The notes beneath the pieces were generated by a model. It did no database searches, was not told where the DNA came from, and was given only the letters and a program-made list of their open reading frames with translations. This document shows, piece by piece, positions 1-64,000 of a stretch of DNA of 64,000 bases; position 1 is the first letter of the stretch, and the number at the start of each line of letters is the position of its first letter. This stretch comes from Petropleomorpha daqingensis (GTDB lineage Bacteria > Actinomycetota > Actinomycetes > Mycobacteriales > Geodermatophilaceae), in assembly GCF_013408985.1 (NCBI RefSeq), contig NZ_JACBZT010000001.1:2852001-2916000 (forward strand), read 5' to 3'. A program made the position numbers and the translations under genes.

Positions 1-1029
1 CCCGGCGGGGTGGTCGACCTGTCCATCGGCACGCCGGTCGACGCGTCGCCGTCCGTGCTGCAGGCGGCGCTGGCGGCCGGCGCGGACGCACCGGGCTACC
101 CGACGGCGCTCGGCACGCCGGCGCTGCGCACCGCCGCCGCGGACTGGCTGGCCCGCCGGCTCGGCGTGACGGTCGCCGAGCCGCACGGGCCCGACCCCTC
201 GGTGATCCCGACCGTCGGCTCCAAGGAGCTCGTCGCGCTGCTGCCCACCCTGCTCGGGCTGTCGGGCAGCGGGACGGTGCTCATCCCCGAGGTGGCCTAC
301 CCGACCTACGAGGTGGGCGCGGTGCTGGCCGGTCTCGCGGTGCGCCGCTGCGACGTCCCGCCGGACGACGCGACCGGCGTCGTCCTGGTCTGGCTGAACT
401 CCCCGGGCAACCCGCACGGCCGCGTGCTCACCGACGACGAGCTGCGCGCCTGGGCGGCCTGGGGCCGCGCGCGGGGCGTGCCGGTCGTGGCCGACGAGTG
501 CTACATCACCCTCGGCTGGGACGTCGAGCCGCGCTCCCTGCTGCACCCGGCCGTGGCCGGCGACGACCACAGCGGCCTGCTCGCGGTGCACTCCCTCTCC
601 AAGCAGTCCAACGCCGCGGGCTACCGCGCCGGGCTGCTCTCGGGTGACCCGGCGCTGGTGCGCCAGGCGTGGGAGGTGCGCCGGCACCTCGGGCTGCTCG
701 TGCCCGGCCCGGTGCAGGACGCGATGACGGCCGCGCTGGCCGACGACGCGCACGTCGCCGAGCAGAAGGAGCGCTACCGGGCGCGGCGGGCCACGCTGCT
801 GGCGGCCGTCCGGGCGGCCGGGCTGCGGGTCGACCACTCCGAGGCGGGGCTCTACCTGTGGGCCACGCGCGACGAGGACTGCTGGACCACGATCGACTGG
901 CTGGCCGGTCTCGGCATCGTCGCGGCGCCGGGCACCTTCTACGGTCCGTCCGGCGCCCGGCACGTGCGCATGGCGCTGACCGCCTCCGACGAGCGGATCG
1001 CCGCCGCCGCCGAGCGCCTCGCGGGGTGA
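1..1029 (+). CDS. dapC: N-succinyldiaminopimelate aminotransferase DapC, 5' end cut by window
   Basis: PLP-dependent fold-type I aminotransferase of the actinobacterial DapC group. It converts N-succinyl-2-amino-6-ketopimelate to N-succinyl-LL-diaminopimelate in the lysine and peptidoglycan pathway. The reading frame is open to base 1, and the GTG at 10 lies inside conserved sequence (VDLSIGTPVD), so the true start is upstream of the window. A SLSKQSN motif places the PLP-binding lysine at codon 601-603. NSPGNPHG and ADECY are typical cofactor-binding motifs. dapD and dapE lie 10 kb downstream. The stop codon overlaps the next start (GTGA). Confidence 0.9.
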   Translation, partial: PGGVVDLSIGTPVDASPSVLQAALAAGADAPGYPTALGTPALRTAAADWLARRLGVTVAEPHGPDPSVIPTVGSKELVALLPTLLGLSGSGTVLIPEVAYPTYEVGAVLAGLAVRRCDVPPDDATGVVLVWLNSPGNPHGRVLTDDELRAWAAWGRARGVPVVADECYITLGWDVEPRSLLHPAVAGDDHSGLLAVHSLSKQSNAAGYRAGLLSGDPALVRQAWEVRRHLGLLVPGPVQDAMTAALADDAHVAEQKERYRARRATLLAAVRAAGLRVDHSEAGLYLWATRDEDCWTTIDWLAGLGIVAAPGTFYGPSGARHVRMALTASDERIAAAAERLAG

Positions 1030-1916
1030 GCCGGGTCGTCGTCCCACGTGCGCTGGTGGCGGCGATGACGTCGATCCACGGCGCACGCGGCGCCGGCTGG
1101 TGCGCGCGGCTGCCCGCGGTCGTGACCTCCCGTGCCCGCTCGTGGGGGGTGGTGCTGGGGGAGCCGTTCGACGCGACCTACCACTGGGTCGCGCCCGGAC
1201 GGCGGGGGAGCGCCGAGGTGGTGCTCAAGGTCGGGATCGCCAACGACGAGGGCGACCTGGTGCGCGAGGCGGGCGTCCTCGCCGCGTGGGACGGTGCGGG
1301 GGCCGTGCGGCTCCTCGAGGTCTCGGTGTCGGCCGATTCCGTGGCCCTGCTGCTGGAGCGGGTGCGGCCCGGCACCGACCTGACCGGCCTGCCGGACGAC
1401 GAGGCGTTCCCGCTGCTCGGCCGGGTGGGGCGGGCCCTGCACTCCGGTGGGACCGCGCGGCCTCCGCTGGCGGTGGAGCCGGCGGCGCTGGCCGACCTGC
1501 GCACCGGTCATCCGCTGCTGCCCCCGTCGGTGACCTCGGCCGCCGCCGACCGGCTCGACGCCCTGCTGGCGTCGGCGACGGCCCCGGTGCTGTGCCACGG
1601 GGACCTGCACCACGGCAACGTGCTGGTCGGCGCCGACGGACCGGTGGCGATCGATCCGCGCGGGGTGTGGGCCGAACCCGCGCTCGACGTCTCGGTGGCG
1701 ATGCTCAACCCGCTGGGCACGCTGCCGCGCGACGCCGCCGCGTTGGCCGCACTGCTCGAACGGCGGCTGGCCCTGCTGTGCCCGGCGATGAGGGTGGACG
1801 TCGACCGCGGCCGGGCGTGGACGGCGGTCTACGCGGTGGTCTCGGCGGTGTGGGCGGCGCAGGACGGGCTCGGGATCGAGGAGGAGAGCCTGGCGGTCGC
1901 CGCCGTCCTCGGCTGA
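1026..1916 (+). CDS. Aminoglycoside/hydroxyurea-type phosphotransferase (APH family)
   Basis: A 296-residue kinase-fold protein. CHGDLHHGNVL is the catalytic loop (Brenner motif), and AIDPRG about ten residues later is the metal-binding motif. The order and spacing fit the APH(6)/hydroxyurea phosphotransferase family, which phosphorylates small hydroxylated compounds. The true substrate is unknown and clinical resistance should not be assumed. GTG 1026 overlaps the dapC stop, giving translational coupling. ATG 1065 is an alternative start. Confidence 0.8.
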   Translation: MSRVVVPRALVAAMTSIHGARGAGWCARLPAVVTSRARSWGVVLGEPFDATYHWVAPGRRGSAEVVLKVGIANDEGDLVREAGVLAAWDGAGAVRLLEVSVSADSVALLLERVRPGTDLTGLPDDEAFPLLGRVGRALHSGGTARPPLAVEPAALADLRTGHPLLPPSVTSAAADRLDALLASATAPVLCHGDLHHGNVLVGADGPVAIDPRGVWAEPALDVSVAMLNPLGTLPRDAAALAALLERRLALLCPAMRVDVDRGRAWTAVYAVVSAVWAAQDGLGIEEESLAVAAVLG

Positions 1917-1944
1917 TCCGGCCGGAGGCCCGTGCAGGAGATGA

Positions 1945-1974
1945 GGCCCCGCCCGGCTGGTGCCGGACGGGGCC
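1945..1974 (-). terminator. Hairpin terminator downstream of the Ig-repeat gene
   Basis: Arms at 1945-1957 and 1962-1974 form a 13-bp stem with one mismatch around the loop TGGT. It lies 26 bp past the stop of the minus-strand gene at 2001 and 28 bp past the convergent phosphotransferase, so it may serve both. There is no U tract, as is common in high-GC actinobacteria. Confidence 0.7.
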
Positions 1975-2000
1975 CACCTCTCGTCGCTGACGACGAATCG

Positions 2001-4700
2001 CTACTTCAGCCTGAAGTCCGCGGACTTCGACGTGCCGTCCGCTGCCTTCATGGTGAGGCGGTAGCAGCCGGCGCCGGTCGGCAGCTTCCAGTTGTAGACG
2101 AACTGGCCGGCGGTCGTGTCGTACCGCAGGACCGTGTTACCGGTGGCGAGCGTCTCGACGTCGTCCGTAGGGGCGGTTCCGTCGCAGTTGATCTTCGCGT
2201 AGGAGAAGCTCACCTGCGCCGTGTCGGTCAGCTCGCGGGTTCCCGCGAAGAGCTCGAACTTGACCGGCACCGTGCTGCCACCCTTGGCGCTGTTCAGGAC
2301 TCCGCCCATGTCGACCGGCTGGTAGAAGCCGAGGGTCGTCCAGGGTGTCGGCGTGATGATCACCGCGGCCGAGGTCCTCGGGTTGTAGTTCCCGTCGCCT
2401 GCCCGGGTAGCGGTCACCGAACAGGTCCCGGTACCGCTGGTGATCTTCACGATCCCGGAAGCATCGACGGTGCAGGAACCCGAGGCGGCGTACGTGAAGC
2501 CGCCTACGTTGCCTCCGGCCGCCGTCAGGGAGATCAGGTCTCCGAAGAAGCCGCTGGGCCTGCTCGCCGAGAGCGTGACCGGGTCCTGGTCGGCCTTGGC
2601 GATCGTGAACGTGCGGGTGACGTCGGTCGCGGGGTTGTAGTCGCCGTTGCCGGCCTGGGAGGCGGTGACGGCGCACTGGCCGGCGCCGGTCAGGGTGACC
2701 GTGCCGTCGCTGCCCAGGGAGCAGGCGCCGACGGCGGCGAAGGTGACGGGCAGGCCGGAGCTGGCCGAGGCCGACGGGGCGAACGGCGCGTTCCCGAAGG
2801 TCTTGTCCGGCAGGGCGGCGAAGGTGATCGTCTGGTCGGCCTTGGCGATCGTGAACGTCCGCGTGACGTCGCTCGCGGGGTTGTAGTCGCCGTTGCCGGT
2901 CTGGGAGGCGGTGACGGCGCACTGGCCGGCGCCGGTCAGGGTGACCGTGCCGTCGCTGCCCAGGGAGCAGGCACCCGTGACGGCGAAGGTGACGGGCAGG
3001 CCGGAGCTGGCCGAGGCCGACGGGGCGAACGGCGCGTTCCCGAAGGTCTTGTCCGGCAGGGCGGCGAAGGTGATCGTCTGGTCGGCCTTGGCGATCGTGA
3101 ACGTCCGCGTGACGTCGCTCGCGGGGTTGTAGTCGCCGTTGCCGGTCTGGGAGGCGGTGACGGCGCACTGGCCGGCGCCGGTCAGGGTGACCGTGCCGTC
3201 GCTGCCGAGCGAGCAGGCACCCGTGACGGCGAAGGTGACCGGCAGGCCGGAGCTGGCCGAGGCCGACACGGTGAAGGCCCCGTCTCCGAAGGTCTTGTCC
3301 GGCAGGGCGGCGAAGCTGATCGTCTGGGCGGCCTTGGCGATGGCGAAGGTCCGCACGACGACGGGGGCGGCGTTGAACTGGTCGTTGCCGGTCTGCGACG
3401 CCGTGACCGTGCAGTCGCCGGCGCCGGTCAGGGTGACCGTGCCGTCGCTGCCGAGCGAGCAGGCACCCGTGACGGCGAAGGTGACCGGCAGGCCGGAGCT
3501 GGCCGAGGCCGACACGGTGAAGGCCCCGTCTCCGAACGTCTTGTCCGGCAGTGCGGCGAAGCTGATCGTCTGGTCGGCCTTGGTGATCCCGAATGTGCGG
3601 CTCACGCTCTGGGCCGGGTTGACGTCGCCGTTGCCGGCCTGGCTGGCCGTGACGGTGCAGGCACCGACGCCGGTCAGGCTGACCGTGCCGTCATTGCCGA
3701 GCGAGCAATTGCCGGTGACGGCGAAGCTGACCGGCAGGCCGGAGCTGGCCGTGGCCGAGGGGGTGACCGGCGCGTCCCCGATGGTCTTGTCCGGCAGTGC
3801 GGCGAAGGTGATCGTCTGGTCGGCCTTGGTGACGACGAGGGCGCCGGTCGCGGTCTGCGAGCCGTAGCTGGAGTCCCCGGCGAAGCCGGCGCTCACGACG
3901 CCCGGGTAGGTCCCCGCGGTGCGGCCCCCGAGATCCACGTTCGAGAGGGTCGCGATGCCGTCGGTGCCGGTCATCGCAGAGCCGACGTTCGTGGTGCCGA
4001 CCTTGAAGGTGACGGACTTGCCCGCCAAGGCCGTCGTCCCGGACGTGAGCGTGGCGGTCAAGGTCCCGGTGCCGCCGTACGTGCCCGTGCCGCCCACCGC
4101 CGAGAGCGTGGTCGGGCTGATGGGGTTGGAAACGGTGAAGGTGTACGTGGCCTGGACGTTGGACCCGCCGATGGCGTTGCTGTCGCCACTTCCGGAAGGG
4201 GAGACCGTGTACCTCCACACGACGACGGCGGTGTAGCTGCCCGGCGTGGTCGGCGCCTTGATGGTGACCGAGCTGTTCCCGTTGTCGTTCAAGGGTGCGG
4301 GGCCGGGCGTGCCGCAGTTGTCCTGGCCGGAGCCCGACGTGTCGTCCGGCCACGAGGACGGGATGGGACCGATCGTCGCGGTGGTGGCACCCACCACGTC
4401 GGTGCCGACCGTGGCGCCGTTGAGGGTGGGCGTGCCCTGCGTGAGCGTCACCGTCTGACCCAGGTCCACGTGGTTCTTGCCGGAGCACGTGAGGACGAAG
4501 CTGGCGTCCGTCGTGAGCGTGGCGCCGGGTGCCACGGTCCCGAGAGCCTTGGCGCTGTCCGCGTTCGCCGTCAGCGTGTCGGCGTCGATGCCCACGTTGT
4601 CCGCGAGAGCTACCCCGCCGAGAGAGAGCGAGAGGGCCGTGACGCCCGCGAGGAGAGCGAAGGCCCGGCGGGGGCGTCGCTCGTTCAGGATCGAGATCAC
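2001..4700 (-). CDS. Secreted repetitive Ig-like protein with C-terminal PxKF domain
   Basis: An 899-residue exported protein. A signal peptide covers about residues 1-33 (RRPRR, hydrophobic stretch, GVALA before DN). Next come an N-terminal domain, a Big_3-type Ig domain at about 195-290, five tandem 82-residue repeats beginning TI(T/S)FAALPDKT, a diverged sixth repeat, and a C-terminal domain with the GSTVPVKFEL core of the PxKF family. No sortase motif or anchor helix is visible, so it is probably released or bound non-covalently. GTG 4700 has AGGAG five bases upstream. A two-component system lies just upstream on the same strand. Function unknown; an adhesive or matrix role is inferred from the architecture. 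Confidence 0.85.
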   Translation of the reverse strand: MISILNERRPRRAFALLAGVTALSLSLGGVALADNVGIDADTLTANADSAKALGTVAPGATLTTDASFVLTCSGKNHVDLGQTVTLTQGTPTLNGATVGTDVVGATTATIGPIPSSWPDDTSGSGQDNCGTPGPAPLNDNGNSSVTIKAPTTPGSYTAVVVWRYTVSPSGSGDSNAIGGSNVQATYTFTVSNPISPTTLSAVGGTGTYGGTGTLTATLTSGTTALAGKSVTFKVGTTNVGSAMTGTDGIATLSNVDLGGRTAGTYPGVVSAGFAGDSSYGSQTATGALVVTKADQTITFAALPDKTIGDAPVTPSATASSGLPVSFAVTGNCSLGNDGTVSLTGVGACTVTASQAGNGDVNPAQSVSRTFGITKADQTISFAALPDKTFGDGAFTVSASASSGLPVTFAVTGACSLGSDGTVTLTGAGDCTVTASQTGNDQFNAAPVVVRTFAIAKAAQTISFAALPDKTFGDGAFTVSASASSGLPVTFAVTGACSLGSDGTVTLTGAGQCAVTASQTGNGDYNPASDVTRTFTIAKADQTITFAALPDKTFGNAPFAPSASASSGLPVTFAVTGACSLGSDGTVTLTGAGQCAVTASQTGNGDYNPASDVTRTFTIAKADQTITFAALPDKTFGNAPFAPSASASSGLPVTFAAVGACSLGSDGTVTLTGAGQCAVTASQAGNGDYNPATDVTRTFTIAKADQDPVTLSASRPSGFFGDLISLTAAGGNVGGFTYAASGSCTVDASGIVKITSGTGTCSVTATRAGDGNYNPRTSAAVIITPTPWTTLGFYQPVDMGGVLNSAKGGSTVPVKFELFAGTRELTDTAQVSFSYAKINCDGTAPTDDVETLATGNTVLRYDTTAGQFVYNWKLPTGAGCYRLTMKAADGTSKSADFRLK
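2592..3821. repeat. Five tandem 246-bp coding repeats
   Basis: Five direct units of exactly 246 bp (82 codons) inside the secreted-protein gene, with boundaries near 2592, 2838, 3084, 3330 and 3576. The units at 2592-3329 are almost identical at DNA level, including silent positions. This indicates recent duplication or gene conversion. Unit number probably varies between strains. Confidence 0.9.
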
Positions 4701-4863
4701 CTGTGCTCCTACGAGTCCGAGTGGTGCCGCAGACGGTCACCGCGTCGGCGTGGCTACTCGCTCCTCGGGGTCCCAGCGATCAGATGCAGACCCCGTATCA
4801 CTGCATCGCGGTGTGTCACAGAAACGCTAGGAACGCCTGTGAGCGCCCACAATCCCCGCGGGT

Positions 4864-4879
4864 GTTGAGATCTCTCAAC
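4864..4879. other. Short inverted repeat between the response regulator and the Ig-repeat gene
   Basis: GTTGAGA-TC-TCTCAAC is a perfect 7-bp inverted repeat three bases past the response-regulator stop codon. It could be a weak terminator or a binding site within the 181-bp region that carries the promoter of the secreted-protein gene. Its role is undecided. Confidence 0.35.
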
Positions 4880-4881
4880 GC

Positions 4882-5532
4882 TCAACCGCGGTCGCCCAGG
4901 GCCATCCGGATCGCCGCCTGCCGGTCCGTGACGCGCAGCTTCCGCAGGATGGCCCGGATGTGGGTCCGCACCGTCACCGAGGCGACGAACATCCTGGCCG
5001 CTATCTCCTCGGTCGACAGCCCCCGGGCCATCAGTTCGAGGACCTCGGCCTCGCGTTCGGTCAGCTCCACCGGCTTCGGGCGGTTCGGCAACGCGAAGCG
5101 GCGCCGGGGCTGCGTGCGGAAGGCGTCGACCACCTTGCTCACGAGCCAGCGGGGCAGCACTGCTTCACCGGCCAGCACGGCCTGCAGCGCGGGTGCCAGC
5201 CGGTCCGGATCCATGTCCTTGAGCAGGTAGCCGGCCGCACCCGCTCGCAGGGCGGCGAAGAGGTCCTCGTCGTCGCCCGACGCGGTGAGGATGACGACGG
5301 TCACGCCGGGGACCTGCCGCGTGATGTCGGCCGTCGCGACGATGCCGTTACCGGGCATGTGGATGTCGAGCAGGGCTACGTCGGGCTGGTGCTCGCGCGC
5401 GGCCTCGAGCGCGGCGGGGCCGCAGGCCACCGAGGCCACGACGACGATGCCCTGTTCGCACAGCGCTTCACCGACGGCCGCGCGGGTCGGTGCGTGGTCA
5501 TCGGCGAGGAGGACACGCAGGGGTGCGCTCAT
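4882..5532 (-). CDS. NarL/FixJ-type response regulator
   Basis: A 216-residue two-component response regulator. The receiver domain is at residues 5-122 with acidic pocket D11/D12, phospho-acceptor D56 (LLDIHMPG) and a LKD lysine. The LuxR-type HTH is at about 150-212 (LTEREAEVLELMARGLSTEEIA). Its start overlaps the stop of the upstream kinase gene by 4 bp, so the two are cotranslated. The adjacent same-strand secreted-protein gene is a plausible target, by position only. Confidence 0.9.
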   Translation of the reverse strand: MSAPLRVLLADDHAPTRAAVGEALCEQGIVVVASVACGPAALEAAREHQPDVALLDIHMPGNGIVATADITRQVPGVTVVILTASGDDEDLFAALRAGAAGYLLKDMDPDRLAPALQAVLAGEAVLPRWLVSKVVDAFRTQPRRRFALPNRPKPVELTEREAEVLELMARGLSTEEIAARMFVASVTVRTHIRAILRKLRVTDRQAAIRMALGDRG

Positions 5533-6953
5533 CGCCGGACCACCCGCACCGTCGTCCCCTCGCCCGGATGCGAGGCGATCGACAGCTCAGCGCCGAGCCC
5601 CGCAGCGCGCTCGCGCATGCTGGTCAGTCCGAACCCGCCCGCACGCAGGGCCCCGGTCCGCCCGGGGTCGAAGCCGCGGCCGTCGTCCACCACGGAGAGG
5701 CACAGGGGGTCGGCGGTCAACCGGACGTCGATGCGGTGCGCCTGCCCATGGCGAACGGCGTTGCGCATGGCCTCGCCGACGATGCGCAGGAGTACGTCGT
5801 CCGCGCCCTGCTCCACGACGACGGACGGGTCGAGGTCGGTGACCACCTTGACGGCGTAGCGCTCACCCAGGTCCTCGACGCTCTGCTGCAGCGCTGCGGG
5901 GAACGGCAGCTCCTGCGGGCGGGTCAGCGCCCGGAGCGCTCGCCGCGCCTCGAACTGCGCCCGGCTCGCGGCCTCGCTGATGCGCTCGGCCAGCAGCTCG
6001 TCACCCGGGTGACCGGCGAGCCGCCGCGACTGGGCGACGATGAAGGCCAGTTCCTGGCTGAGCCCGTCGTGCAGGTCGCGGGCGGTGCGCCGCCTGTCCT
6101 CCAGGATCGCGGCGCGTGTCCGCAGCTCCCAGTACGACCGGATCTCCCGCGCCGCCCCCGCCGAGAGGAAGACGTAGAAGCCCAGTCGCAGGATGTCGCC
6201 GGTGTACAGGTAGTCGGAGTACAGCGACGGGAAGAGCAGGTAGTGCACGCGGGCGGCGGTGGCGAGCACGCAGCCGGCGCCGAGCCACCGCAAGAGCTCG
6301 TCCCGGTTCCGGCGCCCGGCGTGGGTGAACGCCGCGGCGGCGACGAGGAAGCAGATCGCGCTGACCACCTGGACGGCCAGCACCGCAGGGTGCGCCTCCA
6401 GCACCGGGCGCGCCGGGTCCGGGACGGGAGCGGACGGGTCCAGTGTCGGGGGCAGCCGGTCGGCGACCGCGATCCCGACGCCGGTCAGGGCGAGCAGCGC
6501 CAGCCCGACGCCGGCGGACCAGCGCCGGGCTCCCACGACTCCGACCTGCCGGCCCGGGGGGACCAGCGCGGCGCCCACGAACAGCAGGGTGCCGACCGAG
6601 CGGATGACCAACCCCGTCCACCCGTTGAAGTTCGCGCCCTCGGCCAGTGCGACGGCGTTGGGCAGGGCGGTGAGCACCAGGTTGGCCGTCGCCCAGGTGT
6701 ACAAGGCCAGCACGAGGAGCAGCTGCTGCAGCCGGCGGTCGGACCGGAAGCGGCCGTACAAGACGTAACCGGCCAGAAGGGCGATGACCGCCTCGCAGGT
6801 CTCCAGCGCCACGTGCAGGGCGGGAGCGCGGTACGCGAGGTCGACGAATGGCAACAGGACGACGCCCACCGTCACGGTGATCGTGACCACCGCGGTCCAC
6901 GCGGCCAGAGCGCCGTAGCGGCGTGACTGTCTTGCGCCCCCCGTGAGCGGCAC
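5529..6953 (-). CDS. Membrane sensor histidine kinase (HisKA_3 type)
   Basis: A 474-residue kinase. The N-terminal half (about 15-260) carries seven or more hydrophobic segments without a recognisable ligand domain. The dimerisation helix has the phospho-acceptor His in DLHDGLSQE, followed by a HATPase_c domain with N box EAMRNAVRHG and G boxes DDGRGFD and GFGLTSMRER. It is the partner of the response regulator whose start it overlaps. GTG 6953 is chosen because TAATCT lies six bases upstream (leaderless promoter). Confidence 0.9.
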   Translation of the reverse strand: MPLTGGARQSRRYGALAAWTAVVTITVTVGVVLLPFVDLAYRAPALHVALETCEAVIALLAGYVLYGRFRSDRRLQQLLLVLALYTWATANLVLTALPNAVALAEGANFNGWTGLVIRSVGTLLFVGAALVPPGRQVGVVGARRWSAGVGLALLALTGVGIAVADRLPPTLDPSAPVPDPARPVLEAHPAVLAVQVVSAICFLVAAAAFTHAGRRNRDELLRWLGAGCVLATAARVHYLLFPSLYSDYLYTGDILRLGFYVFLSAGAAREIRSYWELRTRAAILEDRRRTARDLHDGLSQELAFIVAQSRRLAGHPGDELLAERISEAASRAQFEARRALRALTRPQELPFPAALQQSVEDLGERYAVKVVTDLDPSVVVEQGADDVLLRIVGEAMRNAVRHGQAHRIDVRLTADPLCLSVVDDGRGFDPGRTGALRAGGFGLTSMRERAAGLGAELSIASHPGEGTTVRVVRR

Positions 6954-6965
6954 ACCGGAAGATTA
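6954..6965 (-). promoter_or_regulatory. Leaderless promoter -10 of the two-component operon
   Basis: On the minus strand TAATCT (6965-6960) is followed by six bases and then GTG 6953. This puts the predicted transcription start at the first base of the start codon. Confidence 0.65.
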
Positions 6966-7144
6966 GGTCCCGAAATTCTTGGAGCGCTCCCAGCGCGGTG
7001 TGCTCGGCGTGGGCGTCACCGAGAGTGGTGACGTGGCCCGGCTCCGGGGCGGCTGACCAGTCGACCCCCAGTCATCCGCCAGTTCCTCGCAAGAGGTCGG
7101 GCGCACGGTTCTCCCGTCGAATCCACCCGAACAGGAGAACCGCC

Positions 7145-7309
7145 GTGATCATCGCCTTCGTCGTCCTGCTGGCCGTCCTCGCCGTCCTGGCCTTGGGCAC
7201 CCTCGTCCGCTGGCTCGCCACCGGCACCGACGGCCGCCCCCGGCCGGTCGACCCCACCCACGTGAAGTTCCCCGAGCTCTACGGCAGCGCGCGCATGGGC
7301 CTGAGGTGA
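7145..7309 (+). CDS. Small single-span membrane protein
   Basis: A 54-residue protein with one transmembrane helix at about residues 2-22 and a short cytoplasmic tail. GTG 7145 is preceded by AGGAG at 7133-7137 with 7-bp spacing. The longer frame from 6998 is rejected because its N-terminal part has no RBS or protein-like composition. Family not recognised. Confidence 0.6.
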   Translation: MIIAFVVLLAVLAVLALGTLVRWLATGTDGRPRPVDPTHVKFPELYGSARMGLR

Positions 7310-7313
7310 GACG

Positions 7314-7946
7314 TCAGCAGGGGAGGTCGTCGTGGGCGAGCGCATCGGCCAGTTCGACGGCCATGCCCTCGTGCTTCTGGTACGCCTCCGGGAACGCCGA
7401 GCGCTGAATTCCTTGCGCGACCTCGGTGAGCCGGCCGGTGTCCCATCCGGGGAACAGGACGAGGTGGTCGTAGAACTTGCCGGCCGCGTAGGCCGGGTCC
7501 TGCACCTGCGCCGGCGTGCCCCAGCCTTGAGACGGTCGCTGCTGGAAGAGCCCGAGCGAGTCGCGGTCGCCGTGGTCGAGGTTGCGCAGGTGCGACTCCT
7601 GCATCGCGGTGGCCAGCGCGATGACGACGGCGCGCTCGGGCAGCCCGCGGTCCCAGGCGACCTGGGCGATCGTGCGGGCGTTCGCGATCTGCTCGCCGGT
7701 GAGCGTGACGCCGGAGGCCGGCAGGGTGCACGAGTCGGTGGGCACGGCCGCGTCCTTTCCGTCCGCGTCCCAGGCCAGGCCGACCAGGACGACCAGCGCC
7801 ACCAGGACGACCGGCCACCACTGCGCCGGCTTCAGCTTCAACCGCGTCGACCGTCGCCGGCGCATCGGACGGCGGCGCGCCGGCGTCCTCTTGCGCGCCC
7901 CGCTCGCCGGACGGCGGACGAGGACGACGGTGCGTGGCGGGGGCAT
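7314..7946 (-). CDS. Membrane-anchored lysozyme-like (lytic transglycosylase fold) protein
   Basis: 210 residues: an Arg/Lys-rich cytoplasmic N-terminus, one transmembrane helix at about 42-60, and an extracytoplasmic domain with AMQESHLRN, DSLGLFQQRPSQGWG and DPAYAA. These motifs are typical of actinobacterial lytic-transglycosylase-like proteins, often misnamed heavy metal transporters. MQESHLRN supplies the expected catalytic Glu. Likely role is peptidoglycan cleavage or remodelling. ATG 7946 lies eight bases after TACAGT; GTG 7949 is also possible. Confidence 0.75.
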   Translation of the reverse strand: MPPPRTVVLVRRPASGARKRTPARRRPMRRRRSTRLKLKPAQWWPVVLVALVVLVGLAWDADGKDAAVPTDSCTLPASGVTLTGEQIANARTIAQVAWDRGLPERAVVIALATAMQESHLRNLDHGDRDSLGLFQQRPSQGWGTPAQVQDPAYAAGKFYDHLVLFPGWDTGRLTEVAQGIQRSAFPEAYQKHEGMAVELADALAHDDLPC

Positions 7947-8072
7947 CACCGCCGACTGTAGGTGGGGGGACCGTCAGGTTCGGGGACCCGAGGACGTCGT
8001 GCCGGACACGGTCCGCTGTCGCAGCCTGGCCGTGATCGTTACGGTGAGCCGCCGCCGAGACGAGGAGTGCAC

Positions 8073-9179
8073 ATGGCCGATCACCTGCTGCCGGGCATCA
8101 CCGCGACCCGTGTCGAGACACCCCGGCTGACCCAGCAGGTGCTCGCCGCCGAGGGCACTGCCCTGTCCGGGCCGGGCGACGTGGTGCTGTTCGTGCACGG
8201 CAACGTCAGCTCGTCGCTGTTCTGGCAGCAGCCGCTGCTCGCGCTCGCCCAGACCGGTCGGGTGCGGGCGCTGGCCGTCGACCTCCGCGGCTACGGGGGC
8301 ACCGACCCCGAGCCGATCGACGCCTCCCGCGGCCTGCGGGACTGGGCCGACGACGTCGCGGCGCTCGTCGACACCCTCGGCCTCGACCGCGTGCACCTGG
8401 TCGGTTGGAGCATGGGCGGCGGCGTCGTCCTGCAGTACCTGCTCGACCACCCCGACCGGGTCGCCTCGCTGGCCCTGGTCGCGCCGGTGTCGCCCTACGG
8501 CTTCGGCGGGACGGTCGGCACCGACGGCCGCCGCGTGCACGAGAACGGCTGCGGCTCCGGTGCGGGCGGCGCCAACCCGGACTTCGTCGCGGCGATCGAG
8601 GCCGGCGACACCGGCGCCGACAGCCCGACCAGCCCCCGCTCGATCCTGCGCGCCTTCTACGTCGCCCCCGGCTCGCTGCCCCTCGACCCGCAGCTCGAGG
8701 ACGTCTTCGTGGCGTCGATGAACACGACGCGGACCGGCGTCGACCACTACCCGGGCGACGCGGTGACCGTCGACGCCTGGCCCGGTGTCGCGCCGGGGGA
8801 GAAGGGCGTGCTCAACACGATGTCGCCGACGGTGTGCGACCTGTCGGGCATCGTCGACCTGCCCGAGAAGCCACCGGTGCTGTGGCTGCGCGGCGACGCC
8901 GACCAGATCGTCTCCGACACCTCGGTGTTCGACCTGGCGTTCCTCGGCTCGATCGGCGCGGTGCCGGGCTGGCCGGGGGCGGAGGAGTTCCCGCCGCAGC
9001 CGATGGTCACGCAGACCCGCGCAGTGCTCGACCGGTACGCGGCCGACGGCGGCGCCTACCGCGAGGTCGTGTTCCCCGACGTCGGCCACTCGCCGCACGT
9101 GGAGCGCCCGCAGGAGTTCGTCGTCGCGCTGCTCGAGCACCTCGACGTCCCCGCCGAGCAACCCGCCAACCTGACCTGA
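8073..9179 (+). CDS. Alpha/beta-hydrolase
   Basis: A 368-residue single-domain hydrolase. FVHGNVSSS is the oxyanion-hole loop, GWSMGGG holds the nucleophile Ser, an acid follows in LRGDADQIVSD, and the catalytic His is in DVGHSPHVE. It resembles epoxide hydrolase and peroxidase-like esterases; substrate unknown. ATG 8073 has AGGAG five bases upstream, and a TACGGT -10 candidate lies at 8040-8045. Confidence 0.85.
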   Translation: MADHLLPGITATRVETPRLTQQVLAAEGTALSGPGDVVLFVHGNVSSSLFWQQPLLALAQTGRVRALAVDLRGYGGTDPEPIDASRGLRDWADDVAALVDTLGLDRVHLVGWSMGGGVVLQYLLDHPDRVASLALVAPVSPYGFGGTVGTDGRRVHENGCGSGAGGANPDFVAAIEAGDTGADSPTSPRSILRAFYVAPGSLPLDPQLEDVFVASMNTTRTGVDHYPGDAVTVDAWPGVAPGEKGVLNTMSPTVCDLSGIVDLPEKPPVLWLRGDADQIVSDTSVFDLAFLGSIGAVPGWPGAEEFPPQPMVTQTRAVLDRYAADGGAYREVVFPDVGHSPHVERPQEFVVALLEHLDVPAEQPANLT

Positions 9180-9180
9180 C

Positions 9181-9226
9181 GCGCTTTATCGCGATAAAGC
9201 TCGCGCACTTTATCGCGATAAAGCGC
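9181..9226. terminator. Nested double palindrome filling a convergent intergenic gap
   Basis: Two copies of the self-complementary CTTTATCGCGATAAAG lie at 9184-9199 and 9208-9223. The flanks extend this to a 19-bp perfect inverted repeat (9181-9199 with 9208-9226) around an 8-base loop. It fills the gap between the hydrolase stop and the trpB2 stop. The sequence can fold as one long hairpin or two small ones. Its AT-rich core is unusual here. Best read as a bidirectional terminator; a tandem operator is the alternative. Confidence 0.7.
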
Positions 9227-9229
9227 GGA

Positions 9230-10600
9230 TCAGGCGGGGACCTCCGGGAGGTCGGCCAGGGCGTCGGCGAAGCGCTCGTCGGGCACGTCCTCGTCCACCA
9301 TGCGGCCGGACAGGTAGGACTCGTACGCGGCCAGGTCGAAGTGCCCGTGCCCGCACAGCGCGGTGAGGATGACCTTCTCCTCCCCGGACTCCGTGCAGGC
9401 CTGCGCCTCGCGGATCGCCGCGGCCAGGGCGTGCGTCGGTTCCGGCGCCGGGACGATCCCCTCGGTGCGCGCGAACTGCAACGCGGCGGCGAAGCACTCG
9501 GTCTGCGGCAGCGCGAGCGCCTCGATCAACCCCAGCTCGTAGACGTGCGAGAGCAGCGGTGACATGCCGTGGTAGCGCAGCCCGCCGGCGTGGATCGGGT
9601 CGGGGATGAACCGGTGGCCGAGGGTGTGCATCTTCAGCAGCGGCGTCATGCCGGCGGTGTCGCCGAAGTCGTAGGCGTAGACGCCGCGGGTCAGCGACGG
9701 GCACGACGCCGGCTCGACGGCCCGGATCGTCGGCGACATCCGGCCGGCCAGCTTCTCCCGCAGGAACGGGAACGCCAGCCCGCCGAAGTTGGAGCCGCCG
9801 CCGGTGCAGCCCACGATCACGTCCGGCTGCTCGTCGACCGCGGCCAGTTGCAGCAGCGCCTCCTCACCGATGACGGTCTGGTGCAGCAGGACGTGGTTGA
9901 GCACGCTGCCCAGCGCGTAGCGGGTGTCGGGGTCCTGCGCGGCGACCTCGACCGCCTCGCTGATCGCGATGCCCAGCGAGCCGGGGTGCTCGGGGTTGTC
10001 GACGCGGATCGCCTTGCCGGCCTGCGTCAGGTCGGACGGCGACCTGTGCACCTGCGCGCCGTAGGTCTCCATCATGATCCGGCGGTAGGGCTTCTGGTCG
10101 TACGAGGCGCCGACCATCCAGACCTCGCACTCGAGGCCGAACAGCGCGCTGGCGAACGAGAGCGCGGTGCCCCACTGCCCGGCGCCGGTCTCCGTCGTCA
10201 GCTTCCGGACGCCGGCCTTCGCGTTGTAGAAGGCCTGCGGCACCGCGGTGTTCGGCTTGTGCGAGCCGGCGGGGGAGACGCCCTCGTACTTGTAGTAGAT
10301 CCGCGCCGGTGTCCCGAGCGCCTGCTCCAGCCGGTGCGCGCGGTACAAGGGCGAGGGCCGCCACAGCTTGTAGACGTCGAGCACCTCGCCGGGGATGTCG
10401 ACGTACCGCTCCCCGGTGACCTCCTGGAGGATCAGGTCCATCGGGAACAGCGGCGCCAGGTCGTCGGGCCCGACCGGTTGCAGGGTGCCCGGGTGCAGCG
10501 GCGGTGGCGGCGGGCTCGGCAGGTCGGGGACGACGTTGTACCACTGCGTCGGCAGCTGCGATTCGTCCAGAAGGATCTTGTGCTGCGCCGTCCCGGCCAT
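9230..10600 (-). CDS. trpB2: TrpB2-type tryptophan synthase beta-like enzyme
   Basis: A 456-residue PLP enzyme of the TrpB2 (TIGR01415-like) group. It is longer than canonical TrpB and carries an N-terminal extension with a proline run at about 29-34. The PLP lysine is K115 in GSHKPNTA, and GCTGGGSN is the phosphate-binding loop. Members condense indole or a related acceptor with serine or O-phosphoserine. No trpA or other trp gene is nearby, so a stand-alone indole-salvage role is possible. ATG 10600 has GGAGGG six bases upstream. Confidence 0.88.
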
Positions 10601-10646
10601 GGCGTTCCCTCCGCCTCTGAGTGGCGGCGAGCCTAGGGCGTCGGCG

Positions 10647-10690
10647 CGGTTTCGCGCGCCTGACCGTGCGCGGTCAAGCGCGCGAAACCG
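10647..10690. repeat. Dispersed palindrome, copy 1 (CGGTTTCGCGCGC family)
   Basis: A 20-bp stem with one mismatch (10647-10666 with 10671-10690) around the loop TGCG. It lies between the dapD stop and the trpB2 start on the minus strand. The outer arms CGGTTTCGCGCGC and GCGCGCGAAACCG recur at 56278 and 58631. It probably ends dapD transcription. Confidence 0.8.
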
Positions 10691-10696
10691 TGCTGT

Positions 10697-11671
10697 TCAG
10701 TTCGCGTGGAGGGTGGCGTTGAGGGCGCCCCAGTCGCCGTCGCGCGGGAGCGCCTCGAGCGCGCCGCTGACGCTGTTGCGGCGGAACAGCAGCCCGTCGC
10801 GGCCGGAGAGCTCGCGGGCCTTCACCGTCGAGCCGTCGGGCAGCGCGACCACCGAGCCCGCGGTCACGTAGCAGCCGGCCTCGACCACGCACCGGTCGCC
10901 GAGGGAGATCCCGATGCCGGCGTTGGCCCCGAGCAGGCAGCCGCTGCCGATGGAGACGACCTCCTTGCCGCCGCCCGACAGCGTCCCCATGATCGAGGCC
11001 CCGCCGCCGATGTCGCTGTCCGGCCCGACGACGACGCCCGCGCTGATCCGCCCCTCCACCATCGACGGACCGAGGGTGCCGGCGTTGTAGTTGACGAAGC
11101 CCTCGTGCATGACCGTGGTGCCCTCGGCCAGGTGCGCGCCGAGCCGGACCCGGTCGGCGTCGGCGATCCGCACCCCCGACGGGACGACGTAGTCGACCAT
11201 CCGCGGGAACTTGTCGACGCCGAACACGGTGAGGTTGCCGACGGCGGCCCGCAGCCGGGCGCCGCTGAACCCGGCCGCCTCGACCGGCCCGGCCGACGTC
11301 CACGCCACGTTGGTGAGCAGGCCGAAGATGCCGTCGAGGTTGATGCTGCGGGGCTTGACCAGCCGGTGGGAGAGCAGGTGCAGCCGCAGGTAGATGTCGT
11401 AGGCGTCGACCGGCGGGGCGGACAGGTCGGGGATCACGGTCCGGACGCCGATCACCTCGACCCCGCGCGCGTCGTCGGTGCGCAGCAGCCGGCCGAGGTC
11501 GGGTCCGAGGTCGCCGGCCAGCTCCAGCGCGCCCAGCCGGCTCGTGCCCGGGGTGCCGCCCTCGGGCACGTCGAGGACCGGTGCGGGGAACCAGGTGTCG
11601 AGCACGGTCCCGGACGGCGTCACGGTGGCCAGCCCGGTGCCGACGGCGGAGGAGGTCACGGCGGAGGTCAC
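10697..11671 (-). CDS. dapD: Tetrahydrodipicolinate N-succinyltransferase DapD
   Basis: A 324-residue actinobacterial DapD. It transfers succinyl from succinyl-CoA to tetrahydrodipicolinate, the first succinylase step of diaminopimelate synthesis. The C-terminal half shows the left-handed parallel beta-helix hexapeptide pattern ([20 protein letters not shown]). [14 protein letters not shown] matches the active-site region of the mycobacterial enzyme. It is divergent from dapE. GTG 11671 is chosen because TAGCGT lies eight bases upstream; GTG 11659 is less likely. Confidence 0.92.
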
Positions 11672-11685
11672 GGACGACGACGCTA
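11672..11685 (-). promoter_or_regulatory. Leaderless promoter of dapD
   Basis: On the minus strand TAGCGT (11685-11680), eight bases, then GTG 11671. It faces away from the dapE promoter, and the two -10 elements are 45 bp apart. Confidence 0.6.
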
Positions 11686-11730
11686 CCGACCGGCCCGCGT
11701 GCTGCTCCGCCCGGAGCCAGGTGCCGCCCG

Positions 11731-11744
11731 TACGCTCGACGGTC
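11731..11744 (+). promoter_or_regulatory. Leaderless promoter of dapE
   Basis: TACGCT at 11731-11736, eight bases, then GTG 11745. No Shine-Dalgarno precedes this GTG; the AGGAGG at 11761 lies inside the gene. Confidence 0.6.
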
Positions 11745-12862
11745 GTGGGGACACCGCAGCAGGAGGTTCGGCCGGTACTCGACCTCGAGGACGACGTCCT
11801 GACCCTGACCCGGGCGCTGGTCGACATCCCGTCGGTCTCGGGCAGCGAAGGCGTCCTGGCCGACGCGGTCGAGACCGCGCTGCGAGGGCTCGGCGGCCTC
11901 GAGGTCGAGCGGGTGGGCGACGCCGTCCTCGCCCGGACCAACCTCGGCAAGCCCGGCCGCGTCGTCCTCGCCGGGCACCTCGACACCGTGCCGATCGCCG
12001 ACAACGTGCCCAGCACCCTGGACGGCGACCGGCTGTACGGCTGCGGCACCAGCGACATGAAGGCCGGCGACGCGGTGATGCTGCGGCTGGCCGGGCGCTT
12101 CGGAGTCCACGGCGCCGACCCGGCGCACGATCTCACCTTCGTCTTCTACGACAACGAGGAGGTCGAGCACGCCAGGAACGGGCTCGGCCGGGTCGCCCGC
12201 GAGCGCCGCGGCTGGCTCTACGGCGATCTCGCGATCCTGCTCGAGCCCACGGACGGCGAGATCGAGGCCGGCTGCCAGGGCACGCTGCGCGCGGTGATCG
12301 AGCTGAAGGGCCGCCGTGCGCACTCCGCCCGCAGCTGGCTCGGCGTCAACGCCATCCACGCCGCGGCCGACGTCCTGACCACCCTGGCCGGCTACCGGGC
12401 GCGCGAGGTCGAGATCGACGGGTGCACCTACCGCGAGGGGCTCAACGCCGTGCTGATCGACGGCGGGGTCGCCGGCAACGTCGTCCCCGACCAGTGCTCG
12501 ATCACCGTGAACTTCCGCTACGCGCCCGACCGCGACGAGGACGCCGCCGAGGCGCACGTGCGCGAGGTGTTCGCCGACGCGCTCGCCGCCGGCGCGAGCC
12601 TGACCGTCACCGACAACGCCGGCGGCGCGCTGCCCGGGCTCTCCGAGCCGGCCGCGGCCGCGTTCGTCGCCGCGGTCGGGCGCCCGGCCCGGGCCAAGCT
12701 CGGCTGGACCGACGTCGCCCGGTTCGCCGCCTTCGGCATCCCCGCTGTCAACTACGGCCCGGGGGATCCGCAGCTCGCGCACACCCGTGAGGAATCCGTC
12801 CGCGTCGACGCCCTGCAGCCCGCCGAGGACGCCCTGACCGCCTACCTGTCCGGAGGCCCCGA

Positions 12863-12866
<4 letters not shown>
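11745..12866 (+). CDS. dapE: Succinyl-diaminopimelate desuccinylase DapE
   Basis: A 373-residue M20 metallopeptidase-family enzyme that hydrolyses N-succinyl-LL-diaminopimelate. Metal and catalytic motifs are [18 protein letters not shown] and DNEEVEH, with dimerisation-domain motif KGRRAHSAR. It lies back to back with dapD and 10.7 kb from dapC. Its stop overlaps the LOG-protein start (ATGA), as in mycobacteria. Confidence 0.93.
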
Positions 12867-13708
<842 letters not shown>

Positions 13709-13709
13709 C

Positions 13710-14060
13710 GTGCTCGCGTTCCTGCTGCTCGTCGTCGGGGTGCTGCTGGTCGGCGGCCTGCTCTTCCTCGGCGGCTCGCTGCTGCTCGGGCGCGGCGAGA
13801 CCCAGCCGCCGGCCGAGCTGGACCGCTCCCCGGTGGAGCTCCCCGACGACCGGCCGGTGGTCAGCGACGACCTCCGCGCGCTGCGCATCTCGGTCGCCTT
13901 CCGCGGCTACCGGATGACCGAGGTCGACTGGCTGATCGACCAGCTGGCCCAGACGCTCGACGAGCGGGACAAGGAGCTGGAGGAGCTGCGCGCCCGGCTG
14001 GCCGAGGCGCAGCCGGCACCTCCGCAGGAGGACGGCGAGGAGCAGCACACCGATGCCTGA
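13710..14060 (+). CDS. Short DivIVA-domain membrane protein
   Basis: 116 residues: one N-terminal transmembrane helix (about 2-27), then a DivIVA-like segment (FRGYRMTEVDWLIDQLAQTLDERDKELEELRARL) that should form a coiled coil. This matches the small DivIVA-domain protein found between the LOG gene and tag in mycobacteria. The partner and pole-targeting role are not known. GTG 13710 begins one base after the preceding stop. Confidence 0.8.
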   Translation: MLAFLLLVVGVLLVGGLLFLGGSLLLGRGETQPPAELDRSPVELPDDRPVVSDDLRALRISVAFRGYRMTEVDWLIDQLAQTLDERDKELEELRARLAEAQPAPPQEDGEEQHTDA

Positions 14061-14508
14061 GATCCGCGAGAGCATCGACGTCGACGCCCCACCCGAGCAG
14101 GTCTGGGCGGCGCTGACCGACTGGACGGCGCAGGGGCGCTGGATCCTCGCCACCGACGTCCGCCCCGTGGTCGGCCCGTCCCGCGGCGTCGGCGGTCGGC
14201 TGGTCGCGATCACCGGACTGCCGCTCGGCGACCGGCGGCTCGGCGTCGTCGACACGATGGAGATCACCCGCTGGGAACCGCCGTCCCGCCTGGACGTGCT
14301 GCACACCGGCCGGGTGGTGCGCGGGACCGGGACCTTCGAGATCCGCCCGCGCGAGGGCGGGTCGACCTTCACCTGGTCGGAGCAGGTCGAGCTGCCGCTG
14401 GGCGCGCTCGGCCGGCTGGGCTGGCCGGCCGCCGAGCCGCTGGTGCGGGCCGGCTACCGGTACTCGCTGCGGCGCTTCGCCGAGTTCGCCCGCACGTACG
14501 CCGCCTGA
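14053..14508 (+). CDS. SRPBCC (START-like) family protein
   Basis: A 151-residue single-domain protein with the SRPBCC/polyketide-cyclase pattern (IDVDAPPEQVWAALTDW at the N-terminus, a C-terminal helix over the pocket). The family binds hydrophobic ligands; no ligand can be assigned. It overlaps the preceding gene by 8 bp and ends the dapE operon. tag, its usual neighbour, is displaced to 19.0 kb by an accessory insert. Confidence 0.8.
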   Translation: MPEIRESIDVDAPPEQVWAALTDWTAQGRWILATDVRPVVGPSRGVGGRLVAITGLPLGDRRLGVVDTMEITRWEPPSRLDVLHTGRVVRGTGTFEIRPREGGSTFTWSEQVELPLGALGRLGWPAAEPLVRAGYRYSLRRFAEFARTYAA

Positions 14509-14539
14509 CCGCGGTCGGCGCGGGTCACCGGAGGGGGCG

Positions 14540-15193
14540 TCACCCGGCGGGTGCGGCTGCTGCGGATCCGAGGAGTCGACGGAGGGCGGCCTCGTCGCCG
14601 CCGACGACCGCTCTGCCGTCGGCGACCGCAGCGGCGAGCGAGGCGGGGTCGGAGATCAGGGCGTTGAGCGTGGCGGGGTCGGTGCGGAGGACGGCGTCGG
14701 TGTCGGCCGGCGCGCCGGCCTCGACATCGACCTCTCGCCCGTGCGTCCGGATGCTCCAGACCGTGCCGTCGAGCTCGACGCGGTAGGTGGCCGGTGGTGC
14801 CTGCGGATCGGGGCGGAGCGAACCGCGCAGGAACAGCAGCACCGAGGTGGGGCTGAGCCCGACCGGTGCCGGCGGCAACGGCAGCTGCAGGCCCCAGGCG
14901 CCCAAGGCGAGCACGATCGGTTCGAGTTCCCGGCCGAGATCGGTCAGCTCGTAGACCACCGACGCGGCCGGCGGCGGCATCGTGCGACGGCGCAGCACTC
15001 CGCGGCTCTCGAGTTCCCGCAGGCGATCGGAGAGCATGTTCGAGCTCGCCTTCGGCAGCGCGCGGCGGAGGTCGGTGAAACGCTGCGGACCGAGGAGCAG
15101 CTCGCGCACCACCAGCAGCGCCCAGCGTTCCCCGACCGCGTCCAGGGCGCGGGCGATCCCACAGGCGTCGCCGTAACTGCGGCTCGTCGGCAT
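14540..15193 (-). CDS. HxlR-family regulator fused to an SCP2-like domain
   Basis: 217 residues. The N-terminal winged helix (about 5-100; ERWALLVVRELLLGPQRFTDLRR) is HxlR type. The C-terminal half (about 110-217) resembles an SCP2 lipid-binding domain and may sense a hydrophobic ligand. ATG 15193 is preferred over GTG 15199 because AGGAGG lies five bases before the ATG but directly abuts the GTG. It is divergent from a VOC gene. Confidence 0.85.
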   Translation of the reverse strand: MPTSRSYGDACGIARALDAVGERWALLVVRELLLGPQRFTDLRRALPKASSNMLSDRLRELESRGVLRRRTMPPPAASVVYELTDLGRELEPIVLALGAWGLQLPLPPAPVGLSPTSVLLFLRGSLRPDPQAPPATYRVELDGTVWSIRTHGREVDVEAGAPADTDAVLRTDPATLNALISDPASLAAAVADGRAVVGGDEAALRRLLGSAAAAPAG

Positions 15194-15213
15194 GTCCACC
15201 TCCTACGGATGCC

Positions 15214-15249
15214 TTGATAGTAACGTGCAAGTACTCGGTTGTTTATCAA
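15214..15249. promoter_or_regulatory. Putative operator/promoter between hxlR-scp2 and VOC gene
   Basis: TTGATA (15214-15219) and TATCAA (15244-15249) form an inverted pair with a 24-bp spacer. Inside is GTGCAAGTAC, which resembles half of the clear HxlR operator at 25299. The 118-bp divergent region is locally AT-rich. The sequence alone does not prove binding. Confidence 0.4.
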
Positions 15250-15311
15250 AACCTTGACGCGCTACGGTGGCCGTCGGCCGGTGAAGGTCCACACGGAGGA
15301 AGGGGACGGGC

Positions 15312-15695
15312 ATGGGACATCCCGTGGTGCACTTCGAGGTCATCGGAGCCGACCCGCAGCGGTTGCGGAGCTACTACGGGGAGCTGTTCGGCTGGCGGTT
15401 CGACACCTCCGGGCCCGTTGCCGCAGCGGTCTCCGAGCCGGGCAACTACGGCTTCATCAGCGGCGACGTCACACCTGACGGGGTGGGCATCCCCGGGGGT
15501 GTGGGCGGCGGCGCGGGCTACCCCCCGAGGGCGCTGTTCTACGTCGGCGTGCCTGCTGTGGAGGCCGCGCTCGAGCAGGCAGAACAGCTGGGTGGAACGC
15601 GTGTGTCGGGCCCGCACCGCCACGACGGTGGCCTCGTCGTCGGCTTCTTCCACGATCCGGAGGGCAACCTGGTCGGAGTGGCCGGCCCCGCCTGA
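15312..15695 (+). CDS. VOC-superfamily (glyoxalase-like) protein
   Basis: A 127-residue paired beta-alpha-beta-beta-beta protein: HFEVIGADPQRLRSYYGELFGW at the start and FHDPEGNLVGV at the end. Metal-ligand candidates are the N-terminal His and a C-terminal Glu. It could be a dioxygenase, glyoxalase-like or resistance protein. ATG 15312 follows a purine-rich GGAGGAAGGGGA. It is the probable target of the divergent HxlR-SCP2 regulator. Confidence 0.8.
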   Translation: MGHPVVHFEVIGADPQRLRSYYGELFGWRFDTSGPVAAAVSEPGNYGFISGDVTPDGVGIPGGVGGGAGYPPRALFYVGVPAVEAALEQAEQLGGTRVSGPHRHDGGLVVGFFHDPEGNLVGVAGPA

Positions 15696-15768
15696 CCGCA
15701 GCGCTGCCCCGTCGGCGTGACCCCGGCTTCACTTGCCGGTCCGGGGTGCAGGCCCTGGGATGGTCCGC

Positions 15769-17082
15769 GTGACCGATGTGGACCCCGGCCTCCGGGCCCG
15801 GCTGCGCGACGACCTGCGGCACCGCCTGCGGCCGATGACCGGTCGGGACCCACGCGAGCGGGACCGGTCGGCGACCCCGATCGAGCTGCTCTACGACCTG
15901 ACCTACGTCATCGCGTTCGGTGCAGCGGCCGAGCTGTTGGCGCACCACGTCTCGGCCGGGGAGGTCGGACCGGCGGTCGGCGCGTACGTCTTCGCGATCT
16001 TCGCGGTCAGCTGGGCGTGGATGAACTTCACCTGGTTCGCCTCCGCCTACGGCAACGACGACGCGCTGTTCCGGGTCGCGACCATCGTGCAGATGGTCGG
16101 TGTCGTCGTGCTGACCCTGGGCCTGCCGGTGAGCTTCGAGGCCGCCGCGGAGGGGCACAGCCCGAACAACGCGCTGATGGTCGTCGGGTACGTGGTCATG
16201 CGGGTGCCCCTGATCGGGCTCTGGCTGCGGGCGGCCCGGCAGGACCCGGAGCACCGACGGACCGCGGTGGCCTACGCGGTGATGATCGCGATCGCGCAGA
16301 TCGGGTGGGTGCTCACCACGCTCGTCCCCGCGCCGGTCGCCGTCACGGTCGCGCTGCTGGTGGCGCTGGCGCTGGCGGAGATGGCGGCCCCGGTGGTGGC
16401 CGAGCGGAAGCTCGGGCGGCTGCCGTGGAACGCCGGACACATCGCGGAGCGCTTCAGCCTGCTGACCCTCATCACCCTCGGCGAGGTCGTCGCCGCCACG
16501 ACGGGTGCGGTGGGCGCCCTGGCCGGGGCGCAGGGCTGGTCGGTCGCGGCAGGGGCGATCGCGGCCTCCGGGCTGGTGCTGGCCGCGTCGCTGTGGTGGG
16601 CCTACTTCCTCATCCCCTCGCGGGCGATCCTCGAGCAGTGGCCCGGGCGGACGTGGGCGTGGCGGTACGCCCATCTGCCGATGTTCGGCTCGATCGCCGC
16701 TGTCGGTGCCGGACTACGGGTCGCCGCGGCCGCCGTCGAGGAACAGGAGGTCTCGTTGGTGCAGATCGCCGTCGCCCTCGCCGTGCCCGTCGGCGCCGTG
16801 ATCGTGACGATCTTCGCCACCTGGAGCGTGCTGATGCGCTCCTACGACCTGACGCACGTGCCGCTGTTCGTCCTGACGCTGATCCCGCTCGTGGCCGCGG
16901 TCGTCGTCGCGGCGATCGCCGGCCGGCACGGTCCCGTGGATCTCGAGTCGCCCGCGGACACGACGGCGCTGGTCACGGTGATCGCGCTGGTGACGCTGTC
17001 GGCCGTCGTGGAGGTGGTCGGGCACGAGCTGGTCGGCTTCCGGCACACGGTCCGGGTGGTGCAGGCCGCCGAAGCGGCCTGA
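15769..17082 (+). CDS. LtrA-like (low temperature requirement A) membrane protein
   Basis: 437 residues with about twelve hydrophobic segments. ATPIELLYDLTYVIAF and GHIAERFSLLTLITLGE are the two conserved LtrA blocks. The family's molecular function is unsettled; it was named from cold-sensitive Listeria mutants. GTG 15769 is taken as start (TGGGAT seven bases upstream); ATG 15760 is the alternative. A 7-bp hairpin at 15720-15747 may end the preceding VOC gene. Confidence 0.85.
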   Translation: MTDVDPGLRARLRDDLRHRLRPMTGRDPRERDRSATPIELLYDLTYVIAFGAAAELLAHHVSAGEVGPAVGAYVFAIFAVSWAWMNFTWFASAYGNDDALFRVATIVQMVGVVVLTLGLPVSFEAAAEGHSPNNALMVVGYVVMRVPLIGLWLRAARQDPEHRRTAVAYAVMIAIAQIGWVLTTLVPAPVAVTVALLVALALAEMAAPVVAERKLGRLPWNAGHIAERFSLLTLITLGEVVAATTGAVGALAGAQGWSVAAGAIAASGLVLAASLWWAYFLIPSRAILEQWPGRTWAWRYAHLPMFGSIAAVGAGLRVAAAAVEEQEVSLVQIAVALAVPVGAVIVTIFATWSVLMRSYDLTHVPLFVLTLIPLVAAVVVAAIAGRHGPVDLESPADTTALVTVIALVTLSAVVEVVGHELVGFRHTVRVVQAAEAA

Positions 17083-17085
17083 GGA

Positions 17086-17706
17086 TCAGTCCAGCGCGAG
17101 GCGGGCGGAGAAGCCGAGCAGCGCCACCCCGGTGGCCGCGTCGAGCGACCGGCGCACCCGGCGGCGGGCCAGCCAGCGCCGGGCCCGGTGCACGCCCGCG
17201 ACCAGCACGAACAGGTACACCAGGCTGAGCGCGGCGTGCGTGGAGGCGAACAGCAGCAGCGCCCACAGCGGCGCGTGCGCGCCGAGGAACGCCGGCAGCA
17301 CCGCGAGGTAGAAGACCAGCACCTTCGGGTTGGTGATGTTGGACAGGAAGCCCTGCCGCCAGCCGGCGAACGCCTGCCCCGAGGAGGCCCGGGGGTCGGG
17401 CGAGGTCGGGTACTCGCCGCGGATCGCCGAGCGCAGGGCCTGGACGGCGAGGAAGACCAGGTAGGCGATGCCGGCCCAGCGGATCGCCTGGAACAGCGGC
17501 TCGATCCGCACGATGACGGCGGCCAGCCCGGCCGCGGCGGCGGCGCCCTGCACGAGGTTCGACGACGTGACGCCGACCGCGCTCCACCAGCCCCGCCGCC
17601 GTCCGCCGACCAGCGCGTTGCGCGTGACCACGGTGAAGTCGGCGCCCGGCACGAGCACGAGCAGGGTGGCGAGCCCCACGAACGCCGCGTAGGCCGACCA
17701 GTCCAC
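17086..17706 (-). CDS. LysE/RhtB family amino-acid exporter
   Basis: 206 residues with six hydrophobic segments, the family's usual size. LVPGADFTVVTRNAL near the N-terminus and FLSNITNPKVLVFY in the middle are diagnostic. It probably exports an amino acid or derivative. GTG 17706 starts five bases after the stop of the upstream TfoX-like gene, so they form an operon. It converges on the LtrA gene with a 3-bp gap. Confidence 0.85.
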   Translation of the reverse strand: MDWSAYAAFVGLATLLVLVPGADFTVVTRNALVGGRRRGWWSAVGVTSSNLVQGAAAAAGLAAVIVRIEPLFQAIRWAGIAYLVFLAVQALRSAIRGEYPTSPDPRASSGQAFAGWRQGFLSNITNPKVLVFYLAVLPAFLGAHAPLWALLLFASTHAALSLVYLFVLVAGVHRARRWLARRRVRRSLDAATGVALLGFSARLALD

Positions 17707-17711
17707 GCCGG

Positions 17712-18053
17712 TCAGGAGCGCTTCCGCGTCCGGACGAATTCCAGGGCCTCCTCGGCGAGGGCCAGGTCGGACTCGGGCGTGCCGTGGTCCAGCGCCACCC
17801 ACTCGCGCATCGGCGACCCGTTGGCGGCGGTGAAGGGCAGCCCGGTGCCCGCGGCGACCAGGCCCTCCACCCGGTGCCGGGGCAGCTTCAGCACGAGGCC
17901 GCCGCCGACGACCATCGCGAAGATCGAGCCGTCGACGGTGAGCGCGGCCGACCCGAACCCGCGCCGCCCGCTCGAGGACGGCGGCCCGACACCGGGACGG
18001 GTCGCCATGACCTCGACGAGGACGGCGAAGCGCTCGGCGGGATCCATCGGCAC
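17712..18053 (-). CDS. TfoX/Sxy N-terminal-domain protein
   Basis: 113 residues. It resembles the TfoX N-terminal domain (FGSAALTVDGSIFAMVVGGGLVLKLP), often found alone in actinobacteria with no known competence role. The start is GTG 18053, directly followed by Pro and Met, chosen because TACCGT lies seven bases upstream. First gene of a two-gene operon with the LysE exporter. Confidence 0.75.
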   Translation of the reverse strand: MPMDPAERFAVLVEVMATRPGVGPPSSSGRRGFGSAALTVDGSIFAMVVGGGLVLKLPRHRVEGLVAAGTGLPFTAANGSPMREWVALDHGTPESDLALAEEALEFVRTRKRS

Positions 18054-18066
18054 GATCCCGACGGTA
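18054..18066 (-). promoter_or_regulatory. Leaderless promoter of tfoX-like/lysE operon
   Basis: On the minus strand TACCGT (18066-18061), seven bases, then GTG 18053. Confidence 0.65.
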
Positions 18067-18119
18067 TTAGGCAGGGACGACGTACGTGGAGTGTCCGTCC
18101 CGATTGAGAGGATCGCGGG

Positions 18120-19013
18120 GTGAGTCGCCGGGGCTGGGTGCTGTTCCTCTCGATGTCGGTCATCTGGGGGATCCCGTACCTGCTGATCAAGGTCGCGGTG
18201 GGGGAGCTGACCCCGGTGCTCGTCGTCTTCGGCCGCTGCGTCGTCGGCGCGGCGATCCTGCTGCCCTGGGCGCTCGCGCAGGGCTGGGTGCGCCCGGCGC
18301 TGCGGCACTGGCGGGCGCTGCTGCTGTTCACGGTGCTCGAGATGGCCGGTCCGTGGCTGCTGCTCTCCTACGCCGAGACGACGTTGTCCAGCTCGCTGAC
18401 CGGCCTGCTCGTGGCCACGACGCCGTTCGTCGCCGCGCTGGCCGGGCGGATCGCCGGCGACGAGGACCGGCTGACCGCCGTCCGGCTGGTCGGCATGGGG
18501 CTCGGCGTCATCGGCATCGTGGCGCTGCTCGGGCTCGACGTCAGCGGCGCCGAGCTGCTGCCGATCGCCGCCGTCGCGCTCACCGTGGTCGGCTACGCCA
18601 CGGGCCCGATGGTGGTCAGCCGGGCGCTGCCCGAGGTGCCGGGCGTGGCCGCGAGCGCCATCGCGCTGTCGGTCACCGCCGTGGTCTACGCGCCGTTCGC
18701 CGTGCCGCAGCTCGGCGACGCCGTGCACGCCTCGGCGAAGGCGCTGCTGTCCGTCGTCGGGCTGGGCATCGTGTGCACGGCGCTGGCCCTCGCGTTGTTC
18801 TTCCTGCTCATCCGCGAGGTCGGTCCGCAGCGGTCGCTGGTCATCACGTTCGTCAACCCGGCCGTCGCCGTCGTCCTCGGGGTGCTGCTGCTCGGCGAGC
18901 CGTTCACCCTCGGCATCGCGCTGGGCCTGCCGCTGGTCCTCGTCGGCTGCGTGCTGGCCACCCGCCGCAGCGCGCCGGTGCCCGCGGCCGAAACCGTCGT
19001 CACCCCCGGTTAG
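18120..19013 (+). CDS. EamA/DMT-superfamily transporter
   Basis: 297 residues with ten predicted transmembrane helices as two EamA repeats (SVIWGIPYLLIKVAV in the first, FVNPAVAVVLGVLLLGEP in the second). Exporter of an unidentified metabolite. GTG 18120 follows GAGGAT by six bases. The stop codon TAG forms part of the -10 box of tag downstream. Confidence 0.85.
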   Translation: MSRRGWVLFLSMSVIWGIPYLLIKVAVGELTPVLVVFGRCVVGAAILLPWALAQGWVRPALRHWRALLLFTVLEMAGPWLLLSYAETTLSSSLTGLLVATTPFVAALAGRIAGDEDRLTAVRLVGMGLGVIGIVALLGLDVSGAELLPIAAVALTVVGYATGPMVVSRALPEVPGVAASAIALSVTAVVYAPFAVPQLGDAVHASAKALLSVVGLGIVCTALALALFFLLIREVGPQRSLVITFVNPAVAVVLGVLLLGEPFTLGIALGLPLVLVGCVLATRRSAPVPAAETVVTPG

Positions 19014-19023
19014 CGTTCCGGCC
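19011..19023 (+). promoter_or_regulatory. Leaderless promoter of tag
   Basis: TAGCGT at 19011-19016, seven bases, then GTG 19024. The TAG of the -10 element is also the stop codon of the preceding transporter gene. Confidence 0.65.
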
Positions 19024-19590
19024 GTGGACGACGGGACGCCCCGCTGCGGCTGGGCCACGAGCGCGCCGGAGTACGTGCGCTACCACGACGAGGAGTGGGG
19101 CACGGTCCTGCACGGCGACGACGCCCTGTTCGAGCGGATGACCCTCGAGGCCTTCCAGTCCGGGCTGTCGTGGATCACGATCCTGCGCAAGCGCGAGGCG
19201 TTCCGGGCCGCGTTCGCGGGCTTCCTCATCGAGAAGGTCGCGGTGTTCGGTGCCGACGACGAGGCGCGGCTCATGGCCGACGCGGGCATCGTCCGCAACC
19301 GCGCCAAGGTCGCCGCGGCCATCGGCAACGCGCGGGCCGCGCTGGAGCTGCCGGAGGGGCTCGACGCGCTGCTGTGGTCGTTCGCGCCGACCGGTCCGCG
19401 GCCCCGCCCGGCCTCCCTCGTCGACGTCCCGGCGACCAGCCCGGAGTCGGTCGCGATGGCCAAGGAGCTCAAGCGGCGGGGCTTCGTCTTCGTCGGCCCG
19501 ACCACCGCCTACGCCCTCATGCAGGCCACCGGCATGGTCGACGACCACGTGGCCACGTGCTTCCGTGCCACCACCTCGGCCACCCGCTGA
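19024..19590 (+). CDS. tag: DNA-3-methyladenine glycosylase I
   Basis: A 188-residue Tag-family base-excision glycosylase that removes 3-methyladenine. RCGWATSAPEYVRYHDEEWG holds the N-terminal Cys and His zinc ligands. FQSGLSWITILRKREAFR and GFVFVGPTTAYALMQATGMVDDH are family blocks. In mycobacteria tag also precedes the DUF3117 gene. A separate alkylation-repair operon lies at 48.1-50.6 kb. Confidence 0.92.
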   Translation: MDDGTPRCGWATSAPEYVRYHDEEWGTVLHGDDALFERMTLEAFQSGLSWITILRKREAFRAAFAGFLIEKVAVFGADDEARLMADAGIVRNRAKVAAAIGNARAALELPEGLDALLWSFAPTGPRPRPASLVDVPATSPESVAMAKELKRRGFVFVGPTTAYALMQATGMVDDHVATCFRATTSATR

Positions 19591-19707
19591 GGGGGCTCGT
19601 GTTGGACGGATGCGGTGGATACGGGATCATTGACCAAGAGCACTGCAGCGACGGACGCCGTCCCGCCCCCGAGCGGAGGGGTCGGGCGGCCGGCGAAGGA
19701 GGCACGC

Positions 19708-19875
19708 ATGGCGGCCATGAAGCCGCGCACGGGTGAGGGTCCCCTCGAGGTCACCAAGGAGGGCCGTGGGCTGGTCATGCGCGTACCGCTCGAGGGTGGC
19801 GGTCGGCTGGTCGTCGAGCTGTCGCCGGACGAGGCGCAGGCGCTGTCGGAGGCCCTGAAGGGCGCGACCAGCTGA
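19708..19875 (+). CDS. DUF3117 small protein (Rv1211 homologue)
   Basis: A 55-residue protein with the near-invariant DUF3117 start MAAMKPRTGEGPLEVTKEGR and a LSPDEAQALSEAL helix. It is highly conserved in actinobacteria and usually sits between tag and glgA. Its function is not settled. AAGGAGG lies five bases before ATG 19708. Here glgA is 19 kb away because of an insert. Confidence 0.9.
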   Translation: MAAMKPRTGEGPLEVTKEGRGLVMRVPLEGGGRLVVELSPDEAQALSEALKGATS

Positions 19876-19920
19876 ACACCGCGGCGAGCCTGCCTTCCGG
19901 CAGCTCCGCGCGCGACGACA

Positions 19921-19959
19921 CGGCCCCGGCCACCGGCAGCTCGCCGGCGGCCGGGGCCG
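19921..19959 (+). terminator. Hairpin between the DUF3117 gene and pepA
   Basis: Arms CGGCCCCGGCC (19921-19931) and GGCCGGGGCCG (19949-19959) pair perfectly over 11 bp, and the loop can form a small inner hairpin. It lies 46 bp after the DUF3117 stop. If pepA starts upstream of 19965 the hairpin would be inside its coding region. Confidence 0.5.
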
Positions 19960-19964
19960 CGCCG

Positions 19965-21437
19965 TTGCCGCGGGTGGACCTGGTCCCCGACCTGCCGGTC
20001 CTGGCCGAGGACGACGTCCTCGCGGTCCCGGTCGGGGCGCGCGGTGCGCTGCCCGCCTGGCTGCCGGCGCAGCTGCGCGACCTGGTCGCCGGCGCGCTGA
20101 GCGACACCGGCAACGGCGGGAGGCCCGGCGGGGTCACCGACGTGCCCGTGCCCGGCCGGCACCCGCGCAGCGTCGTCGCCGTGGGCATCGGCGACGCCAC
20201 GCTGCCCGATGTGCGCGGGTACGCCGCGGCCGCGGTCCGGCGCGCGCAGACCCTCGCCGAGCACGGCGCCCGCCGGCTGGTGCTCCCGGTCGACACCACC
20301 GTCGCGCCCGCGGGCGCCGACGAGGTGCGCGCCGCCGTCGAGGCCGCGCTGCTGGCGAGCTACCGGTTCCGCGAGACCTCGAAGCCGCACCCGCCGCGCC
20401 TGGACACCCTCACCGTGGTGGCCACCGACGCCGGCGACCTCGCCGCCGCCGCGCGGGCCGGACAGGTCACGGCCGGGTCCGTCGCCTGGGCCCGCGACCT
20501 GATCAACACCCCCAGCAACGTGAAGAACCCGGCCTGGCTGGCGGCCGAGGCGGGGGAGCGGCTGGCCGGCCTCGACTCGGTCACCGTGCACGTGCTCGAA
20601 CCTGACGACCTGCAGGCCGGCGGGTTCGGCGGCGTGCTCGCCGTCGGCGGCGGCTCGGCCACCCCGCCGCGGGTGATCGTCGCCTCCTACCGGCCGCCGG
20701 GCGCGCCCGCGCACCACCCGGCGCTGGTCGGCAAGGGCATCACGTTCGACACCGGCGGGCTGTCGATCAAGCCCACCGCCGGCATGCGGGAGATGAAGAC
20801 CGACATGGCCGGTGGCGCGGCGGTGCTGGCGGCGGTCGACGCCGCGGCCCGGCTGGGGCTGCCGGTCGCGGTCACCGCCGTCGTCCCGGCTGCGGAGAAC
20901 GCCGTCTCCGGCTCGTCGTACCGGCCGGCCGACGTCGTCCGGCACGTCGGTGGGCGGACCACCGAGGTGCTCAACACCGACGCCGAGGGCCGGATGGTGC
21001 TGGCCGACGGCCTGGCCTACGCGCGGTTGGAGCTCGGCGCGACGGCGCTGATCGACGTCGCGACCCTGACCGGCGCGATGAAGATCGCGCTCGGGGTGAA
21101 GACCGCCGGGCTGTACGCGACCACCGACGGGCTCGCCGAGGCGCTGGCCACCGCCGGGGCGCACGCGGGGGAGCGGCTGTGGCGGATGCCGCTGGCCGAC
21201 GAGTACACCGACCTGCTCGACAGCGACGTCGCCGACGCCAACAACGCGCCCGGGAACCCGGGCGGCACGACGGCCGCGCTGTTCCTGCGGCCGTTCGCGG
21301 GCGACCTGCCGTGGGCGCACCTCGACGTCGCCGGGCCGGCGCGGGCGGCCTCCGACGACGCCGAGATCGTCAAGGGTGGCACCGGCTTCGGCGTGCGGAC
21401 CCTGGTGCGCTGGCTGGAGGCGGGAGCGCCGCTGTGA
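19965..21437 (+). CDS. pepA: Leucyl aminopeptidase (M17)
   Basis: A 490-residue M17 zinc aminopeptidase that releases N-terminal residues from peptides. The metal-binding and catalytic C-terminal domain shows GKGITFDTGGLSIKP, MKTDMAGGAA and NTDAEGRMVLAD; the N-terminal half is the variable regulatory domain. TTG 19965 is a weak start without RBS. The frame stays open upstream, and a CTG at 19872 overlapping the DUF3117 stop (CTGA) is a possible alternative. The stop overlaps the next gene (GTGA). Confidence 0.88.
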   Translation: MPRVDLVPDLPVLAEDDVLAVPVGARGALPAWLPAQLRDLVAGALSDTGNGGRPGGVTDVPVPGRHPRSVVAVGIGDATLPDVRGYAAAAVRRAQTLAEHGARRLVLPVDTTVAPAGADEVRAAVEAALLASYRFRETSKPHPPRLDTLTVVATDAGDLAAAARAGQVTAGSVAWARDLINTPSNVKNPAWLAAEAGERLAGLDSVTVHVLEPDDLQAGGFGGVLAVGGGSATPPRVIVASYRPPGAPAHHPALVGKGITFDTGGLSIKPTAGMREMKTDMAGGAAVLAAVDAAARLGLPVAVTAVVPAAENAVSGSSYRPADVVRHVGGRTTEVLNTDAEGRMVLADGLAYARLELGATALIDVATLTGAMKIALGVKTAGLYATTDGLAEALATAGAHAGERLWRMPLADEYTDLLDSDVADANNAPGNPGGTTAALFLRPFAGDLPWAHLDVAGPARAASDDAEIVKGGTGFGVRTLVRWLEAGAPL

Positions 21438-22198
21438 GCGTGACGGTCGAACGCGACGGGCCGGTCACCACGGTGCGGCTGTCCCGGCCGTCCGCCCGCA
21501 ACGCCGTCGACGGCCCGACCGCGGCCGCGCTGGCCGACGCCTTCCGGGCGTTCGACGCCGACGACGAGGCCGCCGTCGCCGTCCTGCACGGCGAGGGCGG
21601 CACGTTCTGCGCCGGCGCCGACCTCAAGGCGGTCGGGACGGCGACCGGCAACCGCACCGAGCCCGACGGCGACGGGCCGATGGGGCCGACCCGGCTGCGG
21701 CTGTCCAAGCCGGTGATCGCCGCGATCGCCGGGCACGCGGTCGCCGGCGGGCTGGAGCTGGCGCTGTGGTGCGACCTGCGGGTCGCCGACGAGACCGCCG
21801 TCTTCGGTGTCTACTGCCGGCGCTGGGGTGTGCCGCTGATCGACGGCGGCACCGTGCGGCTGCCGCGGATCGTGGGAAGAGGACGGGCGCTCGACCTGAT
21901 CCTCAGCGGCCGGTCGGTGGACGCCGCCGAGGCGCTGGCGATCGGGCTGGTCAACCGGCTCGTCCCGGCGGGGGAGGCGCTGGCCGCCGCCCAGGGCCTG
22001 GCGCGGCAGCTCGCCGCGTTCCCGCAGACCTGCCTGCGCGAGGACCGCGCGTCGGTGCTGGAGCAGGAAGGGCTCGACGAGGCCGCGGCGCTGGCCAACG
22101 AGTTCCGCCACGGCCTCATCTCGATCGCCGCCGACACCGCGGCCGGTGCGGCTCGCTTCGCCGGCGGCGAGGGCCGGCACGGGGCGGGTGTCGGGTGA
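21434..22198 (+). CDS. Enoyl-CoA hydratase/isomerase family protein
   Basis: A 254-residue crotonase-fold protein. SRPSARNAVD, HGEGGTFCAGADLKAV (oxyanion hole) and AGHAVAGGLELALWCDLRVA are the family blocks. It is coupled by GTGA overlaps to pepA upstream and to an unknown 475-residue protein downstream. No other beta-oxidation gene is adjacent, so the substrate is unclear. Confidence 0.85.
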   Translation: MSVTVERDGPVTTVRLSRPSARNAVDGPTAAALADAFRAFDADDEAAVAVLHGEGGTFCAGADLKAVGTATGNRTEPDGDGPMGPTRLRLSKPVIAAIAGHAVAGGLELALWCDLRVADETAVFGVYCRRWGVPLIDGGTVRLPRIVGRGRALDLILSGRSVDAAEALAIGLVNRLVPAGEALAAAQGLARQLAAFPQTCLREDRASVLEQEGLDEAAALANEFRHGLISIAADTAAGAARFAGGEGRHGAGVG

Positions 22199-23622
22199 CC
22201 GACGAGGGCGTCGTCTTCCCGGCCGGTCCGCAGGGGCGGCGCAGCACCGCCGCACTGGGCCGGGCCGTCGTCGCCGACGCGCTGCGCCCGGTCGACCCGG
22301 CCGGGGCGCTGGCCGCCGAGCAGGAGACCAACTGGCGCGCCGGGTACCTCGTGCAATTCCGCCGGCTCGTCGAGGCGGGGCTGACGTCCGCCGACGCCGC
22401 GGGGTCGATCGCCGCGGCCGGGCTGACGTCGCTGCACGAGCGCATGCGGGTGGCGCAGGACGGCGGCGAGATCGCGCTCGACGCGTGGACCGAGCCGTCG
22501 CGCTCGCTGAAGACGACGCAGGTGCAGGGCACCGGCGAGCGCGAGGAGGAGTTCTCGCTGCCCTACGGCGGCACCCGGCTGCGCGGCGACGAGCTGCGCC
22601 GCCGGCTGGACACGTGGGCCGACGGGGGCGTGCTCGAGCCGTCGGCGGCCGAGGCGGTGCGCACCGTCCTGGCCAACCCCGAGTGGCTGCGGCTGCCCGA
22701 CCGCACCGTCGTCGTCCTGGGGGCCGGCGCCGAGATGGGGCCGCTGCCGTCGCTGCTGCGCTGGGGCGCTCGGGTCGCCGGCGTCGACCTGCCCAGGCCG
22801 CCGCTGTGGCAGCGGGTCCTGGACACCGCACGGCGCAACGCCGGCACCCTGCTCGTCCCGGGCGACCCGCCGGGCGCCGACCTCGTGACGGAGATGCCGG
22901 CCGTGGCCGAGTGGGTGGCCGGCCTGCCCGGCACGCCGGTGCTCGGCAACTACGTCTACGCCGACGGCGCGGCGAACGTGCAGGTGTCGATGGCGGTCGA
23001 TGCGCTCACGTTGCGGCTGCTCGCGGCGCGGCCGGAGACGGCGCTGGCCTTCCTCGCCACGCCGACCGACGTCTTCGCCGTCCCGGGCACGGCGGTGGCG
23101 CACTCGGCGGCCGCGTACGCCGGGCGCTCGACGCGGGCGAAGATGGTCGCCCGGCCGCTGCGCGCCCTGTCGGCGGGGCGGTTGCTGCGCCGGGCTTACG
23201 TCCCGGGCGCAGATCCGGGCATCGCCGACGTCCTGGTCGCGCAGCAGGGGCCGAACTACGCGCTGGCCAAGCGGCTGCAGCGGTGGCGGGCGACGACCGC
23301 CCGCGCCGGCGGGACGACGGTGTCGATGAACGTCGCACCGCCCACCCGCACCCGGTCGGTGGTCAAGAACCGCGCGCTGGCCGCGGCGTACGCGGGCGCG
23401 CACCGCTTCGGCGTCGAGGTGTTCGAGCCGGCGACGTCGAACGTCCTCATGGCCGCGCTGCTGGTCCACGACCTGCACACCGGCGGCGGACCGGCGCACG
23501 CGCACCCGTGGCAGGACGAGGCGCACGCAGCGGTGCACGGCGGGCTGTGGCGGATGCCGTACGCGGCCAGGAGCGCGCTCGGCCTGGCGGCGCTGCTCGG
23601 CTACGGCAGCGCGCGCGGCTAG
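22195..23622 (+). CDS. Uncharacterised 475-residue Rossmann-like protein
   Basis: I do not recognise a named family. The N-terminal part (about 1-160) is helical and charged. VVVLGAGAEMGPLPSLLRWG at about 179-198 is a nucleotide-binding-like turn, followed by a mixed alpha/beta region and a C-terminal region with MNVAPPTRTRSVVKNRAL and HPWQDEAHAA. No signal peptide or clear transmembrane span. Base use is like its neighbours. Translational coupling to the enoyl-CoA hydratase suggests a shared pathway, possibly acyl-CoA reduction or lipid modification; this is inference only. Confidence 0.75.
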   Translation: MTDEGVVFPAGPQGRRSTAALGRAVVADALRPVDPAGALAAEQETNWRAGYLVQFRRLVEAGLTSADAAGSIAAAGLTSLHERMRVAQDGGEIALDAWTEPSRSLKTTQVQGTGEREEEFSLPYGGTRLRGDELRRRLDTWADGGVLEPSAAEAVRTVLANPEWLRLPDRTVVVLGAGAEMGPLPSLLRWGARVAGVDLPRPPLWQRVLDTARRNAGTLLVPGDPPGADLVTEMPAVAEWVAGLPGTPVLGNYVYADGAANVQVSMAVDALTLRLLAARPETALAFLATPTDVFAVPGTAVAHSAAAYAGRSTRAKMVARPLRALSAGRLLRRAYVPGADPGIADVLVAQQGPNYALAKRLQRWRATTARAGGTTVSMNVAPPTRTRSVVKNRALAAAYAGAHRFGVEVFEPATSNVLMAALLVHDLHTGGGPAHAHPWQDEAHAAVHGGLWRMPYAARSALGLAALLGYGSARG

Positions 23623-23978
23623 ACGACCCGGCGCTCGGCGGTGAGCGCGCCGGGGTTGTCGCCGGTGTTCACGGTCTCGCTCGGCTCGACGAGCACGACC
23701 TCGGCACCGTCCGGCGAGACCGGCTGGTGCGCGGTGCCGCGCGGGACGACGTAGACCTGGCCCGGGCCCAGGGTGACGTCGCCGTCGTCCAGACGGATGG
23801 TCATGGAGCCGCTGAGCACGAGGAAGAACTCGTCGGTGTCGGGATGCGTGTGCCGCGTGAACTCGCCATGGACCTTGACGACCCTGATGTCGTAGTCGTT
23901 GAGCGTCGCCACGGTGCGGGGTTGCCACGGTTCGGTGAAGGTGGCGAGGACGGCAGCGAGATCGACGGGATCCGGCAT
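23619..23978 (-). CDS. Cupin-domain protein
   Basis: A 119-residue single cupin. The first cupin motif is EFTRHTHPDTDEFFLVLSGS (metal ligands H, H, E) and the second PGQVYVVPRGTAHQPVSP carries the late His. It could be a small dioxygenase, isomerase or metal-binding sensor. ATG 23978 follows CATGCT by six bases. It overlaps the end of the convergent unknown gene by 4 bp. Confidence 0.8.
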   Translation of the reverse strand: MPDPVDLAAVLATFTEPWQPRTVATLNDYDIRVVKVHGEFTRHTHPDTDEFFLVLSGSMTIRLDDGDVTLGPGQVYVVPRGTAHQPVSPDGAEVVLVEPSETVNTGDNPGALTAERRVV

Positions 23979-24009
23979 GGGCCCAGCATGCCGGGGAAAG
24001 GACCGGGTC

Positions 24010-24213
24010 ATGAACTTCGGCGAGCTCGGCAAGAAGGCCAAGGACTTCCTCGACACGGAGGAGGGCGAGAAGAAGAGCGACGCCGTCTTCGAGAAGGCGG
24101 CGGAGTTCCTCGACGAGAAGACCGGCGGCAAGCACTCGGCCCAGATCGAGAAGGGCCGCGAGTTCGCCGACGACCACGTCGGCACCGAGGACGGCGGTCG
24201 GCACCGCAGCTGA
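24010..24213 (+). CDS. MT0933-type (Rv0909-like) small antitoxin-family protein
   Basis: A 67-residue charged helical protein resembling the actinobacterial MT0933/Rv0909 antitoxin family (LGKKAKDFLDTEEGEKKSD). No toxin gene is adjacent: the next gene encodes an unrelated small membrane protein. The toxin-antitoxin label is therefore uncertain and a stress-response role is equally possible. ATG 24010 is preceded by GGGGAAAGGA. Confidence 0.65.
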   Translation: MNFGELGKKAKDFLDTEEGEKKSDAVFEKAAEFLDEKTGGKHSAQIEKGREFADDHVGTEDGGRHRS

Positions 24214-24266
24214 CACCCCGCGGGCGGGTGATGGACAGCTGATTACGGAACGGCCATGATCCGCCC

Positions 24267-24512
24267 ATGGTGTGGGTGTTCTGGGGCTCGGTCGCGGTGC
24301 TCCTCGTGGGTCTCGCCGTCCTCTCCTGGTGGTGGGACCGCGACGCCCGCAAGCGCGGCGCCACCCCGCTCAGCGGCGGGGCGATGCACCGCGCGCGGTG
24401 GAGCCGGCGTCTCGAGGTCGAGCGGCAGCTGAACTCGGTCGTCACCAAGGGCGCGACGCCGCGGACGCAGGACGCCGCCCAGGACGCCTGGAAGGGCAGG
24501 ACGGATCGCTAG
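24267..24512 (+). CDS. Small single-span membrane protein
   Basis: 81 residues: a transmembrane helix at about 3-22 and a basic cytoplasmic tail. Family not recognised. CATGAT lies six bases before ATG 24267 (possible leaderless promoter). The frame continues past the stop codon into an HNH-nuclease remnant. Confidence 0.55.
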   Translation: MVWVFWGSVAVLLVGLAVLSWWWDRDARKRGATPLSGGAMHRARWSRRLEVERQLNSVVTKGATPRTQDAAQDAWKGRTDR

Positions 24513-24575
24513 CACCCCTGCACCGACTTGTGCCGCCTGTGCCGGCACGACCACCACAAGGCCCGCCACGGCTGA
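24513..24575 (+). pseudogene. HNH-endonuclease C-terminal remnant
   Basis: Reading on from the TAG at 24510-24512 in the same frame gives HPCTDLCRLCRHDHHKARHG and a stop. This matches the C-terminal Cys/His zinc region of DUF222/HNH (13E12-type) endonucleases common in Geodermatophilaceae. No start or catalytic core remains. Likely the decayed end of a lost selfish element. Confidence 0.55.
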
Positions 24576-24608
24576 GGCCCTGCAGCGCATCGCGATGCCG
24601 CGCCACGC

Positions 24609-24890
24609 CTAGGCCTGCTCGGCGCCCCAGCGTGCGAGCGCGACGATCGCCTCGCGCAAGGCGAGCCCGCGATCGGTCAGCGCGTAGGCCCGCGTGTTGT
24701 GCCGGAGCGGCAGGCGGGTCAGTACGCCTGCCGCTTCGAGCTCGCGCAGGCGGGTCGCGAGCATGTTCGTCGGCACTCCGAGGTCGCGCTGCAGATCGCC
24801 GTAGCGCTGCGGCCCGTCGAGCAGCCGCTCCACGACCAGAAGGGCCCACCGGGCTCCGACGATGTCGAGGGCCGCGGCGAGGTCGCTCAC
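24609..24890 (-). CDS. HxlR-family winged-helix regulator
   Basis: A 93-residue minimal HxlR regulator (ARWALLVVERLLDGPQRYGDL, then NMLATRLRELEAAGVLTR). Unlike the HxlR at 14540 it has no sensor domain and may use a cysteine-independent or small-ligand response. It is the second gene of an operon with a VOC gene (4-bp overlap). The palindrome at 25299 upstream of the operon is its probable operator, implying autoregulation. Confidence 0.88.
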   Translation of the reverse strand: MSDLAAALDIVGARWALLVVERLLDGPQRYGDLQRDLGVPTNMLATRLRELEAAGVLTRLPLRHNTRAYALTDRGLALREAIVALARWGAEQA

Positions 24891-25291
24891 GCGCCCGGAT
24901 CGGCGGCCGGCTTCATCCAGAACGGCGAGTAGTGATATCCGTCGAGGTCGTCGAACTGGCGCTGGTACATGAAGGGGTAGTCATCGGTGTCACCGATCCG
25001 CCCGCCGGCGGCGCCAGCGCGCTCGGTGAGCTCGTCGACCGCCTCGCGGCTGCCCAGGTCGAACGAGACGGTGACCTTCGAGGGCGTGTCGGCCCCGCCG
25101 ACACGCTCCTCGACACCGCCGACGCTCGCGTACATCTCGCGGCTGCCGAGCATGACGTACTGCTCGGGCGCGATCGCGAAGCACGACACGTTGTGATCGG
25201 ACATCTCTGCGTTGAGGGTCCAGCCGAGGGCGGTGTAGAAGGCGGTCGCGCGCTCGACGTTCTCGACCGGGCAGGTGATGAAGAGGCTCAT
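24887..25291 (-). CDS. VOC-superfamily protein (glyoxalase/bleomycin-resistance type)
   Basis: A 134-residue protein with two VOC modules (FITCPVENVERATAFYTALGW; DLDGYHYSPFWM at the end), of the PhnB-like or extradiol-dioxygenase-like group. ATG 25291 is taken because the longer frame from 25333 runs through the operator palindrome. First gene of the VOC-hxlR operon; probably detoxifies or modifies the compound that relieves HxlR repression. Confidence 0.85.
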   Translation of the reverse strand: MSLFITCPVENVERATAFYTALGWTLNAEMSDHNVSCFAIAPEQYVMLGSREMYASVGGVEERVGGADTPSKVTVSFDLGSREAVDELTERAGAAGGRIGDTDDYPFMYQRQFDDLDGYHYSPFWMKPAADPGA

Positions 25292-25298
25292 GCGGCTA

Positions 25299-25317
25299 CA
25301 CTTGCAAAATGCAAGTG
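25299..25317 (-). promoter_or_regulatory. HxlR operator palindrome
   Basis: CACTTGCA-AAA-TGCAAGTG is a perfect 8-bp inverted repeat seven bases upstream of the VOC start, overlapping the expected promoter. It is AT-rich against its surroundings. Symmetry and placement fit dimeric HxlR binding, and a related GTGCAAGTAC occurs in the divergent region near the other HxlR gene. Confidence 0.75.
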
Positions 25318-25422
25318 CGGTCGTCAACCCCACGCTCGAGCCGGGTAGGCGTTCGTGGAGAGCTTTCGCTACGGATCGGTGAGTCGTGAACGGTGACGCG
25401 CCCTCGTGACGCCCGCGACCTG

Positions 25423-25453
25423 CGCTGACACCGCGCCGGACGCCGTGTCAGCG
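25423..25453. promoter_or_regulatory. Inverted repeat upstream of drrAB
   Basis: CGCTGACAC (25423-25431) and GTGTCAGCG (25445-25453) are perfect 9-bp inverted arms with a 13-bp spacer, 60 bp before the drrA start. Likely an operator of an unidentified regulator, within the 222-bp region shared with the divergent VOC-hxlR operon. Confidence 0.5.
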
Positions 25454-25477
25454 GCGTGTGCGTGACCCGTCGGCGCC

Positions 25478-25506
25478 TCCCTTCATCGTCGACGCCGACG
25501 AAGGGA
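25478..25506 (+). promoter_or_regulatory. Imperfect palindrome covering the drrA ribosome-binding site
   Basis: A 29-bp palindrome pairing 12 of 14 positions: TCCCTTC at 25478-25484 with GAAGGGA at 25500-25506. The right arm is the purine-rich RBS seven bases before ATG 25514. In mRNA it would hide the RBS; as DNA it could be an operator. Confidence 0.45.
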
Positions 25507-25513
25507 GAGATCC

Positions 25514-26470
25514 ATGACGTACGGGATCGAGGCCGAGGGCCTCACCAAGCGCTTCGGCGAGACCCAGGCGCTGGCGGGCGTCGACCTCGCTGCCCGCGAG
25601 GGCACCGTTCTCGGTGTCCTCGGCCCCAACGGGGCCGGCAAGACGACCGCCGTCCGGGTGCTCGCCACCCTGCTGCAGCCCGACGCCGGCAGCGCCCGCG
25701 TCGCCGGCTTCGATGTGCTCAAGCAGCCGGCCGAGGTCCGTGCCCGCATCGGCCTGACCGGCCAGTACGCCTCGGTCGACGAGGACCTGACCGGCACCCA
25801 GAACCTGCTGCTGATCGGCCAGCTCCTCGGCTTCAGCACCCGCGAGGCACGCGCCCGCGCCGCCGAGCTGCTTGACTGGTTCGACCTGACCGAGGCCGCC
25901 GGCCGCGTCGCCAAGACCTACAGCGGCGGCATGCGCCGTCGTCTCGACCTGGCCGCGAGCCTGGTCGGCCGCCCGTCGGTCATCTACCTCGACGAGCCGA
26001 CGACCGGTCTGGACCCGGCCAAGCGCGAGGAGATGTGGGACGTCGTCCGCAAGGTCGTGGCCGACGGCGCGACCGTGCTGCTCACCACGCAGTACCTGGA
26101 GGAGGCCGACGCCCTGGCCGACGAGATCACCGTCATCGACCACGGCCGGGTCATCGCGCACGACACCCCGGACGGGCTGAAGCGGCACATCGGCGGCCAG
26201 CGGCTGAAGGTGCGGCCCCTCGACCCGGGCCGCACGCAGGAGGTGCGGCGGATCCTCACCGACCTCACCCGCCGAGAGCCCGAGACCAGCACCCGCGGCG
26301 AGCTCACCTGCCCGGTGGACGACGACTCGCTGCTCCCCGAGCTGGTCGGCCGGCTCGCGGGCAACGGCATCACGGTCAGCGAACTGTCCCTGCACCTGCC
26401 GAGCCTGGACGAGGTCTTCCTGACCCTGACCGGCCGGCCCACCGACGAGACCACCGAGGAGGCGGCATGA
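25514..26470 (+). CDS. DrrA-type ABC exporter ATPase
   Basis: A 318-residue ATP-binding subunit of a daunorubicin-resistance-type exporter. Walker A GPNGAGKT at 37-44, signature YSGGMRRRLD, Walker B VIYLDEPTTGLD, and a C-terminal DrrA-type extension. It should energise export of a drug or lipid-like compound through the downstream permease, whose start it overlaps (ATGA). Substrate unknown. Confidence 0.92.
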   Translation: MTYGIEAEGLTKRFGETQALAGVDLAAREGTVLGVLGPNGAGKTTAVRVLATLLQPDAGSARVAGFDVLKQPAEVRARIGLTGQYASVDEDLTGTQNLLLIGQLLGFSTREARARAAELLDWFDLTEAAGRVAKTYSGGMRRRLDLAASLVGRPSVIYLDEPTTGLDPAKREEMWDVVRKVVADGATVLLTTQYLEEADALADEITVIDHGRVIAHDTPDGLKRHIGGQRLKVRPLDPGRTQEVRRILTDLTRREPETSTRGELTCPVDDDSLLPELVGRLAGNGITVSELSLHLPSLDEVFLTLTGRPTDETTEEAA

Positions 26471-27291
26471 CCACCACCGCTCCGGCCGGCACCGCCCGGC
26501 CCATGCCCCTGGCCAGCGCGGGGGCCCCGCGCACCAGCACCCTCTGGCGCCAGGCCCAGGTCCTCGCCCGGCGCAGCCTGATCAAGACCTGGCGCACCCC
26601 CGAGGCGCTGATCGACGTCACCCTCCAGCCGATCATCTTCCTGGCGCTGTTCACCTACATCTTCGGCGGCGCCATCGCCGGCGGCTCGCAGGAGGACTAC
26701 CTCCAGTTCCTGCTGCCCGGGCTGCTCGGCCAGACGATCGCCATGGCCAGCGTCTCGCTCGGCCAGAACCTCAACGCCGACATCGAGAAGGGCGTCTTCG
26801 ACCGGTTCCGGTCGCTGCCCATCGGCCGTTCCGCGCCGCTCGTCGGCGCGGTCATGGCCGACCTGGTCCGCTACGTGATCCTGTTCGTCGTCATGATCAC
26901 CGTCGGCACGCTGATGGGCTTCGACCCGACCAGCTGGGCCGGCGTGCTGGCCTCGCTGGCGCTGGCGATGGGCTTCGCGCTCTGCTTCGGCTGGATCTCG
27001 GTCTACGTCGGGATGATCGTGCGGACCCCGGGCGCGGTGCAGGGGATCATGTTCCTGCTGATCTTCCCGCTGGCCTTCGGCAGCAACGTGTTCGTGCAGA
27101 CCGAGACGCTGCCCGGCTGGTTGCAGGCCTTCGTCAAGGTCAACCCGATCAGCCACCTGGTCGGCGCCGTCCGCGGCCTGATGATCGGCGGCCCGGTCGC
27201 CGAGCACCTCATGTGGACGCTGGTCTGGATGGCGATCCTGCTGGTGGTGTTCATGCCGCTGGCGGTCCGCGCCTACCGCCGCCGCGCCTGA
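26467..27291 (+). CDS. DrrB-type ABC-2 permease
   Basis: A 274-residue ABC-2 permease with six hydrophobic segments. RRSLIKTWRTPEALIDVTLQ precedes the first helix and MADLVRYVILFVVMITVG is the EXE-like conserved region of the DrrB group. It forms the export channel with the ATPase encoded just upstream. It ends one base before the convergent regulator gene. Confidence 0.9.
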   Translation: MTTTAPAGTARPMPLASAGAPRTSTLWRQAQVLARRSLIKTWRTPEALIDVTLQPIIFLALFTYIFGGAIAGGSQEDYLQFLLPGLLGQTIAMASVSLGQNLNADIEKGVFDRFRSLPIGRSAPLVGAVMADLVRYVILFVVMITVGTLMGFDPTSWAGVLASLALAMGFALCFGWISVYVGMIVRTPGAVQGIMFLLIFPLAFGSNVFVQTETLPGWLQAFVKVNPISHLVGAVRGLMIGGPVAEHLMWTLVWMAILLVVFMPLAVRAYRRRA

Positions 27292-30200
27292 TCAGTCGGC
27301 GACCGCCACCGCCTGCACGGCCTCCGGGTCGATGCGGGCGGTGGCGGCGTCGGCGTCCAGCGCCATCCCCTCGGCGTAGGCGACCTCGTACTCCTCGCCC
27401 AGTTCGGCACGCAGCTCGGTGACCAGCTGCATCACGCTCGGGCTCGTCGTGTCGTCGCTGCCGCGCAGCCGCGTCGACGCCCCGTGGAGGACGGCGGCGT
27501 CGCGGGCCCGGCCGCGGGCCAGCGCCCAGGCGGCGACCGCCGTGCCCACCGCGGCGAGGATCGGCTTGTCGTTGGTCAGCAGCGCCTGGGCGTAGCCCTC
27601 GCGCACGTGCTCCCCGGCCCGGTCGATCCGACCGAGCTTCACCGCCAGCTCCGCGGCGATGGCGTGCCCGATCGCGCCGCTGTGCGCGGTCATCAGCGAC
27701 GGGGTGCCCAGGGTGCACAGCAGCTCGCGCAGGGCCTCGTAGGCGCCCGCCACGCCCGCGTCGTCGCCCTCGGCCACGGCGATCCCGGCCTCGATCGCGG
27801 CGATGAAGATCTGCTGCAGCGGCTTCCCGGCGCCGAACGTCCGCTGGCCGCGCAGCACCTCGAGGTACTCGCGGGCGCCGGCCGGATCAGCGGCCCGCAG
27901 CCGCAGCTCCGCCAGCCGCATGGTCACCATCACGTCGTCGGAGTAGTTGCCGCCGAGCTGGCGGATGCACTCCTGCGCGCGCTCGTAGTCCTCCGCAGCA
28001 CCGAGCAGGTCGCCGTCCAGCGTGCGCACCTGCCCCCGCGTCGAGAGCATCGCCGCCAGCCCCCACCGGTCGCCGAGCGCCTCCCACTCGACCACGGCCT
28101 CGTCGCCGTGCTGCCGCATCAGGTCGACGTCGCCGTCGTTCTCGGCGTACGCGAGCTGCGCCAGCCGGCCGGCCGCGCGCACCCACGGATCCGGATCACC
28201 GAGCACCCGTTCCAGCGCGACGCCGGCGGCCTCCCGCTCCTCGCCCATGAACAGCAGCAGCGGGGTCAGCACCTTCGCGCCCGCGTGCGAGTCGGCCTCC
28301 AGGCGGCCGGCCAGCTCCACGAGCTCCCGCTGCGCCTCGCGCAGGTCGGTGGTCTCGGTGCCGATCGCGAACCCGAGCACCGTCTGCAGCGCCTCGGCCA
28401 GCACCCCGCCCGGCGCCTCCCGCGCGCCCGGCACCGCCAGCGCGAACGACGTCCAGCGGGTGGCGTCCTGACCGCTCTCCCGCAGCAGCCAGTACCAGCC
28501 CAGGTGGACGGCGAGGTCGACCGCGGCCACCGCGTCACCGGCGTCGCCGACGAACCGCAGCGCGGCCAGGACGTCGTCCCGCTCGGTGTCGAGCACCCGC
28601 AGCGCGTCGAGCTGCTCGGGGCCGCGCAGCCGCTGGTCCTGCGCGCGCACCAGGTCGGCGAACCAGCGGGCGTGCGCGGTGCGGGCGGCGGTGATCAGCC
28701 CCTGCTCGGCCAGCCGCTCGCCGCCGTACTCGCGCAGCGTCTCCAGCATCCGGAACCGGGTGCCGTCGGGCGTGCGGGTCGCCGTGAGCAGGGACTTGTC
28801 GACCAGCGCGTGCAGGACGTCGGCCAGCTCCTCGTCCGCCGTCCCGGCGATCCAGCTCGGCGTGACCGCCGCGACCGCCTCCTCGGTGGCGCCGGTGGCG
28901 AACAGCGAGAAGTGCTCGGCGACCTCGCGCTCGAGCGGGGTGAGCAGGTCCCAGCTCCACTCGACGACGGCGCGCAGCGTCCGGTGCCTCGGGGTCGCGG
29001 TGCGCCGGCCGCCGGTGAGCAGCCGGAACCGGTCGGCCAGCCGCTCGGCCACCTCGGCGGGGGAGTAGACCCGCAGCCGGGCGGCGGCCAGCTCGATGGC
29101 CAGCGGCAGGCCGTCGAGGCGGCGGACGATCTCGACGACGGCGTCGTCCAGGACGACGTCGGGGTCGACTGCCCGGGCGCGGTCGAGCAGCAGCCGGACG
29201 GCGGGGTTGGCGGCCGCCTCCGCCGGCACGATGCCCTCGGCCGGCACCGCGAGCGGGCCGAGGGGGTAGAGCGTCTCCCCCTCGATCGCCAGGGGCTCCC
29301 GGCTGGTGGCCAGCACCCGCACCCCGGGGCAGCGCCCCAGCAGCTCGGCGACCACCTCGGCGACGGCGTCGACCAGGTGCTCGCAGTTGTCGACGACGAG
29401 CAGGCACTCGGCCTGGCGCAGCCGTTCCAGCAGCCGCTGCCGCGCGGCGCGCCGCTGCTGGTACTCGCCGACCGGGTCGGGGATGACGATGTCGCGGGTG
29501 CCGAGGCCGTCGAGGACCGCCTGGGCGACGGCGGTGGGCTCGGTGACCGAGGCGAGCTCGACCAGCCACACGCCGTCGGGCAGCGGCGGCGTCCCGGTGT
29601 CCACGAGCCGGGCGGCGACCTCGCTGACCAGCCGGGTCTTCCCGGAGCCGCCGGCGCCGACCACCGTGACCAGCCGCGAGGCGGCGAGGCGCTGCTGCAC
29701 CGCGGCGACGTCGTCCTCGCGGCCGACGAAGCTCGTGACCGCCGCCCGCAGGTTGGTCTGCACCTCGGCCGGCCGGTCGGCGTCCCGCAGCAGCTCGAGG
29801 TGCCGACCGCGCAGCGCCGGGGACGGGTCGGTGCCCAGGCTGTCGGCCAGCGTGGTGCGCACCCGCTCGTAGGCGGCCAGCGCCTCGGCCGGGCGCCCGG
29901 CGGCGGCCAGCGCGTCGATGAGCGCGCCGGCGATGTCCTCGCGCAGCGGAGCCGCCGCGGTCAGCTCCTCCAGCAGCGGCACCGCCTCGGCCGGGCGTCC
30001 CTCGCGGACGAGCAGGCCGGCCTGCTCCAGCACGACCTCCAGGCGCAGGTCGTTGAGCGCGGCCCGCCGTCCGGCCGCCTCCGGGGAGTCGCCGTCGAGC
30101 AGCGGGGCACCGCGCCAGAGCCCGGCGGCCTCCTGCAGGACCGTGCGCGCCGCGGCCGTCTCCCCGCGGGCCTGCAGCTGCCGGCTCTCGGCCACCAGCC

Positions 30201-30504
30201 GCTCCAGCCGGACGGCGTCGACGTCGTCGGGCTCGATGGCCAGCCGGTAGCCCGCTGCGGACTGCTGCACCAGCTCGGGCCGGCCGAGGGTGCGGCGCAG
30301 CCGGGACACCAGCGACTGCAGGCTGTTGGCCGGATCGGCCGGGAGCTCGTCGCCCCACACCGCGTCGGCGAGGGTGCCGGCCGAGACCCAGCGGCCCGGT
30401 TCCAGCGCGAGCGCGATCAGCAGCTGCTGCAGCCGTGCGCCGGGCACCACGACGAGCCGCTCCCCGTCGCGGACCTCCAGCGGTCCGAGGTATCCGACCT
30501 GCAC
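27292..30504 (-). CDS. AfsR/SARP-type transcriptional regulator with NB-ARC-like ATPase
   Basis: A 1070-residue regulator. An OmpR-like winged helix (about 1-90), a bacterial transcriptional activation domain (about 95-240), an STAND-type ATPase with Walker A GAGGSGKT at 283-290 and LLVVDNCEHL as Walker B, then a helical TPR-like C-terminal half. Such proteins activate secondary-metabolite or transport genes. It converges on drrAB, so direct regulation of that operon is possible but unproven. GTG 30504 is the start at the conserved VQVGYLGPLEV. Confidence 0.9.
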   Translation of the reverse strand: MQVGYLGPLEVRDGERLVVVPGARLQQLLIALALEPGRWVSAGTLADAVWGDELPADPANSLQSLVSRLRRTLGRPELVQQSAAGYRLAIEPDDVDAVRLERLVAESRQLQARGETAAARTVLQEAAGLWRGAPLLDGDSPEAAGRRAALNDLRLEVVLEQAGLLVREGRPAEAVPLLEELTAAAPLREDIAGALIDALAAAGRPAEALAAYERVRTTLADSLGTDPSPALRGRHLELLRDADRPAEVQTNLRAAVTSFVGREDDVAAVQQRLAASRLVTVVGAGGSGKTRLVSEVAARLVDTGTPPLPDGVWLVELASVTEPTAVAQAVLDGLGTRDIVIPDPVGEYQQRRAARQRLLERLRQAECLLVVDNCEHLVDAVAEVVAELLGRCPGVRVLATSREPLAIEGETLYPLGPLAVPAEGIVPAEAAANPAVRLLLDRARAVDPDVVLDDAVVEIVRRLDGLPLAIELAAARLRVYSPAEVAERLADRFRLLTGGRRTATPRHRTLRAVVEWSWDLLTPLEREVAEHFSLFATGATEEAVAAVTPSWIAGTADEELADVLHALVDKSLLTATRTPDGTRFRMLETLREYGGERLAEQGLITAARTAHARWFADLVRAQDQRLRGPEQLDALRVLDTERDDVLAALRFVGDAGDAVAAVDLAVHLGWYWLLRESGQDATRWTSFALAVPGAREAPGGVLAEALQTVLGFAIGTETTDLREAQRELVELAGRLEADSHAGAKVLTPLLLFMGEEREAAGVALERVLGDPDPWVRAAGRLAQLAYAENDGDVDLMRQHGDEAVVEWEALGDRWGLAAMLSTRGQVRTLDGDLLGAAEDYERAQECIRQLGGNYSDDVMVTMRLAELRLRAADPAGAREYLEVLRGQRTFGAGKPLQQIFIAAIEAGIAVAEGDDAGVAGAYEALRELLCTLGTPSLMTAHSGAIGHAIAAELAVKLGRIDRAGEHVREGYAQALLTNDKPILAAVGTAVAAWALARGRARDAAVLHGASTRLRGSDDTTSPSVMQLVTELRAELGEEYEVAYAEGMALDADAATARIDPEAVQAVAVAD

Positions 30505-30541
30505 ACAGCCGAGTCTCGCAGAGGTCCGGCACAGTGAGCCG

Positions 30542-31564
30542 GTGACACCGTCGTTCCTCCCCGGTCTGGAGCTCTCGCGGCAGCTCGTCGCGGAGGTCCG
30601 GCCGCTGCTCGCCGAGTGCTTCCCCGAGCTGCCGTGCTCGGCGGCGCGCATCGGGACCGGCTCGGAGGTCCTCGGCTACGACACCGTGCGTTCCACGGAC
30701 CACGACTGGGGGCCGCGGCTCCAGCTGTTCCTGCGCGACGACGACGTCGAGGCCTTCGCAGAACCGGTCCGGGCCGTCTTGTCCGAACGGCTCCCCGCTC
30801 AGATCGCCGGCTGGTCGCCCTGGATCGAGGTCACCGGCGTGGCCGACTGGTTCGCCCGTTCGCTCGGCTTCGACCCGCGGGCCGGCGTCTCCACGTTCGA
30901 CTGGCTGGCCACCCCCGGGCAGCGGCTCGCGGAGGTCACCGGCGGCGTCGTCCTCCACGACGGGCTGGGCGAGCTCGACGCCGTCCGGGAGCGGCTGCGC
31001 TGGTACCCCGACCAGCTGTGGTGGTACCTGATGGCCTGCCAGTGGCAGCGCATCGCGGAGGAGGAGGCCTTCCCGGGGCGGTGCGCCGAGGTGGGCGACG
31101 AGCTCGGCTGCCGGATCGAGACCGGTCGGCTGGTGCGCGACGCGATGCGGCTGGCGCTGCTCATGGAGCGCCGGCACGCCCCGTACGCCAAGTGGCTGGG
31201 GACGGCGTTCTCCCGGGCACCGTCGGCCGACCGGCTCGGCCCGGCGCTGCGCGGCGCGCTCGCGGCGGAGGACTGGCCGGCGAGGGAGGCGGCCCTCGGC
31301 GAGGCGTACCGGCTGCTGGCCGCGCGGCACAACGCCCTCGGGCTCACCGCTGCGCTCGACGAGTCGACCCGGGCGTACTACGACCGGCCATTCCAGGTGC
31401 TCGACGCGGCACGCTTCGCCGACGCGCTGCGGGCGCGGATCACCGACGAGCAGACGGCCGCTCTGCCCCCCGTCGGCAGCGTCGACCAGTTCGTCGACAG
31501 CACCGCGGTGCTCACCGACCCGCGGCTGGCCCGCGCCGCTCTCCGCGCGGTCCTCGACGGCTGA
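30542..31564 (+). CDS. DUF4037 nucleotidyltransferase-fold protein
   Basis: 340 residues. GTGSEVLGYDTVRSTDHDWG is a nucleotidyltransferase-type GS...DxD pattern with the metal-binding acids. The rest is helical, ending in a HEPN-like region. Activity untested for the family. It is divergent from the AfsR-like gene across 37 bp. GTG 30542 follows CACAGT by six bases. Confidence 0.8.
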   Translation: MTPSFLPGLELSRQLVAEVRPLLAECFPELPCSAARIGTGSEVLGYDTVRSTDHDWGPRLQLFLRDDDVEAFAEPVRAVLSERLPAQIAGWSPWIEVTGVADWFARSLGFDPRAGVSTFDWLATPGQRLAEVTGGVVLHDGLGELDAVRERLRWYPDQLWWYLMACQWQRIAEEEAFPGRCAEVGDELGCRIETGRLVRDAMRLALLMERRHAPYAKWLGTAFSRAPSADRLGPALRGALAAEDWPAREAALGEAYRLLAARHNALGLTAALDESTRAYYDRPFQVLDAARFADALRARITDEQTAALPPVGSVDQFVDSTAVLTDPRLARAALRAVLDG

Positions 31565-31565
31565 C

Positions 31566-33047
31566 TCAGGCCGGCCCGACCAACCCGGCGACGATCTCCG
31601 CGGACAGGGCCACCAGCGGCAGACCCCCACCCGGGTGCGCCGAGCCGCCGACGAGGAACAGGCCCGGCACCGGCGAGGCGTTGGCCGGCCGCAGGAAGGC
31701 CGCCCGCGCGCCGTTGCTCGACGTCCCGTAGATCGACCCGCCGACGCTGCCGGTGTCCCGTTCCAGGTCGGCCGGGGTGCGGACGACGCACCACGTCAGC
31801 CGGTCCCGCACGTCCAGCCCCCGCCGCGCCAGCACGTCGAGCACCCGTTCGGCGTAGGCGTCGGCCAGCCCGGGGGCCGTCCAGTCGACGCCGCCCGCCG
31901 GGTCGTGGCGCGGCGCGTTCACCAGTACGAACCACGACTCGCTGTCGTCGTCCGGGCGGGTGGCCGGGTCGTCGGGCGCGCTGACGTAGACGGTGGGGTC
32001 CGCCACCGGGCGCCCGCCGAACACGGCGTCGAACTCGGCGTCGTAGTCCTCGGGGAAGAGCACCGTGTGGTGCGCCAGCCCCGGCGTGCGGCCCCGCAGC
32101 GCGAGCAGCAGCACGAACCCCGACAGCGACGGCGTGGTGCGGGCCAGGGCGCCGCGGACCGCGCGGGTGCGCCGGTCGGCCGGCAGCAGGTCGCGGTACA
32201 GCGCGGTCGCGTCGCCGGCCGCGACGACGACGTCCGCCCGCACGGTCTCGCCGGACGCCAGCCGCACGCCGCACGCGCGGTCACCCTCCAGCAGCACCTG
32301 GGCCACCGGCGACGACGTCCGCAGCACCGCGCCGCGGGCCTGCGCCCGTTCGGCGACCGCGAGGCCGAGCCGGTGCAGCCCGCCGCGCACGTACCAGGAG
32401 CCGAACTCCTGCTCGGCGTGCGCGACGGTCGCGAGCACCGCCGGCGCGCGCCGCGGGTCCGAACCGGAGTAGGTGGCGTACCGGTCGAGCACCGTGCGCA
32501 GGTGGGGGTCGCTCAGGTACCGGGAGCCCAGCCCGCGCAGCGTCTGCCAGGGCGCGATCGTGGCGACGTCGGCGGGGTTGCGGGCCAGCCGGGCGAGGGT
32601 CGCCGCCCCGGCCAGCGGCGAGCGCAGGAAAGGCTCCTCGGCGACCCGCCACATGTCCTCGGCCCGGCGCATCAGCGCCGCCCACTGCGCGCCCACCCCC
32701 GCCCCGAGCGCCGCGTCCAGCGCGGCCGGGACGTCGGCCCGGCGGCCGGGCATCCGCAGCCGGGTGCCGTCGGGGAAGCGCAGCTCGGCGGCCGGGTCGA
32801 GCGGCACCAGGTCGAGGACGTCGTCCAGCGCAGCGCCGGTCGCGGTGAACAGATCGCGGTAGAGCTGCGGCAGCGTGAGCAGGCTGGGGCCGGTGTCGAA
32901 GCCGTGGCCGTCGCGGGAGAACCAGCCGAGCTTGCCGCCGACCTCGGCCGCCTGCTCGAGCACCGTGACCTCGTGACCGAGCGCGGCCAGCCGGGCCGCC
33001 GCCGCGAGTCCGCCCAGCCCGGCGCCCACGACCGCCACCCGCGCCAC
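31566..33047 (-). CDS. CrtI-family phytoene-desaturase-like FAD oxidoreductase
   Basis: 493 residues. The FAD-binding VAVVGAGLGGLAAAARLA is at the N-terminus, GGKLGWFSRDGHGFDTGPS follows, and LFLVGGSAHPGGGLPL near the C-terminus is the carotenoid-desaturase signature. No crtB or crtE is nearby, so the substrate (carotenoid or other polyene) is open. GTG 33047 is chosen because TACCGT lies seven bases upstream; GTG 33056 overlaps that box. Confidence 0.88.
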   Translation of the reverse strand: MARVAVVGAGLGGLAAAARLAALGHEVTVLEQAAEVGGKLGWFSRDGHGFDTGPSLLTLPQLYRDLFTATGAALDDVLDLVPLDPAAELRFPDGTRLRMPGRRADVPAALDAALGAGVGAQWAALMRRAEDMWRVAEEPFLRSPLAGAATLARLARNPADVATIAPWQTLRGLGSRYLSDPHLRTVLDRYATYSGSDPRRAPAVLATVAHAEQEFGSWYVRGGLHRLGLAVAERAQARGAVLRTSSPVAQVLLEGDRACGVRLASGETVRADVVVAAGDATALYRDLLPADRRTRAVRGALARTTPSLSGFVLLLALRGRTPGLAHHTVLFPEDYDAEFDAVFGGRPVADPTVYVSAPDDPATRPDDDSESWFVLVNAPRHDPAGGVDWTAPGLADAYAERVLDVLARRGLDVRDRLTWCVVRTPADLERDTGSVGGSIYGTSSNGARAAFLRPANASPVPGLFLVGGSAHPGGGLPLVALSAEIVAGLVGPA

Positions 33048-33060
33048 GCCGGTCACGGTA
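33048..33060 (-). promoter_or_regulatory. Leaderless promoter of the crtI-like gene
   Basis: On the minus strand TACCGT (33060-33055), seven bases, then GTG 33047. Confidence 0.65.
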
Positions 33061-33131
33061 ACCAGCCGGACCCGCCGCCCGCCCGGGTGATGATCGTTTG
33101 GTCGGGGACGCAACAGGGGTAGCGAACCGGC

Positions 33132-33521
33132 ATGCGGCGTCGATGGATGCTCGCGGGGGCAGGGCTGCTGGCCGTCCTGCTGACCGGTTGCGCCGGCGCC
33201 GGCGAGCCCGACGTGTCGAAGGTGGCGACCGCCTTCGAGGACCCGTCGGGGGATGCGCAGGCGCGCTGCGACCTGCTCGCCCCCGCCACGCTGGCCACCT
33301 TCCAGTCCGACGCCTCCGCGCCGTGCGCGAACGCCATCGCCGACGTCCAGCTGCCGGGTGGCGAGGTCAGCTCGGTCGAGATCTGGGGCGGGGACGCCCA
33401 GGCCAAGCTGGGCGGCGACACCCTGTTCCTCACCCGGACCGACACCGGCTGGAAGGTGACCGCGGCCGGCTGCCAGTCCCGCGGCGAGGAACCGTACGAC
33501 TGCGAGGTGGACGGGCCGTGA
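33132..33521 (+). CDS. Small lipoprotein
   Basis: A 129-residue secreted lipoprotein: signal peptide ending in the lipobox LTGC with the acylated Cys at 20, then a small alpha/beta domain with further cysteines (C46, C65, C110, C122 region) that could form disulfides. Function unknown. The stop overlaps the next start (GTGA), placing it first in a three-gene operon with a 30-residue membrane peptide and a DUF6766 protein. Confidence 0.82.
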   Translation: MRRRWMLAGAGLLAVLLTGCAGAGEPDVSKVATAFEDPSGDAQARCDLLAPATLATFQSDASAPCANAIADVQLPGGEVSSVEIWGGDAQAKLGGDTLFLTRTDTGWKVTAAGCQSRGEEPYDCEVDGP

Positions 33522-33610
33522 AGGGTGTGCGGGCGGTCTTCGTGACCTACCTGGTCGTTCTCGTGCTGGGCATCGCGTACGCGATCGCACTCGGGCTGGC
33601 CGGGCGATGA
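33518..33610 (+). CDS. 30-residue membrane peptide
   Basis: A very small gene overlapped at both ends by 4 bp (GTGA with the lipoprotein stop, ATGA with the DUF6766 start). The product is nearly all one transmembrane helix (VTYLVVLVLGIAYAIALGLA) with a basic N-terminus and a C-terminal Gly-Arg. The double overlap argues that it is translated. It may be a subunit or regulator of the DUF6766 membrane protein. Confidence 0.65.
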   Translation: MKGVRAVFVTYLVVLVLGIAYAIALGLAGR

Positions 33611-34302
33611 CCACGGTCAAGGAGCCCGGCTACGGCTTCCTGCGCAACAACGCGCTGAGCCTCGCCTTCGGCGCGCTGTTCCTGATCACGCTGGTCGGGC
33701 AGGCGATCTCCGGCGTCGCCGACTTCAACGCCCAGCAGGTCGCCGACGGGCTGCCGCAGGTCGGCTTCCTCGACTACGTGACCTCGTCGTCGTTCGCCGT
33801 CGACGTGATGGAGAATTGGCAGTCGGAGTACCTGCAGTTCCTCCTCTACATCCTCGCCACCGTCTGGCTGGTCCAGAAGGGCTCCAGCGAGTCCAAGGAC
33901 CCCGGCGACGAGGGGACCGAGTCCGACCGGGAGCAGAGGGTCGGCCGGCACGCCGAGGTCGACTCCCCGCTGTGGGCACGCGTCGGCGGCTGGCGGACGG
34001 CGGTGTTCTCCCGGTCCCTCGGCCTGCTCATGGGCACGCTGTTCCTGCTCACCTGGGCCGCGTCGGCGGTCGCGGGCTGGGCGGCGTTCAACAGCCAGCA
34101 GCTGGGCCAGCGGCAGGACCCGGAGACCTTTCTGGGCTACCTCGGCCAGGCCGACTTCTGGAACCGGTCCTTCCAGAATTGGCAGTCGGAGATGCTCGCC
34201 GTCGGCTCGATGGCGATCTTCGCCGTCTACCTGCGTCAGCGCGGCTCACCGGAGTCCAAGCCGGTCGGCGTCGCGCACGCCGACACCGGCCAGACCGGCT
34301 GA
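33607..34302 (+). CDS. DUF6766 membrane protein with internal duplication
   Basis: 231 residues with four transmembrane helices in two similar halves. Half one has GALFLITLVGQ...DFNAQQ...ENWQSEYLQF...GSSESK; half two has GTLFLLTWAAS...AFNSQQ...QNWQSEMLAV...GSPESK. The repeated NWQSE and SESK/PESK motifs are very strict. Function unknown. Translated from an overlap with the 30-residue peptide gene. Confidence 0.82.
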   Translation: MTTVKEPGYGFLRNNALSLAFGALFLITLVGQAISGVADFNAQQVADGLPQVGFLDYVTSSSFAVDVMENWQSEYLQFLLYILATVWLVQKGSSESKDPGDEGTESDREQRVGRHAEVDSPLWARVGGWRTAVFSRSLGLLMGTLFLLTWAASAVAGWAAFNSQQLGQRQDPETFLGYLGQADFWNRSFQNWQSEMLAVGSMAIFAVYLRQRGSPESKPVGVAHADTGQTG

Positions 34303-34334
34303 CGGGTCCCCGGCCGTGCGGTAGGAACGCTCTC

Positions 34335-34619
34335 GTGGCCCGCATCAACGACGTCGGCGGGATGGCCGGCTTCCCGGCGATCGTCGAGGAACCCGACGAG
34401 CCCCCCTTCCACTCCGACTGGGAGGCGCACGTCTTCGCCCTCAACGGGGCGCTGATCAAGCGCGGCATCTACAACCTCGACGAGTTCCGCGACGCCCAGG
34501 AGCGGCTGCCGGTCGAGGAGTACCTGGGCGCCTCCTACTACGAGCGCTGGTTCGCCGCGATCCGCACGCTGCTCGTGGAGAAGGGCGTCGCGACGGCCGA
34601 GGAGCTGACCGGTGGCTGA
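34335..34619 (+). CDS. Nitrile hydratase beta subunit, N-terminal half
   Basis: A 94-residue protein equal to the N-terminal domain of nitrile hydratase beta (INDVGGMAGF at the start, FHSDWEAHVFALNGAL, YEGRW-like YYERWFAAIRTLLVEKG). The matching C-terminal domain is a separate gene overlapping by 8 bp in another frame. The same split is known in thiocyanate hydrolase and the toyocamycin nitrile hydratase. A Co-type activator protein is the alternative, because activators share this fold. Confidence 0.82.
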   Translation: MARINDVGGMAGFPAIVEEPDEPPFHSDWEAHVFALNGALIKRGIYNLDEFRDAQERLPVEEYLGASYYERWFAAIRTLLVEKGVATAEELTGG

Positions 34620-34893
34620 CCGCTTCGCTCCCGGCGACCGGGTGCGCACCCGCGCTCTCGACCCGGCCGGGCACACCCGCCTGCCGCGGTACGCCCGCGG
34701 CGCCGTCGGCACGGTGGTCGAGCCGGCCGGGCGGCACCCGCTGGCCGACGACCGCGCGCGGGGCCTGCGGCCCGATCCGCAGCCGGTCTACCACGTGCGC
34801 TTCGCCGCGGCGGACCTGTTCGGCGGCGGCGACCACTCGGTCACCGTCGAGTTGTGGGAGGACTACCTGACGCCGGCGGAGGAGCAGGCATGA
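34612..34893 (+). CDS. Nitrile hydratase beta subunit, C-terminal half
   Basis: A 93-residue SH3-like beta-barrel domain: [41 protein letters not shown] and VELWEDYL are the conserved beta C-terminal blocks. GTG 34612 overlaps the N-half gene by 8 bp and the stop overlaps the alpha gene by 4 bp. All three should be translated in equal amounts. Confidence 0.85.
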
Positions 34894-35480
34894 GCGGGCA
34901 CCACGCCAGTTCGGCGATCTCGGCCGACGTGCGGGCCGTCGAGGCGTTCCTGGAGCAGCGCGGCGTGCTCGACCCCGGGGAGATCGACACCCGTATCGAC
35001 GAGTTCCTCGCGGGTGGCAGCCCGGCCAACGGCGCGCGCGTCGTCGCCCGCGCCTGGGTCGACCCGGCGTTCACCGATCGGCTGCTGGCCGACGCGAACA
35101 GCGCGATCCGCGAGGTGGGGCTGTCGATGGCCGGCGGCATCCAGGAGCAGCGGCTGAAGGTCGTCGCCAACACCGCCGAGGAGCACAACGTCGTCGTCTG
35201 CACGCTGTGCTCCTGCTACCCGATCGCGCTGCTCGGCCCCTCGCCGAGCTGGTACAAGAGCGAGGCCTACCGGTCGCGGGTGGTCCGCGACCCGCGCGGC
35301 GTGCTGCGCGAGTTCGGTCTCGAGCTGCCGGCGGCCACCTCCATCGCGGTGTGGGACGCCAGCGCGGAGTCGCGCTACATGGTGCTGCCCCGCCGTCCGG
35401 AGGGCTCCGACGGCCTGACCGAGGAGGCGCTGGCCGGGCTGGTCACGCGCAAGGGGCTGATCGGGACGGCGTCGGTGTGA
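34890..35480 (+). CDS. Cobalt-type nitrile hydratase alpha subunit
   Basis: A 196-residue alpha subunit. The metal-binding claw is C104-T-L-C107-S-C109-Y; Thr after the first Cys and the final Tyr mark the cobalt type. The family hydrates nitriles to amides, and close relatives hydrolyse thiocyanate. It is coupled to the split beta genes upstream and to pxpA downstream (GTGA). No amidase or separate activator gene is visible nearby. Confidence 0.9.
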
Positions 35481-36238
35481 GCACGATCGACGTCAACGCC
35501 GACCTGGGGGAGGGGTTCGGCGTCTGGACGCTGGGGGACGACGACGCCCTGCTCGGCGTGATCACCAGCGCGAACGTCGCCTGCGGGTTCCACGCCGGCG
35601 ACCCGTCGACGATGCGCCGGGTCTGCGCGGGCGCGGTCGAGAACGGTGTGGCGATCGGCGCGCAGGTCTCCTACCGCGATCTCGCGGGGTTCGGCCGCCG
35701 GTTCGTCGACGTCGCGCCCGGCGAGCTGACCGACGACGTCCTCTACCAGCTCGCCGCCCTCGACGGGATCGCGCGGGCCGGCGGCGGACGGGTGCGCTAC
35801 CTGAAGCCGCACGGTGCCCTCTACAACGCCGTCGTCACCCACGAGGCGCAGGCGAAGGCGCTGGTCGAGGCGGTGACCGCCTACGACCGCGAGCTGCCGG
35901 TGCTCGGGCTGCCCGGCTCGGTGTTCCTGCGCAAGGCCGAGGCCGCCGGGCTGCGCACCGTCGCCGAAGGCTTCGCCGACCGCGGGTACACCCCGGAGGG
36001 CACGCTCGTCCCGCGGCGGTCGCCGGGCGCGCTCGTGCACGACCCGCGGGTGGTCGCCGAGCGGGCGGTGCGGATGGCCGCCGAGGGCGTCGTCGTCGCG
36101 GTCGACGGCACCGCGGTCGACGTCGCCGTCGACTCGATCTGCGTGCACGGCGACACACCGGGAGCGGTCGAGCTGGCCCGGGGAGTGCGGACGGCGCTGG
36201 AGGCCGCGGGTCTGGAGATCTCCGCCTTCGTGGCCTGA
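35477..36238 (+). CDS. pxpA: 5-oxoprolinase subunit PxpA (LamB/YcsF)
   Basis: A 253-residue LamB/YcsF protein: [33 protein letters not shown] and [12 protein letters not shown]. With PxpB and PxpC it hydrolyses 5-oxoproline to glutamate using ATP. It is cotranslated with the nitrile hydratase alpha gene but separated from pxpBC by a regulator on the other strand. Confidence 0.92.
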
Positions 36239-36239
36239 G

Positions 36240-36971
36240 TCAGCGACCCGGCCCGCGCAGGTCCTGGGGGTCGAGGGCGCCCTCGACGACGTCCTCGGCG
36301 ATGTCGTCCACCGTCCGGTCGGTCGCGTACGCCGCGGCCCGGAGGACGGCCAGGGCGGCGGCCGTGTCGAGCTCGAGGACGATCGCGATCATGCCCATCG
36401 CCTCCCAGACCTTCGCCCGTCGCTCGGCGGTCGGGCCGTGCAGCCATTCCGGGCCGCGGCCGGGCTCCCAGTCCGACCACACCGCGGTCTCCGACAGCGC
36501 GGAGGTGACCAGGTCGGCGACGGCCATCGCCTCGAAGACGTCGAGGTCGGGGACGGAGTCCTCGCCGCTGAAGTAGAGGTCGATCGCTCCCAGCCCGGAG
36601 ATCGCCTCGCGCAGCGGCAGCCCGACGACCGCGCAGTACGGAGTGCGCTGCTGCAGCAGGTCGGCGAACGCCGGCCACCGGCGGCGCAGGTCGCCGTACT
36701 GGGCGAACACCGGCTCGCGGGTCTCCTGCGCGGTCATGCACGGACCCGCGCCGACGGTGAACTGCAGCCGTTCGGCGGTCGCGGCCGCCTCGGAGCTGGC
36801 GCCCAGGGGGATCCGCCGTCCCTCGGGGCCGGAGAGGCTGATGCCGGCGCCGTCGACGGGCAGCATCCGGGCGATCGCCCGGGCCAGGCGGGTCGGCAGC
36901 AGCTCCGGCCCGTCCAGTCCGGCCTCGGTCACCGAGGTCAGCGCCTGCTCGAACCGCCCGGCGATGCTCAC
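36240..36971 (-). CDS. GAF-ANTAR antitermination regulator
   Basis: 243 residues. GAF domain at about 20-165 (AGISLSGPEG...GPCMTAQETREPV), ANTAR RNA-binding domain at about 180-235 (KVWEAMGMIAIVLELDTAAALAVL). ANTAR proteins bind paired hairpins and prevent termination. GTG 36971 has GGAG nine bases upstream. It lies between pxpA and pxpB on the opposite strand; a link to them is possible but no hairpin pair was found. Confidence 0.85.
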   Translation of the reverse strand: MSIAGRFEQALTSVTEAGLDGPELLPTRLARAIARMLPVDGAGISLSGPEGRRIPLGASSEAAATAERLQFTVGAGPCMTAQETREPVFAQYGDLRRRWPAFADLLQQRTPYCAVVGLPLREAISGLGAIDLYFSGEDSVPDLDVFEAMAVADLVTSALSETAVWSDWEPGRGPEWLHGPTAERRAKVWEAMGMIAIVLELDTAAALAVLRAAAYATDRTVDDIAEDVVEGALDPQDLRGPGR

Positions 36972-37037
36972 CGGTGAATTCTCCGCCCGCAGCCGCCCGG
37001 CCGCCGGTCCGGGCGGGGTGCGCGCGATCATGGCCGG

Positions 37038-37658
37038 GTGAGCGACCGCCTCGTCGTGCTGCCGTACGGCGACCGGGCGCTGCTGGTCGAGGTCGACGGG
37101 CTCGACGCGGTCGCCGCCGTCCGCACCGCGCTGGACCACGACCCGCTGCCCGGTCAGGTCGACCTCGTACCGGCCGCCCGCACCGTGCTGGTGCTGCTCG
37201 ACCGGCCGCCGGCCGAGACCGACAGCGCCCGGTTGCGCCGTCTGCCGCTGACCCCGCCCGCCGGGGACGACGCCGTCCGGACGGTGGACCTGCCGGTCGT
37301 CTTCGACGGCCCCGACCTGTCCGACGTCGCCGATCTCACCGGGCGGCCGGTGCCGCAGCTGGTCGAGGAGCTGACCGCCGCCGAGCTCACCGTCGCCTTC
37401 GGCGGCTTCGCGCCGGGCTTCGGCTACCTCACCGGGCTGCCCGAGCACCTGCACGTGCCGCGGCGCAGCACCCCGCGCACCCGGGTGCCGGCCGGCGCGG
37501 TCGGCCTGGCCGGACCGTTCGCCGGCGCGTACCCGCGCGCCTCGCCCGGCGGCTGGCAGCTGGTCGGCCGCACCGACGCCGTGCTGTTCGACGTCGACCG
37601 CGACCCACCCGCACTGCTCATCCCGGGTACCCGGGTGCGGCTGCGGGAGGTGCGCTGA
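37038..37658 (+). CDS. pxpB: 5-oxoprolinase subunit PxpB (KipI-like)
   Basis: A 206-residue cyclophilin-like subunit: LPYGDRALLVEV at the start, AFGGFAPGFGYLTGLP and PRRSTPRTRVPAGAVGLAG as conserved blocks. Historically named allophanate hydrolase subunit 1. GTG 37038 follows GATCAT by six bases. pxpC begins three bases after its stop. Confidence 0.9.
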   Translation: MSDRLVVLPYGDRALLVEVDGLDAVAAVRTALDHDPLPGQVDLVPAARTVLVLLDRPPAETDSARLRRLPLTPPAGDDAVRTVDLPVVFDGPDLSDVADLTGRPVPQLVEELTAAELTVAFGGFAPGFGYLTGLPEHLHVPRRSTPRTRVPAGAVGLAGPFAGAYPRASPGGWQLVGRTDAVLFDVDRDPPALLIPGTRVRLREVR

Positions 37659-37660
37659 GC

Positions 37661-38512
37661 GTGCTGCGCGTGCTCGCGCCCGGGCCGCTGGCCACCGTGC
37701 AGGACGCCGGCCGCCCCGGCTGGGCCGCGATCGGCGTGCCCCGCTCCGGAGCCGCCGACCGCGCCGCGCACGACCTGGCGAACCGGCTCGTCGGCAACCT
37801 CCCCTCGGCGGCCACGGTGGAGGCCACCGCCGGCGGCCTGCGGCTGCGCGCGGAGCGGACGACGCTGGTCGCGGTCACCGGCGCCCCCGTGCCGGTGACC
37901 GTCGCGGGCCGCGCGGCGCCGTGCAACGCGCCGCTGACCGTGCCGGCCGGGGCGGAGCTGGTGCTCGGCACGCCGGCGATCGGACTGCGCAGCTACGTCG
38001 CGGTGCGCGGCGGGGTCGACGTCGCGCAGGTCCTCGGGTCGCGCAGCACCGACCGGCTCAGCGGACTGGGCCCCGAGCCGCTGGCGGCCGGGGACGTGCT
38101 CGCCGTCGGGGACGCGGCAGGCGAGGAGCCGGTCGTCGATGTGGCACCGGTGCGGCCGCCGCCCGATCGGCCGGTGCTGCGGGTGCTGCCCGGTCCGCGC
38201 CGCGACTGGCTGGCGCCCGACGCGTGGACGCGGCTGACCTCGGACGGCTGGACGGTCAGCCCGGACAGCGACCGGGTGGGCCTGCGGCTCACCGGTCCGC
38301 GGCTGGAGCGGGCGCGCGACGACGAGCTGCCCAGCGAGGGGTTGGTGCCCGGCGCGGTGCAGGTGCCCCCGGACGGCGCGCCGGTGCTCTTCCTCGCCGA
38401 CCACCCGGTGACCGGCGGCTACCCGGTGCTCGCCGTCGTCGTCACCGCCGACCTGCCGATGGCGGCCCAGCTGCGTCCCGGCGACGAGCTGCGGTTCAGG
38501 GCCGCCCGTTGA
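37661..38512 (+). CDS. pxpC: 5-oxoprolinase subunit PxpC (KipA-like)
   Basis: A 283-residue biotin-dependent-carboxyltransferase-like subunit: GPLATVQDAGRPGWAAIGVP and RSYVAVRGGVDV, with SDRVGLRLTGP and PSEGLVPGAVQVPPDG in the second half. Completes PxpABC. Its 3' end overlaps the convergent glgA by 17 bp, so no terminator can separate them. Confidence 0.9.
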   Translation: MLRVLAPGPLATVQDAGRPGWAAIGVPRSGAADRAAHDLANRLVGNLPSAATVEATAGGLRLRAERTTLVAVTGAPVPVTVAGRAAPCNAPLTVPAGAELVLGTPAIGLRSYVAVRGGVDVAQVLGSRSTDRLSGLGPEPLAAGDVLAVGDAAGEEPVVDVAPVRPPPDRPVLRVLPGPRRDWLAPDAWTRLTSDGWTVSPDSDRVGLRLTGPRLERARDDELPSEGLVPGAVQVPPDGAPVLFLADHPVTGGYPVLAVVVTADLPMAAQLRPGDELRFRAAR

Positions 38513-39671
38513 GGATCGCGGTGTAGAGCCCCACCGTCTCCTGCGCGATCGCCGGCCAGCCGAAGTCCGAGAGCACGCGCTCCCGGCCCGCGGCGCCCAT
38601 CGCGGCGGCGCGCTGCGGATCGGCGAGCAGCTCGGCGATCCGCGCGGCCAGGCCGGCCTCGAACGCCCGGGGGTCCTCGGGGTCGTAGGGCACCAGCAGG
38701 CCGGTCGTGCCGTCGGCGACCACCTCGGGGATGCCGCCGACGTCGCTGGCGACCACCGCGGTGCCGCAGGCGGCGGCCTCCAGGTTGACGATGCCCAGCG
38801 GCTCGTACACCGACGGGACGACGAACACCGTCGCGCCGGTGATCAGCGGGACGAGCTGCTCGCGGGGGAGCATCGCCTCGATCCACACGATCCCGCCGCG
38901 GCGCTGCTGCAGCGCGGCGACGGCGTCGGCGACCTGCTGCCGCTCCGCCGGGGTGTCGGCCGCACCGGCGCACAGCACCAGCTGGCCGGCCTCCGGCGGC
39001 AGCTGCTCGGCCGCGGCCAGCAGGTGGGCCAGCCCCTTCTGCCGGGTGATCCGGCCGACGAACAGCGCGTACGGCCGGTCGGGGTCGACGCCGAGGGAGC
39101 GGACGACGTCCGGCGCGACGACCGGCCGGTAGGCGTCGGCGTCCACGCCGTTGTGGATCACGTGCACCCGCGCCGGGTCCAGCTCGGGGTAGACGGCCAG
39201 GACGTCGTCGCGCATGCCGTGGCTGACGGCGACGACGGCGTCCGCGGCGAGGTAGGACGTGCGCTCGACCCAGGAGGACAGCCGGTAGCCGCCGCCGAGC
39301 TGGTCGGCCTTCCACGGCCGGCGCGGCTCCAGGGAGTGCGCGGTGATCACGTGCGGGACGCCGTGCACCAGCGTGCTGAGCAGGCCGGCGGTGTTGGCGT
39401 ACCAGGTGTGGCTGTGCACGAGGTCGACGGCGGCGAGCGCGCCGGCGATCTCCACGTCGACGCCCACCGCCTGCAGCGCACCGTTGGCCCCGGCCAGCCC
39501 GGGCGGTACCTCGTGGCCGACGGCGTCCTCGCGCGGCCCGCCGAAGCAGTGGACGTCGAGCTCCGGCCCCGCCGGCAGCGAGCGGAGCGCGGCGACGAGG
39601 TGCTCGACGTGGACACCCGCGCCGCCGTAGACGTCCGGCGGCCACTCCCTGGTCACGATCCCGATGCGCAC
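38496..39671 (-). CDS. glgA: Actinobacterial GlgA/GlgM glycosyltransferase
   Basis: A 391-residue GT4 enzyme. TREWPPDVYGGAGVHVEHL at the N-terminus, VGRITRQKGL and VPSVYEPLGIVNLEAAACG as donor-binding blocks. The mycobacterial orthologue (Rv1212c) uses ADP-glucose, with maltose-1-phosphate synthase activity feeding the GlgE route. It is divergent from glgC, which makes ADP-glucose. GTG 39671 is chosen because TAGGGT lies six bases upstream. Confidence 0.9.
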   Translation of the reverse strand: MRIGIVTREWPPDVYGGAGVHVEHLVAALRSLPAGPELDVHCFGGPREDAVGHEVPPGLAGANGALQAVGVDVEIAGALAAVDLVHSHTWYANTAGLLSTLVHGVPHVITAHSLEPRRPWKADQLGGGYRLSSWVERTSYLAADAVVAVSHGMRDDVLAVYPELDPARVHVIHNGVDADAYRPVVAPDVVRSLGVDPDRPYALFVGRITRQKGLAHLLAAAEQLPPEAGQLVLCAGAADTPAERQQVADAVAALQQRRGGIVWIEAMLPREQLVPLITGATVFVVPSVYEPLGIVNLEAAACGTAVVASDVGGIPEVVADGTTGLLVPYDPEDPRAFEAGLAARIAELLADPQRAAAMGAAGRERVLSDFGWPAIAQETVGLYTAILNGRP

Positions 39672-39683
39672 GCGGTCACCCTA
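39672..39683 (-). promoter_or_regulatory. Leaderless promoter of glgA
   Basis: On the minus strand TAGGGT (39683-39678), six bases, then GTG 39671. Back to back with the glgC promoter. Confidence 0.65.
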
Positions 39684-39731
39684 GGGGGCGTACTCACGCC
39701 GACCGGCGGCGCAGATCGTGCCCTGACCGGC

Positions 39732-39744
39732 TACGTTTCGATTC
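39732..39744 (+). promoter_or_regulatory. Leaderless promoter of glgC
   Basis: TACGTT at 39732-39737, seven bases, then ATG 39745. The 73-bp gap to glgA thus carries two leaderless promoters. Confidence 0.65.
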
Positions 39745-40965
39745 ATGCGCGGCGGTCCACGGGTTCTCGGCATCGTCCTGGCGGGCGGTGAGGGGAAGCG
39801 GCTTGCTCCTCTGACGCAGGACAGGGCCAAGCCGGCGGTCCCGTTCGGGGGCAACTACCGCCTCATCGACTTCGTGCTGTCCAACCTGGTGAACGCCGAG
39901 GTCCGGCAGATCGCCGTCCTGACCCAGTACAAGAGCCACAGCCTCGACCGGCACATCACCACGACGTGGCGGCTGTCGCAGCTGCTGGGCAACTACATCA
40001 CCCCGGTCCCGGCGCAGCAGCGGCTCGGCCCGCGCTGGTACACCGGCAGCGCCGATGCGATCTTCCAGAGCCTCAACCTCATCTACGACGCCCGGCCCGA
40101 CATCGTCATGGTGTTCGGCGCCGACCACGTGTACCGGATGGACCCGGGCCAGATGATCGACCAGCACCTGCAGACCGGTGCCGGGGTGACCATCGCCGGG
40201 CTGCGGGTCCCGCGGCACGAGGCGACCGGGTTCGGCGTCATCGACGCCGACGCCGACGGCAAGGTGCGCGGATTCTTGGAAAAACCAGCGGAGCCGCCCG
40301 GTTTGCCGGACTCGCCCGAGGAGAGCTTCGCCTCCATGGGCAACTACGTCTTCAGCACCGAGATGCTGCTGGAGGCGCTGCGTGCCGACGCCGCGGACGA
40401 GTCGTCGGCCCACGACATGGGCGGCTCGATCATGCCGATGCTGGCCGAGCAGGGCGAGGCCTGGGTCTACGACTTCTCCACCAACATCGTCCCGGGCGCG
40501 ACCGAGCGCGACCACGGCTACTGGCGCGACGTGGGGACGATCGACTCGTACTTCGACGCGCACATGGACCTCGTGTCCGTGACGCCGATCTTCAACCTCT
40601 ACAACGACCGCTGGCCGATCCTCACCTCGCCGCCGCAGCTGCCCCCGGCCAAGTTCGTGCTCGGCGGCCGCGCGGAGGAGTCGATGGTCAGCGCCGGCGC
40701 GATCATCGGCGGTGGCTCGGTGCACCACTCCGTCGTCTCACCGGGCGTGCGGATCGAGCGCGGCGCCCGGGTCGAGGACAGCGTGCTCATGGACGGCGTC
40801 ATCATCGGCGAGGGTGCCTACGTCCGCCGGGCGATCCTCGACAAGAACGTCGTCGTCCCGGCGTGGGCGCGGATCGGCGTCGACCACGACTTCGACAAGC
40901 AGCACTACGACGTCTCCGCCGGCGGCGTCGCCGTCCTCGGCAAGGGCGCCCGCGCCATCGTCTAG
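39745..40965 (+). CDS. glgC: Glucose-1-phosphate adenylyltransferase
   Basis: A 406-residue ADP-glucose pyrophosphorylase: [20 protein letters not shown] (nucleotide binding), [12 protein letters not shown] (catalytic Asp region), [17 protein letters not shown], and a C-terminal left-handed beta-helix ([18 protein letters not shown]). It supplies ADP-glucose to the divergent glgA. It ends overlapping the convergent methyltransferase by 4 bp. Confidence 0.95.
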
Positions 40966-41630
40966 CGCTTCGTCGGCTCGTTCCGCTTGGTGGCGACCAG
41001 CAGCCCGCTGCCGGCGGGGAGGACGGCGGAGGTCAGCGTCTCGTCCTCGCGGATCGTCCGCGCCAGCTCCCGCCAGGCGACCGTCTGCGGGTCGCGGATC
41101 GCCCGGTCGGCGATCCGGCCACCCGCCAGCAGGCCGTGGAAGGACACCACGCCGCCGGGGTGGAGCAGGTCGAGCAGCGTCGGCAGGTGCGCGCTGTACT
41201 CGCGGGGCGCACCGGCGCAGCTGACCAGGTCGTACGCGCCGGGGGAGAGCCGGGGGAGCACCTCGCCCGGAGTGCCGAAGATCAGCCGGGTGCGGCCGGG
41301 CGGGATGCCCGCGTCGGCGAACGCGGCGCGCGCGGAGCGCAGCTGCTCGGGATCGCCGTCCAGGGCGGTCAGGACGCCGTCGGGGCGCATGCCCTGCAGC
41401 AGCCAGAGCCCGGCGATCCCGCCGCCGCCGATCGAGACGACGTGGCGGGCCCCGCCGGTCGCGACCAGGAGGGCGAGCGCGGCACCGGCCGCGGGCTCCA
41501 TCGGCGGGGTGGACAGGCGCATCGCGCGCGCCCGGGTCTCGACGAGCGCGGGGGACTCGACCGCGTAGCGGTCGGCGTAAGCGGCGGCCTCGGTGCTGCC
41601 GGTCGCCGGCGGTCCCTCGGCTCTCATCAC
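40962..41630 (-). CDS. Class I SAM-dependent O-methyltransferase
   Basis: A 222-residue methyltransferase equivalent to Rv1220c, which also lies divergent to sig[20 protein letters not shown] is the SAM-binding loop (with Ser-Ile-Gly-Gly-Gly in place of the usual G-x-G-x-G) and [10 protein letters not shown] the acidic loop. Substrate unknown. GTG 41630 directly followed by ATG is chosen because TACCCT lies six bases upstream. Confidence 0.85.
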
Positions 41631-41642
41631 CGGCCGAGGGTA
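41631..41642 (-). promoter_or_regulatory. Leaderless promoter of the O-methyltransferase gene
   Basis: On the minus strand TACCCT (41642-41637), six bases, then GTG 41630. Confidence 0.65.
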
Positions 41643-41711
41643 GTGGGCGCCGCGGTCCACGCCGGGCTGCGCCGCGTCGGGGCGCCCGTTCCCTGGGAGT
41701 TCGCTGTGGGC

Positions 41712-41739
41712 GGGAACACGTCGTCCCAGCTCGTCCGTT
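41712..41739 (+). promoter_or_regulatory. Candidate SigE-type autoregulated promoter
   Basis: GGGAAC at 41712-41717 and CGTT at 41736-41739, 18 bases apart, resemble the ECF pattern GGAAC...CGTT used by SigE. It ends nine bases before the sigE start. The spacing is one or two bases longer than usual, so this is tentative. Confidence 0.4.
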
Positions 41740-41748
41740 GGTGCTTCT

Positions 41749-42378
41749 GTGCGCCTGACGCGAGCACTGCCGCCTGCCCCCGCCCCGGTAGCGGCGGTCT
41801 CGGAACCCGACCCGGAGCCGGTGGTCGTCCCCGCCGCCGGCGAGTGGGTCGCGCCGTCGTGGGAGCAGGTCGTGCGCGAGCACTCGGCACGGGTCTACCG
41901 GCTGGCCTACCGCCTGTCCGGCAACGCCCAGGACGCCGAGGACCTGACCCAGGAGACCTTCGTCCGCGTCTTCCGGTCGCTGGCCGACTTCACCCCCGGC
42001 ACGTTCGAGGGCTGGCTGCACCGGATCACCACGAACCTGTTCCTGGACATGGTCCGGCGCCGGCAGCGGATCCGGTTCGACGCGCTGCCCGAGGACACCG
42101 AGCGGCTGCCCGGGACGGCGCCGTCCCCGGAGCAGGTCTACGCCGACACCCACCTCGACCCGCAGATCCAGGCGGCACTCGATGCGCTGTCACCGGATTT
42201 CCGCGTCGCGGTCGTGCTCTGCGACATCGAGGGGCTCACCTACGAGGAGATCGCGGCGACCTTGGGCATCAAGCTCGGCACGGTCCGCTCGCGGATCCAC
42301 CGGGGCCGGGTGCAGCTGCGCGAGGCGCTCGCCCACCTGGCGCCCCGCCGTCCGATGGTCGAGGGAGGTCTCGCATGA
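41749..42378 (+). CDS. sigE: ECF RNA polymerase sigma factor SigE
   Basis: A 209-residue group IV sigma factor. Region 2 ([28 protein letters not shown]) and region 4 ([41 protein letters not shown]) are intact; the first 35 residues are a Pro/Ala-rich extension. The order OMT-sigE-rseA-htrA-tatB matches mycobacteria, where SigE controls envelope stress. Its stop overlaps the anti-sigma start (ATGA). Confidence 0.93.
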
Positions 42379-42953
42379 GCATCCCGGAAAGTCATCTCGC
42401 CCAGGAGGCGATCGCCGCGCTCGTCGACGGCGAGCTGACCGCAGGTCCCGCCCGGCGGGCCGCGGCGCACCTCACCGGCTGCGCGACGTGCCGCATGGCG
42501 GTGCAGGCGCAGCGGGAGGCCAAGGAGGCGCTGCTGCGGTCGCAGGAGGTCGCCGTCCCCGGTGACCTGCTGTCGCGGCTGTGCGCGATCCCGTTCACCG
42601 CCGACGTGCCCGGGAGCGGAGGCCCGGGAACGCTGGCCGCGGGTCCGGACTCGCTCACCGTCTCCGGCACGCACGGTTCGTGGGCCGTGTCGCTGCGGCC
42701 GCACCGGCCGGGGCGCCACGACGCGACCGCACGCTGGCTGCGCCGGGGGATCACCGGCACGCTCGCCGGCGTCGGCCTGGGCGTGGTCGCCCTCGCGCTG
42801 ACCCTGCCCGCCGCGAACGACGGCGTGCCGTCCGGGCCGGTCGCCCGGCCGTCGGTTCCCGAGGAGCACACTGACGTGGTGCCGCCCGTCGTCCGCACCC
42901 TCACGGTCAGCAACGCGTCGCTGGCCCCCGCCGTCCGTGGCGGTACGCCCTGA
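42375..42953 (+). CDS. rseA: Anti-sigma-E factor RseA
   Basis: A 192-residue zinc-binding anti-sigma factor. ZAS motif H32-LTG-C36-AT-C39. Here a hydrophobic segment at about 125-147 ([20 protein letters not shown]) predicts membrane anchoring with a short extracytoplasmic tail. It should hold SigE inactive at the membrane. Coupled to sigE and followed directly by htrA. Confidence 0.9.
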
Positions 42954-44512
42954 GCAGCTCCGACGAGCGCCGTCCCGGGCCTGCGGACGACGTCTTCTCC
43001 CGTCCCGAGGGCGCGACCGGCTCCTTCGACGCACCCGCCGACCGCGTGGCGCCACGGCGCACCGCCGTGCCCGAGGCCAACCCCGCGCAGGAGGCCGCGT
43101 TCGGCCGCCCGGCCCAGGTGGGGGGCAGCTTCGCCGGTGACCGGCCGCTGCCGCCGTCCCGGCCTGCGCCGCCCCCGCCACCGGAGGCCGTGCTGCGCGC
43201 GTTCGCCCCGTCCGGCCCCGGCCGCACCGGGCTGCAGGACCCGCCCGGCGGCCGTCCCGGCCGGCGGCGCACCAGCTCCGGGCCGTGGTGGAAGCCCGAC
43301 GCCGCCGCCGACCCGTGGCGCGACCCCCACTCGCCGTCCGGCCTCGGCGCGCCCGCGGTCTACGACGAGGAGGAGGAGCAGGACGGCCCGATCGTCGTCG
43401 ACGCCAAGGGCCGCAGGAAGGTCCGGCTGCGCGACCTGTCGATCCGGCTGTCGGTCCTCGCGCTGCTCGCCGTCCTCCTGGTCGGCGCGATCGGCGGCGG
43501 GGTCGGCTACTTCCTGACCCGCAAGACGGCGGAGACGCCGCTGCTGTCCCAGGACAGCAAGCTCTCGCACGTCTCGCCGGGCATCAGCCGCGAGCCCGGC
43601 TCGGTGGCCGACATCGCCGAGCGGATCATGCCCGCCGTCGTCTCCATCGAGGTGCGGGTCGGCAACTCCGGCGCCACCGGATCCGGCGTGGTCATCGACG
43701 GCGACAACGGCTACATCGTCACCAACAACCACGTCGTCTCCGGTGCGGCGGACAACGCCGACGCCGAGATCCGGGCGGTGTTCTCCGACGGCAGCGGTTC
43801 GGCCGCGCGCATCGTCGGCCGCGACCCGGCCAGCGACGTCGCCGTCATCAAGGTGGACAAGCCCGGCCTGGTCACCGCCTCGCTCGGCGAGTCCGACGAC
43901 GTGGTCGTCGGCGACCCGGTGGTGGCGATCGGCTCGCCTCTGGGCCTGGCCGGCACGGTCACCAGCGGCATCGTCAGCGCGCTCGACCGGCCGGTGCGGC
44001 TGTCCGGCGAGGGCAGCGACACCAACGCCGTCATCAGCGCCATCCAGACCGACGCGCCGATCAACCCGGGCAACTCCGGTGGCGCCCTGGTCGACGCCTC
44101 CGGCGCGGTGGTGGGCATCAACACCGCGATCGCCTCGCTCGGCGGCAACGGCACCAGCGGCGGCTCGATCGGCCTCGGTTTCGCGATCCCGATCGACACG
44201 GTGCGCGAGGTCGCCCAGCAGCTGATCTCGACCGGCTCGGCGGTGCACGCCTCGCTCGGCGTGAACACCCGCTCGGTCACCGACGGCACGCGCGACGGGG
44301 CTCTGGTGCTCAACGTCGAGCCGGGCAGTGCCGGCGCCAAGGCCGGGATCAAGGAGCAGGACGTCGTCATCGCCGTCGACGACCAGCCCGTGGGCAGCTC
44401 CGAGGAGCTGACCGTGGCCATCGATTCGCACAAGCCCGGCGACACGGTGACGATCGAGATCGTGCGCGGCGGGTCGTCGTCCACGGTCAAGGCCACGCTC
44501 GACAAGGCCTGA
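42950..44512 (+). CDS. htrA: Membrane-anchored HtrA/DegP serine protease
   Basis: A 520-residue protease. Pro-rich cytoplasmic N-terminus, one transmembrane helix (about 170-192), trypsin-like domain with His (VTNNHVV), Asp (SDVAVIKVD) and Ser (NPGNSGGAL), then one PDZ domain. Degrades misfolded envelope proteins within the SigE system. The start is placed at CTG 42950, overlapping the rseA stop (CTGA), because the stretch DDVFSRPEGATGSFD upstream of GTG 43046 looks like the conserved N-terminus of actinobacterial HtrA. GTG 43046 is the conservative alternative. Confidence 0.9.
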   Translation: MSSSDERRPGPADDVFSRPEGATGSFDAPADRVAPRRTAVPEANPAQEAAFGRPAQVGGSFAGDRPLPPSRPAPPPPPEAVLRAFAPSGPGRTGLQDPPGGRPGRRRTSSGPWWKPDAAADPWRDPHSPSGLGAPAVYDEEEEQDGPIVVDAKGRRKVRLRDLSIRLSVLALLAVLLVGAIGGGVGYFLTRKTAETPLLSQDSKLSHVSPGISREPGSVADIAERIMPAVVSIEVRVGNSGATGSGVVIDGDNGYIVTNNHVVSGAADNADAEIRAVFSDGSGSAARIVGRDPASDVAVIKVDKPGLVTASLGESDDVVVGDPVVAIGSPLGLAGTVTSGIVSALDRPVRLSGEGSDTNAVISAIQTDAPINPGNSGGALVDASGAVVGINTAIASLGGNGTSGGSIGLGFAIPIDTVREVAQQLISTGSAVHASLGVNTRSVTDGTRDGALVLNVEPGSAGAKAGIKEQDVVIAVDDQPVGSSEELTVAIDSHKPGDTVTIEIVRGGSSSTVKATLDKA

Positions 44513-44555
44513 GTTTCGCCCGGTCCGGGCACAGCCCACGCCCAGGGTGCGCGGC

Positions 44556-44567
44556 TACCCTGGCAGC
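44556..44567 (+). promoter_or_regulatory. Leaderless promoter of tatB
   Basis: TACCCT at 44556-44561, six bases, then GTG 44568. Confidence 0.65.
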
Positions 44568-44960
44568 GTGTTCGACTCGATCGGCTGGGGCGAGATCGTC
44601 GTCCTCGCGCTGGCCGCGCTGTTCATCTTCGGACCCGAGCGGTTGCCGGGCCTGGCGAAGGACGCCGCTCAGGGGCTGAAGAAGGTCCGCGAGGCGATCA
44701 CGGGCATCCGCGAGCAGGTCAGCGACTCGATGGGCGACGACTTCGACGAACTGCGCGACCTCGACCTGCGCAAGTACCACCCGAAGACGTTCATCCGCGA
44801 CCAGCTGTTCGGGGACGACGACGCCCCGACCGTGCACCGCGGCAGTGCCAACGGCTCGGCCGGCCTGGTCAACGGGTCGACCGGAGCGGCGCCGGCGGCC
44901 GCGGCGGCCAAGCCCCGCGATGCGGCGACGCCCCCGCCCTTCGACCTCGACGCGACGTAG
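44568..44960 (+). CDS. tatB: Sec-independent translocase subunit TatB
   Basis: A 130-residue TatB: short periplasmic N-terminus (MFDSIGWGE), one transmembrane helix (IVVLALAALFIFGPERLP), the GPERLPGL hinge, an amphipathic helix, and an Ala/Pro-rich tail. Forms the twin-arginine substrate receptor with TatC, which is elsewhere. GTG 44568 rather than the upstream in-frame 44547, from the leaderless promoter. Confidence 0.92.
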   Translation: MFDSIGWGEIVVLALAALFIFGPERLPGLAKDAAQGLKKVREAITGIREQVSDSMGDDFDELRDLDLRKYHPKTFIRDQLFGDDDAPTVHRGSANGSAGLVNGSTGAAPAAAAAKPRDAATPPPFDLDAT

Positions 44961-44990
44961 CGGAGCCGCCCTGCGAGGCGAGCTGAGGAG

Positions 44991-45010
44991 CGGGGCCCGA
45001 AGGGTCCCCG
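44991..45010 (+). terminator. Possible tatB terminator hairpin
   Basis: CGGGGCCC (44991-44998) and GGGTCCCCG (45002-45010) pair with one bulged T around a 3-base loop, 30 bp after the tatB stop. Confidence 0.4.
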
Positions 45011-45064
45011 ACGAGGCGCGGGCAGCTGCTCAGCGCAGGTCGGGGACGGCTCCTGGTCGCGGTC

Positions 45065-45081
45065 GTCGTCCGGAGGACGAC
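45065..45081 (-). terminator. mrp terminator hairpin
   Basis: GTCGTCC-GGA-GGACGAC is a perfect 7-bp stem seven bases past the mrp stop codon on the minus strand, in the convergent gap with tatB. Confidence 0.5.
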
Positions 45082-45088
45082 AGTGAAC

Positions 45089-46240
45089 TCAGTGCCGGAC
45101 GGGCGTGAGTCCCAGGGACATGCCGGACAGGCCGCGCTGGCGGGTGGCCAGGCCGTCGGCGATCTTCGCGAGCGCCTGCGCCGCGGGCGCCTCGGGTTCG
45201 GCGAGGACGATCGGCGCACCGGCGTCCCCGGCCTCGCGCAGGCGGGTGTCCAGCGGGATCTGACCGAGCAGCGGCACCCGGGCGCCGAGCGTGCGGGTCA
45301 GCGCGTCGGAGACGGTCTGCCCGCCACCGGAGCCGAAGACCTCCATGCGTGAGCCGTCGGGCAGCTCGAGCCACGACATGTTCTCGATGACGCCGACCAC
45401 CTGCTGGTGGGTCTGCGTGGCGATCGCCCCGGCGCGCTCGGCCACCTCGGCGGCGGCCAGCTGCGGCGTGGTCACCACGAGGATCTCGGCGTTGGGCAGC
45501 AGCTGGGCGATGGAGATCGCCATGTCGCCGGTGCCGGGCGGCAGGTCGAGCAGGAGGACGTCGAGGTCGCCCCACCACACGTCGGCGAGGAACTGCTGCA
45601 GCGCGCGGTGCAGCATCGGGCCGCGCCAGACCACGGGGGTGTTGCCCGGGGTGAACATGCCGATCGAGATGATCTTCACGCCGTACGACTGCGGCGGCAT
45701 GATCATGTTGTCGACCTGGGTGGGCCGGTCCTCGGTGCCCAGCATCCGCGGCACCGAGTGGCCGTAGATGTCGGCGTCCACCACGCCGACCGACAGCCCG
45801 CGCTTGGCCAGCGCCGCGGCGAGGTTGACGGTGACGCTGGACTTGCCGACGCCGCCCTTGCCGGAGGCCACCGCGTAGACGCGGGTGAGCGAGCCGGGCT
45901 GGGCGAACGGGATCACCGGGTCGGCGGCGTCGGTGCCGCGGACGTTGCGGCGTAGCTCGGCGCGCTGCTCGTCGCTCATCACGTCGAGCACGACCTGCAC
46001 CGAGGTGACCCCGGGGACCGCGGACACGGCCGTCGTCACCCGGCTGGTGATCGTCTCGCGCATCGGGCAGCCGGCCACGGTCAGGTAGACCTCGACCCGG
46101 ACGGCGCCGTCGGCGCCGATCTGCACGTCCTTGACCATGCCCAGCTCGGTGAGCGGCCGGTTGATCTCGGGGTCCTGGACGGTGGCCAGAGCCGCGTTGA
46201 CGGCGTCGAGCGCCGGCGAGCCGGTCAGCGTGTCCGACAT
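45089..46240 (-). CDS. mrp: Mrp/NBP35-type iron-sulfur carrier P-loop ATPase
   Basis: A 383-residue protein. MIP18-like domain at about 5-95 (VQDPEINRPLTELGMV), then an ATPase with deviant Walker A GKGGVGKSSVTVNLA and LDLPPGTGDMAISIAQ. Functions as Fe-S cluster carrier. ATG 46240 is taken, with AAGGAG twelve bases upstream. The region upstream to 46413 (173 bp) shows no gene. Confidence 0.93.
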   Translation of the reverse strand: MSDTLTGSPALDAVNAALATVQDPEINRPLTELGMVKDVQIGADGAVRVEVYLTVAGCPMRETITSRVTTAVSAVPGVTSVQVVLDVMSDEQRAELRRNVRGTDAADPVIPFAQPGSLTRVYAVASGKGGVGKSSVTVNLAAALAKRGLSVGVVDADIYGHSVPRMLGTEDRPTQVDNMIMPPQSYGVKIISIGMFTPGNTPVVWRGPMLHRALQQFLADVWWGDLDVLLLDLPPGTGDMAISIAQLLPNAEILVVTTPQLAAAEVAERAGAIATQTHQQVVGVIENMSWLELPDGSRMEVFGSGGGQTVSDALTRTLGARVPLLGQIPLDTRLREAGDAGAPIVLAEPEAPAAQALAKIADGLATRQRGLSGMSLGLTPVRH

Positions 46241-46413
46241 CGTTGCCTGTGTCTCCTTCGACGGGGAAACCGTGCCCTCACCGGCCGTGCCAGGCGAGGA
46301 ACGGATCTTCCGCAACTGTACGGCGGGCGATCCGGCGTGCCGTCGGTCGGCGGGGTGATCTGCTGCGCACCCGTCCGAGACCCCTCAGACGCAGGACGCC
46401 CTGAGGACGACGC

Positions 46414-46459
46414 GATCGCCCGATGCCCGAGCGGAGACCTCAGACGGAGCGTTCTCCGC
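46414..46459 (+). promoter_or_regulatory. Promoter-like module, copy 1
   Basis: GATCGCCCGATG at 46414-46425, CTCAGA at offset 13, and ATG exactly 34 bases after the motif. AGCGTT six bases before the ATG could be the -10. Copies 2 and 3 are at 46572 and 46787. Confidence 0.55.
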
Positions 46460-46573
46460 ATGAGCAGCCCTCTCGAGTTGACGCCCCTCCTGAACGCCCT
46501 CCGTGTCGCCGACTCCCGTCGCCGGCCCCGCCGTCGCCGGCTCAGGGGTTCCCCTGACCGGAAGATGGGGTGA
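46460..46573 (+). CDS. 37-residue Arg-rich small protein (putative)
   Basis: Short ORF with no known homologue that I recognise. A neutral N-terminus (MSSPLELTPLLNALRVAD) is followed by an Arg-rich tail (SRRRPRRRRLRG). Support comes from the upstream module shared with two neighbours and the similar make-up of the next small protein. Could bind nucleic acid or be a leader peptide. Existence uncertain. Confidence 0.4.
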   Translation: MSSPLELTPLLNALRVADSRRRPRRRRLRGSPDRKMG

Positions 46574-46616
46574 TCGACCGATGTACCGGCCTGGCCGCGG
46601 GCCCGAGGCTGGCACC
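46572..46616 (+). promoter_or_regulatory. Promoter-like module, copy 2
   Basis: GATCGACCGATG at 46572-46583, one change from copies 1 and 3, with GTG 33 bases downstream. GAGGCT six bases before the GTG is the -10 candidate. It begins inside the stop codon of the preceding small ORF. Confidence 0.5.
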
Positions 46617-46742
46617 GTGACCACCGACGAGTCCGACCCGACCTTCCCCGAGCCGCTCGACGCCGACGAGCGGGCGCTGCGCCGCGACCTCGTGCTGCTG
46701 ACCAGGCAACACCGGCGGCGGCGCCGCGGCCGGCGCTTCTGA
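46617..46742 (+). CDS. 41-residue small protein with Arg-rich tail
   Basis: Acidic N-terminal half (TTDESDPTFPEPLDADE) and a basic C-terminus (RQHRRRRRGRRF). Not a family I recognise. Codon use fits coding DNA. GTG 46617 is set by the module spacing; ATG 46581 in the same frame would start inside the module. Confidence 0.5.
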   Translation: MTTDESDPTFPEPLDADERALRRDLVLLTRQHRRRRRGRRF

Positions 46743-46786
46743 GGCCCTCAGATCCAGCGGCCCCGGCGTCCGGTCCAGAACTGCCC

Positions 46787-46832
46787 GATCGCCCGATGTC
46801 CGGGGCCACCCCTCAGAACCAGAGTCGTCGCC
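46787..46832 (+). promoter_or_regulatory. Promoter-like module, copy 3
   Basis: GATCGCCCGATG at 46787-46798, identical to copy 1, with CTCAGA at the same offset of 13 and ATG 34 bases after the motif. CAGAGT seven bases before the ATG is the -10 candidate. Confidence 0.55.
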
Positions 46833-47111
46833 ATGACGACGACGATGATCCGCAGCGAGACCACCACCTCCACCACCGACCTCCTCCGCGACGTCCTGCA
46901 CGCCACCCTCGACCGGGTGGCCGGCGAGGACCCCGACTCGTTCGACAGCCGGACCCCGGGCGGGCGCGAGCTGCTGTCGCTGGCCGCGCGCGCACGGCAG
47001 GCGGCCGGCTCCCTCGGCGCCGACGCCGGGACCACCGTCGCCAGCGGCCCCGGGATCGTCGTGGTGCGTGAGTTCGCGGCGGCCGTGCGGCTGCTGGACC
47101 AGGCCGCCTGA
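46833..47111 (+). CDS. 92-residue hypothetical protein
   Basis: A soluble, mostly helical protein with a Thr-rich N-terminus (MTTTMIRSETTTSTTD) and a C-terminal segment GIVVVREFAAAVRLLD. No recognised family. It follows module copy 3, and azlC has its own promoter 18 bp after the stop, so it is probably monocistronic. Confidence 0.65.
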   Translation: MTTTMIRSETTTSTTDLLRDVLHATLDRVAGEDPDSFDSRTPGGRELLSLAARARQAAGSLGADAGTTVASGPGIVVVREFAAAVRLLDQAA

Positions 47112-47129
47112 GGGCGTGCCGCCGGTCGT

Positions 47130-47142
47130 TAGGGTCGGCCGC
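47130..47142 (+). promoter_or_regulatory. Leaderless promoter of azlCD
   Basis: TAGGGT at 47130-47135, seven bases, then GTG 47143. Confidence 0.65.
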
Positions 47143-47841
47143 GTGCCGCGCAGTGCCCGCTCCGAGACGCTGCGCGACTCCCTCGGCCTCGGCCTGGCCG
47201 TCGGCCTCTACGGCGCCGCCTTCGGCGCGGCTGCCGTCGCCGCGGGCCTGTCCCCCTGGCAGGCCTCGGCGATGTCGCTGCTGATGTTCACCGGCGCCTC
47301 GCAGTTCGCGCTGATCGGCGTGATCGGCGCCGGCGGCAGCGCGCTCGCCGCGATCGGCAGCGCCCTGCTCCTCGGCACCCGCAACACCGTCTACGGCGTC
47401 CGCCTGCTGCCGCTGCTAGCCCCGCGCGGGTTCCGCCGGTTCACCACGGCGCACTGGGTCATCGACGAGACGACGGCGCTGGCGATCTCCGCGCCCGACC
47501 GCGTGCTGGCCCGCCTGGCGTTCCTCGTGGGCGGGGGCTCGATCTTCCTGCTGTGGAACGTCACCACGCTGGTCGGCGCGTTCGGGGCCGCGGCCCTCGG
47601 CGGTGCCGCGAAGGCGGCGCTGGACGCCATCGTCCCCGCGGCGTTCCTCGCGCTGCTGTGGCCGCGGCTGCGCAGGCCGTTCCCCGAGGCCGCCGTGCAG
47701 CGACGGGTGGCCCTGGGCGGCGCGGTCGTGGCACTGGTGCTGACCCCGTTCGTGCCGCCGGGCCTCCAGGTGATCGCCGCCGTCGTCGCGGTGGCCCTGG
47801 CCGGCCCGCCGCGCAAGGCCGCCGCGGAGGAGCCGGCGTGA
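47143..47841 (+). CDS. azlC: AzlC family branched-chain amino-acid exporter subunit
   Basis: A 232-residue membrane protein of the AzlC/YgaZ family (LMFTGASQFALIGVIGAGGS; GTRNTVYGVRL). With AzlD it forms a branched-chain amino-acid exporter. Its stop overlaps azlD by GTGA. GTG 47143 is set by the leaderless promoter. Confidence 0.9.
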   Translation: MPRSARSETLRDSLGLGLAVGLYGAAFGAAAVAAGLSPWQASAMSLLMFTGASQFALIGVIGAGGSALAAIGSALLLGTRNTVYGVRLLPLLAPRGFRRFTTAHWVIDETTALAISAPDRVLARLAFLVGGGSIFLLWNVTTLVGAFGAAALGGAAKAALDAIVPAAFLALLWPRLRRPFPEAAVQRRVALGGAVVALVLTPFVPPGLQVIAAVVAVALAGPPRKAAAEEPA

Positions 47842-48155
47842 GCAGCGGGGTGCTGTGGACCGTCGTCCTCGTCGGCTCGGTGGGCTGCTACCTGCTCAAG
47901 CTGGTCGGCCTCTCGGTGCCGGCGGCCTGGGTGCAGCAGCCGTGGGTCATGCGGATCGTCGACTTCGTGCCGGCCGCGCTGCTGGCCGCGCTCGTCGTCG
48001 TCCAGGCGGTCACCTCCGGGCACGACCTGGTGCTGGACGGGCGGCTGGTCGCGCTGGCCGTCGCCGCGATCGCGCTGGCGCTGCGGGCGCCGTTCATCGT
48101 CGTCCTCCTGCTGGCCGGGGCGACCGGCGCGCTCGTTCACGTGGTCTGGGGCTGA
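47838..48155 (+). CDS. azlD: AzlD family exporter subunit
   Basis: A 105-residue four-helix AzlD/YgaH protein, the usual small partner of AzlC (RIVDFVPAALLAALVVVQ is the conserved block). Coupled to azlC. Its last 19 bp overlap the convergent Ada-type zinc-domain gene. Confidence 0.88.
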   Translation: MSSGVLWTVVLVGSVGCYLLKLVGLSVPAAWVQQPWVMRIVDFVPAALLAALVVVQAVTSGHDLVLDGRLVALAVAAIALALRAPFIVVLLLAGATGALVHVVWG

Positions 48156-48391
48156 GCGGCCTTCCACTCGCGGTACTTCTCCCGCATGCAGTGGCCGCAC
48201 GGCCGGTACCCGGCCGCGATGGCGGTGTCCTCGTCGGCGAAGAAGACGCGGATCGTCTCGTAGCCCTTGCCGAGAGCTCTGTTGGCGCTCCAGCAGTCCA
48301 GCCGGCCGTAGATCCGCAGCCTCGAGTTGCCGCCCAGGGTGCCCGGGGTCGCGCTGGTGTACGGGCCGTCGACTCCGAGGAGGGTGAACAC
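48137..48391 (-). CDS. Stand-alone Ada-type metal-binding domain protein
   Basis: An 84-residue protein made only of an Ada zinc-binding-like domain: C33, then CGHC at 65-68 after GYRP. Ada uses four cysteines (C-x3-C and C-x2-C); here the second is replaced by Asn 37, so only three remain. Without HTH or transferase domains it may sense or bind alkylated phosphates. Last gene of the alkylation operon, three bases after the oxygenase stop. Confidence 0.75.
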   Translation of the reverse strand: MFTLLGVDGPYTSATPGTLGGNSRLRIYGRLDCWSANRALGKGYETIRVFFADEDTAIAAGYRPCGHCMREKYREWKAAQPQTT

Positions 48392-48394
48392 GGC

Positions 48395-49096
48395 TCAGGC
48401 GGCGTCGTGGAAGACGAGGCCGAGGGTGTGCCGGACGCCGGTGCGCACGGTGCTCACGCCGTGCCGCATCGGCGCCGCCGACCAGCCGCGCGCCGAGGCG
48501 ACCGGCCGCTCGCGCGTGGTGAACACGATCCCGCAGCCCTGCTGCAGCGTGGCCGCGTAGCCGCGGGACTGGGCGCGCGGCCGCTGCTCGACGGTGAGGA
48601 ACTCCCCGCCGGTGTGGTCGACGCCGGGCTCGTCGAGGCCGATCACCACCTGCAGCGGGAAGACGAGGTCGCCGTAGAGGTCGCGGTGCAGTGCGTTCCA
48701 GTCGCCGGTGACGTAGCGCAGCAGGATCGGCGTCGGCTTCCCCTGCCCGGCGGCCGCGCACACGGCCAGCCACTCGTCGAGGTCGTCCGGCCAGGGCGCC
48801 GGCCGGCCCAGGCGTTCGGCCCACGAGCGGGCGATCGGCAGCAGGTGCGGGTAGAACGCCGCGCGCAGCTCGGCGACCACGGCGGGCAGCGGGTGGTCGA
48901 AGTAGCGGTACTGGCCGCTGCCGAAGCGGTACCGGGCCATGTCGATCGTCGAGCGGAAGCGCCCGACGTCGTCGTAGAGCGCGGCGACCTCCCGGCACTC
49001 GGCCGGCGTCAGCACCGGCGCGGTCTGCGCGCTGCCGGCCGCGTCGACCTCTCCCGTGAGGTCAGCCCAGTCCAGCGCGTCGACGCGGTCCTTCAT
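48395..49096 (-). CDS. 2OG-Fe(II) oxygenase, DNA-alkylation repair type
   Basis: A 233-residue dioxygenase similar to the family described as oxygenase catalysing oxidative demethylation of damaged DNA (PF09859-like). Fe ligands are H137-R-D139 and H212, with R222 for 2-oxoglutarate. Probably removes alkyl groups from bases as AlkB does. Overlaps the upstream ogt by 4 bp. Substrate assignment rests on family and context. Confidence 0.82.
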   Translation of the reverse strand: MKDRVDALDWADLTGEVDAAGSAQTAPVLTPAECREVAALYDDVGRFRSTIDMARYRFGSGQYRYFDHPLPAVVAELRAAFYPHLLPIARSWAERLGRPAPWPDDLDEWLAVCAAAGQGKPTPILLRYVTGDWNALHRDLYGDLVFPLQVVIGLDEPGVDHTGGEFLTVEQRPRAQSRGYAATLQQGCGIVFTTRERPVASARGWSAAPMRHGVSTVRTGVRHTLGLVFHDAA

Positions 49097-49650
49097 GCCG
49101 CCGCCTCGAGGTCGAGCAGCGCGCGCTTGGCCACGACACCGCCGACGTAGTTGCCGAGCGCGCCGTCGCTGCGCACCACCCGGTGGCAGGGGACGACGAC
49201 CGGCAGCGGGTTGGTGGCGCACGCCGTCCCCACCGCCCGGACCGCGCGCGGGCTGCCGGCGGCGGCGGCCAGCGCGGCGTAGCTCGCCGTCGTCCCGTAG
49301 GCGACCTCGCGCAGGTGGGTGAGGACGTCGCGGCGGAAGCCGGCCGACAGCCGGAGGTCCAGCGGCAGGTCGAAGGCGGTGCGCCGGCCGGCGAAGTACT
49401 CGTCGAGCTGCCGGAGGGCGGCGTCGAGCCGGGCCGGGGCGCGCAGCACCCGCGGGCTGATCCGGTCGGCGAGGGTCTGCAGGACGGCGTCGTGGTCCTC
49501 GTTCGCGTAGGCCACCCGCACCAGCCCCTCGGTCGTGGCCGCGAGCAGCAGCGGGCCGACGGGGGTGTCCACGGTGGTGAACGCGACGTCGAGCAGGCCG
49601 GCGTCCTCGGCCTCGACCGCGAGCCGCGCGGTCAGTGCGTCCAGGGTCAT
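49093..49650 (-). CDS. ogt: Methylated-DNA-protein cysteine methyltransferase (copy A)
   Basis: A 185-residue suicidal O6-alkylguanine transferase. N-terminal ribonuclease-H-like domain, then the active site VPCHRVV and the helix-turn-helix GTTASYAALAAAAG...RAVRAVG. ATG 49650 overlaps the sigma-factor stop by 4 bp and the 3' end overlaps the oxygenase start. A second transferase is two genes upstream. Confidence 0.92.
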   Translation of the reverse strand: MTLDALTARLAVEAEDAGLLDVAFTTVDTPVGPLLLAATTEGLVRVAYANEDHDAVLQTLADRISPRVLRAPARLDAALRQLDEYFAGRRTAFDLPLDLRLSAGFRRDVLTHLREVAYGTTASYAALAAAAGSPRAVRAVGTACATNPLPVVVPCHRVVRSDGALGNYVGGVVAKRALLDLEAAA

Positions 49651-50126
49651 GGCAGGTCTCCTCGGTAGGTGCGGCGCAGCGCGGCGACGCCGTCGGCGGC
49701 GGCGCGGCGGGCGGCCTCGGGGGTGCCGCCGACGAGGGCAGCGATCTCGGCGTAGGGCAGACCGGCGAGGTGGTGGTAGGCGACCGCCTGCCGCTGTCGG
49801 TCGGGCAGGGCGGCCAGCGCCGTCCACAGCTCTCCGTCGTCCTGACCCGGCAGGCCGAGGGCGCTCGGGACGTCCGGGGGCTCGGCGACCGGGACGGCGC
49901 GGCGGGCCGCGGCGCGCAGCTGGTCGACCGCCTTGCGCTGCGCGATGCGCACCAGCCACGCCTCGACGTTGCTGCCCGGGGGCAGCTCGGGATAGGCGCG
50001 CAGCGCGGCGAGGAACGTCTCCGACCACGCGTCGTCGGCGGCGTCCGGGCCGACGACGGCGCGGCAGACCCGCAGCACCGCCGGCCCGTGCCGTCGCACC
50101 ACCGCCTCGAACGGTTCGAGGCGCAC
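49647..50126 (-). CDS. ECF-type sigma factor embedded in the alkylation-repair operon
   Basis: A 159-residue minimal sigma factor with region 2 (RRHGPAVLRVCRAVVGPDAADDAWSETF) and region 4 (LPDRQRQAVAYHHLAGLPYAEIAALVGGTPEAARR). No anti-sigma gene is adjacent. GTG 50126 starts one base after the upstream ogt stop. Position between two ogt genes suggests it directs an alkylation response, possibly from the promoter at 50637-50663. Confidence 0.85.
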   Translation of the reverse strand: MRLEPFEAVVRRHGPAVLRVCRAVVGPDAADDAWSETFLAALRAYPELPPGSNVEAWLVRIAQRKAVDQLRAAARRAVPVAEPPDVPSALGLPGQDDGELWTALAALPDRQRQAVAYHHLAGLPYAEIAALVGGTPEAARRAAADGVAALRRTYRGDLP

Positions 50127-50127
50127 G

Positions 50128-50628
50128 TCAGAACAGCCGGTCGCCGCGCTGCTCCAGGTCGAGCAGGAACCTCTTTCGCGGCAGCCCGCCACCGAAGCCG
50201 ACCAGGCTGCCGTCGGCCCCGATCACCCGGTGGCAGGGCACCACGACGGCCAGCGGGTTGCGGCCGTTCGCGGCGCCGACCGCCTGCGCGCCGCCGGGCT
50301 CGCCGACCGCCTTGGCCACGTAGCCGTACGAGCGGGTCTCGCCGTACGGGATCAGGGTCAGCTGCTCCCAGACGGCCAGCTCGAAGTCGCTGCCCACCGG
50401 CCGCAGCGGCAGGTCGAAGGCGGTGCGGTCGCCGGCGAAGTACTCACCGAGCTGCTCGATGACGTCGCCGAACCCGTCCTCGGACCGCTCGCCGATCTCG
50501 GCGTCGACGAACCGGCCGGGCGGCGACATGGCCAGCCGGACCAGCGCGCCGCCCTCGGCCACCACGGTCAGCGGGCCGATCGGCGAGGGCACCACGGTGT
50601 GCGTCCTGCTCATCGTTGTCGTCTCCAT
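50128..50628 (-). CDS. ogt: Methylated-DNA-protein cysteine methyltransferase (copy B)
   Basis: A 166-residue transferase with active site VPCHRVIG and YGETRSYGYVAKAVGEPGGA HTH block. It is the first gene of the five-gene operon. ATG 50628 fits the promoter with almost no leader; ATG 50613 is an alternative. It differs widely from copy A, so this is not a recent duplicate. Confidence 0.92.
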   Translation of the reverse strand: METTTMSRTHTVVPSPIGPLTVVAEGGALVRLAMSPPGRFVDAEIGERSEDGFGDVIEQLGEYFAGDRTAFDLPLRPVGSDFELAVWEQLTLIPYGETRSYGYVAKAVGEPGGAQAVGAANGRNPLAVVVPCHRVIGADGSLVGFGGGLPRKRFLLDLEQRGDRLF

Positions 50629-50663
50629 GCCCGGTAGACGTTCCGGGCACCGCGATTGTGAGG
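50629..50663 (-). promoter_or_regulatory. Candidate ECF-type promoter of the alkylation operon
   Basis: On the minus strand CCTCACA (50663-50657), exactly 16 bases, then CGTC (50640-50637), eight bases before ATG 50628. This resembles the ECF pattern TGTCACA-N16-CGTC and lacks a TANNNT box. It suits autoregulation by the operon's own sigma factor. Confidence 0.5.
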
Positions 50664-50683
50664 CCTCGCGCCGACAATTCTGC

Positions 50684-51154
50684 TCAGGACCAGCGGACCT
50701 CCCCGTCGACGACGACGTCGGTGGGGGACAGGCCCAGCGACCGCGCGACCGCGGCCGACGCCGCGTGGTCCGGGTGGATGTGCGCGGTGAAGTGCCGGAC
50801 GCCCCGGTCGCGCAGCCATCCGGTCATCGCGCCCGCGGCCTCCCGGGCGAAGCCGTTGCCCTGGTGCGGCACCGAGACCACCCAGGCGATGTCGGCCGCC
50901 TCGGCGGTGACGGTCGCCTGGACCGTGCCGACCAGCTCGAGGGTGTCGTGGCGGCGCACCATCCAGTTCAGCCACGTCGCGCTGCCGTCGGCGGAGTGCC
51001 CGCGCAGCTGCACGATGTAGCGGTCGCGCAGCGCGGCCTCGTCCGCCGGTGAGCCCCCGGTGAAGGTGTGCAGCCGCTCGTCGGCGAAGGCACGGGCCGC
51101 CTCGGCCGCGTGCGAGATGCGCAACGGCTCGAGCTCGAGCCGGTCGGTGGACAC
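50684..51154 (-). CDS. GNAT family N-acetyltransferase
   Basis: A 156-residue acetyltransferase of the RimJ/RimL-like group (STDRLELEPL start; acetyl-CoA loop VPHQGNGFAREAAGAMTGWL). Substrate unknown. GTG 51154 fits usual family length. ATG 51208 has a good RBS (GGGAGG) but would overlap the divergent kinase-like gene. Confidence 0.82.
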   Translation of the reverse strand: MSTDRLELEPLRISHAAEAARAFADERLHTFTGGSPADEAALRDRYIVQLRGHSADGSATWLNWMVRRHDTLELVGTVQATVTAEAADIAWVVSVPHQGNGFAREAAGAMTGWLRDRGVRHFTAHIHPDHAASAAVARSLGLSPTDVVVDGEVRWS

Positions 51155-51194
51155 CTGCTCGGCGGCCAGGTCCGGCGGTGGCGAAGATGGCGGG

Positions 51195-51698
51195 ATGCTG
51201 CTGCTCATCGGCGGCCTCCCGGGGGTCGGCAAGACGACCGTAGCCCGCGAGGTCGCCCGCCGGACCCGGGGTGCCCACGTCCGCATCGACGCGCTGGAGG
51301 CCGGGCTGGTCGACCTCGGGCTGGCGCCGCAGGGCGAGGTCGGGGCCGCCGGGTACGGGCTCGCGCTCACCGTCGCCGACACGCTGCTCGCCGGCGGGGC
51401 GACGGTGATCACCGACGCCGTCTTCCCCGTGGCGGGGAGCCGCACACCCTGGACCGACCTCGCGGAGCGGCACGGCGTGCCGGCCCGCTGGGTGCGGCTG
51501 GTCTGCGGGGACGCCGCCGAGCACCGACGGCGGGTGGAGCAGCGGGCCAGCGACCTGCCCGGGCTCGTCTACCCGGACTGGGCCGCGGTGACCGGCCGCG
51601 AGGTCGACGGCTGGGCCGAGCCGCACACCGTCGTCGACACCGCGTCCGGCGACCCGGTGGCCGCCGTCCTCTACGCGATGGGGTCGGGCGCGCGCTGA
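51195..51698 (+). CDS. P-loop kinase-like AAA protein
   Basis: A 167-residue small ATPase/kinase with Walker A GGLPGVGKTT at the N-terminus and no second domain. Resembles gluconate/shikimate-kinase-like or chloramphenicol-phosphotransferase-like P-loop proteins. ATG 51195 follows GAAGAT by six bases. Its 3' end overlaps the convergent DUF1003 gene by 28 bp. Confidence 0.75.
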   Translation: MLLLIGGLPGVGKTTVAREVARRTRGAHVRIDALEAGLVDLGLAPQGEVGAAGYGLALTVADTLLAGGATVITDAVFPVAGSRTPWTDLAERHGVPARWVRLVCGDAAEHRRRVEQRASDLPGLVYPDWAAVTGREVDGWAEPHTVVDTASGDPVAAVLYAMGSGAR

Positions 51699-52204
51699 GC
51701 GGCGGTGTCCTTCTTCTTCTTGCTCTTCTTCTCCCGGTCCTCGGGGTGGTCCTCGGTGAGCCGGGTGAGCTCGCCGCGGATGAAGTCGCGGGTGGCCAGC
51801 TCGCCGATCGCCACCCGCAGCGCGGCCAGCTCGCGGGCCAGGTACTCGGTGTCGGCGCGGGTGGTCGCCGCCCGCGCGCGGTCCTCCTCGGCCTGCACGC
51901 GGTCGCGGTCGGCCTGCCGGTTCTGCGCCAGCAGGATCAGCGGCGCGGCGTAGGCGGCCTGGGTGGAGAAGGCCAGGTTGAGCAGGATGAACGGATAGGG
52001 GTCCCACTGCAGCGAGACGGCGAAGACGTTCAGCCCGATCCAGAGCACCACGATGATCGTCTGGACGGCGAGGAACCGGCCGGTGCCGAGGAACCGGGCG
52101 ATCGCCTCGGCGAACCTGCCGACCGCGTCGGGGTTCAGTCGCAGGAAGCTGCCGAACGTGCGCGCGTGCCCACGCGGGACGTCGAGCCGCCGTCCGTCAG
52201 CCAC
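51671..52204 (-). CDS. DUF1003 membrane protein
   Basis: A 177-residue protein with two transmembrane helices (FLAVQTIIVVLWIGLNVF; FILLNLAFSTQAAYAAPLIL), the conserved WDPYPF loop between them, a coiled-coil (QNRQADRDRVQAEEDRARA) and a Lys-rich end (KKSKKKK). DUF1003 next to an MgtE-like gene is a conserved actinobacterial pair; the start overlaps that gene by 8 bp. Function unknown. Confidence 0.88.
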   Translation of the reverse strand: MADGRRLDVPRGHARTFGSFLRLNPDAVGRFAEAIARFLGTGRFLAVQTIIVVLWIGLNVFAVSLQWDPYPFILLNLAFSTQAAYAAPLILLAQNRQADRDRVQAEEDRARAATTRADTEYLARELAALRVAIGELATRDFIRGELTRLTEDHPEDREKKSKKKKDTAAQRAPDPIA

Positions 52205-53435
52205 GGCGCGCCCGGTCCCGCCAGTCGTCGGGCAGCAGGTGGTCGAGGACGTCGTCCACGCTGACCGCGCCGACCAGCCGGCCCTGCTGGTCGACCACCG
52301 GCGCGGCGACCAGGTTGTAGGTGGCGAAGTAGCGGGTCACCTCGGCCAGCGGCGCCTCCGGGGTGAGCGGGTCGAGGTCGTCGAGCGCCCCGCTGACCAG
52401 CGAGGACGGCGGCTCGCGCAGCAGCCGCTGGATGTGCGCCAGGCCCAGGTAGCGCCCGGTCGGGGTCGCCGACGGCGGCCGGCACACGTAGACCTGGCTG
52501 GCCAGGGCCGGCGTCAGCTCGGGGTCGCGCACGCGGGCCAGCGCCTCGGCGATCGTCGCGTCGGGGGAGAGGATGACCGGTTCGCTGGTCATGATCCCGC
52601 CCGCGGTGTCCTCGGAGTAGGCGAGCAGCTGGCGCACCGGCTCGGCCTCGTCGGGCTCCATGAGCTCGAGCAGCCGGTCGCGGTCGACGTTGGAGAGCTC
52701 GGCCAGCAGGTCGGCGGCGTCGTCCGGGTCCATCTCCTCCAGGACGTCGGCGGCCCGGCTCTCGCTGAGCGTGCCCAGGATGGTGATCTGCTCGTCCTCC
52801 GGCAGCTCGCCCAGGACGTCGGCCAGCCGCTCGTCGTCCAGCGCCTCGGCGACCTCGTGCCGGCGCTTGATCGGGAGCTCCTGCAGCGCGTGGGCGAGGT
52901 CGGCGGCGTTGAGCTCGCGGTAGGTCGCCAGCAGCGTCTCGGTGCCCTGGTCCTCCTCGGACAGCGCGAGCCCCAGGACCTCGTCCCAGTTGAGCGTGTG
53001 CAGCTGGCCGCGGCGGCCCAGCCGGCCCGGCTCCTGCACGGCGAGCCGGGTGAGCAGCCAGTCGCCGGTGCGGGTCTGCTCCATGCCGGCGTCGACGACG
53101 GTGGCCTTCCGGCCCGACTCCGCGATGGTGACCGCGCGGTCGAGGAGCTCGCCGAGCACGAGCGTCTCGCCCGCGCGCTGCTCGAACCGCTTGAGGTTGA
53201 TCGTGCCCGAGGCGAGCATCACCGAGCTCGGGTCGATGCCGGTGACCCGGCCCATCGGCACGAAGATCCGCCGCCGGGCGACCACCTCGACCACGAGCCC
53301 GAGAACCCGCGGCGCGGCGGTGCCGACGCGCAGGGCGGCGACCACGTCGCGGACCTTGCCGACCCGGTCGCCGTTGGGGTCGAACACGGTCAACCCGGCG
53401 AGGCGGGAGACGTATGCCCTCGTCGCCGTCGTCAC
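52197..53435 (-). CDS. MgtE-N/CBS regulatory protein lacking the transport domain
   Basis: 412 residues: an N-terminal PRC-barrel-like part (GLTVFDPNGDRVGKVRDVV), MgtE N-domain helices (ALDDERLADVLGELPEDEQ; MDPDDAADLLAEL), and paired CBS domains (EDTAGGIMTSEPV to the end). It ends after the CBS domains with no membrane helices, so it cannot itself transport Mg2+; a sensor or partner role for DUF1003 is likely. GTG 53435 is set by TAGCCT seven bases upstream. Confidence 0.85.
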   Translation of the reverse strand: MTTATRAYVSRLAGLTVFDPNGDRVGKVRDVVAALRVGTAAPRVLGLVVEVVARRRIFVPMGRVTGIDPSSVMLASGTINLKRFEQRAGETLVLGELLDRAVTIAESGRKATVVDAGMEQTRTGDWLLTRLAVQEPGRLGRRGQLHTLNWDEVLGLALSEEDQGTETLLATYRELNAADLAHALQELPIKRRHEVAEALDDERLADVLGELPEDEQITILGTLSESRAADVLEEMDPDDAADLLAELSNVDRDRLLELMEPDEAEPVRQLLAYSEDTAGGIMTSEPVILSPDATIAEALARVRDPELTPALASQVYVCRPPSATPTGRYLGLAHIQRLLREPPSSLVSGALDDLDPLTPEAPLAEVTRYFATYNLVAAPVVDQQGRLVGAVSVDDVLDHLLPDDWRDRARRG

Positions 53436-53459
53436 GGGGCGAAGGCTACCGTCGGCGCC
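53436..53459. promoter_or_regulatory. Overlapping divergent leaderless promoters
   Basis: The 24-bp gap holds AGGCTACCGT. Minus strand: TAGCCT (53448-53443), seven bases to GTG 53435. Plus strand: TACCGT (53447-53452), seven bases to GTG 53460. The two -10 boxes share the central TA, so both cannot be bound at once. Confidence 0.7.
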
Positions 53460-54326
53460 GTGACGGGCCCTGAGCTGCAGTACGAGGTGGTCGACGTCTT
53501 CGCCCCGCGGGCCTACGCGGGCAACCCGCTGGCCGTCGTCTTCGATGCCGACGAGCTCACCACCGAGCAGTGCCAGGCGCTCGCCTTCGAGTTCCACCTG
53601 TCGGAGACGTCGTTCCTCATGGCTCCGACCGAGGACGGCGCCGACTACAAGGTCCGGATCTTCACCCCGTACGCCGAGCTGCCCTTCGCCGGGCACCCGA
53701 GCGTCGGGGCGGCGCACACGCTGGTCCGCTCCGGGCGGCTGCCTACTGGCACGGTGCACCAGGAGTGCGGCGCCGGCGTGCTGCCGATCGCGGTGACCGA
53801 GGACGGCGCGACGCTGACCGGAGGCCGCCCGACGCTGGAGGACGGCCCCGACCCCGCGGTGCTGGCCGAGGCGATGGGGCTGTCGGCGGCCGACGCGGTC
53901 GGTCTGCCCGCCCACGTCGCCGGCTGCGGCCTGCCGTGGACCTTCCTGGCCGTGCGCCCGGAGGTGGTCGACGAGGCGCGTCCCGACTCCGCAGCGCTCG
54001 GCGAGATCGGGCTGGGCGAGGGTGTCGTGGTCTTCGCGTGGACGGCGCAGACGGCGACCTCCTACGCACGGGCCTTCGCCCACGACCTGGAGTGGGGCGA
54101 GGACCCGGCGACCGGATCGGCCGCCCTGGGCGCCGGCGTGTGGCTGGTCGCCAACGAGCTCGTCTCCCCGGACGGGACGTCGTCCTACACGATCCGCCAG
54201 GGCGAGTGGATGGGCCGCCCGTCCGTGCTGAACTGCACGGTCACCGCGCGCGGTGGCCAGGCGCAGTCGGCCACCGTGCAGGGCGCCGTCGTCCCGGTGG
54301 CCGCGGGCCGCATCCGCGTCCCTTGA
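53460..54326 (+). CDS. PhzF family isomerase/epimerase
   Basis: A 288-residue PhzF-like protein: VVDVFAPRAYAGNPLAVVFD at the N-terminus with the catalytic-Glu region EFHLSETSF, LPFAGHPSVGAAHTL, and EDPATGSAALGAGVWL in the second half. Acts as a proton-shuttling isomerase; substrate unknown without a phenazine cluster. The stop overlaps the next gene (TTGA). Confidence 0.9.
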   Translation: MTGPELQYEVVDVFAPRAYAGNPLAVVFDADELTTEQCQALAFEFHLSETSFLMAPTEDGADYKVRIFTPYAELPFAGHPSVGAAHTLVRSGRLPTGTVHQECGAGVLPIAVTEDGATLTGGRPTLEDGPDPAVLAEAMGLSAADAVGLPAHVAGCGLPWTFLAVRPEVVDEARPDSAALGEIGLGEGVVVFAWTAQTATSYARAFAHDLEWGEDPATGSAALGAGVWLVANELVSPDGTSSYTIRQGEWMGRPSVLNCTVTARGGQAQSATVQGAVVPVAAGRIRVP

Positions 54327-55240
54327 GCGCTCCGTCGGCGTGGGAGCTGCGCCGGCCGGGGGGCCGCGAGTTCGCGCTGATGGCCGTCGGCGTGGTCGGC
54401 ATCTCGCTGTCCGGCCCGCTCACCGCGCTGGTCACCGCCCCCGCGCTGGCCATCGCCTTCTGGCGCAACGCCGCCGGGGCGGTCCTGCTCACGCCGGTGC
54501 TGGCCACCCGGGAGCGCGCGACGCTGCGCGGGCTGCGGCTGCGGCACCTGGGCAGCTCGGTGGTCGCGGGGCTGTTCCTCGCGGCCCACTTCGCGGCGTG
54601 GCTGCCGAGCCTGTCGATGACCTCGATCGGCGCGTCGGTCGCGCTGGTCACCACGACGCCGATCTGGACGGCGCTGGCCGCGCGGATCAGCGGGGTGCGG
54701 CTACCGGCGCAGGTGTGGTGGGGACTGGCGCTGGCGATCCTCGGGGCCGCGCTCATCGCCGGCGTCGACGTCACCGTGAGCCTGGAGGCGCTGGCCGGTG
54801 ACGGGCTGGCCACGCTGGGGGCGATCTGCGCCGCCGGCTACGTGCTGGCCGGGGCGCGCGCCCGGGAGCGGCTGGCCACCTCGGCCTACACGGTCATCTG
54901 CTACTCGGTCTGTGCGGTCGTGGTCGCGGTCGCGGCGCTGCTCGTCGGGGATCCGCTGGCCGGGTTCTCCACGCGGGACTGGCTGCTGCTGGCCGCGATC
55001 ACGGTGTGCGCGCAGCTGCTCGGCCACACGGTGTTCAACCTCGTGCTCTCCTCGGTCGGCCCGACCGTGGTCAGCCTGGCGATCCTGCTCGAGGTGCCGG
55101 GTGCGCTGATCGTGGCGCTGGTGCTGCTGCAGCAGGCGCCGCCGCTGCTCGCGCTGCCCGGCATGGCCGCCGTCGTCGCCGGGGTGGCGCTCGTCGTCCG
55201 GGCGAGCAAGCCGCAGACCCTCGTCGAGCCGGGCACGTGA
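54323..55240 (+). CDS. EamA/DMT-superfamily transporter
   Basis: 305 residues with ten predicted transmembrane helices in two EamA repeats (SLSMTSIGASVALVTTTPIW; GPTVVSLAILLEVPGALI). TTG 54323 overlaps the phzF stop, so the two form an operon and the exporter may handle the PhzF-family product. A different paralogue is at 18120. Confidence 0.85.
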   Translation: MSAPSAWELRRPGGREFALMAVGVVGISLSGPLTALVTAPALAIAFWRNAAGAVLLTPVLATRERATLRGLRLRHLGSSVVAGLFLAAHFAAWLPSLSMTSIGASVALVTTTPIWTALAARISGVRLPAQVWWGLALAILGAALIAGVDVTVSLEALAGDGLATLGAICAAGYVLAGARARERLATSAYTVICYSVCAVVVAVAALLVGDPLAGFSTRDWLLLAAITVCAQLLGHTVFNLVLSSVGPTVVSLAILLEVPGALIVALVLLQQAPPLLALPGMAAVVAGVALVVRASKPQTLVEPGT

Positions 55241-55323
55241 GGCCTTGATCACGTCGAGGCGCGCGCTCTGAGCGCCGTCACTACTCTCCGGTAGCAAGTC
55301 GAACTCAGGAGGTATGAGGCACC

Positions 55324-56277
55324 GTGGCCGAGCTCCGATCCCGCCGTTCCAACCTCGCCGTCCCCGGCAGCAACCCGCGCTTCCTGGAGAAGGCGAAGGG
55401 CCTGCCCGCCGACCAGGTGTTCCTCGACCTGGAGGACGCGTGCGCGCCGCTGGCCAAGCCGGGCGCGCGCAAGAACATCGTGGCGGCGCTGAACGAGGGC
55501 GGCTGGGGCGACAAGATCCGCACGGTCCGGGTCAACGACTGGACGACGGAGTGGACCTACCACGACGTGATCGAGGTCGTGGAGGGCGCGGGCGCCGAGC
55601 TCGACTGCATCATGCTGCCCAAGGTCGCCGACGCCGCGCAGGTGCGGGCGCTGGACTTCCTGCTCACCCAGATCGAGAAGTCCAACGGCCTCGAGGTCGG
55701 GCGGATCGGCATCGAGGCGCAGATCGAGACCGCCGAGGGCCTGATCAACGTCAACGACATCGCGTTCGCCAGCCCGCGGATCGAGACGATCATCTTCGGC
55801 CCGGCCGACTTCATGGCCTCGATCGGCATGCGGTCGCTGGTCGTGGGCGCGCTGCACCCCGACTACCCGGGCGACCCGTTCCACTACATCCTCATGCAGA
55901 TCCTCATGGCCGCCCGCGCCCGTGGCGTGCAGGCCATCGACGGCCCGTTCCTGCAGGTCCGCGACGTGGACGCGTTCCGCGAGGTGGCCAAGCGCTCGGC
56001 GGTGCTGGGCTTCGACGGCAAGTGGGTGCTGCACCCCGGCCAGATCGACGCGGCGAACGAGATCTACGCGCCGAGCCAGGAGGACTACGACCACGCCGAG
56101 CTGATCCTCGACGCGTACGAGTACTACACGTCCGAGGCCGGCGGGAAGAAGGGCTCGGCGATGCTCGGCGACGAGATGATCGACGAGGCCAGCCGCAAGA
56201 TGGCGCTCGTCGTCGCCGGCAAGGGCCGCGCCGCCGGCATGGAGCGCACCTCCTCCTTCACGCCCCCCGAGGACTGA
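55324..56277 (+). CDS. CitE-like / malyl-CoA lyase family enzyme
   Basis: A 317-residue HpcH/HpaI aldolase-family TIM-barrel protein. RSNLAVPGSNPRFLEKA, DQVFLDLEDA (metal-binding Glu/Asp), IEAQIETAEGLINV and VLHPGQIDAANEIYAP are family blocks. It could be L-malyl-CoA/beta-methylmalyl-CoA or citramalyl-CoA lyase. GTG 55324 follows AGGAGG at 55307-55312 by 11 bases. An acyl-CoA dehydrogenase is encoded 1.1 kb downstream. Confidence 0.88.
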   Translation: MAELRSRRSNLAVPGSNPRFLEKAKGLPADQVFLDLEDACAPLAKPGARKNIVAALNEGGWGDKIRTVRVNDWTTEWTYHDVIEVVEGAGAELDCIMLPKVADAAQVRALDFLLTQIEKSNGLEVGRIGIEAQIETAEGLINVNDIAFASPRIETIIFGPADFMASIGMRSLVVGALHPDYPGDPFHYILMQILMAARARGVQAIDGPFLQVRDVDAFREVAKRSAVLGFDGKWVLHPGQIDAANEIYAPSQEDYDHAELILDAYEYYTSEAGGKKGSAMLGDEMIDEASRKMALVVAGKGRAAGMERTSSFTPPED

Positions 56278-56319
56278 GGTTTCGCGCGCTCAACCGCGCG
56301 CGGTTGAGCGCGCGAAACC
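56278..56319. repeat. Dispersed palindrome, copy 2 (perfect 42-bp)
   Basis: A perfect 42-bp palindrome, arms GGTTTCGCGCGCTCAACC and its complement around GCGCGC, filling the 46-bp gap between convergent genes. Same family as 10647 and 58631. Likely a bidirectional terminator. Confidence 0.85.
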
Positions 56320-56323
56320 GCGC

Positions 56324-56629
56324 TCAGGGGCCGAAGCCGTAGTTGGCCAGGGCGATCCAGCTGATGATCAGGATGACGATCATCAGCACCCAGATGCCGG
56401 TGACGATGCCGCCGATGATGATCCCGGCCAGCGCCAGCCCGTCGCCGCCCTCGCCCGTGCGCCGGATCTGCTTGCGCGCCGCGATACCGAGCCCGAGGCC
56501 GACCGGGGCGATGGTCAGCGCGCAGACCAGAGCGGCGATCGCCATCGGATTCGTCGGCGGGGCGTACACCGGGTAGGGCGGCGGATAGCCGTACCCCGGC
56601 GGCGGCGGTCCGTACTGCGGGTCGCTCAT
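56324..56629 (-). CDS. DUF4190 small membrane protein
   Basis: A 101-residue protein: Pro/Tyr/Gly-rich cytoplasmic N-terminus (PQYGPPPPGYGYPPPYPVY) and two transmembrane helices (AIAALVCALTIAPVGLGLGI; GIIIGGIVTGIWVLMIVIL) in the DUF4190 pattern. Function unknown. Confidence 0.85.
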   Translation of the reverse strand: MSDPQYGPPPPGYGYPPPYPVYAPPTNPMAIAALVCALTIAPVGLGLGIAARKQIRRTGEGGDGLALAGIIIGGIVTGIWVLMIVILIISWIALANYGFGP

Positions 56630-56647
56630 GCCGGGCAGTGTGCGGCC

Positions 56648-57322
56648 TCAGAGCCCGATCGCGGCGGGAGGCAGCGCGGCGAGTCGGGTGGCGATCGAGC
56701 GCCCGGCCGCCGTCGCGACCGCCGGGTCCTCACCGATCAGCACCGACAGGACGGCGCCGCGGGCCTGCGCGATGACCACCTGGACCACCCCGCCGGCCAG
56801 CTGGTACTGGAAGACGACGCTGTTCTCCGCCAGCCCGTCGGCGGCCGGCGGCTGCTGGAACGTGTACTGGTCGGCCGGGCAGCCGCTGAACGCCTGCACC
56901 AGCTCCTGGACGGCGGTGCTCGCCGCGTCCGGGCCGTCGTAGGCGATCGACTCCGACGTCATCTGCGCCGCGCCGCTGCCGTCGAGGCCGACCACCGGGA
57001 ACTTGGCCACGCGGTGCGCCTCGGAGGTGAACGAGAAGCCGCAGATGCCGGCCAGGCTGGGGTTGTCCGACAGGTCGCCGTCCGGAACCGGGTTGGCCTG
57101 CACCGACCACCCGGCCGGCAGGTCCGCCGCCCGCAGCGCCACCGACAGCGCCCCGCTCTGCGGATCGGTCGCGGCGGCCGGGTCGGCGGCCGCCTCCCGC
57201 GACGCCTCGGCCTCCGCGGGCCCGGGCTCCGACGTCGCCGCCCCCGACGAGGTGGACGACGACGCCCCGCACCCGGCCAGCACGACGGCGGCGGCGAACG
57301 CGACGAGCAGCCGGCACCTCAC
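56648..57322 (-). CDS. Lipoprotein with Ser/Ala-rich linker
   Basis: A 224-residue lipoprotein: lipobox LAGC with the acylated Cys at 18, a low-complexity Ser/Ala/Glu linker to about residue 60, and a secreted domain (SVALRAADLPAGWSVQANPV) of the kind common in actinobacterial sensor-type lipoproteins. GTG 57322 is set by TACCGT seven bases upstream. Confidence 0.82.
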   Translation of the reverse strand: MRCRLLVAFAAAVVLAGCGASSSTSSGAATSEPGPAEAEASREAAADPAAATDPQSGALSVALRAADLPAGWSVQANPVPDGDLSDNPSLAGICGFSFTSEAHRVAKFPVVGLDGSGAAQMTSESIAYDGPDAASTAVQELVQAFSGCPADQYTFQQPPAADGLAENSVVFQYQLAGGVVQVVIAQARGAVLSVLIGEDPAVATAAGRSIATRLAALPPAAIGL

Positions 57323-57335
57323 CGCAGCGACGGTA
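57323..57335 (-). promoter_or_regulatory. Leaderless promoter of the lipoprotein gene
   Basis: On the minus strand TACCGT (57335-57330), seven bases, then GTG 57322. Confidence 0.65.
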
Positions 57336-57425
57336 ACCGCGTGATGAGGGACACCGAGTCGCCCCGCTCGAGGTGGCCCATACTCACGGGTAACTACGGA
57401 CACCGGAGTCCCGGAGGAGCGAGCG

Positions 57426-58622
57426 ATGGCCCGACTGGCGCAGACCGCCGACCTGACCGACATCCAGCAGGAGATCCTGTCGACGGTCCGCAGCTTCGTC
57501 GACAAGGAGATCATCCCGAACGCGCAGGCCCTCGAGCACGCCGACGAGTACCCGCAGGACATCGTCGACGGGCTCAAGGAGCTGGGGGTCTTCGGGCTGA
57601 CCATCCCCGAGGAGTACGGCGGCCTGGGGGAGTCGCTGCTGACCTACGCCCTGGCGGTCGAGGAGATCGCGCGCGGGTGGATGAGCGTCTCCGGCGTCAT
57701 CAACACCCACTTCATCGTCGCCTACATGGTGATGCAGCACGGCACGCCGGAGCAGAAGGAGCGCCTGCTGCCGCGGATGGCCACCGGCGAGGTGCGCGGG
57801 GCGTTCTCCATGTCCGAGCCGGGGCTGGGCTCCGACGTCGCCGGCATCCGCACCAAGGCGACGAGGACCGACGACGGCTACCGCATCGACGGCCAGAAGA
57901 TGTGGCTGACCAACGGCGGCTCCTCGACGCTGGTCGCCGCCCTGGTGCGCACCGACGAGGGCGCGGAGAAGCCGCACCAGAACCTCACGACCTTCCTGAT
58001 CGAGAAGCCGGCCGGGTTCGGCGAGGTCGTCCCCGGGCTGACCATCCCCGGCAAGATCGACAAGATGGGCTACAAGGGCGTGGACACCACCGAGCTGGTG
58101 TTCGACGGCTACCGCGCCTCCGCCGACGACGTCCTCGGCGGCCTGCCCGGCCGGGGCTTCGCCCAGATGATGGACGGCGTCGAGGTCGGCCGGGTGAACG
58201 TGGCCGCCCGCGGCTGCGGCATCGCGATCCGCGCGTTCGAGCTGGCCATCGAGTACGCCCAGCAGCGCGAGACCTTCGGCAAGCCGATCGCCCAGCACCA
58301 GGCGATCGCGTTCAAGCTGGCCGAGATGGCGACCAAGGTCGAGGCCGCGCACGCGATGATGGTGCGCGCCGCCCGGCTCAAGGACGCCGGTGACCGCAAC
58401 GACGTCGAGGCCGGCATGGCCAAGCTGCTGGCCAGCGAGTTCGCCGCCGAGGTGACCCAGGAGAGCTTCCGGATCCACGGGGGCTACGGCTACTCCAAGG
58501 AGTACGAGATCGAGCGGCTCATGCGCGAGGCGCCGTTCCTGCTCATCGGCGAGGGCACCAGCGAGATCCAGAAGACGATCATCAGCCGCGGCCTGCTCAA
58601 GGAGTACGCCCTCAAGCGCTGA
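57426..58622 (+). CDS. Acyl-CoA dehydrogenase
   Basis: A 398-residue flavoprotein with all three ACAD domains: AFSMSEPGLGSDVAGIRTKA (FAD and substrate contact), QRETFGKPIAQHQAIAFKLA, and HGGYGYSKEYEIERLMREAP with IGEGTSEIQ near the C-terminus. Oxidises an acyl-CoA, passing electrons to ETF. GGAGGAG lies eight bases before ATG 57426. The nearby CitE-like lyase suggests a shared branched dicarboxylic acyl-CoA route; inference. Confidence 0.92.
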   Translation: MARLAQTADLTDIQQEILSTVRSFVDKEIIPNAQALEHADEYPQDIVDGLKELGVFGLTIPEEYGGLGESLLTYALAVEEIARGWMSVSGVINTHFIVAYMVMQHGTPEQKERLLPRMATGEVRGAFSMSEPGLGSDVAGIRTKATRTDDGYRIDGQKMWLTNGGSSTLVAALVRTDEGAEKPHQNLTTFLIEKPAGFGEVVPGLTIPGKIDKMGYKGVDTTELVFDGYRASADDVLGGLPGRGFAQMMDGVEVGRVNVAARGCGIAIRAFELAIEYAQQRETFGKPIAQHQAIAFKLAEMATKVEAAHAMMVRAARLKDAGDRNDVEAGMAKLLASEFAAEVTQESFRIHGGYGYSKEYEIERLMREAPFLLIGEGTSEIQKTIISRGLLKEYALKR

Positions 58623-58630
58623 CCCCACTG

Positions 58631-58674
58631 CGGTTTCGCGCGCTTAACCACGGGTGGTTGAGCGCGCGAAACCG
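58631..58674. repeat. Dispersed palindrome, copy 3
   Basis: A 20-bp stem with one wobble pair (58631-58650 with 58655-58674) around the loop CGGG, inside the 56-bp gap between convergent genes. Same family as 10647 and 56278. Confidence 0.82.
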
Positions 58675-58678
58675 TGGC

Positions 58679-60727
58679 TCACGAGGGCTGGGTGAGGTCG
58701 TAGACCGTCACGCCGTCGACGGTCGTGGAGACGAAGTTCTTCTCCACCCAGGTGGTGATCTGCGACGAGACGCTGGTGCCGCCGACCCCGCCGAAGCCGA
58801 GGCCACCGCCGATGAACCAGTGGATCTGCCCCTCGGACACCAGCCGCTCGAACTGCGCGAGCGTCGGCGAGGGGTCGGTGCCGTTGAACCCGCCGATCGG
58901 CATGACCGGCAGCTGCGTGGCCAGCTGGTAGCCGGCGGCGTTGTTCGCCCCGACCGTGGCCGCCACCCAGGTGTAGGACGACGCGTTCTCCGACAGCGTC
59001 GACGCCAGCTCGTCGCCGACCGAGCCGGCGTCGAGCAACCCGCCCACGCCACCGAACCCGCCGGCCCGGCCGGGCACGGTCCCCGTCGTCGGCGCACCGC
59101 CGGCGTTCGGCGCCGCGCCCGGCATCATCGGCCGGATGCCGCCCCGCGCCGGCCCGAGGCCGGCCAGGCTGCGGAACCCGCCGGCCCCGAGGCCGCCGAA
59201 GCCGCGGCTCACCGTCGGGCCGGCGCTCGGGATCGACCCGGTGTGCGCGGTGGACGCCGTCTGCACCGCGTACGCGGCCGGGCCGGCCACTCCGGCGAGC
59301 ACCCCGACCGCGACGACGGCCGCGGCGACCGCGCGCCCGACCCGGTCCACCACCAGGAGCCCCAGCGCCGCGAGCACGCCCGCCACGAGGACGACGTCCT
59401 TGAGCCAGGGCAGGAACTCCGCGGACCGGCTGAGCAGCACGAACGCCCACACCGCGGTGGCGGCCAGAGCGACGGCGAGCACGATCCGCGCCCAGACCTC
59501 CGCACGCCGCTGCCACAGCAGCGCGCCGCCGATGCCGACCACGGCGGCGATCGCCGGGGCCAGGGCCACCGTGTAGTACGCGTGGAAGATGCCGGCCATC
59601 AGGCTGAAGGTCAGCGCGGTGACGACCAGCCAGCCGCCCCACGTGAGCAGGGCCGCCCGGCGCCGGTCGGTCCGCGGCGCGCGGCCGACGGCGACCAGCC
59701 CGCCGGCGAGCAGGACCAGCGCGGCCGGCAGCAGCCAGGAGATCTGGCCGCCGATCTCGGTGTCGAACAGCCGGGTCAGGCCGGTCTCGCCCCAGCCGCC
59801 CCCGCCGAAGCCGCCGCCGACGCTGCCCCTCTCGTCACCGGTGAGCCGGCCGAGGCCGTTGTAGCCCCAGATCAGCTCCCACACGGAGTTGGTCTGCGAG
59901 CCGCCGATGTACGGGCGGGCCGAGGCCGGCACCAGTTCGACGATCGCGACCCACCAGCCGCCGGTTGCCACCAGCGCGGCGCCCGCGGCGAGCAGGTGCC
60001 CGATCCGCCGGCCGAGCGTGGTCGGCGCGGCGACCAGGTACACCAGCGCGAACCCGGGGACGACGAGCATCGCCTGCAGCGTCTTGGTCAGGAAGGCGAG
60101 CCCGATGAGGACGCCGACGCCGATCAGCCAGCGCAGGCCGGCCTTCTCCACCGCGCGGGTCAGCGCGTAGGCCGCCAGCGTCATCAGCAGGGTGAGCAGC
60201 GCGTCGGGGTTGTTGAACCGGAACATCAGGGCCGCGACCGGGGTCAGCGCCAGCACCGCACCGGCCAGCAGGGCGGGCAGCGGCCCGACCACCCGCCGGA
60301 CGGCGAGGTAGAGCACGCCGACCGCGGCCACGCCCATCAGCGCCTCGGGAACCAGGATCGACCACGAGGACAGCCCGAACAGCCGCACCGACAGGTCCAT
60401 GATCCAGAGCGCGGCGGGCGGCTTGTCGACGGTGATCGAGTTGCCGGCGTCGGAGGAGCCGTAGAAGAACGCCTCCGCGTTCGACGAGCCGGCCTGGACC
60501 GCGGCCGAGTAGAAGGCGTTGGCCCAGCCGGAGGCCCCGAGGTCCCAGAGGTAGAGCAGCCCGGTGGCGGCCAGCAGGCCGAGCAGCGACGGGCGCACCC
60601 AGCGCGGGTCGTCGTCCCGGCCCCGGAGCAACCGCTTCCCTCGCGACGACCGCGCCGGGGCCATGGGCGCGGCCGTCGCCGGCGGGAGTCCGGGCGGCGC
60701 CTCCGCGGAGCCGAGGGTGGCGGTCAT
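58679..60727 (-). CDS. ArnT/PMT-type (GT39-like) membrane glycosyltransferase
   Basis: A 682-residue integral membrane protein with about twelve helices in residues 45-500. YSAAVQAGSSNAEAFFYGSS and ITVDKPPAALWIMDLSVRLFG carry the acidic catalytic residues of polyprenyl-phosphate-sugar transferases. A Gly-rich linker (about 500-575) leads to an extracytoplasmic domain. Overlaps the upstream GT2-GtrA gene by 4 bp, which should make its lipid-linked donor. Acceptor unknown. Confidence 0.88.
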   Translation of the reverse strand: MTATLGSAEAPPGLPPATAAPMAPARSSRGKRLLRGRDDDPRWVRPSLLGLLAATGLLYLWDLGASGWANAFYSAAVQAGSSNAEAFFYGSSDAGNSITVDKPPAALWIMDLSVRLFGLSSWSILVPEALMGVAAVGVLYLAVRRVVGPLPALLAGAVLALTPVAALMFRFNNPDALLTLLMTLAAYALTRAVEKAGLRWLIGVGVLIGLAFLTKTLQAMLVVPGFALVYLVAAPTTLGRRIGHLLAAGAALVATGGWWVAIVELVPASARPYIGGSQTNSVWELIWGYNGLGRLTGDERGSVGGGFGGGGWGETGLTRLFDTEIGGQISWLLPAALVLLAGGLVAVGRAPRTDRRRAALLTWGGWLVVTALTFSLMAGIFHAYYTVALAPAIAAVVGIGGALLWQRRAEVWARIVLAVALAATAVWAFVLLSRSAEFLPWLKDVVLVAGVLAALGLLVVDRVGRAVAAAVVAVGVLAGVAGPAAYAVQTASTAHTGSIPSAGPTVSRGFGGLGAGGFRSLAGLGPARGGIRPMMPGAAPNAGGAPTTGTVPGRAGGFGGVGGLLDAGSVGDELASTLSENASSYTWVAATVGANNAAGYQLATQLPVMPIGGFNGTDPSPTLAQFERLVSEGQIHWFIGGGLGFGGVGGTSVSSQITTWVEKNFVSTTVDGVTVYDLTQPS

Positions 60728-61998
60728 CGGGCCGTCTCCATGTCGAGGACGGCGGCGCCGTCGACCGGCGTGGCCGCCCGCCGCGACCGGAAGACCCAGC
60801 CGCGGAACAGGACGAAGCGCAGCAGGGTCGCCGCGGCGTTGGCGGCGACGAGCATCAGCAGCTCCGCCGTCCGGGAGGCGCCGGGGGCCACGGAGTGCAG
60901 GACGGCGAGCGAGGCGCTGGTCAGCGCCAGCCCGAGGCCGAAGACGACGAGGCCCTGGGCGTGCTGCACGGCGGCCCCGGTGCTGCCGCGGATGCCGAAC
61001 GTGATCCGCCGGTTGGCGGCGGTGTTCGCGATCGCGGTGAGCAGCAGCGCGGTGAAGTTGGCCGCCTGGGCGCCCAGCGCCGGGTGCAGCACGAGGAAGA
61101 TCAGCAGGTAGGCCAGCGTGGACAGCACGCCGATGACGGCGAAGCGGAGCAGCTGGGCGACCAGGCCGGGTGGCACCCCGGGCACCGGGTCGGGCAGCGG
61201 TTGGCGGCCGATCTGCGCGCGCAGCTCGGCCACCGGCAGCCGGCCGGTGGCGAACGCGCGCAGCATGCGGGCGATACCGGCGAGGTCGGCCTTCGCCGTC
61301 TTGACGATGTCGACCCGGCTGTCGGGGTCGTCGACCCAGTCGACGGGCACCTCGTGGATGCGCAGCCCGGAGCGCTCGGCGAGCACGAGCAGCTCGGTGT
61401 CGAAGAACCAGCCGGTGTCCTCGACCAGCGGCAGCAGCCGCCGGGCGACGTCGCCGCGGATCGCCTTGAACCCGCACTGCGCGTCCGACAGCGAGGTGGC
61501 CAGCGCACCGCGCAGCAGCAGGTTGTAGCTACGGCTGATCACCTCGCGCTTGAGGCCGCGCACGACGCGCGAGGAGCGGGAGAGCCGGGTGCCGATCGCC
61601 AGGTCGGAGTGCCCGCTGATCAGCGGTGCGACCAGGGGGAGCAGGGCGGCGAGGTCGGTGGACAGGTCGACGTCCATGTAGACCAGCACCGGGGCGTCCG
61701 AGGCGAGCCAGACCTCTCGCAGCGCCCGGCCACGGCCCGGCTCGAGCAGCACCTTCACCTCGATGCCGGGCAGCTCCGCGGCGACCCGCTCGGCGACCGC
61801 GAGGGTGCCGTCGGTGCTGGCGTTCTCGGCGACGGTGATCCGGAACGGCCAGGGCAGCGTGGTCAGGTAGGCGTGCAGCCGGCGCAGGCACGGCTCGAGG
61901 TCGGTCTCCTCGTCGTGCACGGGGACCACGACGTCGAGGGTGGGCGCCACCGGTCCCGGGTCGTCACGGCGGCCGGAGGCGCTCTCGGTCAGCGTCAT
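60724..61998 (-). CDS. GT2 polyprenyl-phosphate glycosyltransferase fused to GtrA domain
   Basis: 424 residues. A GT-A glycosyltransferase 2 domain (VVVPVHDEETDLEPCLRRL; VYMDVDLSTDLAALL holds the DxD; DAQCGFKAIRGD) at 20-270, then a GtrA four-helix membrane domain at about 290-410. Likely makes and flips a polyprenyl-phosphate sugar for the ArnT-like enzyme encoded next. ATG 61998 is chosen; GTG 62007 is possible. Confidence 0.9.
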   Translation of the reverse strand: MTLTESASGRRDDPGPVAPTLDVVVPVHDEETDLEPCLRRLHAYLTTLPWPFRITVAENASTDGTLAVAERVAAELPGIEVKVLLEPGRGRALREVWLASDAPVLVYMDVDLSTDLAALLPLVAPLISGHSDLAIGTRLSRSSRVVRGLKREVISRSYNLLLRGALATSLSDAQCGFKAIRGDVARRLLPLVEDTGWFFDTELLVLAERSGLRIHEVPVDWVDDPDSRVDIVKTAKADLAGIARMLRAFATGRLPVAELRAQIGRQPLPDPVPGVPPGLVAQLLRFAVIGVLSTLAYLLIFLVLHPALGAQAANFTALLLTAIANTAANRRITFGIRGSTGAAVQHAQGLVVFGLGLALTSASLAVLHSVAPGASRTAELLMLVAANAAATLLRFVLFRGWVFRSRRAATPVDGAAVLDMETAR

Positions 61999-62100
61999 GG
62001 TGCTCACGGTCGGGGGCTGAGCTGGACCGGAGCAGGAGAGGGGCTGTGCGTTCACTGTGGAACGAGTCGTCACGGAATGCGATCGGGTAGAGAGGACGGC

Positions 62101-63036
62101 ATGCGCGCAGCCGGGGTGACCGAGTTCGGCGGGCCGGAGGCCCTGCACATCGTCGAGGTGCCGGAGGAGCACGCCGGGCCGGGGCAGGTGCGGCTGCGGG
62201 TGAGCGCGGCGACGGTCAACCCGACCGACACCTACCTCGTCCTGGGCGTCTACGCCGACCGCGACCCGGTGAAGAACCCGCCGTGGGTGCCCGGGATGGA
62301 CGTCGCCGGCGTCGTCGACGAGGTGGGGGAGGGCGTCGAGCACGTCGTCGTCGGTGACGCGGTGATGGGCGTCGTCGTCCCGTCCGGCGCCCACGGCGGG
62401 TACCGGGAGAGCCTCGTGCTTCCTGGCGACTCCGTCGTCCACGCGCCGAAGAACGCCACCGACGTCGAGGCGGCCACCCTGCCGATGAACGCGCTGACCG
62501 CCCGGTTCTCCCTCGACCTCATGGGTTTGCGGCCCGGGCAGGTGCTCGCGGTCACCGGCGCGGCCGGCGCGTACGGCGGGTACGTCGTCCAGCTGGCCAA
62601 GGCCGACGGGCTCACCGTCGTCGCCGACGCGTCGCAGGCCGACGAGCAGCTGGTCCGCGACCTGGGTGCCGACGTCGTCGTCCGGCGCGGCGACGACGTC
62701 GCCGCGCGGATCCGCGAGCGGTTCCCGGACGGCGTCGACGGGCTGGCCGACGGCGCGGTGCAGGACGCCCTGGTGCTGCCCGCCGTCCGCGACGGGGGAG
62801 CGGTGGCGACCGTCCGCGGCTACCGCGGGGACGGGCAGCGGGACCTGCGGGTGTTCCCGACGCTGGTCCGCAAGGTGGCGCAGGACCGCGCCGCGCTGGA
62901 CCGGCTGCGCCAGCAGGCGGAGGACGGCGTCGTCACCCTGCGCGTCAACCGGGCGCTGCCGGCGGAGGAGGCGGCCGAGGCGCACCGGCTGCTCGCAGGC
63001 GGCGGGATCCGCGGCCGGCTGGTGCTCACCTTCTGA
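62101..63036 (+). CDS. Zinc-independent MDR-family quinone oxidoreductase
   Basis: A 311-residue NADPH:quinone reductase-like protein: VTEFGGPEALHIVEVPEEHA, then a GroES-like fold without zinc ligands, and AVTGAAGAYGGYVVQLAKADG as NADPH-binding loop. ATG 62101 follows TAGAGA by seven bases. Substrate unknown. Confidence 0.88.
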   Translation: MRAAGVTEFGGPEALHIVEVPEEHAGPGQVRLRVSAATVNPTDTYLVLGVYADRDPVKNPPWVPGMDVAGVVDEVGEGVEHVVVGDAVMGVVVPSGAHGGYRESLVLPGDSVVHAPKNATDVEAATLPMNALTARFSLDLMGLRPGQVLAVTGAAGAYGGYVVQLAKADGLTVVADASQADEQLVRDLGADVVVRRGDDVAARIRERFPDGVDGLADGAVQDALVLPAVRDGGAVATVRGYRGDGQRDLRVFPTLVRKVAQDRAALDRLRQQAEDGVVTLRVNRALPAEEAAEAHRLLAGGGIRGRLVLTF

Positions 63037-63055
63037 GGCTGATTGGCTGGCCGGC

Positions 63056-63388
63056 ATGGTGCATCGACTTCTCGTCAGCTACGGCAAGCCCGAGGACCCC
63101 GGGGCGTTCGACGACTACTACCGCGACACCCACGCGCCGCTGGTGACGGAGCTGCCCGGCCTGATCGGGTTCCGGATCGGCCACGCGCAGCCGATGGATC
63201 CCTCGCAGCCGGGGCCGTACCTGGTCGCGGAGCTGGATTTCGAGTCGGAGCAGGCGATGGGCGCCTCCTTCGCCTCCAACGAGGGCAAGGCCGCGGCCGC
63301 CGACATCGGGAACTTCGCCAGCGGCGGCGCCACCATGTCGCACTTCGACGTCCACGACATCCTGGTCGGCCTGCCCGAGATGCCGTGA
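63056..63388 (+). CDS. EthD family small protein
   Basis: A 110-residue dimeric alpha/beta-barrel protein of the EthD type (GKPEDPGAFDDYYRDTHAPLV at the N-terminus). Family members help in ether or aromatic degradation but often have no assigned role. ATG 63056 follows TTGGCT by seven bases. Overlaps the next gene by GTGA. Confidence 0.82.
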   Translation: MVHRLLVSYGKPEDPGAFDDYYRDTHAPLVTELPGLIGFRIGHAQPMDPSQPGPYLVAELDFESEQAMGASFASNEGKAAAADIGNFASGGATMSHFDVHDILVGLPEMP

Positions 63389-64000
63389 ACGGCGCGCAGG
63401 CACTGCTCCGCACACTGGTCGGCGCGGGGGTGGACGTCTGCTTCGCCAACCCCGGCACCTCGGAGATGCACTTCGTCGCCGCTCTGGACGACGTCCCCGA
63501 GATGCGCGCCGTGCTGACCCTGTTCGAGGGGGTCGCCACCGGCGCGGCCGACGGCTACGCCCGCATGGCCGGGCGGCCCGCGGCCAGCCTGCTGCACCTC
63601 GGGCCGGGCATGGGCAACGGGCTGGCCAACCTGCACAACGCCCGCCGGGGACGCACGCCGCTGGTCAACGTCGTCGGCGACCACGCCCGCTCGCACAAGC
63701 GGCTGGACGCGCCGCTGGAATCCGACATCGACGCGGTCGCCGGCACCTTCTCCACGTGGGTGCGCCGGTCGCTCCGCCCGGCCGACGTCGGAGCGGACGC
63801 CGCCGACGCGGTGGCCGCGGCCGGTGCCGGGGGCATCGCCACGCTGATCCTGCCGGCCGACGTCTCGTGGTCCGACGGCGCCGAGCCGGCCGATCCGGTG
63901 CCGGGGCGCCCCGCACCGCGGCCGGGCCCGGAGGCGGTGGAGGCGGCCGCGACCGCGCTGAGCTCGGGGGAGCCGTCGGTGCTGTTCCTCGGCGGGGACG
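63385..64000 (+). CDS. Thiamine-diphosphate enzyme, acetolactate-synthase-like, 3' end cut by window
   Basis: The first 205 residues of a TPP-dependent enzyme: FANPGTSEMHFVAAL, then FEGVATGAADGYARM with the conserved catalytic Glu, LLHLGPGMGNGLANLHNAR, and NVVGDHARSHKRLDAPLESD. This is the ThDP-binding PYR domain and the start of the middle domain. It resembles acetolactate synthase large-subunit-like proteins and benzoylformate decarboxylase; activity not decided here. GTG 63385 overlaps the EthD stop. Confidence 0.88.
   Translation, partial: MNGAQALLRTLVGAGVDVCFANPGTSEMHFVAALDDVPEMRAVLTLFEGVATGAADGYARMAGRPAASLLHLGPGMGNGLANLHNARRGRTPLVNVVGDHARSHKRLDAPLESDIDAVAGTFSTWVRRSLRPADVGADAADAVAAAGAGGIATLILPADVSWSDGAEPADPVPGRPAPRPGPEAVEAAATALSSGEPSVLFLGGD

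Follow-up and report, generated by a model that had tools for sequence, protein, structure and literature searches.

A putative promoter class linked to LAL regulator operons, with three tandem copies before small open reading frames in Petropleomorpha daqingensis

In MalT-type promoters, a STAND ATPase with a LuxR-type DNA-binding domain acts via short boxes upstream of the -35 element. Actinobacterial leaderless promoters follow the rule TAnnnT-N7-RTG, and SARP operators are built from directly repeated heptamers, spaced by about 11 bp, next to the core promoter. Part of the SARP rule also appears in the passages of PMC5930380 on PimR, whose boxes are CGGCAAG heptamers and which has no LuxR-type helix-turn-helix. 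LAL regulators are exemplified by SCO0877 and SCO7173 of Streptomyces coelicolor, in which 14 of the 23 LuxR-family genes are LALs; the family is described there as poorly studied (passages of PMC3282765). In phage T4, the gene e promoter forms the 5′ side of a hairpin, and in longer transcripts this hairpin masks the ribosome site (PMC3014915).

Here we describe a locus in a 64,000-nucleotide stretch of the P. daqingensis genome (the window) whose promoter class resembles each of these systems in part. With MalT promoters it would share several boxes and a proposed LuxR-type STAND ATPase, but here the boxes are CTNAG, are phased at about 10 bp and belong to a presumably autoregulated small-peptide operon. 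Short promoter-region repeats at a period of 10–11 bp are also found in the operator of the SARP-LAL regulator PimR, as covered in PMC5930380; in the present system the repeated box is CTNAG, and GerE is a domain of the linked regulator. A SARP operator was considered and rejected, since the boxes are CTNAG and most of them lie some 75 to 125 bases ahead of the predicted start. The spacing and the A(-11)/T(-7) pair are those of actinobacterial leaderless promoters, but T(-12) is replaced, and CCGATG, CTNAG and upstream boxes are added. The linked regulator is like the S. coelicolor LALs in its ATPase domain and C-terminal LuxR-type helix-turn-helix; the passages of PMC3282765 on these proteins describe no common promoter class or small arginine-rich partner, and one LAL there overlaps the gene for an 89-amino-acid protein. 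In contrast to T4 gene e (PMC3014915, in part), the hairpin is predicted here in bacterial LAL operons and not at the leaderless starts of the window. Searches of the open-access literature on LALs with small proteins, on leaderless regulons, on the box words and on Geodermatophilaceae gave no listing that describes the element.

LAL regulators are numerous in actinobacteria, so a conserved promoter linked to them matters. An exactly spaced promoter is a handle that names a presumably autoregulated operon and predicts start sites to the base. It also picks out partner peptides that lack a Pfam or NCBIfam match, and allows a test of whether translation is tied to the transcription start.

Three motif copies between mrp and azlC

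With both strands searched, GATCGMCCGATG matched three times in the window, at 46414, 46572 and 46787, always on the plus strand, whereas shuffles gave a mean of 0.02 matches and none of 100 reached three. The positions ahead of three small open reading frames given in an earlier note on this DNA are thus confirmed. Start codons follow at 34 (ATG 46460), 33 (GTG 46617) and 34 bases (ATG 46833). CTCAGA occurs at offset 13 in copies 1 and 3, as that note had also seen, and is missing from copy 2. The features of the locus are as follows.

46384..46405, plus strand: two CTNAG boxes (CTCAG 46384-46388, CTGAG 46401-46405) upstream of promoter 1
46414..46425, plus strand: motif copy 1, GATCGCCCGATG, spanning the putative -35 region of promoter 1
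46439..46443, plus strand: spacer element CTCAG of promoter 1
46447..46452, plus strand: candidate -10 of promoter 1, GAGCGT, 7 bases before ATG
46460..46573, plus strand: ORF1, 37 amino acids, arginine-rich, ATG at the predicted transcription start
46541..46545, plus strand: CTCAG box upstream of promoter 2
46572..46583, plus strand: motif copy 2, GATCGACCGATG, in the putatively degenerate promoter 2, without spacer CTCAG
46605..46610, plus strand: candidate -10 of promoter 2, GAGGCT, 6 bases before GTG
46617..46742, plus strand: ORF2, 41 amino acids, arginine-rich C terminus
46739..46751, plus strand: CTGAGGCCCTCAG, two CTNAG boxes upstream of promoter 3, overlapping the ORF2 stop
46787..46798, plus strand: motif copy 3, GATCGCCCGATG, spanning the putative -35 region of promoter 3
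46812..46816, plus strand: spacer element CTCAG of promoter 3
46820..46825, plus strand: candidate -10 of promoter 3, CAGAGT, 7 bases before ATG
46833..47111, plus strand: ORF3, 92 amino acids, a conserved gene; in genus g3 (Blastococcus and close allies), related genes also follow this promoter

The three copies are not equal. The longer pattern CCGATG-N13-CTNAG-N4-A-N3-T is present in copies 1 and 3 and absent from copy 2, which has no CTNAG. A weight matrix gave scores of 64.3 for copy 3, 54.2 for copy 1 and -1.6 for copy 2, the best score elsewhere in the 64 kb being -4.2; the matrix was built from 50 aligned sites that include copies 1 and 3, making the scores of both partly circular. Up to 100 bp upstream, copies 1 and 3 have two CTNAG boxes each and copy 2 has one, and the 460-bp stretch of the window richest in CTGAG/CTCAG is this locus (7 of 52). 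As judged from these features, copies 1 and 3 appear to be full promoters and copy 2 a weak or decayed one. The motif itself is real, yet it appears to be one part of a longer promoter. Across the 5.38-Mb genome, GATCGNCCGATG occurs eight times and the reversed pattern not at all. None of the five matches outside the window has CTCAG at the fixed offset when the context is viewed by eye, and most of the five resemble coding sequence or a gene junction. By eye, the match at 812418 may precede a start.

ORF1, ORF2 and ORF3 (37, 41 and 92 amino acids) have no Pfam match. They lie between mrp (minus strand, 45089-46240; product domains ParA/NUBPL and FeS_assembly_P) and azlC (GTG 47143). The predicted fold of ORF3 is a bundle of three long helices (pLDDT 84.9), and the model had no PDB match at E ≤0.001. 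Relatives of ORF3 were found in six further genomes of 112, one with an in-frame stop. On reading the loci, five of the six (L011-L014 and L016) carry a common upstream block between mrp and azlC, consisting of ACTGCCCG(A/G)TCGNCCGATG, 13 bases, CTCAG and then the start codon, with one mismatch in L014. Neither the sixth relative (L015) nor the additional ORF3 copy of the own genome (L010) has the block. The L010 paralogue (1420-1791, minus strand) lies between smpB and a BTAD regulator gene; upstream of both block-less paralogues we saw, by eye, TGTGACG direct repeats with a 12-bp period.

The string GTGATCTGCTGCGCACCC stands upstream of copy 1, and the same or nearly the same string precedes the single promoter of the g3 relatives, so the window has three promoter–gene units where those relatives have one. 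In two other genomes (G028 and G032), the mrp/azlC place is occupied by a small arginine-rich frame, with an AzlC-like frame behind it. The azlC gene has its own leaderless-type promoter, TAGGGT-N7-GTG (window 47130-47145), and by eye a similar string stands in relatives; azlC thus need not belong to an ORF3 operon.

Anatomy of the promoter class and its predicted transcription starts

A fixed-spacing pattern independent of the weight matrix, CTGAG-N6-16-CATCGGNCGAYC, was found in 42 of the 112 family genomes and had no hit in the control, the gap being exactly 13 bases in 43 of the 47 matches listed. Allowing up to two mismatches, the block pattern with its -10 was found in 77 of 112 family genomes, with one control hit. 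The earlier note's reading of a repeated promoter- or activator-type site, to be sought in family relatives, gains support from this comparison.

Numbering from the G of GRTCG as position 1, 30 aligned family sites have G(-3), C(-2), C33, G34, A35 and T39 invariant and C37 and G38 nearly so; positions 1-5, 7-12 and 26-30 of this alignment were fixed or restricted by selection, while A35 and T39 were unselected. Relative to the predicted start, A(-11) and T(-7) are present in all three window copies and in 30 of 30 aligned family sites, whereas T(-12) is absent from the window, where G, G and C stand in copies 1, 2 and 3. In family f22 the inner -10 bases are changed (GAGTCT), with the A and the T kept. 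A -10 that resembles the leaderless TAnnnT without T(-12) fits a primary-sigma promoter that would be weak at -12 and activator-dependent. From the sequence we infer a -35 within ATGCCG and an 18-bp spacer. This corrects the earlier placement of the motif just upstream of the -35: the 12-mer would span the -35 itself, at about -46 to -35 from the predicted start.

Under model R1, sites mostly scored 30–66 bits and background up to about 21, with few values between. The own genome gave 52.8 for the LAL operon, 50.4 for copy 3 and 44.5 for copy 1, and the next value listed was 18.7. R1 drew on 47 of the 54 unique exact sites, to which L016 and copies 1 and 3 of the window were added, omitting copy 2; L068, L071, L081, the second L084 site, L089, L090 and L094 were left out as near-duplicate or doubtful. 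From later counts L062 (Akkermansiaceae), L035 and L039 were dropped as chance matches, and L094 from some. Relatedness among the genomes means that most of the sites are not independent. Comparison across genomes points to a promoter class that is real, conserved and tied to LAL operons; two full copies and one decayed copy of it appear to lie in the window.

Upstream of 54 promoters, CTNAGG/CCTNAG occurs 161 times in 5,994 bp compared with 79 occurrences in 238,628 bp of the loci around them, an 81-fold enrichment, and 47 of the 54 promoters have at least one box. The 177 CTNAG boxes of 72 promoters recur with a period of 10.2 bp (R 0.71, compared with less than 0.25 in 99.9% of random sets). 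Neither the box nor the period statistic allows for relatedness among the promoters, and the null assumes a uniform placement of boxes. Such phasing suggests a protein that would bind several boxes on one face of the helix.

Among 98 unique sites, RTG stands at position 47 in nine, two of them the window's own and eight without a Shine-Dalgarno sequence, compared with 1, 1, 0 and 0 start codons at positions 45, 46, 48 and 49; this count kept only sites with an upstream box, so Lentzea was dropped. Elsewhere, frames without a Shine-Dalgarno sequence start at position 38 (14), 58 (5) and 44 (3). The 14 at position 38 are GTGs formed by the conserved CGT plus G, and the starts at 58 and 44 are unexplained. 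Starts at 47 belong to ORF1, ORF3, L011-L013, L016, the Pseudonocardia-type L092, L097 and L099, both Lentzea L084 sites and the GNAT gene of G111; ORF2 and the G032 peptide start at 46. At the window locus the candidate -10 elements lie 7, 6 and 7 bases before the starts, with no Shine-Dalgarno sequence; at copy 1, a GGAG upstream, inside the -10 region, was flagged as one in the start count. Window-wide, TAnnnT-N7-RTG occurs eight times and the N6 form four times, compared with 1.6 and 1.9 expected under a Markov model, azlC being among them. The leaderless geometry proposed in the earlier note gains support from the comparison, and transcription at the window locus would start on the start codon.

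In members led by a Shine-Dalgarno sequence, the leader ahead of the start codon is complementary to positions 34-46. Native folds are more stable by 2.8 kcal/mol than the average obtained with arms exchanged between loci (44 of 54, p = 2.4e-6), and the Shine-Dalgarno sequence is freer without the left arm (0.53 vs 0.33, 43 of 54). Hiding of the Shine-Dalgarno sequence beyond that of a swapped arm was weak and not significant (33 of 54, p = 0.067). Comparison with shuffled leaders, on 47 sequences and with left arms within 31-52, gave moderate support (mean P 0.28-0.46). With a start at 46 or 47, the hairpin arm would not be transcribed from the promoter itself, while a read-through transcript would contain the arm and be harder to translate. 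We hypothesize, as this pairing suggests, that Shine-Dalgarno-led members are translated only from transcripts that start at the promoter; leaderless starts would give the same translation-start logic.

Association with LAL operons

At most of the family loci read, the block is followed by an open frame of about 43 codons, led by a Shine-Dalgarno sequence, and then by a regulator of about 1,000 amino acids; one example of the small frame is MTLHYPNPGLEAELAYRREVLQ...RRRRSR. In the own genome, the promoter, a gene for a 41-amino-acid arginine-rich peptide and a LAL regulator follow one another at G000:C1:2460577-2463833. The regulator gene (G000:C1:2460846-2463833) encodes 996 amino acids with an AAA_16 ATPase and a C-terminal GerE domain, that is, a LAL. 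Across 30 ungapped sequences, the small LAL-linked frame has a median pN/pS of 0.69, compared with 1.14 and 1.63 in the other frames, with 0.47 in the first 20 codons and 0.92 in the remainder. The frame looks coding by this measure; five small peptides of such loci tested had no Pfam or NCBIfam match. The earlier suggestion of a small regulon of short proteins stands in that the regulon would include short proteins, but the usual family target is the peptide and LAL operon.

Calling LAL orthologues with only seven candidates scored per genome and promoters at 25 bits or more, we found both in 80 of the 112 family genomes, neither in 25, a LAL only in four and a promoter only in three. The LAL-only genomes are G067, G069, G075 and G070, whose best site has 24.9 bits. 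The promoter-only genomes are G002 (25.7 bits, weak), G105 (28.9, weak) and G034 (51.5, strong; 76% complete), and at their loci (L201, L200 and L199, respectively) the downstream DNA matches sequence about 1.5 kb behind the own-genome LAL. This fits LAL loss in the three genomes; in G105 neighbouring DNA is present on both sides of the promoter, and a simple deletion is unproved. The small peptide frame of G105 is still open despite the lack of a LAL orthologue. Because promoter and LAL gene are adjacent, their joint presence shows that the promoter belongs to the operon, and does not speak to LAL binding.

The association extends beyond the family. A scan of the genomes of 84,980 species gave 50 stretches, of which 48 are actinobacterial, one is Bacillus-labelled (L013) and one is from Akkermansiaceae, the last being taken as a chance match. 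Exact sites with LAL-type frames downstream occur in Nocardiopsis, Pseudonocardia, Lentzea and Cellulosimicrobium. Inspection of three Amycolatopsis loci and of L094 showed no LAL. In a sample of 394 genomes of the class, 27 had matches, two of these from the family. Of the 30 places listed, 26 lie outside the family; a LAL-like frame, recognized by a P-loop motif match, is within 1 kb at 22 of these and was not seen at four. Most of the 22 also have a small arginine-rich frame ahead of the LAL-like one. A Nocardiopsis-like genome (G457:C44) has two sites with a LAL-like frame behind each, and Lentzea L084 has two leaderless-type promoter copies 282 bp apart.

At the window, ORF3 is followed by azlC and not directly by a LAL gene, the LAL operon lying elsewhere in the genome. 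Against a profile of LAL-linked peptides (L031 left out, being a query), ORF1 showed a weak likeness of 4.6 bits, with five of 250 shuffles as good and the best window decoy at 3.3 bits. The G032 peptide did better (7.4 bits, one of 250 shuffles as good), and its likeness is still weak. A relationship was unsupported for ORF2 (93 of 250 shuffles as good) and for the G028 peptide of the azlC locus (80 of 250). The interval between mrp and azlC is probably a second target of the LAL-linked promoter system, common to relatives.

Candidate activators and competing readings

We favour, as the probable explanation, a LAL-activated promoter class of sigma-A type, present here in three tandem copies as part of a small circuit with the LAL. 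Its -10, GAnnnT, would be of primary-sigma type, keeping A(-11) and T(-7) of the actinobacterial TAnnnT without T(-12); the -35 region would lie inside CCGATGCC, with a fixed CTNAG in the spacer and upstream CTNAG boxes about once per helical turn. Such a promoter would be weak unless activated. As its likely activator we infer the LAL whose peptide and regulator operon begins with the same promoter. The LAL would control itself and, in the own genome and several g3 relatives, the mrp/azlC locus, where three promoters would serve ORF1, ORF2 and ORF3 with leaderless transcripts.

The same promoter class could instead answer to another activator, such as a WhiB-like protein on sigma region 4 or a SARP/BTAD protein, with the LAL one more target. 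The link between LAL and promoter rests on adjacency, G034 has a strong site and no LAL orthologue was found there, none was seen at the three Amycolatopsis loci, and the ORF3 paralogue adjoins a BTAD gene. We nevertheless regard another activator as rather unlikely, given that 25 of the 28 family genomes without a LAL orthologue have no site of at least 25 bits, that a LAL-like gene adjoins the site at 22 of 26 loci of other families and that a diverged form of the motif is found at paralogous LAL loci. Less credible still is a start of transcription ahead of the conserved block, which would make the block a leader-RNA element that forms a hairpin close to the ribosome site; 46460 and 46833 would then not be leaderless. 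Such an element would account for the pairing of positions 34-46 with the leader in Shine-Dalgarno-led members (44 of 54, p = 2.4e-6), but starts without a Shine-Dalgarno sequence share one position in several genera, the invariant A35 and T39 fit a -10 at leaderless spacing and the box phasing of about 10 bp suggests DNA binding. Rfam, moreover, gave no match to the element: none in window 46200-47200, and across five loci only two tRNAs of L097.

CCGATG also resembles the -10 of flagellar/WhiG-type promoters, GCCGATAA, with CCGAT in common with the consensus quoted in PMC8325347, a paper whose passages also list Geodermatophilaceae among the families with RsiG. That consensus (-35 TAAA, -10 GCCGATAA) does not fit the window sequence, which has no TAAA about 15 bases upstream and no ATAA after CCG; start codons lie 33–34 bases past the motif and the targets are small peptides and LAL genes, making a WhiG-type promoter very improbable. 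An ECF sigma promoter, considered for the CGT, was rejected on reading because element order and spacing are unfit. Chance repeats or a functionless tandem duplication would accommodate three copies in 400 bp and the poor backing of ORF1 and ORF2 by homology; with the element kept at fixed spacing across genera, this reading is refuted for copies 1 and 3, possible for copy 2 and, as an account of the locus, barely conceivable.

A wider version of the LAL-activated reading is tentative. Several actinobacterial families would share a module of LAL, arginine-rich partner peptide and a promoter whose own transcripts alone are translated: these would be leaderless, or longer transcripts would fold the ribosome site against the -10/+1 strand. 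The peptide might be a partner of the LAL or a feedback signal, and mrp/azlC an outlying target with multiplied peptide and helical-bundle genes.

Diverged versions of the promoter accompany other LAL genes. Two tandem LAL paralogues lie in the own genome at G000:C1:2800579-2806640 (L187). Paralogous LALs in three genomes (L187, L188 and L189) have the variant CCGATCC in a divergent promoter that keeps the -10 A and T; this promoter is directed away from the LAL, towards another small peptide and a transporter gene. The peptides have 43 amino acids in the own genome and 26 in each of the two relatives, each with a CKG motif; the transporter of L188, the sole one tested, is MFS_1. An exported peptide with its own LAL sensor is possible at these loci. 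In G111, a CTTAG version precedes the leaderless-type GNAT gene, which is followed by a LAL.
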